This document shows positions 1-64,000 of a stretch of DNA of 64,000 nucleotides, piece after piece. The notes beneath the pieces are model-generated. The model was not told the origin of the DNA. It saw only the letters and a list, made by a program, of their open reading frames with translations, and did no database searches. Position numbers and translations under genes: made by a program. Position 1 is the first letter of the stretch. Each line of letters begins with the position of its first letter. This stretch comes from Fluviicola sp. Its GTDB lineage: Bacteria; Bacteroidota; Bacteroidia; Flavobacteriales_D; Crocinitomicaceae. The stretch is from assembly GCF_029266855.1 (NCBI RefSeq), contig NZ_JAQSWB010000011.1, positions 1 to 64,000 on the forward strand. The letters are read 5' to 3'.

Positions 1-99
1 CTCTGACGTTTGTCGTAATTTGGTCTTCAAAAGCTGCGCTTCTCCCAAATTACTTTCGCTCTGACGTTTGTCGTAATTTGGTCTTCAAAAGCTGCGCTT
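1..99. repeat. 58-bp tandem repeat, about 1.7 copies
   Basis: Positions 1-41 are repeated exactly at 59-99, so the unit is 58 bp. Each unit carries small inverted repeats: CCAAATTAC at 45-53 pairs with GTAATTTGG at 73-81, and AAAAGC-TGC-GCTTTT forms a short hairpin ending in a T run. The array is cut by the window edge and may be longer to the left. A TATTTTTG box at 108-115 lies just after it and could serve the gene at 136. Confidence 0.85.
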
Positions 100-135
100 T
101 TTCTTATTATTTTTGTTTCATACAAACCATACTGC

Positions 136-1752
136 ATGAATCATTTACTGAAGAGCTTAACTAAATATGAGAAATGGGTTTTTCTCTTAATCGTCTTAGT
201 GAATCTTTTGCCCGTTTTCAGCTATCGATTTTTTCCTACTCTTGATGGACCTGCCCACCTTTACAATGCAAACCTGATAAATCAGTTGCTTTTTGCCCCT
301 CATTCCAATCTTGATTCCTTTCTTCAATTCAATTCCGAAGCGGTTCCGAATTGGACCGGGCATGCTTTGCTGTGTTTCTTCAAATGGTTTCTGCCCGGAT
401 ATTTAGCAGAAAAAATGGTGCTTATACTTTATTTTGTAGGATTACCTTATTCTTTTCGATATCTGGCCAAATCTATTAATCCTGAATATATTGGTCTAAG
501 CTACCTGATCTTTCCTTTTACATATAATTATCTTTTGGCATTGGGATTTTATAATTTTTCGTTCGGGCTAATCGGTTTACTTTTGATTCTTACCTATTGG
601 ATCAAAAATCATCAAACGATTGCAAGTTCAGTAAAGAAAATCCTAATCCTTAGTCTGTTTCTGACGGTAACCTATTTTTCGCATATTGTTATGTTTAGTA
701 TTGGGCTGTTAGCCGTTAGCTGCTATACATTTATTACTTTTCTGAAACAACTTTTTGAAACAAAAAACATCCGGGAAGCATTAATAAGTCATTTCAAAAA
801 AGCGCTCGTTTTACTAATAAGTTCTTTTATTCCCCTGGTCTTAATGATTCTTTACTTTACAAACAGACCTGATTCCGGTAATGCTGTTTTCCTGCCAAAA
901 GATGAATTGATCAAATGGATAAATTACTTAAACCCGGTCATTTGTTATAATGAAGAAGTGGAAAGTGCATTTACCAGGAAAGTCATTTACATATTGTATG
1001 CGCTGATTATTGGAGGAATTATCGTAAGAATAAGGAACAGGAAATCAGTGAATGAAATAAACGGAAAAAGTGGAATGCTTCGTTTAAATGACATCTGGTT
1101 ACTTATAACGGGAATCATGCTCCTCCTTTTGTTCATAATGCCGGATGAAAATGGAATGGCAAGTATTATCTCTATGAGATTCGGGTTGTTATTCTTTTTG
1201 TTTCTAATTATTTGGATTTCGAGTATGAAACAGATAAAATGGTTCGTTTTAGTCTGTTCGGCACTTTTATTAATTGTTCATTTCAAAAGAGTTCACTATC
1301 TCGATTCTATAATTGAAATACACAATAAAATTGCCATCAATTGTAATAAAGCTGAAAGGTTTATAAAGCCAAACAGTGTGATAGCTCCTGTAAACCTAAC
1401 AAATAATTGGTTTGTAGCACACTTCCCCAATTACCTTGGAATTGATAAGCCGATGGTTATTTTGGAAAACTACGAAGCAGCTATGAATTACTTTCCGTTG
1501 CTTTGGAAAACAAAAAGTCTTCCAAATCTTGAAATCGGAGGAGAATCCATTGCAGAATATTCATTATTCTCTTCAAATCCAACTAATTTAAAAAACGGAA
1601 AAAAGGAGGTTGACTATATCTTTGTCCTGGGGAAATGGGATAGTTTAAATGCGGATCATAACAACACACTGCGGATGATTTCGACCTCTTTTGTTCAGGC
1701 ATACAAGAATGAAAACTGTACCTTGTATAGACATAAGAAATTACAGGATTAA
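136..1752 (+). CDS. Polytopic membrane protein, possible GT-C-type glycosyltransferase
   Basis: This 538-aa protein has about ten strongly hydrophobic segments and a hydrophilic C-terminal domain of about 150 residues. An acidic motif in the first extracytoplasmic loop (LDGPAHLYN, about residues 36-44) recalls the Asp-containing loop of GT-C glycosyltransferases (ArnT/PMT fold), which transfer sugars from lipid-linked donors outside the cytoplasmic membrane. The family was not recognised beyond that resemblance, so the function is inference. It stands alone on the plus strand before the helicase gene. The first ATG gives a plausible short cytoplasmic N-terminus before the first helix. No signs of truncation. 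Confidence 0.7.
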   Translation: MNHLLKSLTKYEKWVFLLIVLVNLLPVFSYRFFPTLDGPAHLYNANLINQLLFAPHSNLDSFLQFNSEAVPNWTGHALLCFFKWFLPGYLAEKMVLILYFVGLPYSFRYLAKSINPEYIGLSYLIFPFTYNYLLALGFYNFSFGLIGLLLILTYWIKNHQTIASSVKKILILSLFLTVTYFSHIVMFSIGLLAVSCYTFITFLKQLFETKNIREALISHFKKALVLLISSFIPLVLMILYFTNRPDSGNAVFLPKDELIKWINYLNPVICYNEEVESAFTRKVIYILYALIIGGIIVRIRNRKSVNEINGKSGMLRLNDIWLLITGIMLLLLFIMPDENGMASIISMRFGLLFFLFLIIWISSMKQIKWFVLVCSALLLIVHFKRVHYLDSIIEIHNKIAINCNKAERFIKPNSVIAPVNLTNNWFVAHFPNYLGIDKPMVILENYEAAMNYFPLLWKTKSLPNLEIGGESIAEYSLFSSNPTNLKNGKKEVDYIFVLGKWDSLNADHNNTLRMISTSFVQAYKNENCTLYRHKKLQD

Positions 1753-1810
1753 AAAGAATAGATCCTCATTTGTCCATGTAATTTTATTGAATTATAACTA
1801 CCTTCACTAA

Positions 1811-4800
1811 ATGCTAAGTTCAGTTGAAATGGATGATGCCGATGAAGGCGAAGATTTATTTGTTTTTCGCGATTCTGCGTTCGCTGAACTGAATTATGGT
1901 ACCCTTTTAAAATTTGCAGAAGCTTCCGTCATTCAGGTATTGCATCTCAGTTCAAACTCCGTTCACGCTGTTGAACTTTCCATCAACAAGGGCATTTTTT
2001 TATGTAATTACGGATTTCGTGCAGAACACGAAGTGATCCTCACCCAGGAAAACCAACTAGTTGTTCTTGGCTGTAGTTGTGGCGGAAATGGAAAAAAACT
2101 GTGTGACCACCAGGCTATTGTACTTTACCGTGTAATGGAGTATCCTGACTTCCGTACCTTCTTTGATGCGTCCGATCGGAGAAAACGCATTTCAGAAACG
2201 GCGATTTCTTATGGAATTACCGAAGAAAGAAGATGGGATGAATTATTTCAGCTCACTTATGAGAACAAACGGGTAAAAGTTACTTCCAAAAATCCCGAAC
2301 TCATTCGCCTAAACCCGGAAAAAATAGAGGAGCTGACCAAGAGACTGGTTCCTGTTTCTTTTTCCCCTGAAAAATTGCACAAACCCTTACCCAACCGATA
2401 TATTTCTTTCAGTGCTTTTGCCAATGAGAATCACTTTGAATTTCAACTGCATGAAAGCGCGCTGACGCAAAATGGTAAGATAAAAGCTCCGATTCAATCC
2501 CTGAATGCTTTGGAACTTGCCCTCCAGGAAACGAAACCCGAAATGATCCAAGCGTATACAGCGCTCGGTATGTTGGGTGCGAAACATCATCTATACCGAA
2601 ACCTCACGAACGATGAAGAAACGTTCCTGAAAGTGGTAAAGTCCATCGGAATAGCCAAACCGCTCTTCGAAGAATTAGAGGTTATTGAGGTCTGGGACAC
2701 CAAGCCACCGAAAGACACGGACCTTACACTTCATATTCACGATAAACCGATGCTTTTGCATTTGGACGTCAGCCAAAACCAGGAGTTTTACGAAATTACC
2801 GGTTTCATTGAATTTGATAATTTGAAGATTCCCTTCGACCAGGTGAAGATGAAAAGCGAACTTTTTATTCGCCGCGGACAAGATCTTTACCTCATAAAAA
2901 ACTGGAACTACCTGAGGACTTTGAGTTACTTCAGAAAGAATCATCACAAACTCATTATCCATCAGTCGCAGTTCGATGAGTTCCAGGCAAGTTTTTTGGT
3001 TCCGCTTGAAAACGTAGTCAGTATTAATTACTCCTATGTAAAAAAGGCCAGCCGTGCAATCATCAAACAAACACAACTAGCAACTGTCCGGGCAAAACGC
3101 ATCTATCTAACAGACAGCGAAAACTATGTTCATATAACCCCGATTATCGAGTACGGGAAAGTGGAGGTACCAATTCTCTCCAAACGGAAATTACTCACGA
3201 TTGATCAAACCGGGAGCTCTTTCGAAATCCCCAGGGACGAGAACCTGGAAGTCAATTTTTTAGGACAAATTATACGCCTTCATAAAGATTTTGAGTATCA
3301 GCTTGGCGGTGATTTTTTCTATTTGCATAAAAGCCAGTTTTTAGAAAACGATTGGTTTTTAAATGCCTTTGAATCATGGAGTGAGGCCGAATTGGAAATT
3401 CATGGTTTCCAGGAACTGACCAAACTAAAATTGATTCCGAAGAGCATGAAAGTTTCCGTTCAGATCATCAGCGGAATTGATTGGTTTGAAACGAAAGCCC
3501 ACATCAAGGTTGGCGATAATCGCGTGCGGTTAAAAGAAATTCAGCGAAGCATCATTCAAAAATCGCGCTATGTGAAACTGGGCGATGGACAGATGGCATT
3601 GCTTCCGCAACAATGGCTCGAACGTTTCTCGGCCTTTTTCCAGGAAGGAGAATTAGTGGATGACGTGATCCGGATTCCGAAAACATCTTATCAATTCATT
3701 GATGAATGGTTCGATGCGGAAGAAGTTGACAGTTCTGTTCGCATGCAAATAGAAGACCTTAAGGATAAAATTACTCACTTTGAGCGCATTCCCGAAATTG
3801 AACTCCCACAGGAATTTCAAACCGAATTAAGACATTACCAGCGGGAAGGTTATCACTGGCTGCACTTTTTAAATGATTTTGGTTTTGGCGGAATCCTCGC
3901 CGACGATATGGGTCTTGGAAAAACCATTCAGCTTTTGGCCTACATTTCGAAAAAACAGGAAGTCAAAAGAGGAACACACCTGATTGTTGTTCCAACCTCC
4001 TTAGTCTTTAACTGGAAAGATGAAACCGCAAAATTCACTCCACACCTGCGGATCTTAGATCTGCACGGAAGCAAACGAATGAAATCGACCCAGCATTTTG
4101 AGGAGTATGATATTTTACTGAGCACTTACGGAACCCTGCTTTCAGATATCCGGTATCTGAAAGATTTTGTTTTTGACACGATCATTTTGGATGAAGGCCA
4201 GGCTATTAAGAACCCGGATTCCAAGCGCTATAAAACCGTTCGTCTGCTGCAGTCCAAACAGCGATTTGTCCTGACCGGAACTCCGATCGAAAACAATACA
4301 CTGGATATTTTCTCCATCCTATCTTTTTGTAATCCGGGAATGTTTGGCTCATTGAAGCAATTCAAAGACCATTTTGCGTTTCCGATTGATAAATTTCAGG
4401 ACAGTCAGCGGGCCAAAGAATTACAGCGCCGGATTCATCCTTTCCTATTGAGACGGACCAAGAAACAGGTCGCAACCGAACTTCCCGAGAAAACGGAAAT
4501 GGTTGTATACTGTGAAATGGATCACGAACAGCAGCGTGTTTACGACGTGTACAAAACCGAATTGAAGGAATACCTGATGAGTGAGCCCGATTTTCTGGAC
4601 GGCCAAAGCAGCATGCATGTACTGGCAGGACTTACCAAATTGCGCCAGATTTGTAATTCCCCGGCCCTGATCAACGAAAACGGTGTTTCTTACGGAGATC
4701 AGTCGGCCAAAATACAGGAATTGATGCAGCAAATCGAGGACAAAAAGAAACACCATAAAATCCTGGTGTTCTCTCAATTTGTAGGAATGCTGAAACTCAT

Positions 4801-5203
4801 TGAAAATGCATTGGAGGAGCGGAAGATACCTTATTCCCTGCTTACCGGTCAGACTAAAAAACGAAAAGAAGTCGTCAATGCCTTCCAGGAAGATGAGAAA
4901 ATCCGGGTCTTTTTGATCAGTTTGAAAGCCGGAGGAATGGGCTTGAATTTAACACAGGCAGATTACGTTTATTTGATCGACCCGTGGTGGAATCCAGCTG
5001 TTGAAAATCAGGCAATCGACCGCGCCTACCGTATCGGTCAGGACAAAAAAGTGGTTGCTGTTCGTTTCATTACGCCAAATACCATTGAAGAAAAAATACT
5101 GGAGCTGCAAAAACGCAAACAGGAATTGGTTGGTGATTTGGTACACACGGATGTGAGTACATTGAAACAATTGAACCGGAAAGAGTTGATCGATCTTTTG
5201 TGA
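1811..5203 (+). CDS. SWIM zinc-finger SNF2-family DEAD/DEAH helicase
   Basis: A 1130-aa Swi2/Snf2 ATPase of the bacterial RapA/HepA-like group. A SWIM zinc finger (C88-x-C90-x7-C98-x-H100) is near the N-terminus, followed by about 550 residues of poorly conserved sequence. The ATPase core follows: Walker A DDMGLGKT at 698-705, Walker B variant DEGQ at 794-797, motif III LTGTPIENN, then the helicase C lobe (about 985-1090) with SLKAGGMGLNLT and the arginine motif DRAYRIGQ. Such proteins translocate on double-stranded DNA and remodel protein-DNA or RNA polymerase complexes; the exact partner is unknown. Length and motif order fit the family. An in-frame ATG seven codons downstream is an alternative start. 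Confidence 0.93.
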   Translation: MLSSVEMDDADEGEDLFVFRDSAFAELNYGTLLKFAEASVIQVLHLSSNSVHAVELSINKGIFLCNYGFRAEHEVILTQENQLVVLGCSCGGNGKKLCDHQAIVLYRVMEYPDFRTFFDASDRRKRISETAISYGITEERRWDELFQLTYENKRVKVTSKNPELIRLNPEKIEELTKRLVPVSFSPEKLHKPLPNRYISFSAFANENHFEFQLHESALTQNGKIKAPIQSLNALELALQETKPEMIQAYTALGMLGAKHHLYRNLTNDEETFLKVVKSIGIAKPLFEELEVIEVWDTKPPKDTDLTLHIHDKPMLLHLDVSQNQEFYEITGFIEFDNLKIPFDQVKMKSELFIRRGQDLYLIKNWNYLRTLSYFRKNHHKLIIHQSQFDEFQASFLVPLENVVSINYSYVKKASRAIIKQTQLATVRAKRIYLTDSENYVHITPIIEYGKVEVPILSKRKLLTIDQTGSSFEIPRDENLEVNFLGQIIRLHKDFEYQLGGDFFYLHKSQFLENDWFLNAFESWSEAELEIHGFQELTKLKLIPKSMKVSVQIISGIDWFETKAHIKVGDNRVRLKEIQRSIIQKSRYVKLGDGQMALLPQQWLERFSAFFQEGELVDDVIRIPKTSYQFIDEWFDAEEVDSSVRMQIEDLKDKITHFERIPEIELPQEFQTELRHYQREGYHWLHFLNDFGFGGILADDMGLGKTIQLLAYISKKQEVKRGTHLIVVPTSLVFNWKDETAKFTPHLRILDLHGSKRMKSTQHFEEYDILLSTYGTLLSDIRYLKDFVFDTIILDEGQAIKNPDSKRYKTVRLLQSKQRFVLTGTPIENNTLDIFSILSFCNPGMFGSLKQFKDHFAFPIDKFQDSQRAKELQRRIHPFLLRRTKKQVATELPEKTEMVVYCEMDHEQQRVYDVYKTELKEYLMSEPDFLDGQSSMHVLAGLTKLRQICNSPALINENGVSYGDQSAKIQELMQQIEDKKKHHKILVFSQFVGMLKLIENALEERKIPYSLLTGQTKKRKEVVNAFQEDEKIRVFLISLKAGGMGLNLTQADYVYLIDPWWNPAVENQAIDRAYRIGQDKKVVAVRFITPNTIEEKILELQKRKQELVGDLVHTDVSTLKQLNRKELIDLL

Positions 5204-5427
5204 TTTGAAGTAAAGGCCTCATAATCAAATAACTGCCCGAAAATTGTAAACCATTTTATTAACTTGCTGACAAAAAATGGTATATATCATTGATTTTCAA
5301 CAAATTAACCCAAAGTTGTAAACCATTTTATTAAATCGTTCACAAGGCAAATTTATCCCATAATCGGGAAACCTGTATTCAATTTGTTAAATCAGGAAAA
5401 AGCAGATTTATTCTAAGCGTTTGTTCG
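5204..5427. repeat. Intergenic stretch with 19-bp direct repeat
   Basis: TTGTAAACCATTTTATTAA occurs exactly at 5244-5262 and 5316-5334 (72-bp spacing), and similarity extends weakly downstream in both copies (ending ..CTGACAA and ..TTCACAA). The two copies lie upstream of the small gene at 5440 and downstream of the helicase. They may be binding sites or a decayed duplication; no gene is visible. Confidence 0.7.
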
Positions 5428-5435
5428 TACTTTTG
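5428..5435 (+). promoter_or_regulatory. Minus-7 box TACTTTTG, 4 nt before ATG
   Basis: The box matches the Bacteroidota minus-7 consensus TAnnTTTG and is separated from the ATG at 5440 by only GAGC, so transcription would start at or beside the start codon. No clear minus-33 TTG is seen at the usual distance. Confidence 0.55.
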
Positions 5436-5439
5436 GAGC

Positions 5440-5667
5440 ATGAAAAAAGGTTTGTTCTTACTTGCAATCACATTCATTGTTGTTGATTTTGCCTTTGGAC
5501 AAGGTTGTTCCCAGTGCAAATTGTTGGCTCAGCAAGGAAGTGAATTAGATGAAAACTCTTTTGGTTCTTCTATCAATACGGGGATTTTGTTCCTGATTGC
5601 GATTCCTTACTTAATTCTCATGTTTTTCTTCCGCAAGCAAATTGCCCGTTTATTTAAACGCAAATAG
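5440..5667 (+). CDS. Small secreted-then-membrane-anchored protein, unknown
   Basis: A 75-aa protein with an N-terminal signal peptide ending near DFAFGQ, a short extracytoplasmic segment containing a CSQC pair (about residues 23-26), and a single C-terminal transmembrane helix (about 48-67) followed by a basic tail. This topology is common among small envelope proteins in Flavobacteriia, but no function is known to me. The CxxC-like cysteines might be redox active or bind metal; that is speculation. The start is supported by the promoter box just ahead. It converges with nadD, leaving a gap of only 2 nt. Confidence 0.75.
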   Translation: MKKGLFLLAITFIVVDFAFGQGCSQCKLLAQQGSELDENSFGSSINTGILFLIAIPYLILMFFFRKQIARLFKRK

Positions 5668-5669
5668 GC

Positions 5670-6284
5670 TTAACGGTAAAAATTCATTTCATCAATATAC
5701 TTGCGCACCGGATCTGTGAGCAGGTAACGTACATCTTTTCCTTCTTTAATGGCATGCCGTACAAAACTCGATGATACTTTCATTACCGGGGCATCTTCGC
5801 AGGTAATGATATTCGCGTGATCCTTAAATCCGTTTTCCGGATAATGCCCGATCTCCTGAACTTCTTCTTCCTCCTGGAGAGTCAATACACGCGGGTAAAC
5901 ATAGAATTTGTAATTTGCCAGCAAATGTTCGTGGTTATACCATTTGTGGAACGTTCTCAAATTATCTTCTCCCATAATCAAAGAGAATTCATGGGCCGGA
6001 TATTTTTCCTTTAAATGGGCCAGGGTTGTGGCAGTATAATTAGGCTGCGGTAACTTGAACTCGATATCGGAAGCTTTCAGGTTGGTATTATCCTGAATTG
6101 CTTCGTTTACAATTGCCAAGCGATGGTAATCCGGCAACAAAGAAGATTTAAGTTTCAATGGATTTTGTGGAGTGACTACCAGCCAAACCTGGTCGATATC
6201 TGTGTATTCCGCCATGTAATTGGCAATGACCAAATGTCCGACATGAATGGGATTAAACGTTCCGAAATAGAGTCCTACTTTCAT
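5670..6284 (-). CDS. nadD: Nicotinate-nucleotide adenylyltransferase
   Basis: NadD transfers AMP from ATP to nicotinate mononucleotide, giving deamido-NAD in NAD biosynthesis. The 204-aa protein opens with the nucleotidyltransferase motif GTFNPIHVGH (residues 8-17), the GxFxPxHxGH signature, and has the second phosphate-binding motif VSSSFVR near the C-terminus (the ISSTxxR site), followed by the usual P-V-x-x-Y-I ending. Length is normal. It is the last gene of yicC-gmk-nadD, with 3 nt between it and gmk, so it is almost certainly co-transcribed. Together with kmo and kynU in this window it points to NAD formation in this organism. Confidence 0.95.
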   Translation of the reverse strand: MKVGLYFGTFNPIHVGHLVIANYMAEYTDIDQVWLVVTPQNPLKLKSSLLPDYHRLAIVNEAIQDNTNLKASDIEFKLPQPNYTATTLAHLKEKYPAHEFSLIMGEDNLRTFHKWYNHEHLLANYKFYVYPRVLTLQEEEEVQEIGHYPENGFKDHANIITCEDAPVMKVSSSFVRHAIKEGKDVRYLLTDPVRKYIDEMNFYR

Positions 6285-6287
6285 AAA

Positions 6288-6866
6288 TCAGGAAATAAAT
6301 TTTCGAACGATTTCTTTTGCTTCAATACAAGCTCTCCTCAAATCATCATTCAGGAGAATATAATCAAACTCGGGAGCGCGATCCAACTCAATGTGTGCTT
6401 TTGCCAGCCGCATGGAAATCTTTTCCTCTGTCTCCGTACTTCTGAAGCGCAAGCGTTGTTCGAGATCCTCAAAGGACGGTGGCTGAACAAAAACTGCAAG
6501 CGCGTTGTCACCCATGATTTTTTTCAGGTTCAATCCTCCAACTACATCCACATCAAAGATCACTGTTTTTCCATTGGCCCAAATTCGTTCCAATTCCGAG
6601 GCCAGTGTTCCGTAAAAATTATCTGTGTAAACTTCTTCCCATTCAATAAACTCACCACCATCTATTTTCTGTTTGAATCCTTCGATTCCCAGAAAATAAT
6701 AATGCTTTCCATGTTCCTCATCCCCTCTCGGTTCGCGGCTGCAGGCAGAAATGGAAAAAGCCAGTTCAGGAATTTCGCCTAACAAGTATTGAACAATGGT
6801 AGTTTTACCGGCACCTGAAGGCGCCGAGAAAATGACACATTTACCGCCACTCGAATCAAATGCCAT
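6288..6866 (-). CDS. gmk: Guanylate kinase
   Basis: Guanylate kinase phosphorylates GMP (and dGMP) to the diphosphate with ATP. The 192-aa protein has the P-loop APSGAGKTT at residues 15-23, the GMP-binding region SREPRGDEEHGKHYYF (the family's T/SR-x-R-x-G-E-x-x-G-x-x-Y/F-F), and the VDVVGGLNLKK element that matches the family's D-V-Q-G segment. Normal length. It starts 1 nt after the yicC stop and ends 3 nt before nadD, so it is translated from the same mRNA. The order yicC-gmk is frequent in bacteria. Confidence 0.96.
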   Translation of the reverse strand: MAFDSSGGKCVIFSAPSGAGKTTIVQYLLGEIPELAFSISACSREPRGDEEHGKHYYFLGIEGFKQKIDGGEFIEWEEVYTDNFYGTLASELERIWANGKTVIFDVDVVGGLNLKKIMGDNALAVFVQPPSFEDLEQRLRFRSTETEEKISMRLAKAHIELDRAPEFDYILLNDDLRRACIEAKEIVRKFIS

Positions 6867-6867
6867 T

Positions 6868-7734
6868 TTACAGGGTATTTAAAACTTGTTCTTTGATTTT
6901 CTCCAGGTGATCTTTCATTTCAACCACCAGTTTCTGCATCTCCACATGGTACGATTTGCTTCCAAGTGTATTGATCTCACGACCAATTTCCTGCGTAATG
7001 AAACCAAGTTTCTTTCCACAGAGCGGAATATTCATCGTTTCAAGGAAGTAATTCAAGTGATTGGAAAGACGCATCTTCTCTTCAGAGACATCCATTTTTT
7101 CGATATAGAAAATGATCTCCTGCTCCAAACGATTCAGATCTATCGAGATATTCGTGATCTTCTCCAAACCTGTTTTCATGCGCTCGCGAACTGCGTCAAT
7201 GCGTGCAGTTTCATATTTTGGAACTTCAGCCAGCAATTCGTCGATCCGCTGGATATTGTTTTCAAAATCCTTTCTTAACTGATCGCCTTCTTGCTTACGG
7301 AACTCGTTCAAATGATTACATGCTTCTCTTACCAAACTTTGCACAAAGGTCGATTCTTCATCGGAAAGTGCTTCTTTATCGTTGGAGTAAATCTCCGGCA
7401 TTCTCATAACCAGGGATAAAATATCATCTGTTGGTTCTCCCAGTAATTCAGCAGTTTCCTTGATATCTTTATAATACGCCTGAGCCAAATCGCGGTTAAT
7501 CACATAATTCTTTGTATCACCGGAATTCTCAAGGGAAATAGATAATTCTACTTTACCCCTGTCTAGTAATTCAGCAACTATTGAGCGATTCTCCAATTCG
7601 ATTTCACGATACAAGGGAATTGCACGCATATTCAGATCTAAGCTCTTACTGTTTAAGGAACGGATTTCCACAACGATTTTCTTCCCCTGGAAGGAACCGC
7701 TTGCTTTTCCGTAGCCGGTCATTGATAATACCAT
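6868..7734 (-). CDS. yicC: YicC/YloC-family endoribonuclease-like protein
   Basis: The 288-aa protein begins MVLSMTGYGKASG, matching the highly conserved YicC N-terminus (SMTGYG/SMTAFGR), and ends with the conserved E-x-x-x-K-x-x-x-Q-x-LN-type helix. E. coli YicC is an RNA-degrading enzyme; the same activity here is inference. The start was placed at the ATG at 7734 rather than an upstream in-frame TTG, because homologues start here and a TACTTTTG box (7757-7750) ends 15 nt upstream. First gene of an operon with gmk and nadD. Confidence 0.92.
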   Translation of the reverse strand: MVLSMTGYGKASGSFQGKKIVVEIRSLNSKSLDLNMRAIPLYREIELENRSIVAELLDRGKVELSISLENSGDTKNYVINRDLAQAYYKDIKETAELLGEPTDDILSLVMRMPEIYSNDKEALSDEESTFVQSLVREACNHLNEFRKQEGDQLRKDFENNIQRIDELLAEVPKYETARIDAVRERMKTGLEKITNISIDLNRLEQEIIFYIEKMDVSEEKMRLSNHLNYFLETMNIPLCGKKLGFITQEIGREINTLGSKSYHVEMQKLVVEMKDHLEKIKEQVLNTL

Positions 7735-7749
7735 TTGCTTCAGTTTGAG

Positions 7750-7757
7750 CAAAAGTA
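7750..7757 (-). promoter_or_regulatory. Minus-7 box TACTTTTG for yicC-gmk-nadD
   Basis: Read on the minus strand, TACTTTTG ends 15 nt before the yicC ATG, a normal spacing for a short leader. It matches TAnnTTTG exactly. No good minus-33 element is visible. Confidence 0.5.
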
Positions 7758-8054
7758 AGGAAATATTGTCGAGAAGGTGTTAATTAGATTCTCATAGAAT
7801 ACTAATTTAAGCACATAGAGCATATCGAAATAGAGAGAAGAAACTACTAATCAGATCATTCCTCTCACAGATTGGAGTTGAGATAGAGCTTGCTTTTATT
7901 TACTTGTATTGAGAAGCCCAATACAGATTACCTATGAACATACTATGTGAGCTATGTTGCTATATGGTTTACGATTAATTACGGGGAAGACCCTTATATT
8001 TTTCCAATATAAGCCCCGCAATTACTCACGGGACTTATTGGAAACGATATGCAG
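7758..8054 (-). other. recA-yicC intergenic region with alternative hairpins
   Basis: About 300 bp without a gene. On the minus strand, downstream of recA, three segments can pair in two exclusive ways: 8039-8029 with 8018-8006 (AATAAG/CTTATT plus CCCG/CGGG), or 8013-8006 with 8000-7993 (CTTATATT/AATATAAG) extended by CGGGG/CCCCG (7982-7986 with 8014-8018). No T run follows either, so a simple intrinsic terminator is not obvious. The rest (7758-7980) shows nothing I can assign. Confidence 0.45.
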
Positions 8055-9086
8055 TTAGTCCTGTGCCAACACCACTGCAGTGGGATTAGCTCCAAGAGCA
8101 TCCTTGATCTTTGCTTCTAATTCATCCATTAATTCCGGATTATCAGCAATCATATTTTTTACCGAATCTCTTCCTTGTCCTAAACGAGTTTCTCCGTAAG
8201 AGAACCAAGATCCGCTTTTCTTTAAGATATTTAATTCCACACCCAAATCAATGATCTCACCTACTTTGGAAATTCCTTCCCCGTACATGATATCAAACTC
8301 TGCTTTACGGAATGGAGGTGCAACTTTGTTTTTCACTACTTTCACTTTGATGCGGTTACCAATCACATCTTCGCCTTCTTTAATTTGGGCTGCTCTACGA
8401 ATATCAATACGCATAGAAGCATAGAATTTCAAGGCATTTCCACCGGTTGTTGTTTCCGGGTTACCGAACATCACCCCGATTTTATCACGCAGCTGGTTAA
8501 TGAAAATACAACAGCATTTTGCTTTACTAATCGAACCGGTCAGTTTACGAAGTGCTTTCGACATCAATCGAGCCTGTAATCCCATTTGAGAATCACCCAT
8601 CTCGCCTTCGATCTCCGCTTTCGGTGTCAGTGCCGCAACAGAGTCAATAACCAACAAATCAACAGCCCCGGAGCGAATCAAACTGTCGGCAATTTCCAAT
8701 GCCTGTTCTCCGTTATCCGGTTGTGAGATCAATAGGTTCTCAACGTCAACCCCCAATTTTTGTGCGTAAAACTGATCAAATGCGTGCTCCGCATCAATGA
8801 TAGCTGCAATTCCTCCTTGTTTTTGTACTTCCGCAATTGCATGAATTGCCAAAGTCGTTTTTCCGGATGACTCCGGTCCATAAATTTCAACGATTCTTCC
8901 TTTTGGATAACCGTTTACACCTAATGCCAGGTCTAATGTAATTGAACCGGAAGGAATTACCTCTACTTCTTCAATTGCATTGTCTCCTAATTTCATTACA
9001 GATCCTTTTCCGAAAGTCTTATCCAACTTTTCCATTGTTAGCTGAAGTGCTTTCAATTTTTCCGGGTTAACTTCTTTAACTGCCAT
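8055..9086 (-). CDS. recA: Recombinase RecA
   Basis: RecA forms ATP-dependent filaments on single-stranded DNA, drives strand exchange and stimulates autocleavage of LexA-type repressors. The 343-aa protein has Walker A GPESSGKT, Walker [11 protein letters not shown], the MAW-type motif [12 protein letters not shown] region and the disordered acidic C-terminus, with normal length. A TACATTTG minus-7 box lies 36 nt before the ATG at 9086, with an inverted repeat AGTAG-N8-CTACT immediately upstream of it, a possible operator. It is transcribed alone or read through from bcp. Confidence 0.98.
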
Positions 9087-9122
9087 ATCGTTTAATTTTA
9101 AATCGTTTTGTTATCGTTTCTG

Positions 9123-9153
9123 CAAATGTACACCCAGTAGGTCGTAAACTACT
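9123..9153 (-). promoter_or_regulatory. recA minus-7 box and adjacent 18-bp dyad
   Basis: The minus strand reads TACATTTG at 9130-9123, 36 nt before the recA ATG. Just upstream, 9136-9153 is a dyad AGTAG-N8-CTACT, which would cover the minus-33 region and overlaps the bcp stop codon. A repressor site (for example an SOS operator) is possible but not shown. Confidence 0.4.
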
Positions 9154-9625
9154 TACGATCTTCCGGTGATTCCAAATTTAAAATTTCCTCACCGTGAATT
9201 TTCGTTTTCGGTTTCTCTATTATATGGGTAATAATTCCCTTTTCATTGATTATAAAAGTTGTCCGGTGGATGCCATCATATTCACGTCCCATAAACTTCT
9301 TCAAACCCCAAACTTTAAACGCATCTATCATTTTCCGTTCGGTGTCCGCTATCAATGGAAAAGGTAAGCTAAACTTTTCAATAAACCGAGCGTGCGCCTT
9401 CTCTGTATCCATACTTACTCCCAAAATAGAATAGCCTTCTTTTTGTAATGCCTGGTACGAATCTCTTAAACTGCATGCCTGATTCGTACAAGCTGGCGTA
9501 TTGTCTTTCGGGTAGAAATAAACCACTAATTTTTTGTTTGCAAACTGCTTATTTGTAATCTCTTTCCCGTTTTGATCCATTCCCTGAAAATCAGGTATGT
9601 GATCACCTATTTTTAATCCTGTCAT
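9149..9625 (-). CDS. bcp: Thioredoxin-dependent thiol peroxidase (Bcp/PrxQ type)
   Basis: A 158-aa peroxiredoxin that reduces peroxides through a cysteine. The active-site segment is TPACTNQAC with peroxidatic C46 and a resolving cysteine C51 five residues later, the PrxQ/Bcp arrangement; the usual TPGCT is TPACT here. FYPKDNTP, the conserved arginine region (IHRTTFIINEKG) and length fit the family. It has its own strong promoter (TTG-N19-TACTTTTG, 9698-9669) with a leader of about 43 nt. It lies upstream of recA in the same direction, with only 62 bp between them. Confidence 0.94.
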   Translation of the reverse strand: MTGLKIGDHIPDFQGMDQNGKEITNKQFANKKLVVYFYPKDNTPACTNQACSLRDSYQALQKEGYSILGVSMDTEKAHARFIEKFSLPFPLIADTERKMIDAFKVWGLKKFMGREYDGIHRTTFIINEKGIITHIIEKPKTKIHGEEILNLESPEDRK

Positions 9626-9668
9626 TTAATTGTTGAGTATTTAAACATTAAAATGACGATTATGTAAT

Positions 9669-9698
9669 CAAAAGTACAACTTATTTTTAAACTGACAA
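9669..9698 (-). promoter_or_regulatory. Bacteroidota-type promoter for bcp
   Basis: On the minus strand TTG (9698-9696) is separated by exactly 19 nt from TACTTTTG (9676-9669), the best complete match in the window to TTG-N19-TAnnTTTG. The bcp ATG is 43 nt downstream. Confidence 0.75.
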
Positions 9699-9774
9699 GT
9701 TTAAGGTGTTTTTTTTGCTTAAATTTTCGTCATTCGTTAATTTGTTTGAGTTTGGAATCGCCAAAACACCTGTA

Positions 9775-11349
9775 TTATTCAGGGAAATAAACGCTTTGAC
9801 CTGTTTCCTGTTCCACTAAGAATTTACTGCGAATGACTTCCTGAACGGTACGTTTTTCAATTTTGCATTCCAGCCAGGAAATAATATCCAGGTAAAGGAA
9901 CGGACGTTTTTCATAAGGAAGCTTAGACAATTTAACCAGCTTTCCATGCAAAATACGGAAGGCGCGCATTAAGGAACGGTCGTCGGCAAAAGGAAGTTGT
10001 CGCAAGAAGTTCAGGATCTCGTGCTGAACTCCATGTAAATCACCCATGTTTCTCAGGAAACGGTAAACCGATTTGATCTGGTAATCTAATAAATGATCGT
10101 CTGTTCCCGATTCAAAATGCGCAATCAGATTTAGGATACGGGCAAATGCCTGAATGTCCTCTCTTAAAGAAACATCTTTCAACTGGATGATCCGGTTCAG
10201 GTATTTAATCGCCATTTTGTTATCTCCGTTTCCGAAATACAAACAAGCAACTTTATAATACAAAATCATGATCCGGTGATTATCCAGCCGGTCCTCGTGA
10301 TCAGAAATAAACTGTTCTACTTTCGGAACGATCTCAATTCCTTCCGAAAAGGTCCCGCACAGATAATAATAATTGATCTTTGCCGTGAGCCAATACATTC
10401 GGTGCAACAAGGCGATATTCTCATTTTCCCGTTCGCCCAGGTCTGCACTTTCCAATTTTTCAATAGATTCCAGCAAGCGTTTGTGGTTTCGCAGGTTGAA
10501 TAATGCATTCTGCAAATTATACAAGCCTTTCAGATACATTTCGCGGTAATGATCCTTCACATGGGAATGATCTTCAAAAAGTTTCACCCACAAGCTGGCA
10601 TACTTGAAACACATCAAAAACTCCTGGGTAATGTAATGATACCATACATATGCATTGTAAAGATGCATTTTCTCTTCAAAGTTCAATTCTGAAATCTGGT
10701 ATTCAGGCAGGCGCTTTGCGAAGAACTCTTTGACGAAACGGTAGTCTTTTTCATCCCTTACAAAACCCACTTTTACATTCAAAGCGTAGAGTTGCAACGA
10801 CAGATTCGAAAATTGAATACTTCCCTGCACGTGCTTACTTAAAGCCCTGCTTTCAGCCGTCAGTTCATCTGCACGCGACGAGACGCTTCGCGTGATATGC
10901 TGTGATTCAATAAATTTTTCAAAATCCAGGATCTCCAGGTGCAAGATGGTTGACTGGATCTTAATTGCATGTTGCTTTGCCTTTTCCAACAATTTCAATG
11001 CCTGGTTGTAAAATCCTTTCTCATACAGGATCAGGGCATGGTCCATCGACTCCCGGATTTCAATCGTTGGTAAGTGTGTTGCATGCTGCAGTCTCAAACT
11101 TGTAAGAAGCTGTTTATATAAATGGGCTTTAATATTCGAAAGCTGGCTTTTTTTTAATCCTTTGATCCTGGAGATTGCCAATTCGTCGGAATAATTTTCG
11201 GTCTTATCAATAAAATCAAACAACTGCAAATACTTGATCTCCTCCGGGGAAGAAGAATTTCGATTTGCATAAAGCTTAAAACTTCGTTTTTCAGCCTTGG
11301 AGAGAGAAGAAATTAAGCGAACTAAACTATCTGTTGATCCTGTGGACAT
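9775..11349 (-). CDS. Unknown cytoplasmic protein with TPR-like helical repeats
   Basis: A 524-aa protein without signal peptide or membrane helix. It is almost wholly alpha-helical with degenerate tetratricopeptide-like helix pairs (for example ALILYEKGFYNQALKLLEKA near residues 107-126 and GNGDNKMAIKYLNRIIQL near 375-392). The N-terminus (SKAEKRSFKLYANRN) is basic and recalls a group of conserved hypothetical proteins in Bacteroidota. I do not recognise a catalytic domain; a scaffold or adaptor role is inference. It is monocistronic: bcp lies downstream after about 75 bp with its own promoter, and a bidirectional terminator separates it from the SDR gene upstream. Confidence 0.8.
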   Translation of the reverse strand: MSTGSTDSLVRLISSLSKAEKRSFKLYANRNSSSPEEIKYLQLFDFIDKTENYSDELAISRIKGLKKSQLSNIKAHLYKQLLTSLRLQHATHLPTIEIRESMDHALILYEKGFYNQALKLLEKAKQHAIKIQSTILHLEILDFEKFIESQHITRSVSSRADELTAESRALSKHVQGSIQFSNLSLQLYALNVKVGFVRDEKDYRFVKEFFAKRLPEYQISELNFEEKMHLYNAYVWYHYITQEFLMCFKYASLWVKLFEDHSHVKDHYREMYLKGLYNLQNALFNLRNHKRLLESIEKLESADLGERENENIALLHRMYWLTAKINYYYLCGTFSEGIEIVPKVEQFISDHEDRLDNHRIMILYYKVACLYFGNGDNKMAIKYLNRIIQLKDVSLREDIQAFARILNLIAHFESGTDDHLLDYQIKSVYRFLRNMGDLHGVQHEILNFLRQLPFADDRSLMRAFRILHGKLVKLSKLPYEKRPFLYLDIISWLECKIEKRTVQEVIRSKFLVEQETGQSVYFPE

Positions 11350-11575
11350 TGTAATTTTTTGCTTAAAATATTGTTTATACCTTTTTGATTTACAGACAAT
11401 TAAGTCTTTTCAGTTACTGTTTGGTTATCGTAAATATTAAAAACATTGATTTCGAAAAATAAATGTCTTGTTTCATCTTTGTCCTGTCCGAATAATTTTA
11501 CAGATCATTCGGTTTAAAAAGTACTCATTTGAGTAACAGGAGTAGGGGTGCTCTTGTTTTTTCGATTAATAGCAA

Positions 11576-11609
11576 AAAAAATCCTTTGTCATCTGGCAAG
11601 GGATTTTTT
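11576..11609. terminator. Intrinsic terminator, 13-bp stem
   Basis: AAAAAATCCTTTG (11576-11588) pairs with CAAGGGATTTTTT (11597-11609) with a single G-U pair and an 8-nt loop. It directly follows the SDR stop codon on the minus strand, ending in a U run, so it terminates that gene before the 524-aa gene. Confidence 0.9.
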
Positions 11610-11611
11610 GT

Positions 11612-12499
11612 TCAGCCAAAAATACGCTGAATTGTTGAATTAAGATTTCCATGCCGGAAAGAAAATCCTTCAGAATGAATTTTCTCATTAGAGACTTTAT
11701 TGCCATAGATGAGCATTACTGCCATTTTTCCGAAAAGAAGCCGGACAATAAACTTCGGGACTGCAGGCAACAATCTTTTTTTCAGAACTTTAGCAATCAG
11801 TTTGGTTAGTTCCTTGTTTGTCGTATTTCCCGCCGAAGCATGGTATGCACCCGGCAATTTATTCACAATCACGAATTCAATTATGCTGTAAAGATCCTCA
11901 CAGTAAATCCATGGGATTGCCTGTTCCCCGGAAGCCAATACAGCACCAAAACCCTTTTTAACGGGATCTGCCAATTTCTGTAAAGCTCCGCCCGATTCAC
12001 TCAGCACCACTGCAATTCTGATTTTGGAAACCAGGCAGATCGATTCAAACTGATCAGCAGCCTTTTCCCATTTCCGGGTAATATCTGCGATGATGTCATC
12101 TCCAAAAGAATCGGATTCCCTGTAAGTTTTTTCCGGGTGATCAAATCCGTAAGCAACCGCTCCCGATGCGGATACAAAGTGTTTTAAATGCGCTGATTCT
12201 TTATATACTTCGAATAAAAACCGGGTTGTATTCACCCTGGAATCGTAGAGTTCGTTTATCCGGGATTTTGTCCATCGTTTTGCCGCCAATTCTGCACCGC
12301 ATAGGTTGATCAATACCGTTGTCTTTTCAATCGCTAAAGGATCTATTGTTTTGGTAACCGGATCCCAATTCAGGAAAAAACGGTTCGGATCTGTGGCTTT
12401 TCTGGTAAGGATCCAGACTTCATGCCCTGCTTTTCTTAAATGGTCTGCCAACCCTGTTCCGATCAGTCCTGAGCCTCCTGCTATTACTATCCTTTCCAT
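11612..12499 (-). CDS. TIGR01777-family NAD(P)-binding epimerase/SDR39U1-like protein
   Basis: A 295-aa extended short-chain dehydrogenase/reductase. The N-terminal dinucleotide-binding motif is GGSGLIGTGL (residues 8-17); NLCGAE and the ASGAVAYG segment (the Y of the active site appears as YG) follow, and the C-terminal DUF1731-like part includes VPKFIVRLLFGKMAVMLIYGNKV. This matches the YfcH/SDR39U1 family, whose substrate is unknown. Normal length. It is divergent from the lipoprotein at 12604, and a strong terminator follows its stop codon. Confidence 0.9.
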   Translation of the reverse strand: MERIVIAGGSGLIGTGLADHLRKAGHEVWILTRKATDPNRFFLNWDPVTKTIDPLAIEKTTVLINLCGAELAAKRWTKSRINELYDSRVNTTRFLFEVYKESAHLKHFVSASGAVAYGFDHPEKTYRESDSFGDDIIADITRKWEKAADQFESICLVSKIRIAVVLSESGGALQKLADPVKKGFGAVLASGEQAIPWIYCEDLYSIIEFVIVNKLPGAYHASAGNTTNKELTKLIAKVLKKRLLPAVPKFIVRLLFGKMAVMLIYGNKVSNEKIHSEGFSFRHGNLNSTIQRIFG

Positions 12500-12603
12500 A
12501 ACGCGTTTTGATTTCGGAATCTAATTTAAGCGAAAAAAAGGTCGGCATTTGTTATAAACCTGTTACTTTTACATATCACGTCATTTTGAATGAAACAAAC
12601 GCT

Positions 12604-13395
12604 ATGAAAAAGTATATTTTCCCTTTATTACTTGTAGGATTAGTATCCTGTGGTTCTGATAATTCCAAGGAGGAAAAAACCGCAGATAAAAAAACCATCG
12701 TTAAGCATTTCAAAAATGAAGCTGAAATGGATCAGCAGGTACTCGAATTAAAGAAGATCACGGAATCTTCCGGTTTGACTGCCAATTCGCTGCACTACGA
12801 AAAAGGCGACGGTACAATGGTTGAAGTGATCGGACACCTGGATACGGCAAACGTTATCCAGATCATTGAAGAACAATTTTCCGAGGGAAGTGGTAAAACA
12901 AACGGTACCCGCTTTTATTTCCTGAACAATGGGAAACCGTTCGTCACACAAGAACTGATTGACCAGGTTAACGGCTCAAACGAAGCTGTTTTTATCGATC
13001 GCATTTCCTACTACGATGCGAAAGGAAAAGTCATCAAAACCAAGGAGCGCAGAGCTTCATTTGAGGATGATATCAATAAAATGAGCTATAAAGCAGCACC
13101 TCTTCATGCCATCAGTGTTGACAAGGCGATGGACGCATTGAATTCCCAGAAAGAATTTGCAACGACTTTCCAGGGCTTTGTGAACCAAGATATGTTCAGC
13201 TACATTATTTTGGGACCGGATGATCCGAATGGATTCACTACTGCTTTAAGATTAGACTACAAAGATCAGCTGGTCAATATTCTGGCGAGTGATCCTGAAA
13301 AATACATGGGTGCACATGTCAAAGTAAACTTTGAAGTTCATGTGGATCGCGGATTTGAATTCCAGATTTATGCCGGAGGGAAATTCGTAGATTAA
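12604..13395 (+). CDS. Lipoprotein of unknown function
   Basis: The start was set at ATG 12604, which gives a typical lipoprotein signal MKKYIFPLLLVGLVSC with cysteine 16; an upstream ATG at 12508 would bury it behind 32 residues. The mature part (about 247 aa) is acidic and alpha/beta-like, without a motif I recognise. A TACTTTTA near-match to the minus-7 consensus is at 12564-12571. Presumably anchored in the outer membrane. Monocistronic: a perfect palindromic terminator follows 4 nt after the stop. Confidence 0.82.
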   Translation: MKKYIFPLLLVGLVSCGSDNSKEEKTADKKTIVKHFKNEAEMDQQVLELKKITESSGLTANSLHYEKGDGTMVEVIGHLDTANVIQIIEEQFSEGSGKTNGTRFYFLNNGKPFVTQELIDQVNGSNEAVFIDRISYYDAKGKVIKTKERRASFEDDINKMSYKAAPLHAISVDKAMDALNSQKEFATTFQGFVNQDMFSYIILGPDDPNGFTTALRLDYKDQLVNILASDPEKYMGAHVKVNFEVHVDRGFEFQIYAGGKFVD

Positions 13396-13398
13396 TTC

Positions 13399-13438
13399 AA
13401 AAAAGTAATGGCGCGATTAATCGCGCCATTACTTTTTT
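13399..13438. terminator. Perfect 40-bp palindromic bidirectional terminator
   Basis: The left arm 13399-13418 (six A, then GTAATGGCGCGATT) is the exact reverse complement of 13419-13438, ending in six T. It serves the convergent lipoprotein and isomerase genes on either side. Confidence 0.95.
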
Positions 13439-13452
13439 ATATCCTATTTCAA

Positions 13453-14439
13453 TTACTTGATTTTTCCCAACTCGGCTTTTAAATAATCGATGATCTCGAT
13501 TTCAATTGGATCTCCGTTCTTTAAATCGGATAAGTAAAGTGAAATCCAATCGATCAGATGAATCAGGTAAATACTCTTTTCAACAGGAGAACTTCCTTTC
13601 GCTGAAATGATTTCAACCGTATCTGTTTTTGATTTGGTGCGTTCAATAGAGATTTCAAAACGCTTTTGATTGCGTACTGACAAATCACCGGTTTGGATGA
13701 ATAAGCATGCGTAGCGATTGTCTCCTCCTCCCCATCCGACAAGCTCATTGTGGTTCATTTCAGGAATTACGTGTTGCCAGCATAGCTCCTTTGAGTTTTC
13801 ATTGAGTTGTTGCTTCGCACGGATTGTGATTCCTTCATATTCTGAACCTGCATAAACAGCAACCGTTCTTTTCTGAAGTTGTTTAGCCACACGCATGGCT
13901 TCCATTTTTATATACTCCAAATCCGAATCGATCAGCTTCTTTCCATTTGAAATTTCATTCAAAATAGCAGGATGAGCATATCCTAACTGAAGGAATATGT
14001 TGCTCAACTGAACCAGGGAAAAGGCCAATGCAGTTCGCGGCGGATTTCCACCCGGAACAAGTACGTATTGGAAATTATTTGATTTACAAAATTCAGCGAG
14101 TGAGCCTCCTGAGCAAATTCCAATAATGCTCGCGCCTTTTGTCTTTGCATCTTCCAGAGCAAACAAGGTTTCTTCCGTATTTCCGGAATAAGAGGACCCG
14201 ATCACCAAACTGTGCTGATTGACAAAAGCCGGTAAGGAATAATCCTGAGCTGAAAGTACAGGAACCGAACAGGTTTTTTGAATCCATTGGGCTACAATTC
14301 TGCCCCCAATTCCGGATCCGCCCATGCCACAAATGACGATGTTCCGGATATCCTGATTTGGTTTCACAACACTTACTTTAGCAGCAATTTCTAAAGCTTC
14401 ACTGATGTTAGACGAAAATTCCTGAATGAGTTTTTCCAT
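13453..14439 (-). CDS. Bifunctional phosphoglucose/phosphomannose isomerase
   Basis: A 328-aa two-SIS-domain isomerase interconverting glucose-6-P or mannose-6-P with fructose-6-P. GMGGSGIGG at residues 38-46 and GSSYSGNTEETL are the two phosphosugar-binding loops of the first SIS domain; ENSKELCWQHVIPEMNHNELVGW carries the conserved glutamate and histidine of the archaeal/bacterial PGI/PMI family. The start was taken at ATG 14439, giving MEKLIQEF, rather than an upstream non-ATG start. Supports glycolysis or mannose-containing surface sugars. Convergent with the lipoprotein gene via a shared terminator. Confidence 0.9.
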   Translation of the reverse strand: MEKLIQEFSSNISEALEIAAKVSVVKPNQDIRNIVICGMGGSGIGGRIVAQWIQKTCSVPVLSAQDYSLPAFVNQHSLVIGSSYSGNTEETLFALEDAKTKGASIIGICSGGSLAEFCKSNNFQYVLVPGGNPPRTALAFSLVQLSNIFLQLGYAHPAILNEISNGKKLIDSDLEYIKMEAMRVAKQLQKRTVAVYAGSEYEGITIRAKQQLNENSKELCWQHVIPEMNHNELVGWGGGDNRYACLFIQTGDLSVRNQKRFEISIERTKSKTDTVEIISAKGSSPVEKSIYLIHLIDWISLYLSDLKNGDPIEIEIIDYLKAELGKIK

Positions 14440-14544
14440 AATTCTCTTTGAAGTTTGTAAATATAGCAAGGCTTTTTATAACTGAAGAAATTTTAAAAAT
14501 CTTCACTTGGAATAAATTAATGTACTTTTACGAAAAAAAGGAAA

Positions 14545-15057
14545 ATGAAGCCTAGAAATGCATCGGAAACCCTAGCTATTACTACAAAAGTTGTTTTACC
14601 GAATGATACCAATACACTGGGGAATTTATTTGGAGGTCAGCTGCTGGCATGGATGGATGAAATTGCGAGTGTTTCTGCCCACAGGCATTGCCGCAGAGTA
14701 GTTGTTACCGCAAATGTGAACAACGTCAGCTTCAATTCCCCGATCAATCACGCTTCAATCGTTACATTGGAAGCAAAGGTTTCACGTGCCTTCAATTCCT
14801 CCATGGAGATTTTTGTCGACGTCTTCGTAGAAGACAACATTACCGGGAAAAGAAGCAAATCGAATGAAGCAATTTACACCTTTGTGGCTGTTGATCAGCA
14901 TGGCGGCCCGATCCAGGTTCCTGAACTGGTTCCGGAAACAGAGGAAGAAATAGAACGTTTTGAGGGAGCGCTGAGAAGAAAGCAACTGGCGCTGATTTTG
15001 GCAAAGAAAATGACCCCGAAGGATGCAACGGAATTGCGGAAGTTGTTTACCGACTAG
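14545..15057 (+). CDS. Acyl-CoA thioesterase, hotdog fold (YciA/BACH type)
   Basis: A 170-aa single hotdog domain hydrolase. The helix motif GNLFGGQLLAWMDEIA carries N27 and D38, the residues conserved in YciA and brain acyl-CoA hydrolase, followed by a strand segment VVVTANVNNVSFNSP typical of the family. It would hydrolyse acyl-CoA to fatty acid and CoA in the cytoplasm; chain-length preference cannot be read. A TACTTTTA box (14523-14530) sits 14 nt upstream of the ATG, and AAAGGAAA precedes the start. Confidence 0.92.
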   Translation: MKPRNASETLAITTKVVLPNDTNTLGNLFGGQLLAWMDEIASVSAHRHCRRVVVTANVNNVSFNSPINHASIVTLEAKVSRAFNSSMEIFVDVFVEDNITGKRSKSNEAIYTFVAVDQHGGPIQVPELVPETEEEIERFEGALRRKQLALILAKKMTPKDATELRKLFTD

Positions 15058-15150
15058 AATATAATTGAAAATGGAGAATTGAAAAGGTGGGGTATCCATG
15101 CTTTATACTGGGAGTAAAGTGGGAGTATCCATACTAAAGTAGTACTTGAT

Positions 15151-16128
15151 TTATTTCTCTAACTCTAATTTGATTTTCTCTGCATCCTGCAAATGCATGC
15201 ACTTGAAGTGTTTTTTCGGGCATTCTTTGTAACCGATCTTCGAACAGGGTCTGCAGCTCAATCCTTCCACTTCGTGAATGGTATATAATGATTTGTTTTG
15301 TGGAGCGTAGGTATACATTCCGAAATCGGGAACGGTATTCCCCCAAACGCTGACAATCGGCGTTTCGAAACAACTTGCGATGTGCATCAGTCCTGTGTCG
15401 CCGGTTAATAGTTTGGCGCAATGCTTAGTCATGAAGGCGGATTGTCTGAGGGTCAGTTTTCCGCACAGATCCAGCACCCGTTGATTCGGAAGGTTTTGAA
15501 TCAACTCGGCAGCACGTTCCGAATCCATTGGTCCGCCCAGCAAAACAACCGGCATTTGAACTCCTTCCAGGATTTTTGCCATTAAGGAAACTGGCATCTG
15601 TTTGGTGGCAAACTGAGCTCCCATGGCTACGGCAACAAATTTCTTCGAAGCCAGAGCAATTGATTCGAGTGAAACGATATCCGCATCTGCAAGGAAAAAG
15701 TCACAGGGCTTCCCATCATTCTTAACTCCCAAATGCTTCACCGCTTCAAAATAACGGTCCACGACATGCACTTTCGGCAGGCGATTGATCTTGAAAGTGG
15801 TTAAGAGAAATTTATTGACGTTCTCTTTGGGAAAAGCAAAGGATTTCACTTTTAAAGCTCTTTTCAGACGCAATGTCCGGATGTTATTATGCAGATCAAT
15901 TACCACATCATATTTTTCACTTTTAAGCTGTTCGATTACCTCATCCACTGATTTTTCAATGGTAATTAGCCTGTCGATATATGGATTGTGGTCCAGAACT
16001 GGCTGAAAAGCCTTTTTGGTAATGAAATGAATCTCCGGATTTTCCAATTGCTGTTTCAGGCAACGCACCACGGGAGTCGTTAACACCACATCGCCAATGG
16101 AACTGAACCGGACAAACAGAATTTTCAT
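15151..16128 (-). CDS. Glycosyltransferase family 9 (heptosyltransferase-like)
   Basis: A 325-aa GT-B glycosyltransferase. The N-terminus MKILFVRFSSIGDVVLTTPVVRCLK is the hallmark of ADP-heptose:LPS heptosyltransferases (GT9), and the C-terminal lobe has the LTGDTGLMHIASCFETPIVSVWGNT nucleotide-sugar motif. It probably adds a heptose or related sugar to the lipooligosaccharide core at the inner face of the inner membrane. The donor is inferred from the family. Near-match box TACCTTTA ends 5 nt before the ATG, similar to the leaderless group described elsewhere. No LPS neighbours here. Confidence 0.93.
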   Translation of the reverse strand: MKILFVRFSSIGDVVLTTPVVRCLKQQLENPEIHFITKKAFQPVLDHNPYIDRLITIEKSVDEVIEQLKSEKYDVVIDLHNNIRTLRLKRALKVKSFAFPKENVNKFLLTTFKINRLPKVHVVDRYFEAVKHLGVKNDGKPCDFFLADADIVSLESIALASKKFVAVAMGAQFATKQMPVSLMAKILEGVQMPVVLLGGPMDSERAAELIQNLPNQRVLDLCGKLTLRQSAFMTKHCAKLLTGDTGLMHIASCFETPIVSVWGNTVPDFGMYTYAPQNKSLYTIHEVEGLSCRPCSKIGYKECPKKHFKCMHLQDAEKIKLELEK

Positions 16129-16271
16129 GGTGGTAAAGGTATAAAAAAGAAAATGTCTAAAGAGGAATCAGATTTTCAAGAAGGAATTTGTTAAATTTTT
16201 TATGCGCACTTCTGTAACCAAAAAAGTTTTTTACATTTATCCCTGTAACTGAAATTTAAACTATTCATTTC

Positions 16272-17243
16272 ATGGAACTAACTACTTCACAGTGGCTTAT
16301 TGCCTCCTTCGCGCTGCTATGCGTTACAAGTCATTCTTATTCTCAAACAAATTCACTTCCCGCTTCCGGTAATGTCGGAATCGGAACTACTTCACCAGCA
16401 GAAAAACTAACAGTCAACGGCTCTGCGAGAATTGATTCAACTTTAACTGTAAAAGATTCCATGATCGTTGACAGGGATGCTCACATCCGGAGTGACCTGC
16501 AAGTTGATGGAAAAACCATTCTGGGAGGAGATTTGTTTCTTAAATCACTTCGGGACTCTACAATTTCTGACGGTGGTGTGCTGCTGATCGATTCTATGGG
16601 GAAGGTTAAAAATGGCGGAGATCTGAAAAGTCTTGTTTATTCAGAGCTTGCTCTTCCTCCCTGCAAGGACGATGCAGGTGGAAATATCACTCCAGCTTTA
16701 CCTGTTTGGCTAAATGGACCAGGAAAATTGTATACCTCTTCTGCTTGCGTACCGGATGTAAGGGTCGGGATAGGCCAGAACAACCCAGATTCCAAATTAC
16801 ACATTACAACGGCGGTCAATAGAACCACACATCCGATCATCGTTGATAAACGCATTCAGGGAAATCCGATACCCTATAAATTAATGGAACTGGACAATAC
16901 CGGTTTACTTTATGCCCGTGAGGTAAAAGTGAACCTGGATTCCTGGCCGGATTACGTTTTTGATGAAGGATACCAGTTGATGCCATTGAGTGAATTACAA
17001 GCATTTATCCGCGATAACAACCATTTACCCAATGTTCCGAGTGCCTGTGAAATGGAAGAACAAGGTATTAACGTGGCAAAAAGCAATGTGATGCTGATGG
17101 AAAAGGTAGAAGAACTTACCCTCTATATGCTTCAGATCAATGAAAAGGTGAATATTCAGGAGAAATTACTGCAACAGCAGCAGGAAACCATCCGACTGCA
17201 GCAGGAATTGATCCAACAATTGAAAGAACAGGTAAAACCCTAG
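16272..17243 (+). CDS. Secreted fibre-like protein with GIGTTSP motif and C-terminal coiled coil
   Basis: A 323-aa protein with a signal peptide (cleavage near SYSQ, residue 25). It has two repeats of a trimeric-fibre motif, GNVGIGTTSPAEKLTVNG (33-50) and RVGIGQNNPDSKLHI (164-178), separated by beta-helix-like DSxL repeats. The C-terminal part (about 220-323) contains a conserved LPNVPSACEMEEQGINVA segment and a Gln-rich coiled coil. Such proteins are frequent in Bacteroidota and resemble tail-fibre/peptidase S74-adjacent proteins, but no S74 chaperone domain is visible. It is 2 nt ahead of the T9SS hydrolase gene, so the two are co-transcribed; a surface adhesin or stalk role is inference. 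Confidence 0.78.
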   Translation: MELTTSQWLIASFALLCVTSHSYSQTNSLPASGNVGIGTTSPAEKLTVNGSARIDSTLTVKDSMIVDRDAHIRSDLQVDGKTILGGDLFLKSLRDSTISDGGVLLIDSMGKVKNGGDLKSLVYSELALPPCKDDAGGNITPALPVWLNGPGKLYTSSACVPDVRVGIGQNNPDSKLHITTAVNRTTHPIIVDKRIQGNPIPYKLMELDNTGLLYAREVKVNLDSWPDYVFDEGYQLMPLSELQAFIRDNNHLPNVPSACEMEEQGINVAKSNVMLMEKVEELTLYMLQINEKVNIQEKLLQQQQETIRLQQELIQQLKEQVKP

Positions 17244-17245
17244 TC

Positions 17246-20152
17246 ATGAGAAAATTCATAACAGGATTGTTTCTGCTCATAGGTTTAAATGGGTGGGGAC
17301 AGGTGGACACCTTGGAATTCACCACCCGACGTGAAGTTGCAGACACCTTATTTGGCTTACTGAATCCTAATATATATGGAGGAGCATTACTTGACCGATC
17401 TTTAACAGAAGATTCTTTATTAAATATGCAACTTTTAGGAGACTATTCCGGTGCCGCTACTGCCTGGAGTTGGTTACAGGCATATTCGGATATTGCGGTT
17501 TCCTATGCAGATCCTACATATCTGTTTACGGATAGTGCTTTGTATCATAAACTGGAAGTGTTTCAATTGGATGCCAGTGCCGTAAATAACGATCAACTGA
17601 TTCAACCATTTGGCTTATTACTGCACAATATGAGTAGAATAGATTCGGCTTTATTTTCAATTCCCAATGTGTTTAGTAACCAGCAAAGCCAATTGAAATT
17701 AAGTGAAACGTACAATGAATCTGAGGTCTATTCTAAAGTTTTATTAAAGAGCGCAGCATTACTTGAATTATATGGTGAACACGGTTATGATGAAGGAACT
17801 ATTGTTTATGATCCACAATTTATTTCTACTAGTCCGGACATTTCAGTACTTTCCATTCAGTTAAATATGGGGAACGGTTTTCAGAAATTCTCTGTAGTTA
17901 ACAACACGATTAAATACCCAATTATTTCGGATTGGCAACTTGGCCAGGCTGCTATTAATTACACTATTGATAGTGTTTTAAAGCAAGATACACTCTCGTT
18001 TTATGTCTCTACCGTGACTTATAAATACAAAAATCAGGAGAAAAGTGCGGAGAGATGGGATACGGGAGTTCAGGAATATCCTCAAAGCGGAGAAAAACAA
18101 TTAGAATATTGTATTAAGTTCGGTTGTGGAAACGGTCGAAAAATTAAACGCCCTGTTATTATTGCTCCACCGTATAGACCGATTTCACAAATTGTAGGTT
18201 TTAATACTTACTACGATCAGTTTGATTTCAAGTCCTTGATTTCGTCTCTATCTGAAATGGGATACGATGTCATTTTTATTAAAGAGACACCTGGTAACCG
18301 GGGAATCAACCATGCAGGTGGCATCTTAGCAAATTTTCTCAAGTTTATCAATCAACAGAAAAAAGACAATTATCCGAATGAAGATTGGGAGAATGTAGTA
18401 ATCGGTTTTAGTGCGGGTGGTCAGCATTGGCGTTATGCCCTGAAAAAACTGGAAAAAGAACACATGGAGCAGAATCTGCCTCATCATCATACCCGTTTGT
18501 ACATTCCTTACGATTCCCCGCATTGGGGAGCAAATGTCCCCATGTTTGCACAAGCTGTATTTAAAGATATGTCGGCATTCAGCTTCCCGGCCTTTTTAAC
18601 CTACGAGAGTTTAAAAGATGCTGCTTCAAAGGATATGTTGATGAACCATATTCTGGGAAGCAATATTTCAAGCAGTGGGCATAACCGGGTAATTACACCT
18701 GCACCCACTTCCGAATCTCAGAATATTGCCAATCTGCTAAACAACTCTTTTAATCATCAATATACCCCAATGAATGATCTACGCAAAAGTTTTCCAACAT
18801 TTACACGTAATGTGGCCATTTCAACAGGAAGTAACTCGTTAGATTATAATTCGGCTTATGGTTTATATCCAGCAATGAAATTGTTCAAACAGGAGATAAT
18901 GATTCCTGCCTGGTACGGCGGAAGAACGATTAACCGCAGTGTCTATGCTTCCAAATACGGATCGGGCTGGCCTATCTTCGAACGAAAGGATTTGTATATA
19001 TTTTTAGGAATTCCCATCGGGATCCAGCGCAATTACAAAACAAACAATGCCTATGAATGGGATCTGGCGCAAGGAGGTTATAAGGATGAATTCTATGATA
19101 AAGGAGGAATGGGTCTTGGCGCTCTCCAGTATACAGGAGTGCCGGTAGGAGCAGTGACCATATTACTTGGTTCAGCACAATCTGTGATTGCCCCCTTGGG
19201 CCAGTTGGCAGGTACACAGTATTATAAAAACCACATGAATTTTTTGCCAACGGTATCTGCGTTGGGAATTAACCCTGCTATCTGGCAAAACAATAATTTG
19301 TATTATAACTTGAAAGATGAGGGGTTGATGTTTAATCAATTCAATTATGATCCTAATATCCCATCAAATACTTATGGGTATCCAAACCTAGCAAATCCTA
19401 GTGGTCATTTTAATGTTACTCCTTTTGAGGCTTTGTATTGCGATCATCAAACTTACCAACATATTAAGATGCAACAGTCAGTAGACGATGACCAATTGGA
19501 CGATGTCTATTTGGTATATACTCGCAATTTTATTTTGGATGAGGCGGAAGCTGATGTGGTTTACCTCCAAAATAAAGTGATCGGAAAAAATCATATTCAG
19601 TGGAATCATAATTATCGCTATAAGGCCTGGTACAAAGCCTACCAGGATATTGTAGTGGGAGCTAATGTAAGCCCGAAAACAGATTCGGGGCCATATACTA
19701 TTGAAAGCACAGGAGAAATCACCCTATATGCCTGCCATGAAATTAATCTCAAACCGGGGTTCAGTTCTGCAAACGGCAGCAAATTTCATGGTTTTATCCG
19801 CTGTGATGGCTGCTATCGACCCCATGGAAAAAGTAATTCTGAAAATTCAGACAGCAATCCTGGAAGTGCAGAAAATGCAGAGCAATTGAATTTGATTCAA
19901 CGGTCTTTATCTGAAACAGAAGGTGAAAAAGAATTGCAGGTATTTCCCAATCCAACAACTGATCAGTTTACCATTGTCTTTCCACGAGCTGGAGGTAAAT
20001 ATCTCATTGCAGATATTAATGGCCAGGTCTTTAAACACGAAGAAGTTGGAGAAGAGAACAAAACCATTTACATTAGATTACCCAAAGGGGTATATTTCTT
20101 GAAATGGATTGAACAAGAAAAAATTACCACTAAAAAAATAATCGTGTTATGA
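17246..20152 (+). CDS. T9SS-secreted alpha/beta hydrolase with 3-coathanger-stack-like domain
   Basis: A 968-aa secreted protein. Signal peptide residues 1-19; an alpha/beta-hydrolase-like region (about 300-520) with nucleophile elbow G387-F-S389-A-G391 and a downstream YDSPHWGA segment (D423-A429) resembling the SPHxGA turn of lipases; a domain around 815-855 with ESTGEITLYACHEINLKPGFS, the pattern of 3-coathanger stack domains; and a type A sorting domain in the last 75 residues (FPNPTTDQF ... KGVYFLKW ... KKIIVL). It should be exported by T9SS and fixed to the cell surface or released. Lipase or esterase activity is inference from S389; acid and base residues were not identified. It overlaps the next lipoprotein gene by ATGA. 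Confidence 0.85.
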   Translation: MRKFITGLFLLIGLNGWGQVDTLEFTTRREVADTLFGLLNPNIYGGALLDRSLTEDSLLNMQLLGDYSGAATAWSWLQAYSDIAVSYADPTYLFTDSALYHKLEVFQLDASAVNNDQLIQPFGLLLHNMSRIDSALFSIPNVFSNQQSQLKLSETYNESEVYSKVLLKSAALLELYGEHGYDEGTIVYDPQFISTSPDISVLSIQLNMGNGFQKFSVVNNTIKYPIISDWQLGQAAINYTIDSVLKQDTLSFYVSTVTYKYKNQEKSAERWDTGVQEYPQSGEKQLEYCIKFGCGNGRKIKRPVIIAPPYRPISQIVGFNTYYDQFDFKSLISSLSEMGYDVIFIKETPGNRGINHAGGILANFLKFINQQKKDNYPNEDWENVVIGFSAGGQHWRYALKKLEKEHMEQNLPHHHTRLYIPYDSPHWGANVPMFAQAVFKDMSAFSFPAFLTYESLKDAASKDMLMNHILGSNISSSGHNRVITPAPTSESQNIANLLNNSFNHQYTPMNDLRKSFPTFTRNVAISTGSNSLDYNSAYGLYPAMKLFKQEIMIPAWYGGRTINRSVYASKYGSGWPIFERKDLYIFLGIPIGIQRNYKTNNAYEWDLAQGGYKDEFYDKGGMGLGALQYTGVPVGAVTILLGSAQSVIAPLGQLAGTQYYKNHMNFLPTVSALGINPAIWQNNNLYYNLKDEGLMFNQFNYDPNIPSNTYGYPNLANPSGHFNVTPFEALYCDHQTYQHIKMQQSVDDDQLDDVYLVYTRNFILDEAEADVVYLQNKVIGKNHIQWNHNYRYKAWYKAYQDIVVGANVSPKTDSGPYTIESTGEITLYACHEINLKPGFSSANGSKFHGFIRCDGCYRPHGKSNSENSDSNPGSAENAEQLNLIQRSLSETEGEKELQVFPNPTTDQFTIVFPRAGGKYLIADINGQVFKHEEVGEENKTIYIRLPKGVYFLKWIEQEKITTKKIIVL

Positions 20153-20772
20153 GAATACTAGTGATGATTCTATTCGGTAGTTTACTTCTTTCCTCTTGTG
20201 GAAAAAAACGCACCATTTATATTACCGCTACTAACCCGGTTACAAACCAGCCTTATGCGGGTTTGGAGTATCGCATTGTTTCTTCAGTTTCTGGAGCGGA
20301 AGATGGTGAAGGAACTAAAACGGTTGCTTCAGGAAACTTGGATGCGAATGGTGAAGCCGTTGTGGAATTACGAGAGAAACGCAGGAGGAGATACGTTGTA
20401 CGCGTTTTTGAACCGCCTAATACTTGTTACAATAAATCCATTAATATGTTTTTTGGCAGCCCCTCTGATGAAAATGGGCATTTTAATTTTGAGTTTGCGG
20501 AATGTGCATCTCTTCAAAGAAAAGTTAAAAACACGAGTTGTTTTGATACAAATGATAAAATTGAAATTTATATCGACAATACTGTTCATTCATTGCTTTC
20601 GACTCCTTGGACTCTGAATGGTTGTGCGGATTATACAACTGTCCCTTCTCAAGTACCAATAGGACATTATACTCTTCATTGGATTGTAACAAAGAATAAT
20701 ATTTCAACAGATTATTATGATTCATTTGATCTTGTTGAAAATGAAACCAAGTTCCATGAAATTAATTATTAA
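20149..20772 (+). CDS. Lipoprotein, copy 1 of a tandem paralogous family
   Basis: A 207-aa lipoprotein: MRILVMILFGSLLLSSC with lipid cysteine 17. The N-terminal half has an Ig/carboxypeptidase-regulatory-like pattern (NQPYAGLEYR, LDANGEAVVEL), then VRVFEPPNTCYN and SPSDENGHFNFEF. The C-terminal part (about 120-207) is variable but keeps several cysteines and a closing W-x-V-T-K-N motif. The start codon overlaps the hydrolase stop (ATGA), so the lipoprotein is translationally coupled to the hydrolase. No known family recognised; a protective (immunity-like) or anchoring partner of the hydrolase is a hypothesis. Confidence 0.82.
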   Translation: MRILVMILFGSLLLSSCGKKRTIYITATNPVTNQPYAGLEYRIVSSVSGAEDGEGTKTVASGNLDANGEAVVELREKRRRRYVVRVFEPPNTCYNKSINMFFGSPSDENGHFNFEFAECASLQRKVKNTSCFDTNDKIEIYIDNTVHSLLSTPWTLNGCADYTTVPSQVPIGHYTLHWIVTKNNISTDYYDSFDLVENETKFHEINY

Positions 20773-20776
20773 CTAG

Positions 20777-21181
20777 AAAAATCGGAGAAGGTATGCCGTA
20801 CGAGTAGTGGAACCTGCTAATACCTGTTATAATAAGATGATCACCATGTTTTTTAACAGCCCGTCTGATGAAAATGGGCATTTTAATTTTGAATTTGTAG
20901 AATGCGCTTATTTGAAATTTAGGTATAATAATTTGTCCTGTCAAGGGACATCAGATCACATTGAAGTAACCAGAGTTACAAATTTGTCAGGTTATTCAGG
21001 TTTTAGTAATCCTGCCATTTACGATGGTTGTACGGATTATACAATGCCAGATTTTGTACAAGTTCCAATGGGTAATTGGTATTTCACTTGGAATGTAACT
21101 AAGAATGGTATAACAAATTCATACGCCGACACTGTCTTTTTAGCTGCTGGAGAATATAAATATTACGAGTTCAATTATTGA
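20777..21181 (+). pseudogene. 5'-truncated paralogue of the tandem lipoprotein (copy 2)
   Basis: Starting directly after an in-frame TAG at 20774-20776, the frame reads KNRRRYAVRVVEPANTCYN and continues to a stop at 21181. It aligns with residues 77-207 of copy 1 and shares its SPSDENGHFNFEF stretch nearly base for base, but signal peptide, lipobox and the first half are missing. Only 4 nt lie between the copy 1 stop and the homologous region. A GTG at 20807 could start a 124-aa cytoplasmic product, but no ribosome site is evident. Most likely a deletion remnant; a silent C-terminal cassette or a functional cytoplasmic form cannot be excluded. Confidence 0.7.
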
Positions 21182-21363
21182 TTTCCTTATGGAGAACTTA
21201 TTGAGACTAATATCTATTTTCTTCTTTTGAAGATTACATCATTTAATTAGCGAAAATCAGTACTTGATTGAGTTAAATGCTCAATAAAACTGAATTATAC
21301 AAGTACGGAAAATCGCAACTCATTTTTGAGTACAATTACTCATTTTTGTATAAATTAGTTACG
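21182..21363 (+). promoter_or_regulatory. Leader region of copy 3 with short repeats
   Basis: ACTCATTTTTG occurs at 21318-21328 and 21338-21348 (20-bp period), and 21318-21331 is a small dyad ACTCA-TTTT-TGAGT. These lie 16-46 nt ahead of the copy 3 ATG and may form its promoter or operator; no exact TAnnTTTG box was found. Confidence 0.3.
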
Positions 21364-21984
21364 ATGAAACTACTATTTATATTGCTATTCGGAACCATCC
21401 TTCTTTCCTCTTGCGGAAAAGAGCGCAGTATCCACATTAAAGCAATCAATGCAGCTACAGGGCAGCCTTATGCGGGACTGGAATACCGTGTTGCTTCCTC
21501 ACGCACTGCGTCTAATGGAGAAAAATACCGCACCGAAGCAAGCGGGGTTCTGGATGCCAACGGTGAAGCAGTGGTTACTCTCAAACAAAAAAAGGGCAGA
21601 ACTTACAGTGTAAGGGTTGTGGAGCCGGCAAATACCTGCTACAATAAAGAAATCACACAATATTTTGACAGTCCTTATGATGTGGATGGAACCTTTACAT
21701 TTGAATTTGCCCCATGTGCATACTTGAAATTACATGTTCATAACATAAATTGTATTGATAATAATGACGAGATAAAATTTCGGAGACTATGGATTAGTGG
21801 TGGTGAAACAAATGATTTTCTCGTACAAACTGGATGTTTCCAATATGATGGGGATTATTTTTCTTTACCCGCGGGAAATTATAAATACGAATGGCAAGTT
21901 ACAAAAAATGGAGTTACTAACAATTATGAATCATCATTTCAATTGAATGAAAACCAATATTTTGATTTTAACTTAGATTATTAA
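21364..21984 (+). CDS. Lipoprotein, copy 3 of the tandem paralogous family
   Basis: A 206-aa lipoprotein, MKLLFILLFGTILLSSC with lipid cysteine 17. The start is set here because it aligns with copy 1; an upstream ATG at 21277 would add 29 residues before the signal peptide. The first 120 residues parallel copy 1 (QPYAGLEYRV, LDANGEAVV, VRVVEPANTCYN, FEFAPCA); the last 85 diverge strongly but keep W-x-VTKNG. Conserved front and variable tail suggest a shared scaffold with changing specificity. It may have its own promoter, being 182 bp past copy 2. Confidence 0.82.
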   Translation: MKLLFILLFGTILLSSCGKERSIHIKAINAATGQPYAGLEYRVASSRTASNGEKYRTEASGVLDANGEAVVTLKQKKGRTYSVRVVEPANTCYNKEITQYFDSPYDVDGTFTFEFAPCAYLKLHVHNINCIDNNDEIKFRRLWISGGETNDFLVQTGCFQYDGDYFSLPAGNYKYEWQVTKNGVTNNYESSFQLNENQYFDFNLDY

Positions 21985-22000
21985 TCCCAAGCCAAAACAA

Positions 22001-22026
22001 AGCCGTTCATCCTTTGATGAACGGCT
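22001..22026. terminator. Hairpin terminator, 11-bp perfect stem
   Basis: AGCCGTTCATC (22001-22011) pairs perfectly with GATGAACGGCT (22016-22026), loop CTTT. It lies between convergent genes; the minus-strand side runs into TTTGTTTTGG, the plus side lacks a clear U run. Confidence 0.75.
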
Positions 22027-22050
22027 CAATTCAATTTCCGGTTTCTCAGC

Positions 22051-22710
22051 TTACTTAATCTTCTTCAACAAACCTTCCACTTCTCCGAGCTTTGTAGTTT
22101 GTGTGCCTATTTCCCCTTCTTTCTTTTGGGTAGCAGCTTCGTCGTCTTTGATCTTCTGTTCTGCTTCAGCAATTTTTTTCTTGTAATCTTCTATATCCTT
22201 TTTAGAATGCTCAATGTCTTTCAATAAGTCTTCTTTTTCTCCGGTTAACTTTTTAAGCGTTTTGGCTTCCGCTTCGATCATTCCGTTCACACTTTCTTTT
22301 GAAGCGGTTTGTCCGAATTTCTTAGCGCGGCTTTCAATTTCTTTGTGTTGGTCGCGGTGATCGCTATTGTTCATGTAAGTTCCTCCCAAATCAACTGCAA
22401 AAGCAACTTTAATTTCGGATCCGTTTTCAATGATCTTTGCATATCCGTCAAAATACTTTTCGCCCATTGCTTTCATTTTGGCTTCTTTTGCGGTGTACTC
22501 GCCTTTTGAGCTATTGTATTTTCCGCCCCAATCTTTCATTTCGGATTTCAGCTCCTTTTCTATAATGTCTTTATTCCCGTATGGAATTGTCACCACAATG
22601 GCGTCAAAAGATCCGTGGGAGAAACTGATTTTATCATTAGATGTCTTTACTTCCTGGCTAAAAACAAAGGTGGTAAATAATGTAGCGGCTAAAAGTGTTA
22701 TCTGTTTCAT
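22051..22710 (-). CDS. Secreted coiled-coil protein of unknown function
   Basis: A 219-aa protein with a signal peptide ending near FVFSQ (residue 19). The first half is a globular alpha/beta stretch; from about residue 140 to the end it is a Lys/Glu-rich coiled coil (for example GEKEDLLKDIEHSKKDIEDYKKK). Probably periplasmic. I do not recognise the family, and the neighbours give no hint. Lys and Glu content is much higher than in nearby genes, as expected of a coiled coil rather than transfer. Confidence 0.78.
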   Translation of the reverse strand: MKQITLLAATLFTTFVFSQEVKTSNDKISFSHGSFDAIVVTIPYGNKDIIEKELKSEMKDWGGKYNSSKGEYTAKEAKMKAMGEKYFDGYAKIIENGSEIKVAFAVDLGGTYMNNSDHRDQHKEIESRAKKFGQTASKESVNGMIEAEAKTLKKLTGEKEDLLKDIEHSKKDIEDYKKKIAEAEQKIKDDEAATQKKEGEIGTQTTKLGEVEGLLKKIK

Positions 22711-22779
22711 AGTATTTATTTTTGCATAGGCAATTTACAAATTATCTGCCAGATTCGCCATAAAGCTTAAATTTACAAC

Positions 22780-23895
22780 GTGCAGTTCAATTCGATACCG
22801 GGACAAGAGGAAATAAAATCTCATTTGATTGAAGAGGTCAAAGGAGGAAAAATTAGTCACGCTCAGCTTTTTGCAGGAAAATCAGGTCATGCTACCTTAC
22901 CGATAGCCCTTGCTTTTGTACAGTACATCTTTTGTGAAAACAAACAGGAAAAGGATAGCTGCGGAACGTGCCCGTCGTGCAAAAAAGTATCTGATCTGCA
23001 GCATCCGGATCTCCATTTTTCGTTCCCTACCGTACAAACCATTTCGAAAACAACCAACCCGCTTTTGGCACTTTGGAGAACACAGATCCAGGAACAACCT
23101 ATTTTTGATTTGTACCATTGGACCAAGCGAATGGATGACAAGGAACGGAAACCGATTATTGGAACGGAAGAAAGCCTTGAAATCGTCAAAAAACTTTCCC
23201 TGAAATCGTATGAAGGCGGGTACAAAGTGATGCTGATCTGGATGGCGGAAGAAATGAATGCCACTTGCGCAAATAAGCTCCTGAAGATTTTAGAGGAACC
23301 ACCTGCAAAAACACTTTTCCTCCTGGTTACGGATAGTCCGGATAAATTGCTCACCACCATTCTTTCCAGGACTCAAATTTTACGCATTCCCTCCTACCCG
23401 ATGGATGTCATTCAACAGGTGGTGGAAAGAAGCGGAATTGGCCGGCAACTTGCGGAAAGTATTGCTGCAAGAAGCAATGGTAACCTGATCGATGCACAGC
23501 AAATCATGGGAGATCAGTCCGAAGCGAACCTGTTCCGGGAATTGTTCATCCAGCTCATGCGGGCTTGTTTCAAAAAAGATGTCAATGCCATGCTGGACTG
23601 GACTGATGAGGTTTCATCACTTTCCCGCGAAGGACAAAAGCAATTCGTTCAGTATGCCTTGCACATGGTTCGTCAAAGTCTATTGAAGAACTACACACAA
23701 GACATGCTTACGCGTGTTTCACAGGAAGAAGCTAATTTCCTGGCTAATTTTGCCCGTTTCATTTCAAACAATAATGCATTGGATTTCATGGAAATCTTCA
23801 ATGATGCCCATTATCACTTAGATCGAAATGCCTTTGGAAAACTGCTTTTCACACAGCTCTGCTTTCAAGTCATGCGCTTTATTCACAGAGCGTAG
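22780..23895 (+). CDS. holB: DNA polymerase III subunit delta' (clamp loader)
   Basis: A 371-aa clamp-loader subunit starting with GTG at 22780 (MQFNSIPGQEEIKSHL). The zinc module is C52-x8-C61-x2-C64-x2-C67, HPDLHFSFP follows, and EEMNATCANKLLKILEEPPAKTLFLLVTDSPDKLLTTILSRTQ is the sensor-1/SRC region. The P-loop position reads AGKSGHATLP and lacks the catalytic Lys-Thr, so it should not hydrolyse ATP, as is usual for delta'. In SRC the cysteine is replaced by threonine. It acts with delta and gamma/tau to load the beta clamp. It is divergent from the coiled-coil gene, with a 69-bp gap. Confidence 0.9.
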   Translation: MQFNSIPGQEEIKSHLIEEVKGGKISHAQLFAGKSGHATLPIALAFVQYIFCENKQEKDSCGTCPSCKKVSDLQHPDLHFSFPTVQTISKTTNPLLALWRTQIQEQPIFDLYHWTKRMDDKERKPIIGTEESLEIVKKLSLKSYEGGYKVMLIWMAEEMNATCANKLLKILEEPPAKTLFLLVTDSPDKLLTTILSRTQILRIPSYPMDVIQQVVERSGIGRQLAESIAARSNGNLIDAQQIMGDQSEANLFRELFIQLMRACFKKDVNAMLDWTDEVSSLSREGQKQFVQYALHMVRQSLLKNYTQDMLTRVSQEEANFLANFARFISNNNALDFMEIFNDAHYHLDRNAFGKLLFTQLCFQVMRFIHRA

Positions 23896-23914
23896 TTTCC
23901 TTTTCCTGCACATT

Positions 23915-23961
23915 GAATCTGTAACAGATTCTGCTTAGTCTTCGATCAGCCGTTGCTGATC
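23915..23961. terminator. Two adjacent 7-bp hairpins between convergent genes
   Basis: GAATCTG-TAA-CAGATTC (23915-23931) and GATCAGC-CGTT-GCTGATC (23944-23961) are both perfect. One may serve holB and one the minus-strand lipoprotein; U runs are weak. Confidence 0.5.
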
Positions 23962-23963
23962 TC

Positions 23964-24482
23964 TTATTTCAATACGGTGAAATTGTGTTTTTTTGCAAAT
24001 TTCTCCTGAACCATATTCACTTTATCTATTTCAATATCATAGTTTTTATCGATGCTTTCAGCCATTGTTTGAACTTCACCTACTAATTTTTCCTGCTCTT
24101 CCAATCCAGCATTTTCATAGGTGTCAAGAAGTTTCAAAAAGTTTTTGATATCCTTCTCCCCGTTATTTCTCATGAACTGAGTATATGCAAGCGCCTGCAT
24201 GGTTAAAGAACTGTCTCCGTCAAAGGGTTGAATTCCTTTTAACTCAGAAGTTGTTTTATCACAAACATCCACCAATGAATCGCATTTTTTCATACAATAG
24301 TCAATCCCGTTATCTGTTTCAAGGGCAAGGATGTATGCAGAATCAAGTGCATTGATATGATCTACTATGAAATCATTGTACTCAATAACCTCATCAAAAG
24401 ATTTTCTGCTGTCGTTTTTAACATTACAAGATGCAGCAATCAATAAAGCAGATACTGCCGAAAAAATAAATCCAAATTTCAT
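23964..24482 (-). CDS. Lipoprotein of unknown function
   Basis: The start is placed at ATG 24482, giving a signal MKFGFIFSAVSALLIAASC with lipid cysteine 19; 13 further upstream codons are open but would spoil the signal. The mature 154 residues are acidic and helical, with a pair of CxxxC-spaced cysteines (YCMKKCDSLVDVC). This resembles short helical lipoproteins (LIC11966-like) of Bacteroidota, but I cannot name a function. It stands alone before a long non-coding stretch. Confidence 0.78.
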   Translation of the reverse strand: MKFGFIFSAVSALLIAASCNVKNDSRKSFDEVIEYNDFIVDHINALDSAYILALETDNGIDYCMKKCDSLVDVCDKTTSELKGIQPFDGDSSLTMQALAYTQFMRNNGEKDIKNFLKLLDTYENAGLEEQEKLVGEVQTMAESIDKNYDIEIDKVNMVQEKFAKKHNFTVLK

Positions 24483-25160
24483 ATGTAGATCGTGTTTTAA
24501 ATTGTCTTCGAAAATAACCAATTAATTAAGAATTCCTAGTGTTATTCTATAGCTAAAGGACATAATCGAATTTTGCTTCGCCGAAAAAATGCTCGAATAA
24601 ATCAAACCCACACTTTACTTTTATCACAAATGCACAAATTATTGGCTCGGCTAATGCTTACGCTGATCGCGTGTCGCCAATAGCTTATGCTTACGCCGGA
24701 GCTTCAGTATAGGCGCACCACATTCGCTTTTTAAGGGCAGAAGACTAAATATATTAGTAAATTAAAGAAGCAAAGAGGCGACTGGTAAGGATGTTGTGTA
24801 CTTAAGTGACTTATATCAGAATTACAGAATGTTCGAATTGGTTTTAGAAGTATCTAAAGTTGCATGTTCGTCCGCCGCGGCGGACAAACAGCCCTTTAGC
24901 TGACTGGGATTTAGAGCAGGAAATTACCTAAATTCCCAATAGTTCAAACCTGCTATTTTGTCGCTGCCTGATTGAAAGCACATAATTCCCACTCGTAAAA
25001 GCTTCCAGCATTTGTGGTAAAATAAGTGATCTGACATTTAGTGAAGTAAACACAATTTAAAATCGGAATTCACTATTCACAAAGAGCTGTTGTCAAGTCG
25101 GATTAAAAATGCAAAACACAAGTTTTAATTTTCGTATTTTTACATTCAAATTCAAAAACT
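24483..25160. other. 680-bp region without a convincing gene
   Basis: It holds a repeat-like stretch around 24645-24715, in which ATGCTTACGC recurs, and a GC-rich palindrome at 24865-24890. A 46-codon open frame (24766-24903) reads like protein for part of its length but lacks a start signal and ends in the palindrome. Nothing resembles an RNA gene. The downstream 250 bp up to ricT show no exact TAnnTTTG box; TATTTTTA at 25134-25141 is the nearest candidate for ricT. Confidence 0.6.
24865..24890. repeat. GC-rich 26-bp inverted repeat (REP-like)
   Basis: The core GTCCGCCGCGGCGGAC (24870-24885) is a perfect palindrome, extended on both sides to TGTT...AACA with one mismatch. Its base composition contrasts with the AT-rich surroundings, which suggests a dispersed palindromic element. 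Confidence 0.65.
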
Positions 25161-26531
25161 ATGGGATGTTCCTCGTGTAGCAGCGGAGGTGGTACACCAC
25201 GCGGCTGTAAAAATAATGGGACCTGTAGTTCTGGTGGATGTAATAAACTAGGTGTATTCGATTGGTTGGCAAACATGCAACTTCCAGCTGGTCAGGCGCC
25301 TTATGATATACTTGAAATTCGCTTTAAAAATAGTCGCAAGACATTTTATAGAAATGCGAAAAACCTCTCACTGCAAGTCGGTGATGTGGTAGCAGTGGAA
25401 GCAAGTCCGGGTTATGATATCGGAGTTGTTTCCGTAATAGGTGAATTAGCCAGAATTCAGGTCAAAAAGAAATCTCCGGGTTTAAAACCTATGGAGACCA
25501 AAAAGATTTTGCGTATCGCAAATCAGGATGATATTGATAAATGGGTTCAGGCCCGCGCTCTGGAGTCTGAAGTAATGTTTCAGGCCCGCACTTTAGCCGT
25601 AAATATTGGTTTGGAAATGAAAATCTCTGATGTAGAATACCAGGGAGATTTAACAAAAGCCACTTTTTATTACACAGCTGAAGGGCGTGTGGATTTTCGC
25701 CAGTTAATCAAGGACATGGCCGATAAATTCAAAATCCGTATCGAAATGCGCCAGATCGGTTCGAGACAGGAAGCTCAGCGATTGGGCGGGATCGGTTCAT
25801 GCGGAAGAGAATTATGCTGCTCAACCTGGTTAACGGATTTCCGTTCTGTTTCCACTTCTGCGGCTCGTTACCAGCAATTATCCTTAAATCCGCAGAAATT
25901 AGCTGGACAATGCGGGAAATTGAAATGCTGTTTGAATTACGAATTGGATATGTACCTGGATGCAATTAAATCTTTTCCAAGTACAGATGTAAAAATACAA
26001 ACAGAAAAAGGAACTGCTTTTCATATTAAGACCGATGTTTTCAAAAGACAGTTGTGGTATATGTATGAAGGTGAAGCTTCCATTGGTGTTGGTTTGGTAG
26101 CTCTAAGCCCTGAACGCGTTCAGGATATCATCAAGTTGAATAAGACCGGTAAAAAACCTGCCGATCTGAAAGATTTTGACACACATGTTCAGGTTGCCCG
26201 CAAAGAACCGGATTACGACAATGTCGTTGGTCAGGATTCCTTGAACCGTTTCGATAATACTTTCAGTAAGAATAAGAAACGCAAAAAGAAAAAACCGGGT
26301 AGCCCACGCATGGAAGGTGAAGGGGTAAGTACAGCACCTAAACCCGCTCAGAAACAAAATAAACCGCAGCCAAACAGGCCGCAGCAGAACAGACCGCAGC
26401 CACAAATCAAAGCGGCTGAAGGTACTGCGGAAAATGCGCCGCAAGCTCAGGCAAATCCGAATAAAAAGAAAAATAATCGTCGCAGACCGCCACGTAAAAA
26501 TACAGGAGGAAATGAAGGCACTGAAAAATAG
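25161..26531 (+). CDS. ricT: PSP1-domain protein, RicT/YaaT homologue
   Basis: A 456-aa protein. The Cys-rich N-terminus (MGCSSCSSGG...CKNNGTC...GGC), the PSP1 domain (about 100-270) and conserved cysteine clusters GIGSCGRELCCSTWL and CGKLKCCLNYE are those of RicT, which in Bacillus forms a 4Fe-4S Y-complex with RicA and RicF that guides RNase Y mRNA processing. The last 90 residues are a basic, Pro/Gln/Asn-rich disordered tail, typical in Bacteroidota. The partner proteins are not here. The next gene, gldH, starts inside it (20-nt overlap), an order also found in Flavobacterium. Confidence 0.9.
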   Translation: MGCSSCSSGGGTPRGCKNNGTCSSGGCNKLGVFDWLANMQLPAGQAPYDILEIRFKNSRKTFYRNAKNLSLQVGDVVAVEASPGYDIGVVSVIGELARIQVKKKSPGLKPMETKKILRIANQDDIDKWVQARALESEVMFQARTLAVNIGLEMKISDVEYQGDLTKATFYYTAEGRVDFRQLIKDMADKFKIRIEMRQIGSRQEAQRLGGIGSCGRELCCSTWLTDFRSVSTSAARYQQLSLNPQKLAGQCGKLKCCLNYELDMYLDAIKSFPSTDVKIQTEKGTAFHIKTDVFKRQLWYMYEGEASIGVGLVALSPERVQDIIKLNKTGKKPADLKDFDTHVQVARKEPDYDNVVGQDSLNRFDNTFSKNKKRKKKKPGSPRMEGEGVSTAPKPAQKQNKPQPNRPQQNRPQPQIKAAEGTAENAPQAQANPNKKKNNRRRPPRKNTGGNEGTEK

Positions 26532-26985
26532 CTGGATATTGGTTTTATTGGTTTTCCTCTGCGCTTGTGGGGACACACCGCTTTATAACAAATCTTATTC
26601 TTTTAAGAATAATTCCTGGGAACAGGATGTAAAGCCGGTGTTTAAAGTCAATATTCCGGATACAACTTCTTTCTATACCATTCAGATCACACTTCGCACA
26701 ACAACAGATTACGCATACAACAATCTGTGGTTTTTTATTCATTCCAAGACACCGCTCGGCCAGGTTGGAAGAGAGCCTGTGGAAATAAAAATTGCTAACC
26801 CGGACGGATCCTGGATAGGTGAAACTTCGGGAACAATTGTAGAAAACACAGTTTATTTCAGACACCGTAAATTTCCTCAAAAGGGGAATTATGTGTTTAC
26901 CTTCGAGCAGGGTATTACCGAGAAGAGTGCAAAAAATGTGATGGATATCAGCTATGCTGTTACCAAAGATCCAAATCAGAAATAA
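26512..26985 (+). CDS. gldH: Gliding motility lipoprotein GldH
   Basis: A 157-aa lipoprotein ([19 protein letters not shown], Cys 19). The sequence pattern [27 protein letters not shown] followed by a beta-sandwich with YNNLWFFIH and a closing [10 protein letters not shown] matches GldH, required for gliding and associated with T9SS function in Flavobacterium johnsoniae. The start at 26512 is fixed by a true Shine-Dalgarno sequence AGGAGGA (26504-26510), rare in this window, and it overlaps the ricT end. Whether this organism glides cannot be told; non-gliding relatives also keep gldH. Confidence 0.9.
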
Positions 26986-26989
26986 ATCT

Positions 26990-27424
26990 ATGGAAATCAA
27001 AGTCATCAACAAATCGAATAATGAGTTGCCGCACTATGCAACCATGGATTCTGCCGGACTGGATATCCGTGCTTTTTTGAACGAGCCAATCACATTAAAA
27101 CCCCTGGAACGCAGATTGATCCCAACGGGTCTTTACCTGGAAATTCCAAGTGGTTTTGAAGTTCAGATCAGGCCAAGGAGTGGATTCGCATTCAAGCAGG
27201 GCGTGACCGTATTGAATTCCCCCGGGACCATTGATGCGGATTACCGCGGTGAGATTGGCGTGTTGTTGATTAACCTGTCAAATGAAGACATAATCATCGA
27301 AAGTGGTGAACGCGTAGCTCAAATGGTTGTAGCACCTTTTGTACAGGCACAATTAAAAGAAACAAATGAACTTTCGGAAACCAATCGCGGAGCAGGCGGT
27401 TTCGGAAGTACAGGAAAAAATTAA
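26990..27424 (+). CDS. dut: dUTP diphosphatase
   Basis: A 144-aa trimeric dUTPase hydrolysing dUTP to dUMP and diphosphate, which keeps uracil out of DNA and feeds thymidylate synthesis. All five motifs are present: [32 protein letters not shown] with catalytic Asp, [10 protein letters not shown], and the C-terminal arm [12 protein letters not shown]. The start was taken at ATG 26990, 4 nt after the gldH stop; an upstream in-frame start would lie within gldH. Part of the ricT-gldH operon. Confidence 0.97.
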
Positions 27425-27432
27425 ATCATATT

Positions 27433-28440
27433 ATGAAAGTTATCGTTCCAATGGCGGGGCGTGGTAGCCGGTTAAGACCACATACGCTGACAGTTCCAAA
27501 ACCGCTTGTACCTGTCGGTGGAAAACCTATTGTACATCGCCTGGTGGAAGACATTGCTGCTCTGTGCAGCGAACCCATCGATGAAATTGGTTTTGTAATC
27601 GGTGACTTTGGTCCTGAAATCGAAGCTGAATTAATTAAAGTCGCTGAAAAATTAGGCGCAAAAGGAAGTATCTTTTACCAGGATAAGCCACTTGGAACGG
27701 CACATGCTGTTCTGTGTGCCGAGAAATTGCTGGAGGGTCCGGTTGTTGTTGCATTTGCAGATACTTTGTTCCGTGCAAACTTCAAAATCGATCCGGAAGC
27801 GGATGGTATTTTATGGGTGAAGCAAATTGAAGATCCAAGCAATTTTGGAGTTGTTAAACTCAACGACAAAGGTGAGATCATTGACTTCGTTGAAAAACCG
27901 AGAGATTTCGTTTCGGATTTAGCCATGATCGGGATTTACTATTTCAAGGACGGTATTGCTTTGAGAGACGAATTAAACTTTTTGGTAGAAAACGGTATCA
28001 TAAAGAGCGGCGAATACCAACTTCCCGATGCATTGCGCAGATTAACGGAAAAAGGAAAGCGCTTTAAACCGGGAGAAGTGGATGAATGGCTCGATTGCGG
28101 AAATAAAGAAGTTACGGTTATTACGAATCAACGGGTTTTGGAATACGACCAGGAAAAAGGCCTTGACCTGGTGGATGAGTCTGCGAAAGTGTTGAATTCG
28201 ATCATTATTCCCCCGTGTTATATCGGGAAGGATGTGATTCTTGAAAACTCAGTCGTTGGTCCTCATGTTTCGCTTGGAAAAGGGTCTATGGTTACCAACT
28301 CGATTATTAAAAACAGTATTTTACAACAATACTCCATTATCATCGATGCGAATTTAAAAGACTCCATGTTGGGTTCACATTCCAAATACAAAGGTTTGGC
28401 TCGAGATTTGAGCTTAAGCGATTACTCAATAATTAGCTGA
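27433..28440 (+). CDS. Sugar-1-phosphate nucleotidyltransferase with left-handed beta-helix tail
   Basis: A 335-aa protein. The N-terminal GT-A-like nucleotidyltransferase domain begins MKVIVPMAGRGSRLRPHTLTVPKPLVPVGGKPI, the signature of glucose-1-P/mannose-1-P nucleotidyltransferases, with YQDKPLGTAHAV and EKP motifs. Residues about 260-335 (CYIGKDVILENSVVGPHVSLGKGSMVTNSIIKNS) are hexapeptide repeats. It makes an NDP-sugar for cell-surface glycans; base and sugar cannot be read. It sits 8 nt after dut and its stop overlaps the next start (TGATG). Confidence 0.92.
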   Translation: MKVIVPMAGRGSRLRPHTLTVPKPLVPVGGKPIVHRLVEDIAALCSEPIDEIGFVIGDFGPEIEAELIKVAEKLGAKGSIFYQDKPLGTAHAVLCAEKLLEGPVVVAFADTLFRANFKIDPEADGILWVKQIEDPSNFGVVKLNDKGEIIDFVEKPRDFVSDLAMIGIYYFKDGIALRDELNFLVENGIIKSGEYQLPDALRRLTEKGKRFKPGEVDEWLDCGNKEVTVITNQRVLEYDQEKGLDLVDESAKVLNSIIIPPCYIGKDVILENSVVGPHVSLGKGSMVTNSIIKNSILQQYSIIIDANLKDSMLGSHSKYKGLARDLSLSDYSIIS

Positions 28441-30146
28441 TGAAATATTTCCTTTACGTCTGTGCTTTGGTTCTGGTTTTCACTTCGTGTGGAACAAAAA
28501 AAGTGGTTTCCGAAAAAACGAATTCGCAAGCTGATTTAATGTACATCCAGACTTTTCACAGTGCTATGCGCTATAAAGTAAAGGGACAAACGAATAATGC
28601 AATCCAGGCTTTCGATTCCTGCCTTCAGATCAGGCCCACAGACGATGCTGCTGCCTTTGGATTGAGTCAATGTTATTTACAATTGGACAATAAAACAAAA
28701 GCAGCCGAATATACGGAACTGGCTTCCAAACTTGATCCCAATAACATTTGGTACACTCAAGAGTTGGGTTACATGTATTACAACCAGGGAAAATTTGTTG
28801 AATCTGAAAAGTGTTTTGCAAAAATGGTTGCGGCCCAGCCGAATAATGTTGACTGGTTATTTGCACATTCCGAGATCCTGAAACGTTTGGGACGTCAGAA
28901 CGATGCAATTAACTCATTGAATAAAATGGAGGATCAGTTGGGAGTTCTGCCCGATCTGTCTATTCAAAAATTTGAATTGTACCTATCATTAAAACAAGAT
29001 GAAAAAGCAATTCATGAACTTCAAAAAGCTCGGGAGGTCTACCCGGATGATTTAGGTTTGATCGGAACTTTGGTAGATTATTATTTTTCAAAGAAGGAAA
29101 TTTCCAAAGCCCAATCTATGCTGGTCGAGCTGGTAAAAAATGATCCCACAAATACCAAAGCACAGTTGGCATTGGGTGATTTGTATTACCGTCAAATGAA
29201 CAAGCCGGAAGCTTATAAGTATTTTAAAGCCGCCTTCCAGGGGACAAGTATTGATATCGATACCAAAATGTCCATATTATTGGAGATGTATGAAAAACAG
29301 GTTGTCATTGATAAAGAATTAATTGAACTCGCTGACCTGCTGATCGAGAGTTATCCGAATGATGCGAAAGGCTATTCCGTTAAAGGTGATTTGCTGCTTA
29401 GAAATAACCAGAAAGAAGAGGCACTGACAGCTTATAAAAACGCTTTGAAATTTGAAGAGAATAAATTCCCGATCTGGGACCAGGTCCTGATGCTGGAATA
29501 TGAGCTGCTGAAATTTGAGGATCTGTATAAAGATGCACGTGCATGCAGTGCATTGTTTCCAACCATTTCCAGTGTACAGTTACTGTATACAATTGCTTGT
29601 GTCCAACTGGACCGTTTCCAGGAAGCTATTGATGCTGCCGATATCGGGAAAGAACTGGTGGTAAATGACCCGGCAACGGAATCTGAATTTTATGCCCAAA
29701 AAGGCGATGCATTATTCGGTTTGAAAAGATACAGGGAAGGATCCGAATCTTATGACAAGGCTTTAGCGATTTATCCTACTAATCTGCTGACGAAAAACAA
29801 TTATGCCATGCGCCTGGCACTTGCCAATATGGATTTGCCAAAAGCCGAGAAACTGATCAATGAAGTTCTTGAAAGCAAACCTGGCCAGGCACCCTACCTG
29901 GATACCAAAGGACTTGTTTTATTCAAACAGGGTAAATTCAAAGAAGCCCTGGCAGAGTTTGCAAAAGCAGATGAATTAGTCAAAGAAAATAAAAATTACA
30001 CAGAGCACCTGGGTGACGCCTTTTTTAAACTTGGCGACACCGTAAAAGCGCTCGAATTATGGAAAAAAGCTCTTTCACTTGGATCAAAAAATAAATCACT
30101 CACGAAAAAAATTCAATCAAAAACGTATGTCGATCCGGAATATTAA
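28440..30146 (+). CDS. TPR-repeat lipoprotein
   Basis: A 568-aa lipoprotein (MKYFLYVCALVLVFTSC, Cys 17) carrying about a dozen tetratricopeptide repeats from residue 40 to the end (for example NAIQAFDSCLQIRPTDDAAAFGLSQCYLQL and KALELWKKALSLG). It probably sits in the periplasm or outer membrane as a protein-assembly scaffold. Its start overlaps the nucleotidyltransferase stop by 1 nt and its end overlaps the DUF4292 gene by 20 nt, indicating translational coupling. In Flavobacteriia this gene order (gldH region, TPR, DUF4292, M23) recurs, pointing to envelope biogenesis. Confidence 0.88.
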   Translation: MKYFLYVCALVLVFTSCGTKKVVSEKTNSQADLMYIQTFHSAMRYKVKGQTNNAIQAFDSCLQIRPTDDAAAFGLSQCYLQLDNKTKAAEYTELASKLDPNNIWYTQELGYMYYNQGKFVESEKCFAKMVAAQPNNVDWLFAHSEILKRLGRQNDAINSLNKMEDQLGVLPDLSIQKFELYLSLKQDEKAIHELQKAREVYPDDLGLIGTLVDYYFSKKEISKAQSMLVELVKNDPTNTKAQLALGDLYYRQMNKPEAYKYFKAAFQGTSIDIDTKMSILLEMYEKQVVIDKELIELADLLIESYPNDAKGYSVKGDLLLRNNQKEEALTAYKNALKFEENKFPIWDQVLMLEYELLKFEDLYKDARACSALFPTISSVQLLYTIACVQLDRFQEAIDAADIGKELVVNDPATESEFYAQKGDALFGLKRYREGSESYDKALAIYPTNLLTKNNYAMRLALANMDLPKAEKLINEVLESKPGQAPYLDTKGLVLFKQGKFKEALAEFAKADELVKENKNYTEHLGDAFFKLGDTVKALELWKKALSLGSKNKSLTKKIQSKTYVDPEY

Positions 30147-31008
30147 ATGGTTTGGGCTTGCTTTATTGGTGGTTCTGGGATCCTGTGCCAGGAGACCGGC
30201 TCCCGATAAACCGATGAAACTCGAAAAACGAAAAACAAACGAGTTACTCCATGCAATGGACAGCCTTTCCGGGATTCGTCCAAATTCGTTTTATACAAAA
30301 ATCAAATGTCATTTTTCCGATACCAATAGAAGAATCAGTTTTAAAACTTCTATTCGTTCAATCAGAGACAGTATCATCAATCCGATAATCACTTATGCAG
30401 GAATTCCCATCGTAAATTCCATCATCAGACGCGACTCGCTGTTTATCTCCAACCGGAAAGACAAATGCGCTATTCGAACCACGATGAGTTACATCAAAGA
30501 ATCGTTTGGTGTGGATTTCGATTACCGGAATATTGAAGAATTACTGCTGGGCCTCCCGGTAGCATATGATACGACCCAAAAATATTTCCAGATCAACGAT
30601 CCTTATAATTACATTATTTCCTCCCACCGGAAAAGGATTATTAAAAAGGAAAATAAAAACAAACAGCACGACCGGGACAATAATCTCAATTTCCGGAAAG
30701 ATCGAAATAATGGGAATGACGAAAGCGAGAACAATGTCATGATCCGTTATTACATTCATCCTTCCTTAAAAAGTATCAGTCGCCTGGTTATTGACAGCCC
30801 GGAAGACACCACACATATTTCCGTCGATTATATCGACCGCGATACCGTAGGCACTTACCTGCTTCCAAAAGAAATGATCATCGATATTGTAACGGCGAGG
30901 AATCATATCGTTCTAACAATGGATTATGATAAGACAGAAGTAAACACCCCGCAGGAAATTTATTTTGTAATACCGGAAGAATATGGTGACTGTAATTCTG
31001 AAAAATAG
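30127..31008 (+). CDS. DUF4292-family lipoprotein
   Basis: A 293-aa lipoprotein (MSIRNIKWFGLALLVVLGSC, Cys 20). The first ATG giving a lipobox is at 30127, inside the TPR gene. The mature part is a beta-rich, LolA/LolB-like sequence typical of DUF4292 (TKIKCHFSDTNRRISFKTSIRSIRDSIINPIITYAGIPIVNSIIRRDS pattern, of which the ..DSI..SI.P..GI...R...D.. spacing is recognisable). Transport or insertion of lipoproteins is inference from the fold resemblance. A basic Asn/Lys-rich insertion is at about 172-200. It overlaps the EnvC gene by 26 nt. Confidence 0.82.
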   Translation: MSIRNIKWFGLALLVVLGSCARRPAPDKPMKLEKRKTNELLHAMDSLSGIRPNSFYTKIKCHFSDTNRRISFKTSIRSIRDSIINPIITYAGIPIVNSIIRRDSLFISNRKDKCAIRTTMSYIKESFGVDFDYRNIEELLLGLPVAYDTTQKYFQINDPYNYIISSHRKRIIKKENKNKQHDRDNNLNFRKDRNNGNDESENNVMIRYYIHPSLKSISRLVIDSPEDTTHISVDYIDRDTVGTYLLPKEMIIDIVTARNHIVLTMDYDKTEVNTPQEIYFVIPEEYGDCNSEK

Positions 31009-32290
31009 CCTGTTTATAGTACTGTTAATTAGTACCGGCGTTGTTTGGTCACAAAAGAAAAGTGATCAGCTTCAAGCTGAACAAAACAAGCTGGAGAAGA
31101 AACTTTCGACTACGAAATCCTTATTGGATAAAGTAAAAAAAGGAACAGAATCTTCTTTGAATGAATTAAAGTTAATTGAAAATCAAGTTAAAAACCGGGA
31201 GCTGCTGGTGCGGAATTTTGACAATCAAATCCGCAGTGCCGAGCTAACCATTTCTTCAAAAGCAGATCAAATCCAGGAACTTGAAAAAAAATTGATCCGC
31301 CTGAAAGAGCAATACAAAAAACTGCTTATTTATGCCTATAAGCATCGGAACAAATCAGCAAAAATGATGTATGTTTTTTCCTCTTCGAATTATTTCGAAG
31401 CAGTGAAAAGAACTTCCTACCTGAAACGGCTTTCGGAAATCCAGCAAAAACAATTCAAGGTCATTCTTCAAAACGAAAAAACGATTCACAAGGAAATCAG
31501 AACAATTAAGCAGGAAAAAGATCACAAAAAACAATTGCTGGAGGAAAAAATTGTTGAGAAACAGCAGATAGAAAAAGACAAATCTGCCAAGCAGCTTGCC
31601 CTTGAAAAATTGCGCAAAGATGAAAATTCATTGATGGCGGAGTTAAGGGAACAGGAGCGCCAAAAAGCAGAATTGAAACGCCGTATCAAGCTGGCTATTG
31701 AAAAAGAAATTGCAGAGGCTGAAGCAAAGGCAAAAAAAGAAGCAGAAAAAAAAGCATCCCTTGCTTCCAAAAACACAAGCTCCTCACCTGCAAAAACCAC
31801 AACGAGCGCTACTCCTGCAAAAAAGGAAGTTGCTTTCACAGATACCAAGGAAAACATTGCACTGGGTAAAAGTTTTGAATCTAACCGCGGTAAGTTGCCT
31901 TGGCCGGTATCAAAAGGCTCCATCACGGAAAGCTATGGAAAAAATGCCCATCCTACTTTGCCCAATGTGTATACCAATAATAATGGCGTTGACATCGGCG
32001 CACCTAAAAATTCGCAAGTCCGTGCGGTATTTGACGGAGAAGTAACCAGTGTTTTAAATATTCCCGGTGCCGGAAAAGTCGTTATCATAAAACATGGTGC
32101 GTACAGAACGGTTTATAGCAATTTGCAGGAGGCTTACGTTTCTGTCGGCGATAAGGTAAGTTCCAAACAATCTATCGGGTCATTACTTGCAGATGAAGAA
32201 GGAAATCTTTCGACATCTCATTTCGAAATTCACCAGGTTGTGGAAGGAACCGTGCAGCGCATCAATCCGACCTTGTGGCTGGCTCAATAA
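30983..32290 (+). CDS. EnvC-like murein hydrolase activator, M23/LytM domain
   Basis: A 435-aa protein: signal peptide (1-23, ending VVWSQ), long coiled coil (about 25-270), an Ala/Lys/Ser/Thr-rich linker, and a LytM domain (about 310-435). The LytM domain keeps GVDIGAP and HFEIH, but the first zinc ligand, normally His four residues before the Asp, is Asn (YTNNNGVD). It should therefore lack peptidase activity and act as an activator of an N-acetylmuramoyl-L-alanine amidase at the division septum, as E. coli EnvC does. Last gene of the ricT-gldH operon. Confidence 0.9.
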   Translation: MVTVILKNSLFIVLLISTGVVWSQKKSDQLQAEQNKLEKKLSTTKSLLDKVKKGTESSLNELKLIENQVKNRELLVRNFDNQIRSAELTISSKADQIQELEKKLIRLKEQYKKLLIYAYKHRNKSAKMMYVFSSSNYFEAVKRTSYLKRLSEIQQKQFKVILQNEKTIHKEIRTIKQEKDHKKQLLEEKIVEKQQIEKDKSAKQLALEKLRKDENSLMAELREQERQKAELKRRIKLAIEKEIAEAEAKAKKEAEKKASLASKNTSSSPAKTTTSATPAKKEVAFTDTKENIALGKSFESNRGKLPWPVSKGSITESYGKNAHPTLPNVYTNNNGVDIGAPKNSQVRAVFDGEVTSVLNIPGAGKVVIIKHGAYRTVYSNLQEAYVSVGDKVSSKQSIGSLLADEEGNLSTSHFEIHQVVEGTVQRINPTLWLAQ

Positions 32291-32392
32291 GGAATTAGCA
32301 AGATTTATTATGAATTATCAAGACAGGTTCTAATCTTGGTAATTGCTTCATTTATAATTGAGCAGTACGGTTTTCCGCAACTACCTTAAATT

Positions 32393-32417
32393 AAGTGGCA
32401 ATAAGCGCCACTTTTTT
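32393..32417 (+). terminator. Intrinsic terminator
   Basis: AAGTGGC (32393-32399) pairs with GCCACTT (32407-32413) around a 7-nt loop and is followed by a T run to 32417. It ends the seven-gene ricT to EnvC transcript and precedes the next lipoprotein gene. Confidence 0.8.
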
Positions 32418-32452
32418 CCCGTAGTGATTACTTAGCTTCGTCAAAAAAAACG

Positions 32453-33076
32453 ATGAGAGCTCAAATTATCTTCCTGTTACTGTTGCTGTTTGCAGTGAGT
32501 TCATGTACTATTGAAAAACAACTTTATTCCAGGGGATTTCATGTGGAATTTCATAAACGCCAGCCCCCGGCTGACTCACATAATACCAATACCAATCAGC
32601 TTATAACTGAAATTCCGGAAACCGGTGAGATAATAAGGTCTCAGGATTCTATCATTGATACTTCCATACTTAAAGAAAAGCAAGAGGACATAATTCCTCC
32701 GCCAATGGATGAGAAAGTCATTCCGGCCATTAAAGTGGTTTCCAGGAAGTCAAAAATTAAAACCGTTTCTAACAGGATTCGAACCCATATTTCCATTCAC
32801 ACACATTTTTCCGAATCATTAATGAGCAAATCATTAAAAAAAGATTCGAAAAAACGTTCCGAAAAAAGAGACATAGATATTGATTGGGAAGAAGTTGCAA
32901 CTTGGGCTCTTTTCGTCGGTGGGCTCATCGCATTAGGTTTTTTCCTGGCCCCCGGAGCCAATTTTGGCGTAATCCTGCTCGGGATTGTTGCAGTACTTGC
33001 CGTCATAATCTTAGTGGTATTTTTAATTTCCCGTGCATTCGGAAATTACCAATACTGGTTCTGGAGTGGGCGCTAA
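32453..33076 (+). CDS. Lipoprotein with two C-terminal transmembrane helices
   Basis: A 207-aa protein with a lipoprotein signal (MRAQIIFLLLLLFAVSSC, Cys 18) and the segment CTIEKQLYSRGFHVEFHKR, a motif I know from a group of uncharacterised Bacteroidota lipoproteins. The middle is charged and disordered; residues about 147-200 form two hydrophobic helices with a Gly/Pro hinge (FLAPGANFG). The combination of lipid anchor and membrane helices suggests inner-membrane location. Function unknown. It stands alone between two terminator/promoter regions. Confidence 0.78.
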   Translation: MRAQIIFLLLLLFAVSSCTIEKQLYSRGFHVEFHKRQPPADSHNTNTNQLITEIPETGEIIRSQDSIIDTSILKEKQEDIIPPPMDEKVIPAIKVVSRKSKIKTVSNRIRTHISIHTHFSESLMSKSLKKDSKKRSEKRDIDIDWEEVATWALFVGGLIALGFFLAPGANFGVILLGIVAVLAVIILVVFLISRAFGNYQYWFWSGR

Positions 33077-33194
33077 CAGCTAAACTGATTGCTCATAAAC
33101 GCACTCTATTCTCGTTCAGAATTCACAAATTCCAAATGAAATGTTAATTGGTTCATTTAATGTCTTTTATGAATATTTTTTCAATTTTTTAGAG

Positions 33195-33202
33195 TACTTT
33201 TG
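33195..33202 (+). promoter_or_regulatory. Minus-7 box TACTTTTG
   Basis: Exact TAnnTTTG match, 60 nt upstream of the ATG at 33263, leaving a leader of about 55 nt. No TTG at the usual minus-33 position. Confidence 0.45.
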
Positions 33203-33262
33203 CACCTGCGTAAGAGAATCACTATTTGATTCAAAAATAAATTTTGTAATAGTGTTGGTGTA

Positions 33263-35104
33263 ATGAACAACTTTATCTCCTTAACTCTCCTGGTTAGTCT
33301 ATTGGCATTTTCTACATTCGGGCAATCCGGTCCTGCCGGTGTCGGAACTTCTGCGACCAATGTTTTATGGTTAAAAGCAGATGCCGGTACAAGCACTTCC
33401 ACAAACGGCTCTCCAATTGCTTCGTGGAATGATCAATCCGGAAACGGTGTTGTATTGGGCCAGAGCAATACGTCACAACAACCTTTATTTGTAAGTTCCC
33501 TTATGAACGGGCTTCCTGCAATTGAATTCGACAATAATAACGGCACCGGGCAAAACGATTTTTTTTCAGCACCGGACAATCCCATTTTTGACAATACAAG
33601 CGGTTACAGTTTCTTCACGGTTACACGCATGAAAGGATTTGGAAATGCCCAGTCTATTATCAGTAAGCGAGTTAACTTTGGTAACGAAGAGGCTTTCATG
33701 ATCTTCTTTTATTCTGCAAATGAACTCACCATTGATATTGATAATGATAACAACCGGTTTTCCAGCAATACCGCAAATAATATTAATACCAATAAAATTT
33801 ACGATGTTTTCTATGATGGGACATTGACTTCGACTCAACGAACCTCCATTTATGATGAAGAGCAATTACTCATTACTTCTGCAGAAAGCAGTTCGATTAT
33901 CCCTGACAAAAATTCTCAGTTAACCGTCGGAGCCACTCATGTTGGTGATCCCAGATCTTTCAATGGCTATATCTCCGAAATCATCATGTACCGTACAAAA
34001 GTAAATGATGCGCAGCGAATCATAATCAATAACCATCTGTCGGCGAAATACGATATTGCTTTAAGCTCAAACGATTTTTATGCAGGTGATAATCCGGCAA
34101 ACGGAAATTACGACCGGAATATTTCAGGTGTCGGAAGAGATGCATCAGGTGGTTCGAATCCCCAATTCGATCCGTCAACTTGTGCCGGAATGGGAATTCA
34201 ATCGGTTTCCGGTTTGGATAATACGGACTACATTCTTGCCGGACATGCCTCACCGGCAAACAGTGAAGTCACAACAGATGTTGTCGGCATAAGCGGAACA
34301 AATGTTTCACGCTGGCAGCGTATCTGGTACATTGATATAACCAATACAGGCACCGCAACTACCGCGAATCTGACTTTCGATATGAGCGATGCCGGAATGG
34401 CGGGTGTTAATCTCGGTGTGACTTCAAATTACATACTGGTTTACCGTTCCGGACAAACGGGATTCTGGACAGAAATTGCAGCAGCAAGCTCCATTGCCGG
34501 AGATCAGATCGTATTCTCAAACCAAAGTCTAACACAGGATGGTTACTATACTTTGGCCACCAAAGATTTTACTGTGAGTCCGCTGCCGGTTGAATTAGTT
34601 TATTTTGATGCTGCTTTGACGAACGGGCAGGTTGCTTTAACCTGGCAAACAGCAAGCGAATTCAACAGCAGTTATTTTGATGTGTTGAGATCGGATGATG
34701 CCAAAAACTGGTCAAGCATCGGAACAGTGGCAGCCGGCGGAACTTCTCAAACAAGTCTTGATTATTCTCTTTTGGATCAATCTCCCTTACCGGGCGTTTC
34801 ATACTACCGTTTAAAACAAGTTGACTCAAACGGATCCTTCGACTTATCGGAAATTCAATCTGTAAACAACAGCCGTAAAGTGAACCAGGTAAAAATTTAC
34901 CCGAATCCTGCGGACAAAGGTTTGGTGACCGTTGCTTCTGATGAACCGATTACAGATCTTATTGTTTTCAATGCTTTAGGAAAAGTGGTTTTCGAAAAGA
35001 AACTTGATTCGGATGACACCTATCTGCTCGACACGCAATCCTTTGAATCCGGAATGTACTGGATCAACCTGAACGGGGAGAACTACAAACTGATTGTTCG
35101 GTGA
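33263..35104 (+). CDS. T9SS-secreted LamG/concanavalin-like surface protein
   Basis: A 613-aa protein with signal peptide (1-20, ending STFGQ). Residues about 30-260 match a jellyroll (LamG-like) domain opening with VLWLKADAGTSTSTNGSPIASWNDQSGNG, seen in many Bacteroidota surface proteins; a middle beta domain about 270-430; an Fn3-like domain LPVELVYFDAALTNGQVALTWQTASEFN (about 442-535); and a type A T9SS sorting domain (KIYPNPADKGLVTV to the C-terminus). Sugar or cell-surface binding is inferred. Own promoter and terminator, so monocistronic. Confidence 0.85.
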   Translation: MNNFISLTLLVSLLAFSTFGQSGPAGVGTSATNVLWLKADAGTSTSTNGSPIASWNDQSGNGVVLGQSNTSQQPLFVSSLMNGLPAIEFDNNNGTGQNDFFSAPDNPIFDNTSGYSFFTVTRMKGFGNAQSIISKRVNFGNEEAFMIFFYSANELTIDIDNDNNRFSSNTANNINTNKIYDVFYDGTLTSTQRTSIYDEEQLLITSAESSSIIPDKNSQLTVGATHVGDPRSFNGYISEIIMYRTKVNDAQRIIINNHLSAKYDIALSSNDFYAGDNPANGNYDRNISGVGRDASGGSNPQFDPSTCAGMGIQSVSGLDNTDYILAGHASPANSEVTTDVVGISGTNVSRWQRIWYIDITNTGTATTANLTFDMSDAGMAGVNLGVTSNYILVYRSGQTGFWTEIAAASSIAGDQIVFSNQSLTQDGYYTLATKDFTVSPLPVELVYFDAALTNGQVALTWQTASEFNSSYFDVLRSDDAKNWSSIGTVAAGGTSQTSLDYSLLDQSPLPGVSYYRLKQVDSNGSFDLSEIQSVNNSRKVNQVKIYPNPADKGLVTVASDEPITDLIVFNALGKVVFEKKLDSDDTYLLDTQSFESGMYWINLNGENYKLIVR

Positions 35105-35118
35105 ATTATAAATGGTTT

Positions 35119-35160
35119 AATTATCAAGGGAATAGAGTAATAAAGATCCCCTTGATAATT
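35119..35160. terminator. Bidirectional terminator, 12-bp stem
   Basis: AATTATCAAGGG (35119-35130) pairs perfectly with CCCTTGATAATT (35149-35160) over an 18-nt loop, between two convergent genes. Confidence 0.8.
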
Positions 35161-35185
35161 TATAATTGATCATTTTTAATTTTGT

Positions 35186-36040
35186 TTATATTCTGATTCC
35201 AACCACACAAATATCATCCACCTGTTCTTGCTTTCCCTTCCAGTTATTGTAATTCAAAAGCAACTCTGTTCGCTGTTTCTGTAATTCGAAATCACAGATC
35301 GAGGTAAGTAGATTCCGGAATCGTTGTCTGTTGAATTTTTTTACATTTTCTCCCCCGAACTGGTCCGTATACCCATCCGAAAAAAGGTAAAACTGATCTC
35401 CTTCCTGTAAGCCGAAGTGAATCGTTTCAAACTCTTTTGATTCTTTTGAAGCATGTCCTATTGAATCCAGGCCTTTTTTAAATTCTATTAATTCGCCCTC
35501 TCTTACAAGAACCAATGGCCTTCCTGCACCGCAAAATGATCCTTTCATTTGAGTGAGGTTGAACTTACAAAACACCAGATCCATCCCATCTCTGGTTGTA
35601 CCTTCCGTTAAATGCTCATTGAACAAACTGGTCAATTCAAGATCCAATAATGCAACAATTTTTGCGGGATCCGACAAGCCCTCCAGCCGGATAATTTGTC
35701 GTAGCAGGGCATTCCCCGCAATATTCACCATTGCTCCGGGGACACCATGTCCCGTACAATCGCCAACAGCAAAATACACCTCATCGTGGTGTTGGAAAAT
35801 CCAATAGAAATCACCGCTTACAATATCCTTTGGCTGAAAAATAACAAAAGCGTCCGAAAATATATTTTGGAAGACCCGCTCATTTGGCAAAATACTTCGC
35901 TGTAAACTTCCTGCATAACGCATACTTTCATGCAAAGTTTTAGCTTGTTGTTCCAAATAAGTAATTCGACTGGCAAGTTCTCCTGAAACCAAATTGGGTT
36001 CTGATAACTGAACTTGCTCTTCCAAAACGAGCGTATTCAT
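35186..36040 (-). CDS. PP2C-type SpoIIE/RsbU serine/threonine phosphatase
   Basis: A 284-aa phosphatase. A coiled coil (about 20-45) links to the SpoIIE domain with the metal-binding motifs KDIVSGDFYW (D77) and GDCTGHGVPGA (D94), then DGMDLVFCKFNL and FYLFSDGYTDQFGG. Such enzymes dephosphorylate anti-sigma-factor antagonists in partner-switching pathways. Unlike many Bacteroidota homologues it lacks an N-terminal TPR or 7TM sensor, so input must come via a partner. No antagonist or kinase gene is adjacent. Confidence 0.92.
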   Translation of the reverse strand: MNTLVLEEQVQLSEPNLVSGELASRITYLEQQAKTLHESMRYAGSLQRSILPNERVFQNIFSDAFVIFQPKDIVSGDFYWIFQHHDEVYFAVGDCTGHGVPGAMVNIAGNALLRQIIRLEGLSDPAKIVALLDLELTSLFNEHLTEGTTRDGMDLVFCKFNLTQMKGSFCGAGRPLVLVREGELIEFKKGLDSIGHASKESKEFETIHFGLQEGDQFYLFSDGYTDQFGGENVKKFNRQRFRNLLTSICDFELQKQRTELLLNYNNWKGKQEQVDDICVVGIRI

Positions 36041-36295
36041 CGTGTAAAAAATAAAATTGAAAAACTGATTGTTTGTTGAAGGATTTTCAGAGGATCAACA
36101 ACCTCCATCGCTAGTTAGACCCTACAGAAACGGGTCATCATTCGCATACGCCAAATGGGATGGAACGAAAAAATTTGATATGTGGAAATGAATTTCACGA
36201 AACAAAACTAATCAATTTTTGAATGGATCTGCTTTTCGACCGGATTAATTATTCTATGGGATAACTGATCGATTGGTCTTTTTGCGAATTTGTCC

Positions 36296-37402
36296 TCATA
36301 AAAATCCGATTTCCTGGAGTGCCGATTTTAGTTTTTCAAGACCAAATTCCGTTTCCAGTTCTTCCAATCTGTATGCAGGTCTATGGCTCAATTTCAGGAC
36401 CAGATCAATTTTATCAGCCAAAGGCAAAACAGGATCCCAAACCTCACAATGTTTTTCCAGGACAGGGATTCCAAGGAGTTCCCTCGTAGCAATACATGGT
36501 TTTCCGGAAAGCAAAGCACGAATTACTTTCAGTTTGATTCCGCTCGTTTTGAATCCTATCAGTAAATGGACGGAGCAACTGCGCATGAGCTCATTCAAAT
36601 CGGAATCATTCGGGTTTGCAATGCATTCCCAGCCCTGAGACTGAATTTTTTTGATTAAATGGGCACTTGGATTCTTGCCTGCAATTACTACCGGAATTTC
36701 CAATTTTTTACGCCTGTTTTCGCGAATTACCGCATCGATTGCCTCCTGGTTTTCCGGAACGGATAAATTTCCGTGAAAAAGAACAAATGTCTTTCCTTCT
36801 GCCGGTTCAAGAATCAGATCCGCATCGATCGTGACAGGTAAATAACTTGCCTGAAAACCCAATTGATTGTAATAATCCCGGTCATTTTCCGAGATACATA
36901 AAAGCGGAACCTTTTTCAATTTGTTTTCGTGCTTTCGAAGTTTCCGGGATTCCAAACCAAAGAACAAACGCTCGGAGACCGTTTTTGCATCCTTCGCCAA
37001 ATCACGGTAATACTGCCACTCGATATTGTGCATCCGGACAGCTACTTGTTTCTGATTTTTGATTAATTCGTCCACCCAAAAAGCACAATGCTGTCCTTCC
37101 AGTAAAACCGGACCTCCATTTGCCAATAGGCGGCTTAAAAGCATTTCAGAGTTCCTGCTTTTCACAATGTAGGGCAGATTCGAAAAAGCAGATTTCACCC
37201 CGTTTTTCCGATCGTAATAATAAACCTCATTTGCAATATCAGAGAAGTCGTGGTTTCTCCCCCTACCGTATTCGTAACAATGAAGAATCACGGAATACCC
37301 CAAATTCTTTAATCCCTTCGCTCTCAGATAAACATCCAGAACACCGCCATAATCGGGCGGAAACGGTACATCGAAGGAAACGATATGGATTTGCTTATTC
37401 AT
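36296..37402 (-). CDS. Glycosyltransferase, GT-B fold (GT4-like)
   Basis: A 368-aa cytoplasmic glycosyltransferase: N-terminal lobe FDVPFPPDYGGVLDVYLRAKGL is the acceptor-side signature seen in GT4-like enzymes, and the C-lobe has FVLFHGNLSVPENQEAI and a KTSGIKLKVIRALLSGKPCIATRELLG segment that replaces the EX7E motif, with poor conservation. The sugar is unknown. It overlaps the upstream glycosyltransferase by 8 nt and is the third gene of a transcript starting with the T9SS protease. Confidence 0.82.
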   Translation of the reverse strand: MNKQIHIVSFDVPFPPDYGGVLDVYLRAKGLKNLGYSVILHCYEYGRGRNHDFSDIANEVYYYDRKNGVKSAFSNLPYIVKSRNSEMLLSRLLANGGPVLLEGQHCAFWVDELIKNQKQVAVRMHNIEWQYYRDLAKDAKTVSERLFFGLESRKLRKHENKLKKVPLLCISENDRDYYNQLGFQASYLPVTIDADLILEPAEGKTFVLFHGNLSVPENQEAIDAVIRENRRKKLEIPVVIAGKNPSAHLIKKIQSQGWECIANPNDSDLNELMRSCSVHLLIGFKTSGIKLKVIRALLSGKPCIATRELLGIPVLEKHCEVWDPVLPLADKIDLVLKLSHRPAYRLEELETEFGLEKLKSALQEIGFL

Positions 37403-38519
37403 GAACTTTCGGATAGAATTCGTTTAACTGCTGTACTTCTACTTCCCAATTTTCTTTGCCGGCTGCAATTTTACAATTGCTTTTCCAGGATGCTATCAAC
37501 TCCGGATTATTGAGAATCGATTGAATTTGATTTGCAAGGTGCTCAGGTTCAAAATCCGTCACAATTTCGCCTACTTCATATTCTTTAACCAGCTTCGAAA
37601 CCTCCACCAGGTTTGAACAAATAACGGGTGTAGAAGTATGAATATAATCGAAGATCTTGTTTGGTAAGGAAAATAAATAATTGGGATTAGTAGGCTGGTC
37701 GAAACTTAAACCCAGATCAGCCTGTTGTGTAAATTGGAGTAATTCCCGGTAAGGACGTTTACCGAAGAAAAGCACCAAATCCTGCCATTTCTCAATTTCT
37801 ACCAGTCTTTGCATTTCGGGAATAATATCGCCACCGCCCACGATGATCAGAACAGTATTCTCCAAAAAAGGAATCATGCGGATCGCTTCTTCCACTCCCC
37901 TGTCGACATTCAATCCGGCGCCCTGCATAATCAGGACATGTTTTCCCTCAGGAATACCGAGTTCTTTTTTTGACCGGATGACAGTCGGATTCCAGAGAGG
38001 AGAAACATTCCGGACCACCTTCAGCTCTACTCCATATTTTTCCCGGTATTTCCGGGCAATCGAATGATTAACAGTACTTACATATCGGAGTTTAGGGAAT
38101 ATAAATCGCTCGATGCGTTCCCAGACCGCTTTAACTTTTGGCCTGCTGATTAACTCCGGAACCTCTGTAAAATATTCATGTGAATCGTAAACCAATTTCT
38201 TCCTTTTCAGCTTGGAAACCAGGTAATTTGGGAGAAGTGTGTCCAGGTCATTTGCCACCAGGATGTCGGATGAACGAAACAGGAGAAACCAGAACAGCCG
38301 GAAATTGAACCAGGCATAGAACAGTGCTCCTTTTTCAAAAAACATCCTGAATCGTTTAGTGCGGTAGCTCCGGTATTCCATTTCCTGGCTTGACCGGAGT
38401 TTTCGTCCTACCAACAAGACATCATATCCCCGACTTTCAATAAATGAACATACTTTATGAACACGCTGATCGGTGTTCAAATCATTGATAACGCTAACGA
38501 TAACGGTTGGTTTCTTCAA
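37395..38519 (-). CDS. Glycosyltransferase, GT-B fold (GT4-like)
   Basis: A 374-aa glycosyltransferase with N-terminal VSVINDLNTDQRVHKVCSFIESRGYDVLLVGR, the pattern of Bacteroidota group 1 transferases, LVANDLDTLLPNYLVSKLKRKKLVYDSHEYFTE, and the C-lobe SLPNKIFDYIHTSTPVICSNL with EX7-like spacing. It starts 1 nt after the stop of the T9SS protease gene and overlaps the next transferase by 8 nt, so the three are co-translated. Polysaccharide or glycoprotein synthesis is inferred; the product is not known. Confidence 0.87.
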   Translation of the reverse strand: MKKPTVIVSVINDLNTDQRVHKVCSFIESRGYDVLLVGRKLRSSQEMEYRSYRTKRFRMFFEKGALFYAWFNFRLFWFLLFRSSDILVANDLDTLLPNYLVSKLKRKKLVYDSHEYFTEVPELISRPKVKAVWERIERFIFPKLRYVSTVNHSIARKYREKYGVELKVVRNVSPLWNPTVIRSKKELGIPEGKHVLIMQGAGLNVDRGVEEAIRMIPFLENTVLIIVGGGDIIPEMQRLVEIEKWQDLVLFFGKRPYRELLQFTQQADLGLSFDQPTNPNYLFSLPNKIFDYIHTSTPVICSNLVEVSKLVKEYEVGEIVTDFEPEHLANQIQSILNNPELIASWKSNCKIAAGKENWEVEVQQLNEFYPKVHE

Positions 38520-38520
38520 T

Positions 38521-41007
38521 CTATAGTTTTACGATTCGTGCAATGCGCTGAATAGTTCCGTCCGAGATTCGAATGTGATAGCTGCCCTTTGCAACCTTAT
38601 TCAAATCGAAGATTACTTCACTACCAGTGATGTTCTTTTGAGTTTGGATGATTTTGCCGGTCATATCCATAAGTTCAAGTGAGATCGTTCCGCTTTCAAT
38701 CCCGGAAAGATTCACTCTGACTTCATCAAATGCCGGGTTCGGATAAATTACAACCGCATCCAGGTGATTTTGCTCGATTCCCAATGAATTTGAAAGGATG
38801 ATGTTATAATCCTCCACTTCCCCGTAATTGGTAACTCCGCAAGGAGTTATCGGACCCTCTCCTCCCTGTTCTGCGTTAAAAACAATACGAGTGCGCATTT
38901 TGACTATTCCCGTTACTGCACCTGCAGGAACTGTAAAATTGAACACCAGGGATGAACCGGATGTTATCGATACAAAAGCGATTCGCTCATCTGCATCATC
39001 AAAATCGAAATCACTGTTGAAATCAATCCATGCAGCAATCTCATCACCAATATAGGCGCTTCCGGGAGCATCGCCTGTTATTTGCGGAATAATCGCAATG
39101 TCGTAGGATTGACCTTTGATCAAAGTGGTGCTTAAATTATAATCTGTATAGTTGGTGCACTCACTTTCGTTATTGATTGTTTCCAGGATTACTTTTTGGA
39201 TAAATTCATCACAATAGGTAGATGTTGCCGTGCATGGAGCTGTTGCTGTTGTCACGAAAATGTAATCTGTTTTCAATTCAACATCAGAACCCGCCGCATT
39301 TGAAACAGTCAATTCAACGGTATAATTTCCCGCAGTTGAAAAAGTTACCTGCGGATTTTGTGACGATGCGCTTGTTCCACCGGTGTATGCCCAGCCATTT
39401 GCAGGTGTAATTTGCCACGCCCAACTGGTGGGGTTTCCCGTAGAAAGATCTGTGAATTGGGATGTTCCTCCCACACTAACAGTTGTTGGGTTTGCACTAA
39501 ATTGAGCTACGGGTGCATTTGGCGCAACAGTACATGGAGCTGACCTTCCAGGCAAAAAAGTTACTCCTGTATTGTTCGGATCCAGCCAGGGTTTTAACTG
39601 CGCATTTGGAGTCGTGCCGTTTTGGTCCCAATCGAAATAAAACTTTCCATACAAATCATGCTTATCCGGGCCGGTTCCTGCTCCTGCTCCATTAGCAACA
39701 CAAGCGGAAGCACCGCCGGAAAGCTGTCCGACTATTCGCCCCAAAGCATTAAATACAGGTGAGCCGGAGGATCCTCCCTCTGTAACTCCATGACCATTTG
39801 CAGTTGTTGACCAGAAAACTTTCCAATGGGCATTCGGGGCCCCGCCATTATATGTTTCGCTTGTTAATGCCTGCGTATAAGTAGATATTTTCTTAGCACT
39901 TCCGGCAGGATGATGGATTCCCACACCACTTGCGGAAGCATAGTTTGTTCTGTCCCAACCCGCGTAAAACGCTTCGTATGAAGCCGGAGGCTGAGAGCTT
40001 AATTCAACCAAATAAAAATCAGAGCCCGCAACCTGGTATGGCTGCGGAGGATTATTTAAGGTCCCATTTCCCGAAGAAGCCCGCACGGTACCTCCTGTCA
40101 TTGTTTTCGTTCCTTTTGAAGGGTCATTGTAATTTGCCGTACCGGGTGCACAAGTGTTTTTTTGATATTTCCAGTACCAAACCCATGTTGCAATGGATTG
40201 GCCCGCTACCCTTTCACCGCAATGCCAGGCAGTGAGAATATAGGGCTTACAATCAGCTGCAGTATTGTTGATAGTAGAAGCAGAACAAACATACGTAGAC
40301 GTTCCATCATTAAAAGTATAGTGAACAACAGACTTGATCTGATTGTTCCAGGTATTTCCCTCCGAACAGGCAACATCTACTTCACAGCTCCCGGCCTTTG
40401 CGTGAACAGACTCCTCTGCAATAAATGCATTTACATGTTCCTCCACTCCACGGTAGAAATAAACCACTTCACTGATATTGAAAACCGGAGTTTCCTGAAC
40501 CCACGATGGGGCACTGTATTCCAAATACAACTTCTCTCCCTGAACCATTTCCATAGCCTGAAAATCATCCGTCGCAGAAGTATAAGCTCCCAGAATTTGT
40601 TTCCCGTTCTCATTATATGCAAACAACTTTCCGCCTGCCGGGATTTGGACAGCTTCTGAAAAATACAAGCCAAGGGCTAGCGCATCTTTTCCTGAAATAA
40701 CCAGCCTCCAAACTTTCGTACCATTGGAGAGTAAAGTCCAGGTTCCGGAATTATTTATGGTAATTGAAACAGGAACATTCAGACCTACACGATAAGCTCC
40801 TTTTGGGTCATTTGCCAGATCGACTGTTTTTGCTGCTGCAATATCGGGTTTGCTCAGTGTGTAAACGGGTGGGGAATATTGAAATGGAGCACTGCCCGCA
40901 GTAGTCACTTTTTGTAACCCTACCGGAAGACCTCCTTCGCTGAGCTGTGCAATTAATGCTGTATTAAGAGACATGAAAATGCCAAGCATTAAAAGATATT
41001 TTAGCAT
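38521..41007 (-). CDS. T9SS-secreted trypsin-like serine protease with PKD and GEVED domains
   Basis: An 828-aa secreted protease, start at ATG 41007 (a TTG 10 codons upstream was rejected). Signal peptide to about residue 20; prodomain; lysyl-endopeptidase-like S1 domain with H262 (ILTAWHCG), D330 (GSDFYLVEL) and S414 (GGSSGSPVF), the expected triad; a PKD domain (about 498-585, QFSANPTTVSVGG..FTDLSTG); a GEVED-type domain (about 590-745, GEVEDYNI); and a type A sorting domain (VVIYPNPAFDEV to the end). It likely degrades extracellular protein at the cell surface. Unusually, two glycosyltransferases follow in the same operon. Confidence 0.92.
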   Translation of the reverse strand: MLKYLLMLGIFMSLNTALIAQLSEGGLPVGLQKVTTAGSAPFQYSPPVYTLSKPDIAAAKTVDLANDPKGAYRVGLNVPVSITINNSGTWTLLSNGTKVWRLVISGKDALALGLYFSEAVQIPAGGKLFAYNENGKQILGAYTSATDDFQAMEMVQGEKLYLEYSAPSWVQETPVFNISEVVYFYRGVEEHVNAFIAEESVHAKAGSCEVDVACSEGNTWNNQIKSVVHYTFNDGTSTYVCSASTINNTAADCKPYILTAWHCGERVAGQSIATWVWYWKYQKNTCAPGTANYNDPSKGTKTMTGGTVRASSGNGTLNNPPQPYQVAGSDFYLVELSSQPPASYEAFYAGWDRTNYASASGVGIHHPAGSAKKISTYTQALTSETYNGGAPNAHWKVFWSTTANGHGVTEGGSSGSPVFNALGRIVGQLSGGASACVANGAGAGTGPDKHDLYGKFYFDWDQNGTTPNAQLKPWLDPNNTGVTFLPGRSAPCTVAPNAPVAQFSANPTTVSVGGTSQFTDLSTGNPTSWAWQITPANGWAYTGGTSASSQNPQVTFSTAGNYTVELTVSNAAGSDVELKTDYIFVTTATAPCTATSTYCDEFIQKVILETINNESECTNYTDYNLSTTLIKGQSYDIAIIPQITGDAPGSAYIGDEIAAWIDFNSDFDFDDADERIAFVSITSGSSLVFNFTVPAGAVTGIVKMRTRIVFNAEQGGEGPITPCGVTNYGEVEDYNIILSNSLGIEQNHLDAVVIYPNPAFDEVRVNLSGIESGTISLELMDMTGKIIQTQKNITGSEVIFDLNKVAKGSYHIRISDGTIQRIARIVKL

Positions 41008-41034
41008 TGTGCTTATATTTATGTGTAGTTTTCT

Positions 41035-41066
41035 CAAAATTACACTCTTTTAACACAAGAAACCAA
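41035..41066 (-). promoter_or_regulatory. Promoter of the T9SS protease operon
   Basis: The minus strand reads TTG (41066-41064), 21 nt, TAATTTTG (41042-41035), fitting the Bacteroidota consensus, with a leader of about 27 nt to ATG 41007. It shares a 92-bp intergenic space with the divergent response regulator gene. Confidence 0.65.
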
Positions 41067-41099
41067 CTTGAAAACGCTTTTTTATAGAAGTTTGTCGTT

Positions 41100-41792
41100 A
41101 TGGATAAGGTATTAGTTATCGAAGACGAGCAAAGTTTGCTTGAGATGATTCAATTTAACCTGGAACTGGAGGGATATTCCGTGACCACAATTAACAATGG
41201 CAGGGAGGCCCTGGCAATGAAAAATCAGTTGGATAACTACGATCTTGTTATCCTGGACGTCATGTTGCCGGAAGTAAGCGGCCTGGATATTTGCCGGGCG
41301 TACAGAGAAGTTTCCACAGTTCCGATTATTTTTATTTCTGCCAAAGGAAACACAATTGACCGGGTTGCCGGGTTGAAATTAGGAGCAAATGACTATTTAC
41401 CGAAACCTTTTGATTTGGAAGAATTCATTTTGCGTTGTTCGGTTTTGGTTCAGCCAAATAAAAAACAAATGGTACTTCCTTCGGAGATAAAAATCGGGAA
41501 CTACCGCGTATTACCCGCATCATTTGAAGTGGAAAATATGATTTCCGGCGAAAAACAGGAACTGAGTAAACGCGAAATGGAACTGATCCAATTGTTTTAC
41601 CTGAAAAAAGATCAGGTCGTTTCCCGCGATGAAATTCTCACCACTTTGTGGACCAACGATCAATTTCCAACCGGGCGAACGATCGATAATTACATTTTGA
41701 GTTTCCGGAAACTATTTGAAGAGGATCCGAAGAATCCCCAGTTTTTTCATTCCATCCGCGGTGTCGGATATAAATTTACCTTACTTGATTAA
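41100..41792 (+). CDS. OmpR-family response regulator, no adjacent kinase
   Basis: A 230-aa two-domain regulator: receiver (1-118) with E8/D9 acidic pair, phosphoacceptor D53 (LVILDVMLPEVSG), ISAKG and KPFD; and a winged-helix DNA-binding domain (about 125-230) with REMELIQLFYLKKDQVVSRDEILTTLW and the RTIDNYILSFRKLFE recognition-helix region. No histidine kinase gene lies nearby, so its kinase is elsewhere. Being divergent from the protease operon across 92 bp, it might regulate that operon; inference only. Confidence 0.94.
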   Translation: MDKVLVIEDEQSLLEMIQFNLELEGYSVTTINNGREALAMKNQLDNYDLVILDVMLPEVSGLDICRAYREVSTVPIIFISAKGNTIDRVAGLKLGANDYLPKPFDLEEFILRCSVLVQPNKKQMVLPSEIKIGNYRVLPASFEVENMISGEKQELSKREMELIQLFYLKKDQVVSRDEILTTLWTNDQFPTGRTIDNYILSFRKLFEEDPKNPQFFHSIRGVGYKFTLLD

Positions 41793-41795
41793 TCC

Positions 41796-41803
41796 TATCT
41801 TTG
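41796..41803 (+). promoter_or_regulatory. Minus-7 box TATCTTTG, 4 nt before ATG
   Basis: TATCTTTG is followed by CAAC and the ATG of the dCMP deaminase gene at 41808. It starts 4 nt past the response regulator stop, so an internal promoter giving a leaderless transcript is likely. Confidence 0.6.
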
Positions 41804-41807
41804 CAAC

Positions 41808-42260
41808 ATGGTTGTAGAACTTGACAGAGAAATAACAGAAGAAAAAAAATTGCGGTACGACAAAGCCTATTTAAGAATGGCCCAAACCTGGGCAGAATTG
41901 TCGCATTGTGAACGTAAAAAAGTTGGAGCGCTCATTGTACGTGATGGGAGAATTATTTCCGACGGATATAATGGAACACCGGCAGGTTTTCCGAATTGCT
42001 GTGAAGATCAACAGGGAAACACGGAATGGTATGTGTTGCATGCAGAAGCAAATGCAATCCTGAAAGTGGCCCGCTCTACAAATGATTGCAGTGGTGCTAC
42101 ACTTTTTATTACCTTGTCGCCATGTAAAGATTGCAGTAAGCTGGTTTTGCAAGCCGGAATTAAAAGAGTTGTTTATATGATGGAGTATAAAGATACCACT
42201 GGCGTTGATTTCCTCAAAAGCGCGGGTGTTGAAGTTGTTCACATCGCAGACCCAAACTAA
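41808..42260 (+). CDS. dCMP/deoxycytidylate deaminase family protein
   Basis: A 150-aa zinc deaminase converting dCMP to dUMP for thymidylate synthesis (ComEB/DCTD type). The zinc site is H78-A-E80 (LHAEANAIL) and PCKDC (C106, C109), and SDGYNGTPAGFPNC is the substrate loop conserved in dCMP deaminases. Normal length. It has its own probable promoter and is immediately followed (0 nt) by the S41 protease. Complements dut at 27 kb in dUMP supply. Confidence 0.93.
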   Translation: MVVELDREITEEKKLRYDKAYLRMAQTWAELSHCERKKVGALIVRDGRIISDGYNGTPAGFPNCCEDQQGNTEWYVLHAEANAILKVARSTNDCSGATLFITLSPCKDCSKLVLQAGIKRVVYMMEYKDTTGVDFLKSAGVEVVHIADPN

Positions 42261-43841
42261 ATGAATAGAAAATACGCCTTTGTTTATCCTGTTTTATTAA
42301 TGATTTTCTTAGTCATTGGTTTATTGCTGGGAGCCCGATTAAATCAACCCGCACCTCAGCAGAATTCAGGAAACTATTCCAAAATGCAGGAAATTATCAA
42401 TTTGCTGGATCGGGAATATGTGGACTCCATTGAAAGTAAAAAGTTGTTCGAAAAGACAATTTCCGATATGCTTCATGAATTAGATCCGCATTCAAATTAC
42501 ATTCCATACGAAGACCTAAAGGCCGTAAATGAGCAAATTGACGGGAAATTCGGTGGAATTGGAATCCGTTTTTCGATCATTCGCGATACTTTGTGTGTAA
42601 CGAACGTTATTCCGAATTCTCCCTCACAAGGATCAGGAGTTTTGGCAGGAGATAAAATCCTGATGATCGACGGAAAAAGCATTGCGGGTAAGAAAATTAA
42701 AAATGAAGATGTATTGGGTAAGCTAAAAGGGGATCCCGATACAAAAGTTAAAATTCAGCTTTACCGGAATAAAAAGAAGATAGAGAAAACGCTCGTTCGC
42801 GGAATTATTCCAATTCCTTCCATTGTTTGTTCACAGATGCTGGATGAAAAAACGGGATATATTCGCTTAGAAAGTTTCTCTGTTTCAAGTTCGGATGAAT
42901 TTCATTACGCCGCATCAAAATTGAAGGCGAAGGGAATGAAAAAACTGATCTTCGATTTGAGAGATAATGGCGGAGGTGTTCTGGATGGCGCAGCTAAGAT
43001 CGCTGATGAATTTTTACCGGAAGGCAGAAAAATCGTAATCATTAAAGGAAAAAAATACCTGAACACTACACGCTACGCAAGAGCAGGAGGACTGTTGGAA
43101 AAGATGCCGCTTGTTATTTTGATCAACGAAAACTCTGCTTCCGCATCTGAAATTGTTGCCGGTGCTATTCAGGATAACGACCGGGGAACGATCATCGGCC
43201 GGAGGTCATTTGGAAAAGGATTGGTTCAGCAGGATTTCTCCCTTTCAGATAAAAGTGATGTGCGCTTAACCATTGCAAGATATTACACTCCTTCAGGACG
43301 CTGTATTCAAAAACCGTTTGGGAAAAGTTACGAAGATTACTACCACAGCAACGAACAAAGAAGAGATAACGGAGAATATTTTGCCCCGGATTCTTCTGTT
43401 TTTAAGAATTCAAATAAATTCAGAACACTTAAAGGAAGAACTGTTTATGATGGCGGAGGAATTATGCCGGATATATTTGTTCCCTTAGACACTTCGAATT
43501 CCACGATCTATTACCTCACGCTTCGTTATTCCGGAGCATTTCAGCAGGTTGCTTTTGATTTTGTAGCGAACAAACGAAATTCCTGGTCATCAATCCAGGA
43601 GTTTAATGCCAAATTCAATCCTTCGAAGCCGCTTCTTCAAAAGCTGATTGCAGAAGGCAAAAAATTGGATGTTCCGTTTAATGCCAGCGATTTTACACGC
43701 AGTGAAGAATTGATCAAACAAGTGATGAAAGCAGAGATAGCACGTCAATTATTTATTGAAGAAGGATACTTTTTTATCGTTGCTTCTTACGACAAGGAGG
43801 TTCAAAAAGCACTTGCATTTCTGAAAAATTCAGGTAAATAA
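42261..43841 (+). CDS. S41-family C-terminal processing peptidase
   Basis: A 526-aa membrane-anchored protease. An N-terminal helix (about 5-27) places it in the periplasm; a PDZ domain (about 85-165, GGIGIRFSI..VIPNSPSQGSGVLAGDKIL) and the tail-specific protease core with INENSASASEIVAGAIQD (nucleophile serine in SASAS) and GRRSFGKGLVQ (catalytic lysine) follow. A C-terminal helical part of about 130 residues is characteristic of Bacteroidota CtpA-like proteins. It trims C-termini of envelope proteins; targets unknown. Start codon abuts the dCMP deaminase stop. Confidence 0.93.
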   Translation: MNRKYAFVYPVLLMIFLVIGLLLGARLNQPAPQQNSGNYSKMQEIINLLDREYVDSIESKKLFEKTISDMLHELDPHSNYIPYEDLKAVNEQIDGKFGGIGIRFSIIRDTLCVTNVIPNSPSQGSGVLAGDKILMIDGKSIAGKKIKNEDVLGKLKGDPDTKVKIQLYRNKKKIEKTLVRGIIPIPSIVCSQMLDEKTGYIRLESFSVSSSDEFHYAASKLKAKGMKKLIFDLRDNGGGVLDGAAKIADEFLPEGRKIVIIKGKKYLNTTRYARAGGLLEKMPLVILINENSASASEIVAGAIQDNDRGTIIGRRSFGKGLVQQDFSLSDKSDVRLTIARYYTPSGRCIQKPFGKSYEDYYHSNEQRRDNGEYFAPDSSVFKNSNKFRTLKGRTVYDGGGIMPDIFVPLDTSNSTIYYLTLRYSGAFQQVAFDFVANKRNSWSSIQEFNAKFNPSKPLLQKLIAEGKKLDVPFNASDFTRSEELIKQVMKAEIARQLFIEEGYFFIVASYDKEVQKALAFLKNSGK

Positions 43842-43951
43842 AATATAACGATCTCATGTGTGTCCCTCCGTTCAGGCTATGAATTGGGGGACATACTTGT
43901 TTTAAAGAAGGCCAATTGCTCAAAAAATAGTATTTTCAATGCATCAATCAC

Positions 43952-45466
43952 ATGTCAATGAAGTATCTCCGATTAGGTGCTGTAAAAAAAGAAAATCCGA
44001 ATCTTCAATTTCCGCTTTCTGAAGATCAAAAAGAGGAATTCCTGGAAACATTCAAAAAACTTTTCCCGGATGCTACAGAAATTGACCGGACACAATTTTT
44101 GAGTGTCTGTTCAAATCCTAAAGGAATCATTTTTGCTTCATGGACAGAGGAAAACTCCGGTTTGATCAATACCTTAAAAACGGGGAAATTCACGGAGCTT
44201 TTTATCGATTCTTCGAAACTCCGGGAACACGCATTATTTGAAGAATACAGGACATTCATCGAACTTTACTTGTTTCCGATCTTCACCGATCAGTTTTCCA
44301 GTCTTTCGGAAGAGAATATTCATTTTTTCATGAGCTATTCCGTCCTATTGCCGGACTACCAGCAGAATTTGGTCCAGGATTCCTTGTCGGACTGGATCTT
44401 CAAACAAAAGGAAGAACTGGATGTGACTCTTAACAAAGCGAAAAAAGACACTGATCTTCACCGCTTGACAGATACGTTCTTAAGCCCGAATATGTTAAGT
44501 GCTTTGGACTTATTGAATGTAAATCATTACCGCGTTAAAACCCAATTGCTGGAGTTTTTCATGAGCCTGGCTTACCATCCGAAAAGTTCCACGCGTTTCC
44601 TCACCTACCTGAGTGGTAAATTAGCAACAATCAGGTTTACTGAAGAGCACAGGAAGCAATTAAGCAATTTCGGAGCAGATGTAAAAAAAGGCAAAATTGT
44701 AGTAGAATCGACTCGTGTATCCTGGCTCCGGCTGAGCTTGATCATTCTTATTTTACTTGTGTGCGTATCGGGAATCATCGCACTTTTTTTTGTTGAAGCT
44801 GATCCGGAAACAGATACGATGCAGGAGCAAACGGCTTACATGGAATTTAGTAAGGAAGAACGGCTTAAACTGGATTCAATGATCACCGAAATCAAAAGTG
44901 AAGAACGCATGGTTGAGGACGCGCAACTGGATTCTAACCTCCCCTTTGTTGGTGTTGACCTGGTCAAAAAACGCGACTGGAACAATGAGCTTTTCGGGAA
45001 ATTATATAAACACTGGGGGAATAATGATTCTGTTCCGTACACCACTTTCTTCACTCAGGGAAAACCGGCAGGTAAGCCATATATTAAAACCAGGGATCTT
45101 GACCGGAAAACCGGGGAAATTACTGCAGAATTGCACAATGAAACGACAATGATGGTGTTATTGGTCGTTTTTCAGAATAACAAAAAAGAACCTGTCTATA
45201 CCGAATATGTGGAAGCAAAATCAGTGGCCGAATGGAAAATAAATATCGGTGATTATTTGTTCGTGCTCCCGGGTAATAAAGCTTCTTCCGATCCTGCATT
45301 CGGAGAACTTCCGTTTAAGGAGCTGGACCAGCATTTCTTTGAAAATCTGGGGATTTCCTACCGTGTTGATTATTTCAACGGCAAGCGGATCAAACTGGTT
45401 TGGGAAAACCTGGGGAACAATGAATCGTATCTGGTGGATTTGTCGGGTGTTTTGATAAAAGAATAG
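43952..45466 (+). CDS. Unknown protein with one central transmembrane helix
   Basis: A 504-aa protein of two parts around a single helix (about 257-280, LRLSLIILILLVCVSGIIALFFV). The N-terminal 255 residues are helical and lack a signal peptide, so would be cytoplasmic; the C-terminal 220 residues would be periplasmic and contain a WNNELFGKLYKHWG segment and an Ig-like stretch ending YLVDLSGV. I recognise no family. It follows the S41 peptidase after 110 bp. An ATG two codons downstream is an equal start candidate. Its topology would allow signalling across the inner membrane, which is speculation. Confidence 0.72.
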   Translation: MSMKYLRLGAVKKENPNLQFPLSEDQKEEFLETFKKLFPDATEIDRTQFLSVCSNPKGIIFASWTEENSGLINTLKTGKFTELFIDSSKLREHALFEEYRTFIELYLFPIFTDQFSSLSEENIHFFMSYSVLLPDYQQNLVQDSLSDWIFKQKEELDVTLNKAKKDTDLHRLTDTFLSPNMLSALDLLNVNHYRVKTQLLEFFMSLAYHPKSSTRFLTYLSGKLATIRFTEEHRKQLSNFGADVKKGKIVVESTRVSWLRLSLIILILLVCVSGIIALFFVEADPETDTMQEQTAYMEFSKEERLKLDSMITEIKSEERMVEDAQLDSNLPFVGVDLVKKRDWNNELFGKLYKHWGNNDSVPYTTFFTQGKPAGKPYIKTRDLDRKTGEITAELHNETTMMVLLVVFQNNKKEPVYTEYVEAKSVAEWKINIGDYLFVLPGNKASSDPAFGELPFKELDQHFFENLGISYRVDYFNGKRIKLVWENLGNNESYLVDLSGVLIKE

Positions 45467-46116
45467 ACTTCGGTTGCCATTGACGCTTCGGTCAAGGTTT
45501 TCAACGCTCAGTCGCCCTTAAAAATTTCCTATGGTACAAAATGTAGTAAGCATAGTCGAAGACAACTTTTTGAACAAAAAGAAGAGAGACCGGAAATAAG
45601 CCTCTCTTCACACGCTACCTAACTAAACCTAACTACTACTACTTATACTCTTCTAACGCAGGTAATATCGTTTTGGTACATGTGAAAAGTGTAATTAACG
45701 TCTTTTAACTAATCCTATAGGGGAGTAGAACATTAAACCAGGATCTTAAAATTTTGATATTCTTCCATTTACCAGATCTTGTCCCGAAAGTGTAAAATTG
45801 TAAGAGAATAAAATGAAGGGGAGTTTTGAAGTTACTAAAAACAACAAGAGAGAAACGGGCGTTTCTCTCTTGTTCCAACCTAAACTACTACTACTTATGA
45901 AAACTAACCTCTAACCTCATTACAAATAACGTACCAAAGTATTTTATCTGTTTCTGCTGTTAGCGTATACAAAGATAACGGACGCATTTCGATTTTGTTT
46001 CATAATAAAGTTCTTTTTAACATTATTTGCCAAACGTGATTTTTAGCGAAATGGGCATGTAAGATAAGATTTCATGTATCTTTGACGTCGAATTATAATA
46101 TTTCCTCTCTGAAGGC
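45467..46116 (+). other. 650-bp gene-free region with two copies of a hairpin module
   Basis: Copy A: stem GAAGAGAG/CTCTCTTC (45581-45588 with 45602-45609), 13-nt loop, then ACCTAACTACTACTACTTAT at 45627-45646. Copy B: perfect 14-bp stem AACAAGAGAGAAAC/GTTTCTCTCTTGTT (45843-45856 with 45861-45874), GGGC loop, then AACCTAAACTACTACTACTTAT at 45877-45898. Both point the same way, 255 bp apart. A small hairpin TTGAC-GCTTCG-GTCAA is at 45480-45495. Probably structured RNA or terminator-like elements; the type is unknown. No ORF of note lies here; after copy B a five-codon ATG frame (ATGAAAACTAACCTCTAA) occurs. Confidence 0.6.
46077..46084 (+). promoter_or_regulatory. Minus-7 box TATCTTTG for metF
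   Basis: Exact TAnnTTTG match ending 32 nt before the metF ATG; no minus-33 TTG at the expected distance. Confidence 0.5.
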
Positions 46117-47067
46117 ATGAAAGTTATCGATCATTTAAACGCAGCGAAAGACACGCTATTTTCTTTTGAAATTCTCCCTCCGTTAAAAGGAGCGAATATT
46201 CAATCTATTTACGATGGAATTGATCCCTTGATGGAATTCAAACCGAAATACATCAACGTAACCTATCATCGTGAAGAATTCATCTACAAAGAACGCGAGA
46301 AAGGTCTCCTTGAAAAGATCGCAATCCGCAAAAGACCGGGAACGGTTGGTATCTGTGCAGCTATCATGAACAAGTATGATATAGATGCAGTTCCTCATTT
46401 AATTTGCGGCGGATTCTCGCGGGAAGAAACCGAAAACGCTTTGATCGATTTGCAGTTCCTGGGAATTGACAATGTATTGGCTTTGCGCGGTGACTCCATC
46501 AAAACGGAATCTACTTTCAAACCGGATCCGGAAGGACACAAATACGCAGTTGAGCTGATCAACCAGATCTCGGAAATGAATAAGGGAAATTATTTGGTGG
46601 ATGATATTCAATTGGCCCCAACTGATTTTTGTATCGGTGCAGCAGGTTATCCTGAAAAGCATTTTGAAGCAATGAACCTGAGTACGGATTTGCATTATTT
46701 GAAAGCAAAGGTGGACGCAGGAGCAGAATACATTGTTACCCAAATGTTTTTTAACAACCAAAAATATTTTGAATTTGTAGACGCTTGCCGTGCTATTGGA
46801 ATTACAGTTCCGATCATTCCGGGGATTAAACCGATCACAACTTTGAACCATATTTCTTTCTTACCGAAAGTGTTTCACATCGACCTTCCAGAAGAACTGA
46901 GCAAGGACCTGATCAAATGCAAAACCAATAAAGAAGTCTTCGAGGTCGGTGTTGCATGGGGAATCCATCAGTCACAGGAACTTAAAAAGGCAAAAGTGCC
47001 TGTCATCCATTATTATACTATGTCAACCTCTGAAAGCGTCAAAACGATTGCAGAGAAAATATTCTAA
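46117..47067 (+). CDS. metF: Methylenetetrahydrofolate reductase
   Basis: A 316-aa FAD enzyme reducing 5,10-methylene-THF to 5-methyl-THF, the methyl donor for methionine. FSFEILPPLKG at residues 16-26 is the conserved FEFFPP motif, NVTYH follows, then VLALRGD (FAD/NADH region) and TQMFFNNQKYFEFVDACRAIG with GIKPIT. Length fits the bacterial form. It is 2 nt ahead of the small secreted protein gene. It connects with gcvP at the window end through the folate pool. Confidence 0.95.
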   Translation: MKVIDHLNAAKDTLFSFEILPPLKGANIQSIYDGIDPLMEFKPKYINVTYHREEFIYKEREKGLLEKIAIRKRPGTVGICAAIMNKYDIDAVPHLICGGFSREETENALIDLQFLGIDNVLALRGDSIKTESTFKPDPEGHKYAVELINQISEMNKGNYLVDDIQLAPTDFCIGAAGYPEKHFEAMNLSTDLHYLKAKVDAGAEYIVTQMFFNNQKYFEFVDACRAIGITVPIIPGIKPITTLNHISFLPKVFHIDLPEELSKDLIKCKTNKEVFEVGVAWGIHQSQELKKAKVPVIHYYTMSTSESVKTIAEKIF

Positions 47068-47069
47068 CT

Positions 47070-47615
47070 ATGAGAAAATCACTTTTAAGTTTTCTGTTTT
47101 TAAGTATTTGCCTGTTTGCATCAGCACAGGCAAAGTTCCCGCCTTTAAAACTAACCAATGCGTTAATCGTTAGCCATTTAGACAAGGAAGCAGATCAGTT
47201 TTCCTTGGAAATTGCAGTTTCCGACGTGCTTTCCAGATGCAAGGTAAAAAATACCGTTTCCTTAAACGTTTTAAAAGCAGGTGGAGATCCGCAGGTACTG
47301 ATGACAGATTCGCTTAACCGCATATTGAACGCAAAGGGAATCAATACCCTGATGTTAGTTTCGGTAAGGGGCTTCGACAATCGATTCAAACCATCAAGCG
47401 GAAACATGACTTTAGCGGAAGATTTGGCAGCCGATAACTTATTCCCGATCTACAAGGAAGATATTGTTTCTGTAACATTTGAATTTCACTTTTACCGTGA
47501 CGGGAAATTGGTTTACGCCGACTTGTTGAAAATCGGAGGAGTTAACTCCCGGGATAAGGTACTGAGAAAGCTACGTAAAAAACTAGCTAAAAAGGTTGTA
47601 AAAGATTGGATGTAA
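47070..47615 (+). CDS. Small secreted protein, unknown
   Basis: A 181-aa protein with signal peptide (1-20, ending LFASAQ), an alpha/beta pattern and a basic C-terminal helix (RDKVLRKLRKKLAKKVVKDWM). It resembles conserved secreted proteins of Flavobacteriia with no known role. It is 2 nt after metF and likely co-transcribed with it; a folate-related function does not follow from that. A hairpin starts 3 nt after its stop. Confidence 0.75.
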   Translation: MRKSLLSFLFLSICLFASAQAKFPPLKLTNALIVSHLDKEADQFSLEIAVSDVLSRCKVKNTVSLNVLKAGGDPQVLMTDSLNRILNAKGINTLMLVSVRGFDNRFKPSSGNMTLAEDLAADNLFPIYKEDIVSVTFEFHFYRDGKLVYADLLKIGGVNSRDKVLRKLRKKLAKKVVKDWM

Positions 47616-47617
47616 TT

Positions 47618-47638
47618 CGTTCGAATTTATTTCGAACG
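47618..47638. terminator. Hairpin overlapping the stop codon of the convergent gene
   Basis: CGTTCGAA (47618-47625) pairs perfectly with TTCGAACG (47631-47638), loop TTTAT; the loop and right arm lie within the last codons of the minus-strand gene ending at 47627. It can serve both convergent genes. Confidence 0.65.
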
Positions 47639-48199
47639 TTTGCTATATTCTTTTTTTGCTAACTCAATTGCTGCTTGTACAATTTCGTTTTCCGGATCGT
47701 GAATAAGATAATAGTCAAAGTCAGCGATTGCGTCGGAAAGTAAGTTGAGTTTCAAATAGGATATCCCGCGTTTCTCATAGATTTCAATATCGTATTTGGA
47801 ATAAGGAGCAGCAAGTGAAAATAAACGAATGGCTTCCAGGTAATCCTGTTTTTCAAAAGCTTCGATGGCTTCCTTTTTCAAGGTTAAGAATCCTGCTTCA
47901 CGCGCAATCTTAGCAGTTTTAATTTTTAAAAACTGTGCTATTTCATTGAGTTGATTTTCGGTGATTTCTTCATGACCGATACAAATAAGTTCATCAAATT
48001 CTTCGTCGAATTCCGAACAGGCACTTTTGACATCAAATTGGTGCAATTTGTCCATTGAAGGAACATTGGTTGTGGACCAAAAGCGCTGCACCAGAATTTG
48101 GTTCGCAGAAAATTCCAACAGCTGAAACAAGTAATAAAGCGAATCATGACGAAAGTAAAAGTACGTTCCGATCGGTAATATTTCCACGGCAGATTTCAT
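47627..48199 (-). CDS. TPR-containing protein, unknown
   Basis: A 190-aa cytoplasmic protein. The N-terminal about 100 residues are a beta-rich domain (LPIGTYFYFRHDSLYYLFQLLEFS...), and two TPR motifs occupy about 112-180 (AFEKQDYLEAIRLFSLAAPYS and YLKLNLLSDAIADFDYYLIHDP). Probably a protein-interaction module; family not recognised. A near-match box TACCTTTC ends 4 nt before ATG 48199, like the leaderless group. Downstream of the OMP gene in the same direction, with 17 nt between their ORFs. Confidence 0.75.
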   Translation of the reverse strand: MKSAVEILPIGTYFYFRHDSLYYLFQLLEFSANQILVQRFWSTTNVPSMDKLHQFDVKSACSEFDEEFDELICIGHEEITENQLNEIAQFLKIKTAKIAREAGFLTLKKEAIEAFEKQDYLEAIRLFSLAAPYSKYDIEIYEKRGISYLKLNLLSDAIADFDYYLIHDPENEIVQAAIELAKKEYSKRSK

Positions 48200-48216
48200 A
48201 CCTGAAAGGTACGGAT

Positions 48217-48840
48217 TTAGTTAGAAAAACGAAGCCCTTTACCAAAACGTGTTCCTACACTGAATCCTAAGTAATAGCCGCGTGCATGGTGAGAAAATGG
48301 GTGATCGAATTTTTTGGTTGATAATTCAATGCCGAAAGCAAATTTGCTAAAATTGAATTTCACTTCTCCTGAAAAATAAGGATAGAATTCCAAACGAGAA
48401 TTTATAATATCATCTATTGACGCAATAACTCCTGCATGGAACATTGGTTCAATAGAATTCGCTTTTTTAGCTTTCATAGCAAAATGTTTTCCAATACCAA
48501 TGGAGGGAAGCACAGTGTAAGCACCAAAGGGATTGGCGAATAATATCCCAAACCGTAGATAAGTCAATCTTAAAATAACGGGTTTAGGTCCTTTTCCGAA
48601 ATAGAAATTGTTCCCGATCCTAAAATTGGTTGTACCTCCCCACCCTATATTGCTTTTTCCATTAGACGCATAATTGCTCATAACTACTGCGAAGGAACCA
48701 TCTAAAAAGAAACGATTCAAACCACGTTCTCCGATTAGCAATTCATCTTCCAGCACTTCAGGTTTTTTGAGCACATCGTCTGTTTGAGCAAAAGAGTTCA
48801 GAGTAAAATTAAGGATGGCAATGAAAAATAGGATCTTCAT
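48217..48840 (-). CDS. Predicted outer-membrane beta-barrel protein
   Basis: A 207-aa protein after resetting the start to ATG 48840 (a GTG 10 codons upstream spoils the signal peptide). Signal MKILFFIAILNFTLNSFAQ; the mature part has alternating aromatic/hydrophobic strands (FAVVMSNYASN, FYFGKGPKPVILRLTYLRFGILFANPFG) and ends in LGFSVGTRFGKGLRFSN. The last residue is not the usual aromatic. Small eight-stranded barrel likely; function unknown. TACATTTG box at 48875-48868, leader 27 nt. Confidence 0.75.
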   Translation of the reverse strand: MKILFFIAILNFTLNSFAQTDDVLKKPEVLEDELLIGERGLNRFFLDGSFAVVMSNYASNGKSNIGWGGTTNFRIGNNFYFGKGPKPVILRLTYLRFGILFANPFGAYTVLPSIGIGKHFAMKAKKANSIEPMFHAGVIASIDDIINSRLEFYPYFSGEVKFNFSKFAFGIELSTKKFDHPFSHHARGYYLGFSVGTRFGKGLRFSN

Positions 48841-48867
48841 AAATTTAGGTTGATGGGAAAATTCAAC

Positions 48868-48875
48868 CAAATGTA
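48868..48875 (-). promoter_or_regulatory. Minus-7 box TACATTTG
   Basis: Exact TAnnTTTG match on the minus strand, 27 nt before the ATG of the barrel protein and inside the short gap to hemL. Confidence 0.45.
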
Positions 48876-48893
48876 GATAATAATTTCATATAG

Positions 48894-50198
48894 TTAGAGC
48901 ATGATCCGATCCAGGGCATTAATAAACAACTGTGCAGCTTTTTCCAAGATCTCATCCGTATGCGCCTGGGAAATGAAACCAACTTCGTATCCGCTTGGTC
49001 CCATATAAAATCCTTCTTCCAGTAATGCTTTGTGCAAGTGTTTGAAGTTGGTCATATCCGGGTTGATTTCCTCTGCTGCATGAATGTGTTTGGAATTGTC
49101 AAATGAAATCCAGAAAATAGAACCGATCGTTACCAATTCAAAAACGTATCCTTTTGCTTTTGCATGCGCATTAATTGCATCCGTAAACAGTTTTGTTCTT
49201 CGCTCCTGGTCTTCGTAAAAACCCGGTTTACTTAATTCTGTCAGCTGTGCCAATCCTGCAGCCATTGCAACCGGGTTTCCGGATAATGTTCCGGCTTGAT
49301 AAACCGGTCCGTCAGGGGCAACACATGCCATGATTTCTTTTTTCGCGCCATAAGCTCCAACGGGTAAACCACCGCCAATAATTTTCCCGTATGTGACCAA
49401 ATCAGGAGTAATTCCATATAATTCAGCTGCACCGGAAAAAGCAACACGGAAACCGGAAATTACTTCATCGAAGAACAACAATGCTCCATGTTTCGTACAG
49501 GTTTCACGGAGTTCCTTTAAGAAACTTAACTCTTGCAGCAACAAGCCGTTATTTGCAGGAATCGGTTCGATGATCACACAGGAAATCTCATTTCCAAACT
49601 GCTCAAAGCAGCTTTTCAAAGCTTCGGAATCGTTCAGAGGCAAAACCAATGTTTCATTCGCAAATGCTTCAGGAACTCCAGCGCTGGAAGTATTTCCAAA
49701 AGTAACTAATCCGGAGCCGGCTTTTACCAATAAAGAATCACTGTGTCCGTGATAACATCCTTCGAATTTTACAATCTTGTTTCTCCCGGTATAACCTCTT
49801 GCCAATCGAATGGCTGACATCACAGCTTCTGTTCCTGAACTTGTAAAACGAATCTTATCAATAAACGGATTCTTTGAAAGGATCAATTCTGCCAATTCAT
49901 TTTCCAAACGGGTTGGCGCTCCGAAACTTGCTCCGTTTTTTAAAGCAGCAACAATTCCTGCATATACTTCCGGATGATTGTGACCCAAAATAAGCGGTCC
50001 CCAGCTTCCGCAAAAATCGATGAATTCATTATCATCTTCGTCCCAAATTAAAGCTCCATCACCTTTTTTAATAAATAAAGGAGAACCCTCCACAGATTTA
50101 AATGCTCTTACCGGCGAGTTTACTCCTCCGGGAAAGTAATTTTTCGCTTTTTCATAAAGTGCTTCGGAGTTTGATCTGTTCAGTTTATTTGCAGCCAT
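48894..50198 (-). CDS. hemL: Glutamate-1-semialdehyde 2,1-aminomutase
   Basis: A 434-aa PLP enzyme forming 5-aminolevulinate from glutamate-1-semialdehyde in the C5 haem pathway. NYFPGGVNSPVRAFKSV is the N-terminal signature, IKFTSSGTEAVMSAIRLAR the cofactor loop (here as IRFTSSGTEAVM), LLFFDEVISGFR the PLP aspartate, and TYGKIIGGGLPVGAYG holds PLP-lysine K272. Length fits. It is divergent from kynU with TAATTTTG (50229-50222) 23 nt upstream of the ATG. Confidence 0.97.
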   Translation of the reverse strand: MAANKLNRSNSEALYEKAKNYFPGGVNSPVRAFKSVEGSPLFIKKGDGALIWDEDDNEFIDFCGSWGPLILGHNHPEVYAGIVAALKNGASFGAPTRLENELAELILSKNPFIDKIRFTSSGTEAVMSAIRLARGYTGRNKIVKFEGCYHGHSDSLLVKAGSGLVTFGNTSSAGVPEAFANETLVLPLNDSEALKSCFEQFGNEISCVIIEPIPANNGLLLQELSFLKELRETCTKHGALLFFDEVISGFRVAFSGAAELYGITPDLVTYGKIIGGGLPVGAYGAKKEIMACVAPDGPVYQAGTLSGNPVAMAAGLAQLTELSKPGFYEDQERRTKLFTDAINAHAKAKGYVFELVTIGSIFWISFDNSKHIHAAEEINPDMTNFKHLHKALLEEGFYMGPSGYEVGFISQAHTDEILEKAAQLFINALDRIML

Positions 50199-50221
50199 TG
50201 CGACGAGATTTTAATTTGAGG

Positions 50222-50229
50222 CAAAATTA
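50222..50229 (-). promoter_or_regulatory. Minus-7 box TAATTTTG for hemL
   Basis: Exact TAnnTTTG match on the minus strand, 23 nt upstream of the hemL ATG. Confidence 0.5.
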
Positions 50230-50248
50230 CGAATTAAAACAACCGGAA

Positions 50249-50282
50249 CTTTGTGTTCTTAGTATCCTTGCGGTTAAAAAAA
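50249..50282. repeat. Fragment of a TTTGTGTTCTTAG...TTGCGGTTAAA repeat
   Basis: CTTTGTGTTCTTAG, TATCCTTGCGGTTAAAA form a string that resembles, from memory, a dispersed intergenic repeat of Bacteroidota; a related string is at 51678-51706 after kynU. Confidence 0.4.
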
Positions 50283-50295
50283 GGGGAAGATTGGT

Positions 50296-50303
50296 TATAT
50301 TTG
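50296..50303 (+). promoter_or_regulatory. Minus-7 box TATATTTG for kynU-kmo
   Basis: Exact TAnnTTTG match 45 nt before the kynU ATG. A TTG at 50268-50270 is 25 nt upstream, slightly too far for the usual spacing. Confidence 0.45.
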
Positions 50304-50348
50304 GAACATATTTTTTACCCGTTCTCAATTGAACAATCGATTTATCAG

Positions 50349-51632
50349 ATGAAATACGAATTTACTCCCGAGTTTGCTGCCCAAATGGATGCTTCGGATC
50401 CGTTAAAGTCTTACAGAGACCGCTTCCTTTTTCCAACTTTCACTAAAAATCCTGTGAGATATTTCACAGGGAATTCCTTAGGATTACAGCCTAAATCAAC
50501 CAAAGAGAAAGTAAACCTGGAATTGGATGATTGGGCGAAATGGGGAGTAGAAGGACATTTTCTGGGAACCAATCCCTGGTTCAAGTACCATGAATTTCTG
50601 ACCGACGCTTCCGCAAGAATTGTGGGGGCATTACCGAAAGAAGTAGTAGTGACACATTCCCTGACGACCAACCTGCATTTGTTAATGGTTTCATTTTACC
50701 AGCCTAAAGGCAGCAGGACAAAAATTCTGTGTGAAGCAAAAGCATTTCCAAGTGATTTATATGCATTGGAATCTCAGGTTCGTTTTCATGGCCTGGACCC
50801 GGAAACGGATTTGGTAGGAATGAGTCCGCGTGAAGGAGAATTCACGCTTAGAGATGAAGATATTTTAGCTAAGATCCTGGAATTAGGAGATTCCCTTGCT
50901 TTAATCATGTTTGGAGGAGTAAACTATTATACCGGTCAGCTGCTCGACATGGAAGCGATTACTAAAGCAGGTAAAGGGGTTGGCGCAATGGTTGGTTTTG
51001 ATTTGGCACATGCCGCAGGAAATATTCCGGTTAAATTACATGACTGGGGTGTAGATTTTGCTGCCTGGTGTTCATACAAATACCTCAATTCAAGCCCCGG
51101 AGGAGTTTCCGGGATGTTTGTTCATGAAAAGCATGCAAAAAATGCTTCACTTCCGCGTTTTGCAGGATGGTGGGGATACGATAAAAGTACGCGCTTTCAG
51201 ATGGAACCGGGATTTGTTCCGATGGAAGGCGCTGAAGGCTGGCAACTAAGCAATGCTCCTGTTTTAGGAATGGCTGCTCATTGGGCATCATTGGAAATTT
51301 TCGATGAGGTTGGCATGGACAAATTAAAGGCAAAAAGTGAATTATTGACAGCTTACCTGGAATTCATTTTGGACGGGTTATCTGAAAAACATGCCGATAA
51401 ATGCAGATTCGAGATTATTACTCCGAGAGAACCAAAACGCCGCGGGGCACAGTTATCTATCCTGGTTCACGGAAAAGGAAAGCAGATCTTTGATGCAATC
51501 TCTGAAAAAGGAGTGGTAGCAGATTGGAGGGAACCAAATGTGATTCGTGTGGCACCCGTTCCGCTTTACAACTCATTTGAAGATGTATATTTCCTTGGAA
51601 AATATTTGGAAGAAGCAATTCTGGGACAATAA
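50349..51632 (+). CDS. kynU: Kynureninase
   Basis: A 427-aa PLP enzyme cleaving (3-hydroxy)kynurenine to (3-hydroxy)anthranilate and alanine. The start was set at ATG 50349 (MKYEFTPEFAAQMDASDPL), since an upstream frame beginning at 50253 passes through the promoter. YFTGNSLGLQPKST is the N-terminal signature, GFDLAHAAGNIPVKLHDWGVDFAAWCSYKYLNSSPGG contains the PLP aspartate and lysine K244. With kmo just downstream it forms the core of kynurenine degradation toward anthranilates or NAD. Tryptophan dioxygenase is not in the window. Confidence 0.96.
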   Translation: MKYEFTPEFAAQMDASDPLKSYRDRFLFPTFTKNPVRYFTGNSLGLQPKSTKEKVNLELDDWAKWGVEGHFLGTNPWFKYHEFLTDASARIVGALPKEVVVTHSLTTNLHLLMVSFYQPKGSRTKILCEAKAFPSDLYALESQVRFHGLDPETDLVGMSPREGEFTLRDEDILAKILELGDSLALIMFGGVNYYTGQLLDMEAITKAGKGVGAMVGFDLAHAAGNIPVKLHDWGVDFAAWCSYKYLNSSPGGVSGMFVHEKHAKNASLPRFAGWWGYDKSTRFQMEPGFVPMEGAEGWQLSNAPVLGMAAHWASLEIFDEVGMDKLKAKSELLTAYLEFILDGLSEKHADKCRFEIITPREPKRRGAQLSILVHGKGKQIFDAISEKGVVADWREPNVIRVAPVPLYNSFEDVYFLGKYLEEAILGQ

Positions 51633-51635
51633 ATT

Positions 51636-51706
51636 CAACCACAAAGGCACGTGTTAAATCTCCCGCAGAAGAACGCAGATTTCTTGCGCCTTTGCGGTAA
51701 AATAAA
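51636..51706. repeat. Repeat-like sequence between kynU and kmo
   Basis: CAACCACAAAGGCACG (51636-51651) and GATTTCTTGCGCCTTTGCGGTAAA (from 51678, abbreviated pattern) are nearly complementary in the CAAAGGC/GCCTTTG parts and resemble widely seen Bacteroidota intergenic repeats. It may form a weak hairpin between the two coding regions. Confidence 0.4.
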
Positions 51707-51711
51707 GTAAA

Positions 51712-53049
51712 ATGGAAAAAATTGCAGTAGTAGGAGCCGGACTCGTAGGAAGTTTACAGGCTATTTTACTTGCTCAGAAAGGATACCAGGTTTCAGTATT
51801 TGAACGAAGACCTGATTTGAGAAAAGCTACTTTAATCGGTGGAAAATCAATCAATCTGGCACTTTCGGACCGGGGTTGGAAAGCGTTGGAGATCGCAGGA
51901 ATTGCTGAAGACATTCACAAAATTGCCATTCCGATGTATAAGCGCTGCATGCACGCTTTGGACGGAACTTTAACCTATCAGCCTTATGGTGTGAACAACG
52001 AGGCAATTTATTCGGTTTCCAGAGGAGGATTGAATCAGAAATTGATGAATTTGGCAGATAATTATCCGAATATTGAATATTATTTTGACCGCAAATGCCT
52101 GGATGTCAATCTGAAAACAAATACACTTTCCTTTCAGAATGAACAAACAAAACAAGTCGAAGAATTCCCGGCTGACAAGATTTTTGCAACAGATGGGGCT
52201 TATTCGGCAGTACGTATGCGCATGCAGAAATCAATGACTTTTGATTATTCCCAGAAATACCTCGATCACGGATACAAAGAATTAGTAATTCCAGCAAATG
52301 AGGACGGAAGTCATAAATTAGACAAGAACTGCCTGCATATCTGGCCAAGAGGTGAGTTCATGATGATTGCACTGGCAAATTTGGATGGAAGCTTTACGTG
52401 TACACTCTTCTTCCCGATGGAAGGTGAAACCTCTTTTGAAACACTGAAGACCCGTGAGCAGGTGGCTGCATTTTTTGATCTCACTTTCCCGGATGCAGTT
52501 GCGTTGATGCCGACGTTATTGGATGATTATTTTGAAAATCCGACCAGTTCATTGATCATGGTTCGCTGTGAACCATGGAATTACGAAGATAAAATTGTTC
52601 TGTTGGGTGATGCAGCTCATGCAATTGTTCCTTTTTACGGACAGGGAATGAACTGTGGATTTGAAGATTGTACCGTTTTCAATGAAATGTATGATCAAAG
52701 CCAGGGAGATTGGAGTGGTTTATTAAAACGTTTCTCCGAACAACGGGTTCCGGATGCAAATGCTATTTTGGACCTGGCTTTGGATAATTATGTGGAGATG
52801 CGCGACAAAACCGCAGACCCTGAATTTTTATTACAGAAAAAGATCGAAGGGAAATTCTCCCGTTTATATCCGGATAAATGGACTCCGCTTTATTCGCAGG
52901 TAACATTTAGTCACACGCGTTACAGCGATGCACTGAAAAACGGAAGAAGACAAGATGCCCTGATGCAGCAAATCCTGAAGATCGAAAACATTCACGAGAA
53001 ATGGGATGAGCCTTTTGTAATGGAAAAAATGTTGGAACTTATTTCGTAA
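51712..53049 (+). CDS. kmo: Kynurenine 3-monooxygenase
   Basis: A 445-aa FAD-dependent hydroxylase making 3-hydroxykynurenine from kynurenine with NADPH and O2. VVGAGLVGSLQAILLAQKGYQVSVFERR is the Rossmann FAD motif, GKSINLALSDRGW and the conserved GHGYKEL-type segment (here HGYKELVIP) match KMO, and LLGDAAHAIVPFYGQGMNCGFEDC is the second FAD motif with the substrate-proximal proline. Length is full. It lies 80 bp after kynU and 2 nt before an unknown membrane protein gene. Confidence 0.96.
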   Translation: MEKIAVVGAGLVGSLQAILLAQKGYQVSVFERRPDLRKATLIGGKSINLALSDRGWKALEIAGIAEDIHKIAIPMYKRCMHALDGTLTYQPYGVNNEAIYSVSRGGLNQKLMNLADNYPNIEYYFDRKCLDVNLKTNTLSFQNEQTKQVEEFPADKIFATDGAYSAVRMRMQKSMTFDYSQKYLDHGYKELVIPANEDGSHKLDKNCLHIWPRGEFMMIALANLDGSFTCTLFFPMEGETSFETLKTREQVAAFFDLTFPDAVALMPTLLDDYFENPTSSLIMVRCEPWNYEDKIVLLGDAAHAIVPFYGQGMNCGFEDCTVFNEMYDQSQGDWSGLLKRFSEQRVPDANAILDLALDNYVEMRDKTADPEFLLQKKIEGKFSRLYPDKWTPLYSQVTFSHTRYSDALKNGRRQDALMQQILKIENIHEKWDEPFVMEKMLELIS

Positions 53050-53051
53050 TC

Positions 53052-53627
53052 ATGAGCCCTCAGTCCAAAAGTATCGCTTACCAGATTCTCTTTTTCGCCG
53101 GTGCGATACTGGTACTGGAATTGCTCGTGTCCTGGATCTTTGATCTGATTGGTCCGGAACCGAAAAGCATAGATGATTTGGACCGGATAGTTTTCCGGAT
53201 CAGTGTCCAGAACTATTTGAGACTTGCTCTTTTGTTCCTTTCGGCCATTGTGATTGCGAAGAAAATGAGCGATTTAAAGTATTGGAAGGTCGCCTTTGCG
53301 CTTATTGGAATAATTGTATTGAACTATCATTTGGTTTATCTTTATAATGCAATCGATTATTACTGGATTAAAGGATTGGGACCGCAACAGGGAAAGCAGG
53401 ATTTGAAAAGTTTACTGACCCTGGTTTCATTTGAACCCACGCCTCCGCGTTATGAGCCGGTAAATCATCTCACGGATTGGCAGACACTTTTGTATTCCGG
53501 CTCAGGAGGCGGGCTGAGTGTTATGGGATTGATTACCTTTTTGTTCTATGGAAGCATTTGCAGGGCATTGTGGGTGAGCGCCATAGTTTATTTCCTTTTT
53601 CGAAAAAGAAGGCAACGAATTCAATGA
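53052..53627 (+). CDS. Four-helix membrane protein coupled to kmo, unknown
   Basis: A 191-aa protein with four hydrophobic segments (about 8-32, 55-73, 77-100 and 155-182) separated by an acidic loop and a Gly/Ser-rich stretch (YSGSGGGLSVMG). It starts 2 nt after the kmo stop, so it is translated with the kynurenine genes. I recognise no family. Transport of tryptophan metabolites is possible, but four helices are few for a transporter; it may be incidental. Confidence 0.72.
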   Translation: MSPQSKSIAYQILFFAGAILVLELLVSWIFDLIGPEPKSIDDLDRIVFRISVQNYLRLALLFLSAIVIAKKMSDLKYWKVAFALIGIIVLNYHLVYLYNAIDYYWIKGLGPQQGKQDLKSLLTLVSFEPTPPRYEPVNHLTDWQTLLYSGSGGGLSVMGLITFLFYGSICRALWVSAIVYFLFRKRRQRIQ

Positions 53628-53706
53628 ACAACATGCAATGGATAAAAAGTTGCAACTTAGTTCGTAACGAATCCGAAAACTTTAGATATTTAAATAAAAT
53701 TAGACC

Positions 53707-54624
53707 ATGAAATTTGTCATTTGTACTTTGTTGATTGCGATTACCGGACTTTCATTCGGTCAATCCCGAAACCTGAGAGGGAAAAGTCGAAAGGACTTTT
53801 TCGGAGGTGCGCGTGATTACCGTCAGTTGACAAAGGACGGAATCCAGATTTCTTTGGGTCCTAACTACACTTTTACCAATCCAAAAATTACGGAATACTC
53901 GGGGACCGATGTGAATGGACGTCCTGTTACTGCTGCGGTCGATCCGATTGGAAAACCAGGAGGATTTATTGAAATCGGTGCCGCACATTACCGTTTGAAA
54001 TCTTCTAAAATATTGGCCGCATGGTATAAGAGACGTGGCGATAAAGGAGATGTTAAATGGATCGGGGCGAATCTTTTTCACCGTTTGGATTGGGGTTTAG
54101 GCTTTAACTATATTGGTGGAAGTGAACGAACAAAATTCGAGCTATTTGATCCTTCTACGGGAGCTTCCTCTTTTGACGAAAGCACCGGTTCTTTCTATAA
54201 TGGATACATCACTGCTCGCGTAACAATTGATCGCTTTACCAAAATTGCAGATGGTTGGCATTTGGAAACAGGCTTAGGCTTCAACTTTTTGTTCAATGCA
54301 CTTCCTGCTCCAAAAGCACCGTATGTTGCAACAATTGCACCGGTTAAATTCCAGCAGGATTTCATGGCGCAATTTCACTTGCATTTAGGATTTACGCGCA
54401 CAATCCGTCGTGGTGATTACCTGACATTGGGATTCATCGTTCCTGCAATTGGGATTTTCGAGCCGAATAAAGCACGTCCAACCATCCAATGGTTCTCAAG
54501 CAACTACTGGCCGGTTCAATTCCAGATCCGCTGGATCCACCATTTCACCAAGAAATCAAATGGTTGTAATACCGGTACGCCGGAAGACCGGAAAAGAAAC
54601 AACGAATACATGCAAAACCGTTAA
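53707..54624 (+). CDS. Predicted outer-membrane beta-barrel protein
   Basis: A 305-aa protein with signal peptide (1-19, ending SFGQ) and a basic N-terminal stretch (SRNLRGKSRKDFFGGARDYRQL), then alternating strands (QISLGPNYTFTNPK, AAHYRLKSSKILAAWYKRRG, HLETGLGFNFLFN, GDYLTLGFIVPAIG). The last strand ends in WIHHF before a hydrophilic tail of about 28 residues. Typical of uncharacterised OMPs in Crocinitomicaceae. The next gene starts 11 nt after its stop. Confidence 0.75.
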   Translation: MKFVICTLLIAITGLSFGQSRNLRGKSRKDFFGGARDYRQLTKDGIQISLGPNYTFTNPKITEYSGTDVNGRPVTAAVDPIGKPGGFIEIGAAHYRLKSSKILAAWYKRRGDKGDVKWIGANLFHRLDWGLGFNYIGGSERTKFELFDPSTGASSFDESTGSFYNGYITARVTIDRFTKIADGWHLETGLGFNFLFNALPAPKAPYVATIAPVKFQQDFMAQFHLHLGFTRTIRRGDYLTLGFIVPAIGIFEPNKARPTIQWFSSNYWPVQFQIRWIHHFTKKSNGCNTGTPEDRKRNNEYMQNR

Positions 54625-54635
54625 TAAGCCGTTCA

Positions 54636-54995
54636 ATGAGAAGATTTTACTACTTGAGTTCTTGTGACACTTGTCAGAAGATTATGAAAGCTTTGAATCT
54701 GCCCGCTGATGTTGAATTAATTGACATCAAACAAAGCAATATTGATGCGAAAACATTGGATTGGCTGAAGGAAAAAGTGGGTTCTTACGAAGGAATGTTC
54801 TCCAAAAGAGCAATGAAATTCCGTTCCCAGGGATTACACGAAATGAATCTTACGGAAGCTGATTACCGCAAATATATGCTGGAAGAATATACCTTTTTGA
54901 AACGGCCCTTCACCATTTATGATGAGCATGTTTGGATTGGAAATGCCAAAAAGGAAGTGGAAGCTGCACAAGAGTTCTTTGCTGCTAAGCGTTGA
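54636..54995 (+). CDS. ArsC/Spx/YffB-family thioredoxin-fold protein
   Basis: A 119-aa ArsC-like protein with YLSSCDTCQKIMKAL, a CxxC at residues 10-13 (arsenate reductase-like ArsC uses CxxC or a single Cys), and the family's helix arrangement to KRPFTIYDEHVWIGNAKKEVEAA, where KRP matches the conserved K/R-R-P turn. Thiol-dependent reductase activity is inferred; arsenate specificity is not shown. It is 11 nt after the barrel gene and probably co-transcribed. Confidence 0.87.
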   Translation: MRRFYYLSSCDTCQKIMKALNLPADVELIDIKQSNIDAKTLDWLKEKVGSYEGMFSKRAMKFRSQGLHEMNLTEADYRKYMLEEYTFLKRPFTIYDEHVWIGNAKKEVEAAQEFFAAKR

Positions 54996-55070
54996 GGGAA
55001 ACGGGTGTAAGTAAGTTACTGACTTGCTAATAATTTATGCCCTTCCCCTGGGAGACAGAATCAAAAATTC

Positions 55071-55685
55071 CTAAAAGAAACGCAGCCTGCTGGTCAAAAC
55101 AGATTTTCTGTAATCGTCCAGTTTTTCATCATAATTTCGCTGAATAAAACGGCGTACAAACTTTTGTGTGCCTTTACCCATCTTAAAGTCCAATTCATCC
55201 CCGAAAATTGGGACGATACTTAGGAATTGGATGGTTTTACCCTGGATATTCACCGGGCTAAGTTCCTTTTGAAGCAAAATCGGGTCTAAGAAGATGAAAT
55301 ATTCCTGTTGCATTAAATCAGAGATCGGAACTTCCGGATTTCCGGTTGGGATCGTGTGACCGGGACCGTACCAGGTGTTTTTATCTCTTACGAAACGCTC
55401 CAGTTTATAAATCCAGTTATAGATCCAGGAAGAATTGGGGTTTGTATGATCTTCAAAATCCCAGTAAGTTGGTAAACAAAAATAGATCTCATTGAATTCT
55501 CTTCCGACCCATTTGTCCAAAACAGGCATTTTATATTCGGAAAGGGAAGCAGTCATTACAATCGTTACGGGAACATCCAGCTCCAGCAACAAAACAATTA
55601 ACTCCTGATCAGTGTGAAAAGGATTTTGAATTGATTTTACGCGATGCGCACCAAAACGGTTTTCCAATGCCTTTATAAGTTCCAT
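55071..55685 (-). CDS. Suppressor-of-fused (SUFU) domain-like protein
   Basis: A 204-aa protein with start at ATG 55685 (MELIKALENRFGAHRVKSI). The order VPVTIVMTASLSEYKMPV, REFNEIYFCLPTYWDFE, WIYNWIYKLERFVRDKNTWYGPGHTIPTGNP matches bacterial SUFU domain proteins (E-x-hydrophobic-LP...W, GHTI). The bacterial role is unknown; several homologues are suspected immunity proteins of polymorphic toxins. No toxin gene lies adjacent. A box TATATTTG ends 5 nt before the ATG. The last 40 residues are basic. Confidence 0.8.
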   Translation of the reverse strand: MELIKALENRFGAHRVKSIQNPFHTDQELIVLLLELDVPVTIVMTASLSEYKMPVLDKWVGREFNEIYFCLPTYWDFEDHTNPNSSWIYNWIYKLERFVRDKNTWYGPGHTIPTGNPEVPISDLMQQEYFIFLDPILLQKELSPVNIQGKTIQFLSIVPIFGDELDFKMGKGTQKFVRRFIQRNYDEKLDDYRKSVLTSRLRFF

Positions 55686-55690
55686 GACAA

Positions 55691-55698
55691 CAAATATA
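55691..55698 (-). promoter_or_regulatory. Minus-7 box TATATTTG, 5 nt before ATG
   Basis: Minus-strand TATATTTG followed by TTGTC and the ATG at 55685; TTG lies 22 nt upstream of the box, close to the consensus spacing. Leaderless transcript likely. Confidence 0.6.
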
Positions 55699-55743
55699 AT
55701 GGTTCTCACTTGCTTTCTCCCAATAAGTTCCGGAAGTGACTGC

Positions 55744-55768
55744 AATAAAAAAGGGGCCGAGGCCCCTT
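55744..55768 (-). terminator. Intrinsic terminator
   Basis: On the minus strand AAGGGGC pairs with GCCCCTT (55762-55768 with 55751-55757, loop CGAG) and runs into TTTTTTATT. It ends the lipoprotein transcript upstream of the SUFU promoter. Confidence 0.8.
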
Positions 55769-55789
55769 ATTGGTTATTGGTTTATATTG

Positions 55790-56191
55790 TTACTTCGCTT
55801 TAAAGAAATGATCTATTTCAGAAATGCGCATCGTCATATCATCTCCTTCAACTTTTGAAATGTTAAAAATGATAGACTTCTTTTGGTTGGGGCCGTAAAA
55901 TAAAAATAAGTCGATTTTGTCTTCGTACTGTGTACTTAACCACTTTCCTTCTAGATCAATAAAATCGGTCATGTTGTTTTGATCATACCAACGACCTTTG
56001 AAGGTTTCGTCGTCTTTCAAATCAAAATAAATATAATCAATTCCCAAAATTTTGTCTTTATCGGGACCAAATCCATCCACTTTAACAAGCGTCCATTTTT
56101 TAACGAGACGTTCATCTATATCAGAGTTTGAACAAGCAGACAGAACCAGGAAAAATAGTCCAAATAGTAAGTAAGTAAATCGAAGCCTCAT
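55790..56191 (-). CDS. Small lipoprotein, lipocalin-like
   Basis: A 133-aa lipoprotein starting at ATG 56191 (MRLRFTYLLFGLFFLVLSAC, Cys 20; an upstream frame adds 18 residues). The mature part begins with KKWTLVKVDGFG and continues as short beta strands including GKWLSTQYEDKIDLFLF, a pattern of lipocalin-like lipoproteins in Bacteroidota (W-x-L...F...G-x-W). Ligand unknown. Monocistronic, with a good terminator downstream. Confidence 0.78.
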   Translation of the reverse strand: MRLRFTYLLFGLFFLVLSACSNSDIDERLVKKWTLVKVDGFGPDKDKILGIDYIYFDLKDDETFKGRWYDQNNMTDFIDLEGKWLSTQYEDKIDLFLFYGPNQKKSIIFNISKVEGDDMTMRISEIDHFFKAK

Positions 56192-56343
56192 AATTTTAAA
56201 AATGGATGCTTGGGTAAAACTAAGCTTTCTGAATAGAGTACCCAACGCTTTTTTCGGAGATTGTATTTTAGCAAATTTTGAGTGAGTGATTACCCAATCT
56301 GACTGTGCAATTTACGTATTGACCTCCCTGGTATTTATGAATT

Positions 56344-56811
56344 CTAAAGAATTTCCTTTAAAGAATTCCAAAAATTGGCATCAGACAAAACAGCACCTTG
56401 TTGAATCAATTGATGAATTTCCATTTCCCTGGAATCTGTATAATCCTTTTTACTTGTAAAAAAGGAAAGATCAGTAGGCGCCTTAGTAAGTGCCTCGTGG
56501 ATTCCATTAATCGTTGATAAGTCAATTTTAGTTTCGGGTTTTTTCTGGATAGCAATCAATTCCTGCTCTTCTTCTCCGAAGTGGAATACAAGACAGGAAT
56601 CTGGAGAACGATGCTCTAAAAACCGGACTTTCTCATAAACGGTTTGCAATACCTGGTCGGAAAACAAACCGACTAATTCAACCGCTTTTTGAGGTTCTTC
56701 CCGGTTAAGTTTTTCCCATTCATCCCCGTGAATTCCATTGATAATAAGGAAAGCCTTTAGGTCTCCTTCAAGGTGTTGTAGTTCTTCGTCGGTTAAAATG
56801 CGGTATTTCAT
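56344..56811 (-). CDS. DUF6495-family protein
   Basis: A 155-aa soluble protein. MKYRILTDEELQHLEGDLKAFLIINGIHGDEWEKL, AVELVGLFSDQVLQTVYEKVRFLEHRSP and a C-terminal SDANFWNSLKEIL match a small family widespread in Flavobacteriia that I know as DUF6495. No function is known. It has an exact minus-7 box TAAATTTG (56823-56816) only 4 nt before the ATG and is divergent from dxr. Confidence 0.85.
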   Translation of the reverse strand: MKYRILTDEELQHLEGDLKAFLIINGIHGDEWEKLNREEPQKAVELVGLFSDQVLQTVYEKVRFLEHRSPDSCLVFHFGEEEQELIAIQKKPETKIDLSTINGIHEALTKAPTDLSFFTSKKDYTDSREMEIHQLIQQGAVLSDANFWNSLKEIL

Positions 56812-56815
56812 GTGG

Positions 56816-56823
56816 CAAATTTA
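56816..56823 (-). promoter_or_regulatory. Minus-7 box TAAATTTG, 4 nt before ATG
   Basis: Minus strand reads TAAATTTG-CCAC-ATG for the DUF6495 gene, which fits a leaderless transcript. Confidence 0.6.
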
Positions 56824-56887
56824 TAAAGAAAGTCTGAAACCGATAATACAATCTGTGCACAGAAACCGGAAGATTGAGAATGATTTT

Positions 56888-56895
56888 TAACTTTG
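56888..56895 (+). promoter_or_regulatory. Minus-7 box TAACTTTG, 4 nt before dxr ATG
   Basis: TAACTTTG-TATC-ATG precedes dxr, again with no room for a leader. It faces the oppositely directed box of DUF6495 65 bp away. Confidence 0.6.
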
Positions 56896-56899
56896 TATC

Positions 56900-58051
56900 A
56901 TGCAGAAAAAAGGTGTTGCCATTCTTGGTTCTACAGGTTCAATCGGTACACAGGCATTAGAAGTGATCCGGGCTTATCCGGAACAATTCGACTTGCAGGT
57001 CATTACAGCTCAGTCAAATGCAAAATTGCTGATTGAACAGGCAAAACTATTCCAGCCGAATGCGGTTGTAATCGGTGATGAAGAAAAGTACCAGGAAGTG
57101 AAAGACGCTCTTTTTTCTGAAGACATTCATGTCTATGCAGGAAATCAGGCCCTGTGCCAGGTGGTAGAATTTAACGAAGTCCATGTCGTTCTGACTGCAT
57201 TAGTTGGATATGCAGGACTGAAACCAACACTTGCGGCAATTGAGGCCGGAAAGGACATTGCATTGGCGAATAAAGAGACGCTGGTGGTTGCCGGAGAATT
57301 GGTGACTGCACGGGCACGTGCCAAAGGAATCAATATCTACCCGGTAGATTCGGAGCATTCTGCAATTTTCCAATGCCTGGTAGGAGAATTCCACAACCCG
57401 ATTGAAAAGGTTTACCTGACTGCATCCGGCGGACCGTTTCGAGGCTGGAAAGCTGACACCCTGAAAACCGTAAGCCCGGCTCAGGCATTGAAACATCCGA
57501 ATTGGTCTATGGGCGCAAAAATCACCATTGATTCTGCTTCCATGATGAACAAAGGACTGGAGGTCATCGAAGCAAAATGGCTTTTTGGTTTGAACACGGA
57601 ACAGATCGATGTGATCGTTCACCCCCAATCAGTTATTCACTCACTCGTTCAGTTTCAGGATGGGAGTATGAAAGCACAAATGGGACTTCCGGATATGAAG
57701 CTGCCTATTCAGTTTGCTTTGACTTATCCAAAAAGGTTCAAAACGGAGTTCCCCCGCTTCAATTTTTTAGACTATCCTCAACTTACCTTTGAAAAAGCGG
57801 ATAAGGAAACCTTCCGGAATCTGCAGTTGGCATATGATGCTTTGAATAAAAGAGGAACTGCGGCTTGTGCATTAAACGCAGCAAATGAAATTGCAGTACA
57901 GCTGTTTTTGGAGGAAAAGATCGGATTTCTGGATATTGCACGGATCAACGAAAGTGCAATGCTGGAAACACCTTTTATTTTGAATCCGGATTATGAGGAT
58001 TATGTACAGACTGATCTGCTTGCACGGGAATTTGCGCTTAAGCGAATGTAA
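56900..58051 (+). CDS. dxr: 1-deoxy-D-xylulose-5-phosphate reductoisomerase
   Basis: A 383-aa NADPH-dependent enzyme making MEP from DXP, the committed step of the non-mevalonate isoprenoid pathway. GSTGSIGTQALEVIRAYPEQF (Rossmann start, residues 10-30), LANKETLVVAGELV, PVDSEHSAIFQCL with acidic metal ligands, SASMMNKGLEVIEAKWLFG and NAANEIAV are all present. Length is normal. It ends 14 nt inside the convergent yqaA-like gene, so their 3' ends overlap. Confidence 0.97.
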   Translation: MQKKGVAILGSTGSIGTQALEVIRAYPEQFDLQVITAQSNAKLLIEQAKLFQPNAVVIGDEEKYQEVKDALFSEDIHVYAGNQALCQVVEFNEVHVVLTALVGYAGLKPTLAAIEAGKDIALANKETLVVAGELVTARARAKGINIYPVDSEHSAIFQCLVGEFHNPIEKVYLTASGGPFRGWKADTLKTVSPAQALKHPNWSMGAKITIDSASMMNKGLEVIEAKWLFGLNTEQIDVIVHPQSVIHSLVQFQDGSMKAQMGLPDMKLPIQFALTYPKRFKTEFPRFNFLDYPQLTFEKADKETFRNLQLAYDALNKRGTAACALNAANEIAVQLFLEEKIGFLDIARINESAMLETPFILNPDYEDYVQTDLLAREFALKRM

Positions 58052-58451
58052 AATAGGTCCAGTATACAATCAGATAACGACCAACTTTCCCGATGCTCAT
58101 CAAAGCCAGGGTTTTCCAAAAAGATACCCGGTAAATACCAAGTACAACCAATAAAGGATCTCCGATAATTGGCAGCCAGGAAATCAGTGCTGCCCAGAAA
58201 CCGTAACGCTGTATGAGTGATTCGCTTTTCAGAAGTTGTTTTTTACTCAGTATTTTTCTGCCGTAATAACCCAGAAGGTAATTAGTGATTCCGCCAAGAC
58301 AGTTCCCCAGACTCGCAACAATTAAAATTGAAACGGGAGAATACGTTCCCATATTCAAAAAAAATAAAAGACTTGCCTCGGAGGGAAAAGGAATAATGGT
58401 TGATGCCAGAAAACACATCCCGAAAAGACCAATTAATCCCCATTCAATCAT
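58038..58451 (-). CDS. YqaA/VTT-domain family membrane protein
   Basis: A 137-aa membrane protein of the SNARE-associated/VTT (DedA-related) superfamily, YqaA subgroup. Conserved STIIPFPSEASLLFF, NCLGGITNYLLGYYGRK and the re-entrant ISWLPIIGDPLLVVLGIYRVSFW match the group; DedA relatives flip or traffic polyprenyl phosphate or phospholipids, but the role of YqaA is unproven. ATG 58451 is preceded at 4 nt by TACTTTTG. Its 3' end overlaps the end of dxr by 14 nt. Confidence 0.9.
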   Translation of the reverse strand: MIEWGLIGLFGMCFLASTIIPFPSEASLLFFLNMGTYSPVSILIVASLGNCLGGITNYLLGYYGRKILSKKQLLKSESLIQRYGFWAALISWLPIIGDPLLVVLGIYRVSFWKTLALMSIGKVGRYLIVYWTYFTFA

Positions 58452-58455
58452 CGTG

Positions 58456-58463
58456 CAAAAGTA
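58456..58463 (-). promoter_or_regulatory. Minus-7 box TACTTTTG, 4 nt before ATG
   Basis: Minus strand reads TACTTTTG-CACG-ATG for the YqaA-like gene; the T9SS gene's terminator lies just upstream. Confidence 0.6.
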
Positions 58464-58465
58464 TA

Positions 58466-58497
58466 GAATTAAAAATGGGGACCAAAGGCCCCCATTT
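58466..58497 (-). terminator. Intrinsic terminator of the T9SS protein gene
   Basis: AAATGGGG (58473-58480) pairs with CCCCATTT (58490-58497), loop 9 nt; on the minus strand it continues into TTTTTAATTC. Confidence 0.82.
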
Positions 58498-58508
58498 CCA
58501 TATTATCG

Positions 58509-58526
58509 TCCCGATAGCTATCGGGA
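58509..58526. repeat. 18-bp perfect palindrome TCCCGATAGCTATCGGGA
   Basis: The palindrome sits between the T9SS gene stop and its terminator. This string is, from memory, common between genes in Bacteroidota genomes, suggesting a dispersed REP-like element or a recognition site. Confidence 0.65.
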
Positions 58527-58531
58527 AAGAA

Positions 58532-60415
58532 TTATTTCTTAACGATACGTTTTGTGATAGTTTCGTTACCAACAGTCAATGTGTAGTTGTAAATTCCAGC
58601 TACAAAGTTTGTTCCGTCGATAGCAATTGTTTGTTCACCAGCGTTCATGGTTGAAGCAGGAACCGTTGCAACTGTACGACCAGCAACATCAGTAATTACT
58701 ACAGAAACCTCAGCATCGGATTTCAAGTTGAACTTGATTTCAGTTGTTCCAACGAATGGGTTAGGATAAACTGTTACATCTGTTGCAGAGTTCAATTCTG
58801 TCATACCAGCATAATCTGTAAAGTCCAAACGAACAACAGCAGCTTCAACATAATTAGAGAATCCGTCAGCACCTGCAAGAGTTGTAACATTAGCACCATT
58901 CAAACCAGCTGTTTGACCAACAGGAACATATCCTGAAAATGCGATCGGAACTTCTGCTCCGTCCAACATACTTGCAGTTACAAGGTATAACCCCGGAGTT
59001 AATGTGATTGGGTTATCAAAGTGAGATACTATGATATTTCCAAAATCACCTGCAGCGATTTCATGACCACCGTGTAATTCTTCTGTTTGTCCGATATAAT
59101 CAAACTCGTCTGTTGCAGGATTGTACTTGTCAATTCGACCAAAAACTGTAAGTCCGATGTAAGGAGTTTGTTGTGCTGCTGCAAAATCATAAATACCGAT
59201 TTGTATTGCACTAGCCTCAGCATCAGCAAAGATTTCCATCAAAGAACCGATAGCAGGATCTCCTGATTGAGTTGCCCAACCAAGGAATGAAGAAGAAATG
59301 GAATTTGCATTCACATAAGCATCTACTGCCATAACACTGTTTGTAAGTTCCACTGAATTTACAAGCGTATCATCTGTTGTAAGAACCAATGAGTTATTGG
59401 AAGAAGCTACTTTGTATGTAAAAGTGTGTGTTCCTAAAGTTGTTGGAAGCATGAATGGAGTTGCGGAAACTTCCACTGTACTGTCTGCAGCAAATGCTGC
59501 TACAGCAACGTCGGATCCGGTTTGGTTGTATGCTCCTGAAGTTACAGTTAAGTTCGCATTTTGTGAGTTATATCCTTTGTTGGATACAACAGCATCAAAA
59601 ACTACTTCAACCGTACCATTTGATTGTGCAATAGGAAACTTAGTATATTGTAAAAACTGATCACCAGCATAAAAATTAGCCTCAGTCATTTTCATGTTGT
59701 TACCATAACCAGCGTTGATAGTAATATCATCTACATACCATCCGTAACCTGAACCGAAAGTAGCACTTGTTGATGTGTTTTCCCATCTGAAACGTACTAC
59801 AGAATAAGCTGAATTAGCTACAGCAAAATCCAAAGCAATAGTATTTTGCACAGTAGCGCCATTTCCTGGTTCTCCGGCATTTACTTCGAACGATTTTGGC
59901 CATGTAAGACCTCCATCTTCTGAAAACTCAACATAAGTAACATCTGTGTTAAATGCACGGTAACGCTGTTGAAATGCCAAAGTAATTGAACCTCCTGCAA
60001 GAGAAAGATCAATGGTATCAGACATTACCCAAGTGTTTTGAGGTGCTGCCGAAGACGTCAATAAATATTGAACTCCGTTAAAGTATGCAAATCCATTTGC
60101 TGCAGTTGTAGATGCCATCGGCCCCCCCATGTATTGATTTGAAGAAGTGACACCCGCTGATGCGTTAGTACCGAAAGCAAAAGTTCCTTGTCCGGAAGTT
60201 CCTGCCGTCCAAATAAACGATGTTTGTGCAAAATCGTCGTCGAACAATAAGTCTCCATCTGCCTTTACAGTATTTCCATTTTGGGTCTTTGTTTTCCCAT
60301 TATATACTGAAATCGGTAAATGAGCTTTTTGTTGAACAGGTAAATTGCTCTTTACTTGCCCAAAAGCTGAAGTAACCAACAATAAACCTGATAATAAGGT
60401 AATCTGTTTTTTCAT
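58532..60415 (-). CDS. T9SS-secreted beta-sandwich surface protein
   Basis: A 627-aa protein with signal peptide (1-19, ending SAFGQ), a choice-of-anchor/MAM-like jellyroll domain (about 50-235, FDDDFAQTSFIWTAGTSG ... YGWYVDDITI, the closing W-Y-V-D-D-I motif), further Ig-like domains and a type A sorting domain (DVTVYPNPFVGTTEIKFNLK ... GIYNYTLTVGNETITKRIVKK). It is likely displayed on or released from the cell surface. The codon usage is smooth and Ala/Thr/Ser/Asn-rich, suggesting strong expression. Partner or ligand unknown. Confidence 0.87.
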   Translation of the reverse strand: MKKQITLLSGLLLVTSAFGQVKSNLPVQQKAHLPISVYNGKTKTQNGNTVKADGDLLFDDDFAQTSFIWTAGTSGQGTFAFGTNASAGVTSSNQYMGGPMASTTAANGFAYFNGVQYLLTSSAAPQNTWVMSDTIDLSLAGGSITLAFQQRYRAFNTDVTYVEFSEDGGLTWPKSFEVNAGEPGNGATVQNTIALDFAVANSAYSVVRFRWENTSTSATFGSGYGWYVDDITINAGYGNNMKMTEANFYAGDQFLQYTKFPIAQSNGTVEVVFDAVVSNKGYNSQNANLTVTSGAYNQTGSDVAVAAFAADSTVEVSATPFMLPTTLGTHTFTYKVASSNNSLVLTTDDTLVNSVELTNSVMAVDAYVNANSISSSFLGWATQSGDPAIGSLMEIFADAEASAIQIGIYDFAAAQQTPYIGLTVFGRIDKYNPATDEFDYIGQTEELHGGHEIAAGDFGNIIVSHFDNPITLTPGLYLVTASMLDGAEVPIAFSGYVPVGQTAGLNGANVTTLAGADGFSNYVEAAVVRLDFTDYAGMTELNSATDVTVYPNPFVGTTEIKFNLKSDAEVSVVITDVAGRTVATVPASTMNAGEQTIAIDGTNFVAGIYNYTLTVGNETITKRIVKK

Positions 60416-60488
60416 GTTTTCTTTAATTTACGAAGTTCTAAATTTAACTATTTGACCAACAGAAGGCCAACTTATTTATTAAACGGTA

Positions 60489-61280
60489 CTAATTACGAAA
60501 TAAACGGTAATTACTGTCCTTCAGGAAGGGTAGTTTTTCACGTGATTGTTTCAGTTCGAGGTAACTAATACCATATGTAATGACGCCTTCAGCATCAGAA
60601 AGGTTGGAAAGTTCCTCACCGGAAAGATTAATTAATTTGCTTTGACCGTTATAAGATAAGCCCGTATTGTCCACACCTACCCTGTTCAGTCCGGCTACGT
60701 AACATTGATTTTCTATGGCTCTTGCAGGAATCAATGCAGACCAATGTTGTATCCTTCTTTCAGGCCAGTTGGCAACATATAACAAAAGGTCGTAAAGCGG
60801 TTTCCCGTCTATTTCACCGTTCCTGCTGTTTTCAGGAAAACGGAGGTCATAGCAAATTTGTAAATTGATCCTCCACCCAAGGTATTCAACAATGACTTCT
60901 TTGGTTCCTGCAGTAAAATGAACCGGTTCTTCAGCCATCCCAAACAGCTTCCGTTTGTCATAACAAGTGATGTCTCCGCTCGGTTCTACAAATACTCCCC
61001 GGTTATAGCAGTGACCATCTTCTTCTATAATCAGCGAGGTGTAGAAAGCAGCTTGCTTTTCCTTAGCTTGTTGTTTTAACCAGGAAATACTCGGACTGTT
61101 CTCCATTTTTTCTGCCAATAAGTTGGTATTCATTGAAAATCCCGTTTGAAACATTTCAGGTAAAAGAATCAGATCCGTTGCAGTAACAGGTTTTAGAAGT
61201 TCTTCATAATGTTTCAAATTGGCAGTTTTGTCTTCCCAGATCTGATCTGCCTGGACAAATGTTATTCTTAGATCTTGCAT
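60489..61280 (-). CDS. Omega-amidase, nitrilase superfamily (YafV type)
   Basis: A 263-aa C-N hydrolase with triad E42 (LLPEMFQTGFS), K109 (CYDKRKLF) and C143 (LQICYDLRFPE). This matches the YafV/Nit2 omega-amidases, which hydrolyse alpha-ketoglutaramate or alpha-ketosuccinamate to the dicarboxylate and ammonia. MHFTAG and VANWPERRIQHWSAL-type segments support the family (VHFTAG, VANWPERRIQHW present). It overlaps the upstream aminotransferase gene by 13 nt, so the two are translated together and would act in sequence. Confidence 0.92.
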   Translation of the reverse strand: MQDLRITFVQADQIWEDKTANLKHYEELLKPVTATDLILLPEMFQTGFSMNTNLLAEKMENSPSISWLKQQAKEKQAAFYTSLIIEEDGHCYNRGVFVEPSGDITCYDKRKLFGMAEEPVHFTAGTKEVIVEYLGWRINLQICYDLRFPENSRNGEIDGKPLYDLLLYVANWPERRIQHWSALIPARAIENQCYVAGLNRVGVDNTGLSYNGQSKLINLSGEELSNLSDAEGVITYGISYLELKQSREKLPFLKDSNYRLFRN

Positions 61281-62398
61281 AATCTTTCTGCTGCTTGTAT
61301 TAATGTTTCATCCGTCTTGGCAAAACAAAAACGAATAGTATGATAATCGTACCGCCCTTCATAGAAGACAGAAAGCGGAATAGCCGCAACTCCCACTTCT
61401 TTCACCATCCACTCGCAAAAAGAGACGTCCGGAAGATCTGAAATGGCTTTGTATCTCACAGTCTGAAAATAGGTCCCTTCACTCGGAAGAAATTCAAACT
61501 TGCTTTTCGACATCAATTCCTTAAAACGGTCGCGTTTGTCCTGGTAAAACTTCCCCAGGGTCGTGACATCGGTTGTGGAAATATAATCTGCCAGGGTCTT
61601 TTGAGCAACACTATTCACCGAGAACACTAAGAACTGGTGAACTTTTTTGATTTCCTTCATGATGTATTCGGGTGCAATCAGGTAACCAACCTTCCAGCCT
61701 GTCAAATGAAATGTTTTACCGAATGAGGAAACAATTACGCTTCTGTTTCGCAAAATCTCATTGTTATGTGCGGAAAAATGAGGTTTCTCAAAGGTGATAA
61801 ATTCATATACCTCATCGGAACAAAGTATTAAATTCGGGTGATCGGTCATTACACGGATCAAGGCATCAAAATCTTCCTGGTCCATCATCTTCCCCGACGG
61901 ATTATGCGGATTGTTGATAATCAGCACACGCGTCTTTTGATTCACAGTTTGTCTCAGTTCACGCCAGTCAATCGTGAAGTCTTCCCGCATCGGAATATGA
62001 ACCGCTCTTCCGCCGGCCAAATGTACAGCCGGACTGTAGCAATCATAGGCCGGATCCAGGATCACCACTTCATCACCCGGATGGACCAAAGCCTGAAGGG
62101 CAGCAAAAATTCCCTGGGTCGCTCCTGCCGTTACCAAAATTTCAGTGGATGGATTTACTTCTCTCTTATAAACCCGGTGAACCATCTGACCAATTCCTTC
62201 CAATAAAGCAGGAAGCCCGGCCATTGGAGCATACTGATGCACATTTTCTTTACTGTTCTTCGCCAATAGCTCTTCAATCAGCGGGTCGATCGGGAAATTG
62301 GGAAAGCCCTGGGAAAGATTTATGGCCTCGTATTGATTTGCCATCTGACTCATGGTTGTGAAGATGGTAGTCCCTACTTTTGGAAGTTTTGTTTGCAT
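61268..62398 (-). CDS. Aminotransferase, methionine/kynurenine (YbdL, KAT/GTK) type
   Basis: A 376-aa class I PLP aminotransferase. INLSQGFPNFPIDPLIEELL is the YbdL/KAT opening, TAGATQGIFAALQALVHPGDEVV the cofactor loop, NNPHNPSGKM the PLP Asn region, CSDEVYEFITFE the Asp/Tyr, and VSSFGKTFHLTGWKVGYLIAP the PLP-lysine. E. coli YbdL prefers methionine; eukaryotic relatives use kynurenine and glutamine. With the omega-amidase behind it, a glutamine transaminase K/omega-amidase or methionine-salvage pathway is the best guess. Substrate is not fixed by sequence. Confidence 0.92.
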   Translation of the reverse strand: MQTKLPKVGTTIFTTMSQMANQYEAINLSQGFPNFPIDPLIEELLAKNSKENVHQYAPMAGLPALLEGIGQMVHRVYKREVNPSTEILVTAGATQGIFAALQALVHPGDEVVILDPAYDCYSPAVHLAGGRAVHIPMREDFTIDWRELRQTVNQKTRVLIINNPHNPSGKMMDQEDFDALIRVMTDHPNLILCSDEVYEFITFEKPHFSAHNNEILRNRSVIVSSFGKTFHLTGWKVGYLIAPEYIMKEIKKVHQFLVFSVNSVAQKTLADYISTTDVTTLGKFYQDKRDRFKELMSKSKFEFLPSEGTYFQTVRYKAISDLPDVSFCEWMVKEVGVAAIPLSVFYEGRYDYHTIRFCFAKTDETLIQAAERLCKI

Positions 62399-62487
62399 GG
62401 ATTACTTTTGTTTGCAATAGCAAAGTAAATCATTCCTTCATTATATGATACGCAAAGACGCGTATATTTAACGGGAATTCACTTAAA

Positions 62488-62751
62488 ATGAACTTAATGA
62501 AACTCCGACTTTTAGCCATACTTGCATTTTTCGCCCTTTTAATTACCTCATGCGGCGAAGATTCCATTTGTGATTGCATCCGTGCAAGTGATGAACTGAA
62601 TAGTAAATACGATCAGTTACGAACAAAAGAACTGAGTGTGAAAGGTCAAAAGGAAGTCAAAGAACTCATCCGGACGAAGAAGGCTAAATGCAAGGAATTT
62701 GAACAAATGAGCGGGCCCGAAATGATGGAACGGAAGGCAAGTTGTAAGTAG
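62488..62751 (+). CDS. Small lipoprotein, unknown
   Basis: An 87-aa lipoprotein. Either M1 or M4 may start; both give MKLRLLAILAFFALLITSC with a Cys at 22 of the longer form. The mature part has ICDCIRASDEL and a closing cysteine, and is highly charged and helical (KELSVKGQKEVKELIRTKKAKCKEFEQM). No family recognised. TATATTTA, a near match to the minus-7 consensus, lies 18 nt upstream of the ATG. A CGCAAAGACG string at 62451-62460 just before it recalls the repeats near kynU. Confidence 0.75.
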   Translation: MNLMKLRLLAILAFFALLITSCGEDSICDCIRASDELNSKYDQLRTKELSVKGQKEVKELIRTKKAKCKEFEQMSGPEMMERKASCK

Positions 62752-62886
62752 GACGCCGGATTCACTTCTGCCTGAATCTCAGCAGGCTCGTCAATTTAAA
62801 TTCCATTCTTGAATGTCCATTGAAAACTTCCTGTTTGACTTAACAAATATTCCGGCTAAATCGAAATAATAAAACGCGAATTTCGC

Positions 62887-62894
62887 TATCTTTG
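62887..62894 (+). promoter_or_regulatory. Minus-7 box TATCTTTG for gcvP
   Basis: Exact TAnnTTTG match followed by CACC; 47 nt leader to ATG 62942. No glycine riboswitch fits in so short a leader. Confidence 0.55.
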
Positions 62895-62941
62895 CACCTG
62901 CTTACCAGTAAAGGTAGGTTTCAAAAAAGAGTGAAATTTTT

Positions 62942-64000
62942 ATGAGTGCATTTTCATCCCGTCACATTGGACCTGATTCAGCTGAGAAATCTGAGATGTT
63001 AGCTGCTATTGGTGTTAAATCAATTCAAGAATTAATCGATAAAACAATTCCTTCTCATATCCGCTTGTCCGGAGAGTTGAAAATTGATGCTGCTTTAAGT
63101 GAGCAGGAATATTTGCAGCACATCACTGCTCTTGGTGCTCAGAATAAAGTATTCAAGTCTTTTATTGGTTTAGGATACAATGAAACAATTGTTCCTTCTG
63201 TGATTTTGCGCAACGTTTTGGAAAATCCGGGATGGTATACAGCTTATACGCCTTACCAGGCTGAAATTTCACAAGGCCGTTTGGAGGCTTTGTTGAATTT
63301 CCAGACAATGGTTTTGGAATTGACAGGAATGGAAATCGCGAATGCATCTTTATTGGATGAAGGAACTGCTGCTTCTGAAGCAATGATCTTGTTTTGGAAT
63401 TCGCGCTCACGCCAGGAAGTAAAAGACGGTGTGAATAAATTCTTCATTTCCAAAAATGCATTCCCTCAGACAAAAGATGTTGTTTTGGGTCGTGCATTAA
63501 ATCTTGGGATCGAATTGGTTGAAGGAGATGAAACAACTTTCACCAACGACGGAACATATTTCGGAGCGATCATCCAGTATCCGGATGTTCACGGACACAT
63601 CACTGATGTTGCAGGATTCATTGGTCGCAATACAGGTTTGAAAACAGCCGTTGCTGCTGATATTCTTTCATTGGTAATATTAAAGTCTCCGGGATCATTA
63701 GGAGCAGACGTAGTTTTCGGTACTTCACAACGATTCGGGGTTCCGATGGGTTACGGTGGGCCTCACGCAGCATTTTTCGCAGCAAAAGACGAATACAAAC
63801 GTTCCATGCCGGGCCGTATCATCGGTGTGTCAAAAGACGCGGATGACAACCTGGCTTTGCGCATGGCTTTGCAAACACGCGAACAACACATTAAAAGAGA
63901 TAAAGCAACTTCCAATATTTGTACGGCTCAGGCATTGTTAGCTGTAATGGCTTCCATGTATGCGGTGTACCACGGTCCTGCCGGAATGAATGAGATCGCT
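62942..64000 (+). CDS. gcvP: Glycine dehydrogenase (decarboxylating), 5' part, cut by window
   Basis: The first 353 codons of the P protein of the glycine cleavage system are visible; the frame has no stop before the window end. MSAFSSRHIGPDSAEKSEML is the characteristic start (F-x-x-RHIGP), followed by YTPYQAEISQGRLEALLNFQTMVLELTGMEIANASLLDEGTAASEAM and GVPMGYGGPHAAFFA. It decarboxylates glycine with PLP and passes the aminomethyl group to lipoylated GcvH; the PLP lysine lies past the window. It links to metF through methylene-THF. ATG 62942 has TATCTTTG 47 nt upstream. Confidence 0.95.
   Translation, partial: MSAFSSRHIGPDSAEKSEMLAAIGVKSIQELIDKTIPSHIRLSGELKIDAALSEQEYLQHITALGAQNKVFKSFIGLGYNETIVPSVILRNVLENPGWYTAYTPYQAEISQGRLEALLNFQTMVLELTGMEIANASLLDEGTAASEAMILFWNSRSRQEVKDGVNKFFISKNAFPQTKDVVLGRALNLGIELVEGDETTFTNDGTYFGAIIQYPDVHGHITDVAGFIGRNTGLKTAVAADILSLVILKSPGSLGADVVFGTSQRFGVPMGYGGPHAAFFAAKDEYKRSMPGRIIGVSKDADDNLALRMALQTREQHIKRDKATSNICTAQALLAVMASMYAVYHGPAGMNEIA

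Follow-up and report, generated by a model that had tools for sequence, protein, structure and literature searches.

Why should a gene for a secreted hydrolase be followed by a row of related lipoprotein genes, one of which is truncated? This arrangement is found in the window considered here, by which we mean the whole stretch of 64,000 nucleotides analysed from Fluviicola sp. (positions 1 to 64,000 of contig NZ_JAQSWB010000011.1, assembly GCF_029266855.1). In it, a gene for a fibre-like protein (F) is followed by one for an alpha/beta hydrolase (H) and by three copies of a lipoprotein gene (L1, L2 and L3; Table 1). We propose, with a probability of roughly 60%, that the locus is an effector–immunity module, in which H would be the weapon and the L proteins its inhibitors, acting as combinatorial immunity proteins.

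Table 1. Features of the F-H-L module in the Fluviicola sp. window (positions are those of the window).
Feature	Position	Strand	Basis or remark
F, secreted fibre-like protein, 323 aa	16272..17243	+	opens the module
H, secreted alpha/beta hydrolase of the DUF676/PGAP1/LCAT kind, 968 aa	17246..20152	+	
S389 codon of H (GFSAG), likely nucleophile	18410..18412	+	invariant column in 29 aligned H
Hypervariable loop of H, residues 697-710 (NQFNYDPNIPSNTY)	19334..19375	+	alignment and co-variation
H721 codon of H, likely catalytic His	19406..19408	+	putative role
3-coathanger stack domain of H, residues 818-852	19697..19801	+	NF045639, 26 bits (cut-off 26)
T9SS type A sorting domain of H, residues 899-967	19940..20146	+	PF18962, E 9e-11; TIGR04183, E 3e-10
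L1, complete lipoprotein, lipid Cys17; predicted cognate immunity protein	20149..20772	+	
Variable C-half of L1	20506..20769	+	C-half typing
L2, 5'-truncated copy of L without signal peptide	20777..21181	+	by eye
C-half of L2	20909..21178	+	C-half typing
L3, complete lipoprotein; C-half from about 21721	21364..21984	+	

The module in Fluviicola sp. and its relatives

The features that a preliminary description had read from this DNA were all found again, namely the secreted hydrolase with its GFSAG serine and its sorting domain for the type IX secretion system (T9SS), an ATGA overlap between the stop codon of H and the start of the first lipoprotein (at 20149), the truncated second and complete third lipoprotein copies, and the likeness of the lipoproteins over their first 120 residues with divergence behind (L1 and L3 share 60% of their N-halves and 31% of their C-halves). 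Homology to L resumes in frame right after the L1 stop, behind an in-frame TAG, and continues as L2, the first listed start of which is a GTG at 20807; for L3, homology places the lipoprotein start at 21364, where the ORF caller had given 21277. By eye, F carries a GNVGIGTTSP-type repeat and a coiled-coil-like end; it has no T9SS tail and gave no match in Pfam at E<=1 or in NCBIfam at E<=0.1. A search of the Fluviicola genome with L1 (E up to 1) returned only the places of L1, L2 and L3, and the L profile gave four matches at E<=1e-8, the matches listed being these three.

By its sorting domain, which is present in 23 of the 24 members of alignment A3, H is a type A cargo protein of the T9SS, a major protein export route of Bacteroidota. 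It is a single-copy gene in its own genome, where 17 other matches are confined to the T9SS tail; these suggest that the secretion machinery is present. The N-terminus resembles a signal peptide by eye. From its profile matches and those of its relatives, H is an alpha/beta hydrolase of the DUF676/PGAP1/LCAT kind: the window protein itself lies below the DUF676 cut-off (Pfam E 0.17), DUF676 is matched by six and PGAP1 by three of the 24 members of A3 (E<=0.1), a distant relative (locus L259) exceeds the gathering scores of both, and the LCAT model gives weaker matches among the relatives than these two. A search of solved structures with 12 H sequences matched only the C-terminal tail region. 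When 29 H are aligned, conservation in the hydrolase region is among the highest, the variation lying in loops and linkers, and H721 is invariant in A3 (24 sequences) and nearly invariant in A1 (29).

In a family sample of 150 genomes, 43 have a match to L (E<=0.01) and 32 a match to H (E<=0.001); H was also found in 32 of 240 family genomes at E<=1e-8. Profiles of L and H were built by iteration over fetched loci and the window. In a sample of the order, L is present in 107 of 399 genomes (E<=1e-8), and the full H profile matches 353, with E below 1e-80 in 30 genomes; many of the order-sample H matches listed are T9SS tails or cover only part of the hydrolase region. Among the carriers are Brumimicrobium oceani, B. 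salinarum, B. aurantiacum, Lishizhenia MAGs and Tenacibaculum sp. MAR_2009_124. The L loci discussed below are fetched stretches chosen among the matches listed.

Hydrolases were counted as usable when their 3' end was intact and 600 nt or more followed it. Of the 39 that qualify, 37 have an L gene directly behind them, at a distance of −64 to 0 nt; a duplicate (the hydrolase at 16854 of locus L108, which is that at 2354 of L109), an orphan end at 5827 of L109 and the hydrolases of L148, L149 and L165-L168 are outside this set. Because the same order recurs in these 37 hydrolases, the F-H-L arrangement is not due to chance. The expectation that the lipoprotein always adjoins the hydrolase and varies in copy number holds apart from two of the 39 (L120 and L221), which have no adjoining L; up to eight complete L genes stand behind one H in locus L082. 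F, which the preliminary description had seen as opening the module, is directly upstream of H in 30 of the 31 hydrolases with an intact 5' end, and in Brumimicrobium oceani three F-H-L modules follow one another on a single contig (L108/L109), with pieces of H ends between L genes. The module is real, and it is larger than first reported. In locus L099, F and three L genes flank an unrelated T9SS protein of 679 aa, which stands where H would be expected.

In a scan of the class, 29 of 395 genomes gave hydrolase matches, and we read 16 stretches, of which genome G399 supplied one and 14 of the 29 genomes the other 15. An L-family protein (E<=0.05) occurs near H in five of the 16, behind it in L257, L258 and L268, between F and H in L267 and before H in L265. 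F is present in eight (L256-L260 and L267-L269), and another lipoprotein-like ORF adjoins H in L259, L263, L264 and L266. At the position of L, locus L166 has a 235-aa ORF that the L profile missed. No L was detected beside F and H in Tenacibaculum L148, beside either of the two hydrolases of Solitalea L168, or beside F-H in L256, and most of the distant relatives likewise have no detected L. Together with L120 and L221, these hydrolases count against the effector–immunity reading.

The two halves of the lipoprotein

The two halves of L have had different histories, and C-halves have been exchanged between genomes. First, in 58 of 175 pairs of L within arrays, the N-halves are at least 85% identical in amino acids and the C-halves less than 50%; the median identities in these 58 pairs are 94% (mature N-half) and 31% (C-half) for amino acids and 0.55 (signal peptide), 0.89 (N-half) and 0.47 (C-half) for DNA, and in the five pairs profiled the DNA identity falls at residue 120. 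Second, among 9192 pairs between genomes, 251 combine like N-halves with C-halves whose identity is lower by 20 points or more, and in 81 the C-half identity reaches at least 50% and lies at least 20 points above that of the N-half, with an extreme of 0.80 versus 0.30. Third, the 157 C-halves fall into 77 types when grouped at 55% identity, of which 49 are singletons and 23 occur in at least two genomes; all types differ in 22 of 37 arrays, and types recur between genomes on unlike N-halves. The window has its share in this traffic: the C-half type of L1 reappears in the H-adjacent L of genome G102 (71%) and in an L of array L090 of G118 (83%), the C-half of L2 is 82% identical to that of the L next to H in G059, a hydrolase with a different loop, and the type of L3 is common to two L of the same G118 array (68-69%).

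The N-half is probably a carboxypeptidase-regulatory/transthyretin-like sandwich. PF13620 (carboxypeptidase-regulatory) is matched by nine of 41 L at E<=0.1, with a best E of 4.7e-8, and a comparison with solved structures gave weak fimbrial/Cna-B-like and transthyretin-like matches (best E 0.011), the transthyretin match spanning positions 27-103 of the L profile, within the N-half. PADLOC returned one weak match for L1 (SduA, E 0.026).

Could L instead act together with H at the cell surface? Envelope proteins of Bacteroidota commonly contain carboxypeptidase-regulatory-like domains, and we considered that L might anchor or adapt H at the surface, with the variable C-half binding outside targets such as receptors or glycans and the array offering a choice of targets. 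A constant half that tracks H while the variable half is swapped would suit such a role, and F could belong to the same complex. The position of L in the envelope bears on this point. In Capnocytophaga, two acidic residues are described as the minimal surface-export signal, and the signals proposed for Bacteroides and Flavobacterium are also acidic, as far as the cited excerpts go (PMC5080379). In 140 lipobox matches, obtained with a loose pattern that has misplaced a few or found them in fragments, the acidic residues at +2 to +6 number none in 88, one in 51 and two in one. Because 139 of the 140 thus have at most one, L probably faces the periplasm and does not qualify for surface export by the acidic signal, a rule that is uncalibrated for this family, as SusD, sought for calibration, was not found in 10 of 10 genomes tested. 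The surface role is also opposed by the existence of L arrays without H and by the finding, given below, that the loop of H co-varies with the C-half and not the N-half once the rest of H is taken into account; we regard it as unlikely. A periplasmic L would fit an inhibitor that is met by the outgoing H or by an incoming foreign H, and it also means that a foreign H would need to enter the periplasm, which counts against the effector–immunity reading.

Many L genes are separated from any hydrolase. No H lies within the fetched stretch for 66 of the 157 L with a C-half, in 38 loci, a figure that is an upper bound because some stretches stop at contig ends. Among the 121 L that do not adjoin H, 41 have the C-half type of an L that stands next to H in some other genome, and a further 12 have that of the H-adjacent L in their own locus. 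The preliminary description had held that lipoproteins occurring widely without the hydrolase would speak against an effector–immunity logic; such lipoproteins do occur, yet the observation does not discriminate, because orphan immunity genes would look alike. Fragments of H accompany the arrays. Pieces of its 3' end lie between L genes and are followed by L in, for example, L108 (6140-6727), L109 (5827-6561), L107 (6002-6589) and L092 (288-479); locus L112 ends with a piece of this kind, with no L behind. In a Bacteroidales MAG (L165), the second of two H is followed by the series L, H end (501 aa), L, tail, L, tail, L, tail.

These arrays also bear on the possibility that L is a dedicated periplasmic chaperone or foldase, comparable to the lipase-specific foldase, that H needs for folding or solubility before export by the T9SS. 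The close adjacency of the two genes, whose frames overlap or touch in the 37 hydrolases mentioned above, would be natural for such a helper, and so would the tracking of H by the N-half of the adjacent L, for which the Mantel r is 0.85 in 27 pairs and 0.81 in 36 pairs (0.44 and 0.51, respectively, for the C-half). A folding helper would hardly account for up to eight complete L behind one H with unrelated C-halves, for C-half types traded between species, or for L without H in the fetched stretch and H without detected L. In view of the arrays and of the traded C-halves, we place the chaperone idea behind the effector–immunity reading and consider it improbable.

The hypervariable loop of H and the adjacent C-half

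If L binds H, which part of the hydrolase might it recognize? A scan with 60-residue windows pointed to residues 661-750 of H, and the hypervariable loop at 697-710, which sits between GLMF and GYPNL and ends 11 residues ahead of H721, was then noticed on reading the alignment, as was a tendency of its type to accompany the C-half type of the adjacent L. Because the loop was seen by eye before testing, the loop tests are partly post hoc, and the result rests on the same 36 pairs in which the loop was first seen; a scan of 240 family genomes for an independent hold-out found no additional genome. In these pairs, raw loop similarity correlates with the C-half at 0.45, with the N-half at 0.41 and with the remainder of H at 0.47. 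Once that remainder is controlled for, the correlation is 0.275 for the C-half (p 0.0002) and 0.057 for the N-half (p 0.20).

Of 172 windows of 18 residues scanned over H, 691-708, which overlaps the loop, ranks first for co-variation with the C-half of the adjacent L (partial correlation 0.284, versus 0.045 for the N-half of L) and 801-818 next (0.281). Corrected over all 172 windows, the signal at 691-708 is borderline: its max-T p is 0.046, becomes 0.055 with the N-half as a further covariate (801-818 then ranking first) and is 0.041 when close pairs are omitted (731-748 ranking first), and type-sharing pairs alone give a corrected p of 0.026, 0.058 or 0.10, depending on the type threshold. 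In 19 of 22 arrays, the L next to H agrees more closely with the loop pattern than the remaining L do on average. We take the co-variation as moderate evidence, pointing to a contact between the loop and the C-half near the active site of H.

Individual loci illustrate both the pattern and its exceptions. In the clearest pair, L118 and L083 share the loop and have C-halves of 0.83 identity, with the rest of H 35% identical; the H of L082 is 81% identical to that of L118, yet differs from it in the loop and in the adjacent C-half. A shared C-half type was found in nine pairs with divergent H; five of them beat the matched background in loop likeness (0/63, 0/68, 0/76, 1/68 and 1/63 H-matched pairs), two are intermediate (7/55 and 58/436) and two fail, their loops being unlike (L104/L082, 0.19; L114/L105, 0.16). 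Like loops with unlike C-halves also occur (L083/L102, loop 0.64, C-half 0.30). Taken residue by residue over the whole of H, type-sharing loci have no general excess of sharing: a quartet test gave two type-like positions versus one control position, and of six further comparisons only L086/L092 was clearly above its controls (63 versus 51, 35 and 41). The loop could not be placed in distant hydrolases, an attempt made on L257 only.

Such co-variation might also arise as a by-product of linked exchange, if a block comprising the 3' part of H and the neighbouring L moved as a unit and loop and C-half made no contact. H and L are indeed neighbours, the windows with high scores (671-748 and 801-818) belong to the 3' third of H, and the corrected signal is borderline, all of which would agree with passive linkage. 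We nevertheless think this very unlikely, as the clearest pair does not share the stretch that separates loop and C-half: identity is 0.71 over residues 660-750 of H, 0.41 over 750-860, 0.25 for the tail and 0.38 for the N-half of L. A further possibility concerns the nature of L itself. For some Bacteroidales antimicrobial proteins, a resistant copy of the target carried next to the weapon has been reported, and L, a variable lipoprotein adjoining a secreted putative weapon, might similarly be a resistant version of the target of H. There is, in our estimation, a very slight chance of this: the presence of several L per H and the matching of the loop to the adjacent C-half fit a bound inhibitor better.

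How, then, might an effector–immunity module of this kind work? We speculate that H, a presumed lipid-ester hydrolase, would cross the periplasm and be exported by the T9SS, and that the L proteins, as envelope lipoproteins, would bind H and hold it inactive. The first L would be the cognate inhibitor; the constant N-half would serve as a carrier paired with the local H, and the variable C-half would be a key for the hypervariable loop beside the active site. The further L genes may form a library of keys against the loops of hydrolases of other strains, a library that would be renewed by recombination placing foreign C-halves onto the local N-half and leaving behind H-end fragments and half genes. 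F may have a role in delivery. The logic put forward in the preliminary description is favoured by the adjacency and varying copy number of L, the orphan L, the H-end cassettes, the exchange of C-halves and the co-variation with the loop, and the lipoproteins without hydrolase are the part of its expectations that turned out otherwise. A more specific version, in which the loop of a T9SS lipase is the lock of a lock-and-key system of kin recognition, the array combines a carrier half with exchangeable key halves, and immunity changes by a swap of about 90 residues, is tentative, and we would put it at somewhat under even odds.

This lock-and-key version would be effector–immunity for T9SS cargo, with a specificity of immunity that is modular inside a single protein, a form that we found nowhere described. 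If the effector–immunity reading is right, some T9SS cargo now filed as digestive enzymes would be weapons, and an L array would be a readable record of the enemy enzymes that a strain has met. Natural variants of H and L make the specificity directly testable, because the predicted contact involves one short loop and one 90-residue half.

Comparison with known systems

In the titles and abstract openings of the open-licence papers listed by our searches, we found no description of a T9SS lipase effector with lipoprotein immunity, which is not proof of absence. In the Tle/Tli pairs of the T6SS, a lipid-ester hydrolase is likewise accompanied by a neighbouring lipoprotein gene or several of them, which here are predicted to confer immunity, and an outer membrane lipoprotein placed to meet a periplasmic lipase is a further likeness. 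According to excerpts of the cited papers, Tle5b comes with three Tli5b genes, Tli5b1-3 (PMC9846239, PMC13133936), and Tli1b, a second copy beside Tle1/Tli1a, is a proposed pseudogene (PMC13133936). The differences are equally plain. H bears a T9SS tail, and the Pfam matches of the window protein and its A3 relatives include no T6SS part that would mark it for T6SS delivery; L consists of a constant carrier half and an exchangeable half; and DUF3304 and Sel1-like repeats, named for Tli, are absent among the 21 Pfam families matched by 41 L (E<=0.1). Because the modelled inhibition of Tle1 by Tli1a leaves the catalytic pocket uncovered, again in the excerpt cited (PMC13133936), a contact of L near the active site of H is not a given. 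Of the systems compared, T6SS lipases with lipoprotein immunity, several or decayed copies included, offer the nearest functional model.

Rhs, CDI and others are polymorphic toxin systems with orphan toxin–immunity cassettes. Such systems, as outlined in the excerpt cited (PMC3482391), share with the present loci an immunity-like gene downstream, tandem copies, orphan cassettes and exchange between strains. Orphan cassettes of H end plus L are found in L107, L108, L109, L092 and L165. No exchangeable C-terminal toxin domain is apparent in the 29 aligned H, which are one conserved enzyme with a hypervariable loop, and it is half of the immunity-like gene, not a whole toxin domain, that is exchanged here. 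Orphan immunity and acquired interbacterial defence in gut Bacteroidales are a further parallel, in that immunity genes are likewise kept without a matching effector; in the excerpts cited, the effectors there are those of the T6SS (PMC12247911, PMC10470768), whereas here a single lipoprotein family with a constant half is involved.

The TANFOR toxins of Bacteroidetes resemble the present module in belonging to Bacteroidota, in their link to the T9SS and in having a downstream immunity gene; in the excerpt cited, TANFOR proteins act as carriers of toxins at their C-terminus, nucleases among them, and their neighbours are enriched in T9SS substrates (PMC7073777). Words beginning with "lipase" or "lipoprotein" are absent from the main text of that paper (PMC7073777), and H gave no match to the N-terminal TANFOR domain in Pfam or NCBIfam, libraries in which the presence of a TANFOR model is unconfirmed. 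The present module differs in that the enzyme itself bears the T9SS tail. With this difference, the TANFOR toxins come nearest among the compared systems that have a link to the T9SS.

Stubs at the ends of lipoprotein arrays

How might the arrays of L, the lipoprotein family with a near-constant N-terminal half and a variable C-terminal half that lies behind the secreted hydrolase H, have changed in length? In eight arrays from relatives, the last element is a stub consisting of the N-terminal half only (8 of the 11 N-only fragments listed; Table), and the other three (L093, L107 and L119) are located elsewhere or form part of a broken gene. These terminal stubs look as if recombination at one fixed side had enlarged or shortened the arrays. 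In the window's own genome, a profile search counts a fourth match to the family, in addition to the three that its listing shows (L1, L2 and L3).

Positions of the array-end stubs and of the other loci discussed
Feature	Locus	Positions	Strand
N-half stub, array end	L082	10854-10994	
N-half stub, array end	L100	3805-3999	
N-half stub, array end	L101	6768-6989	
N-half stub, array end	L102	8145-8312	
N-half stub, array end	L104	1387-1590	
N-half stub, array end	L118	2213-2452	
N-half stub, array end	L123	7692-7853	
N-half stub, array end	L132	8890-9042	
Cassette series	L165	2956-11329	
F and H	L148	8971-12913	
F	L099	7281-8420	
679-aa T9SS protein	L099	4298-6337	-
L (three genes)	L099	2145-4248	

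Repeated and partial hydrolases

The clearest cassette series is that of a Bacteroidales MAG (L165), in which the hydrolase is followed by a lipoprotein, a 501-aa hydrolase end, and then lipoproteins in alternation with three hydrolase tails, each shorter than the one before. Among the matches listed in the order search, proteins of approximately 1200-1700 aa (in G163, G071, G089, G305 and other genomes) have a portion of its hydrolase region in common with H, in many cases near residues 290-540.

Two records with loci of this family are titled Glaciecola amylolytica (L152, CP034120.1) and Chryseobacterium gleum (L158, CALPSU020000303.1). They appear to correspond to genomes placed in the window's genus (G088) and family (G095), respectively, and both species labels look wrong.

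Variation in module composition

Tenacibaculum sp. MAR_2009_124 possesses both F, the secreted fibre-like protein that opens the module, and H (38% identity to the window H), and no L-family lipoprotein was found beside them in L148. In L099, a 679-aa T9SS protein sits between F and three L genes. This protein is unrelated to H apart from its tail and an end resembling the 3-coathanger stack domain (residues 818-852 of H), and is possibly a different enzyme with the same partners as H.
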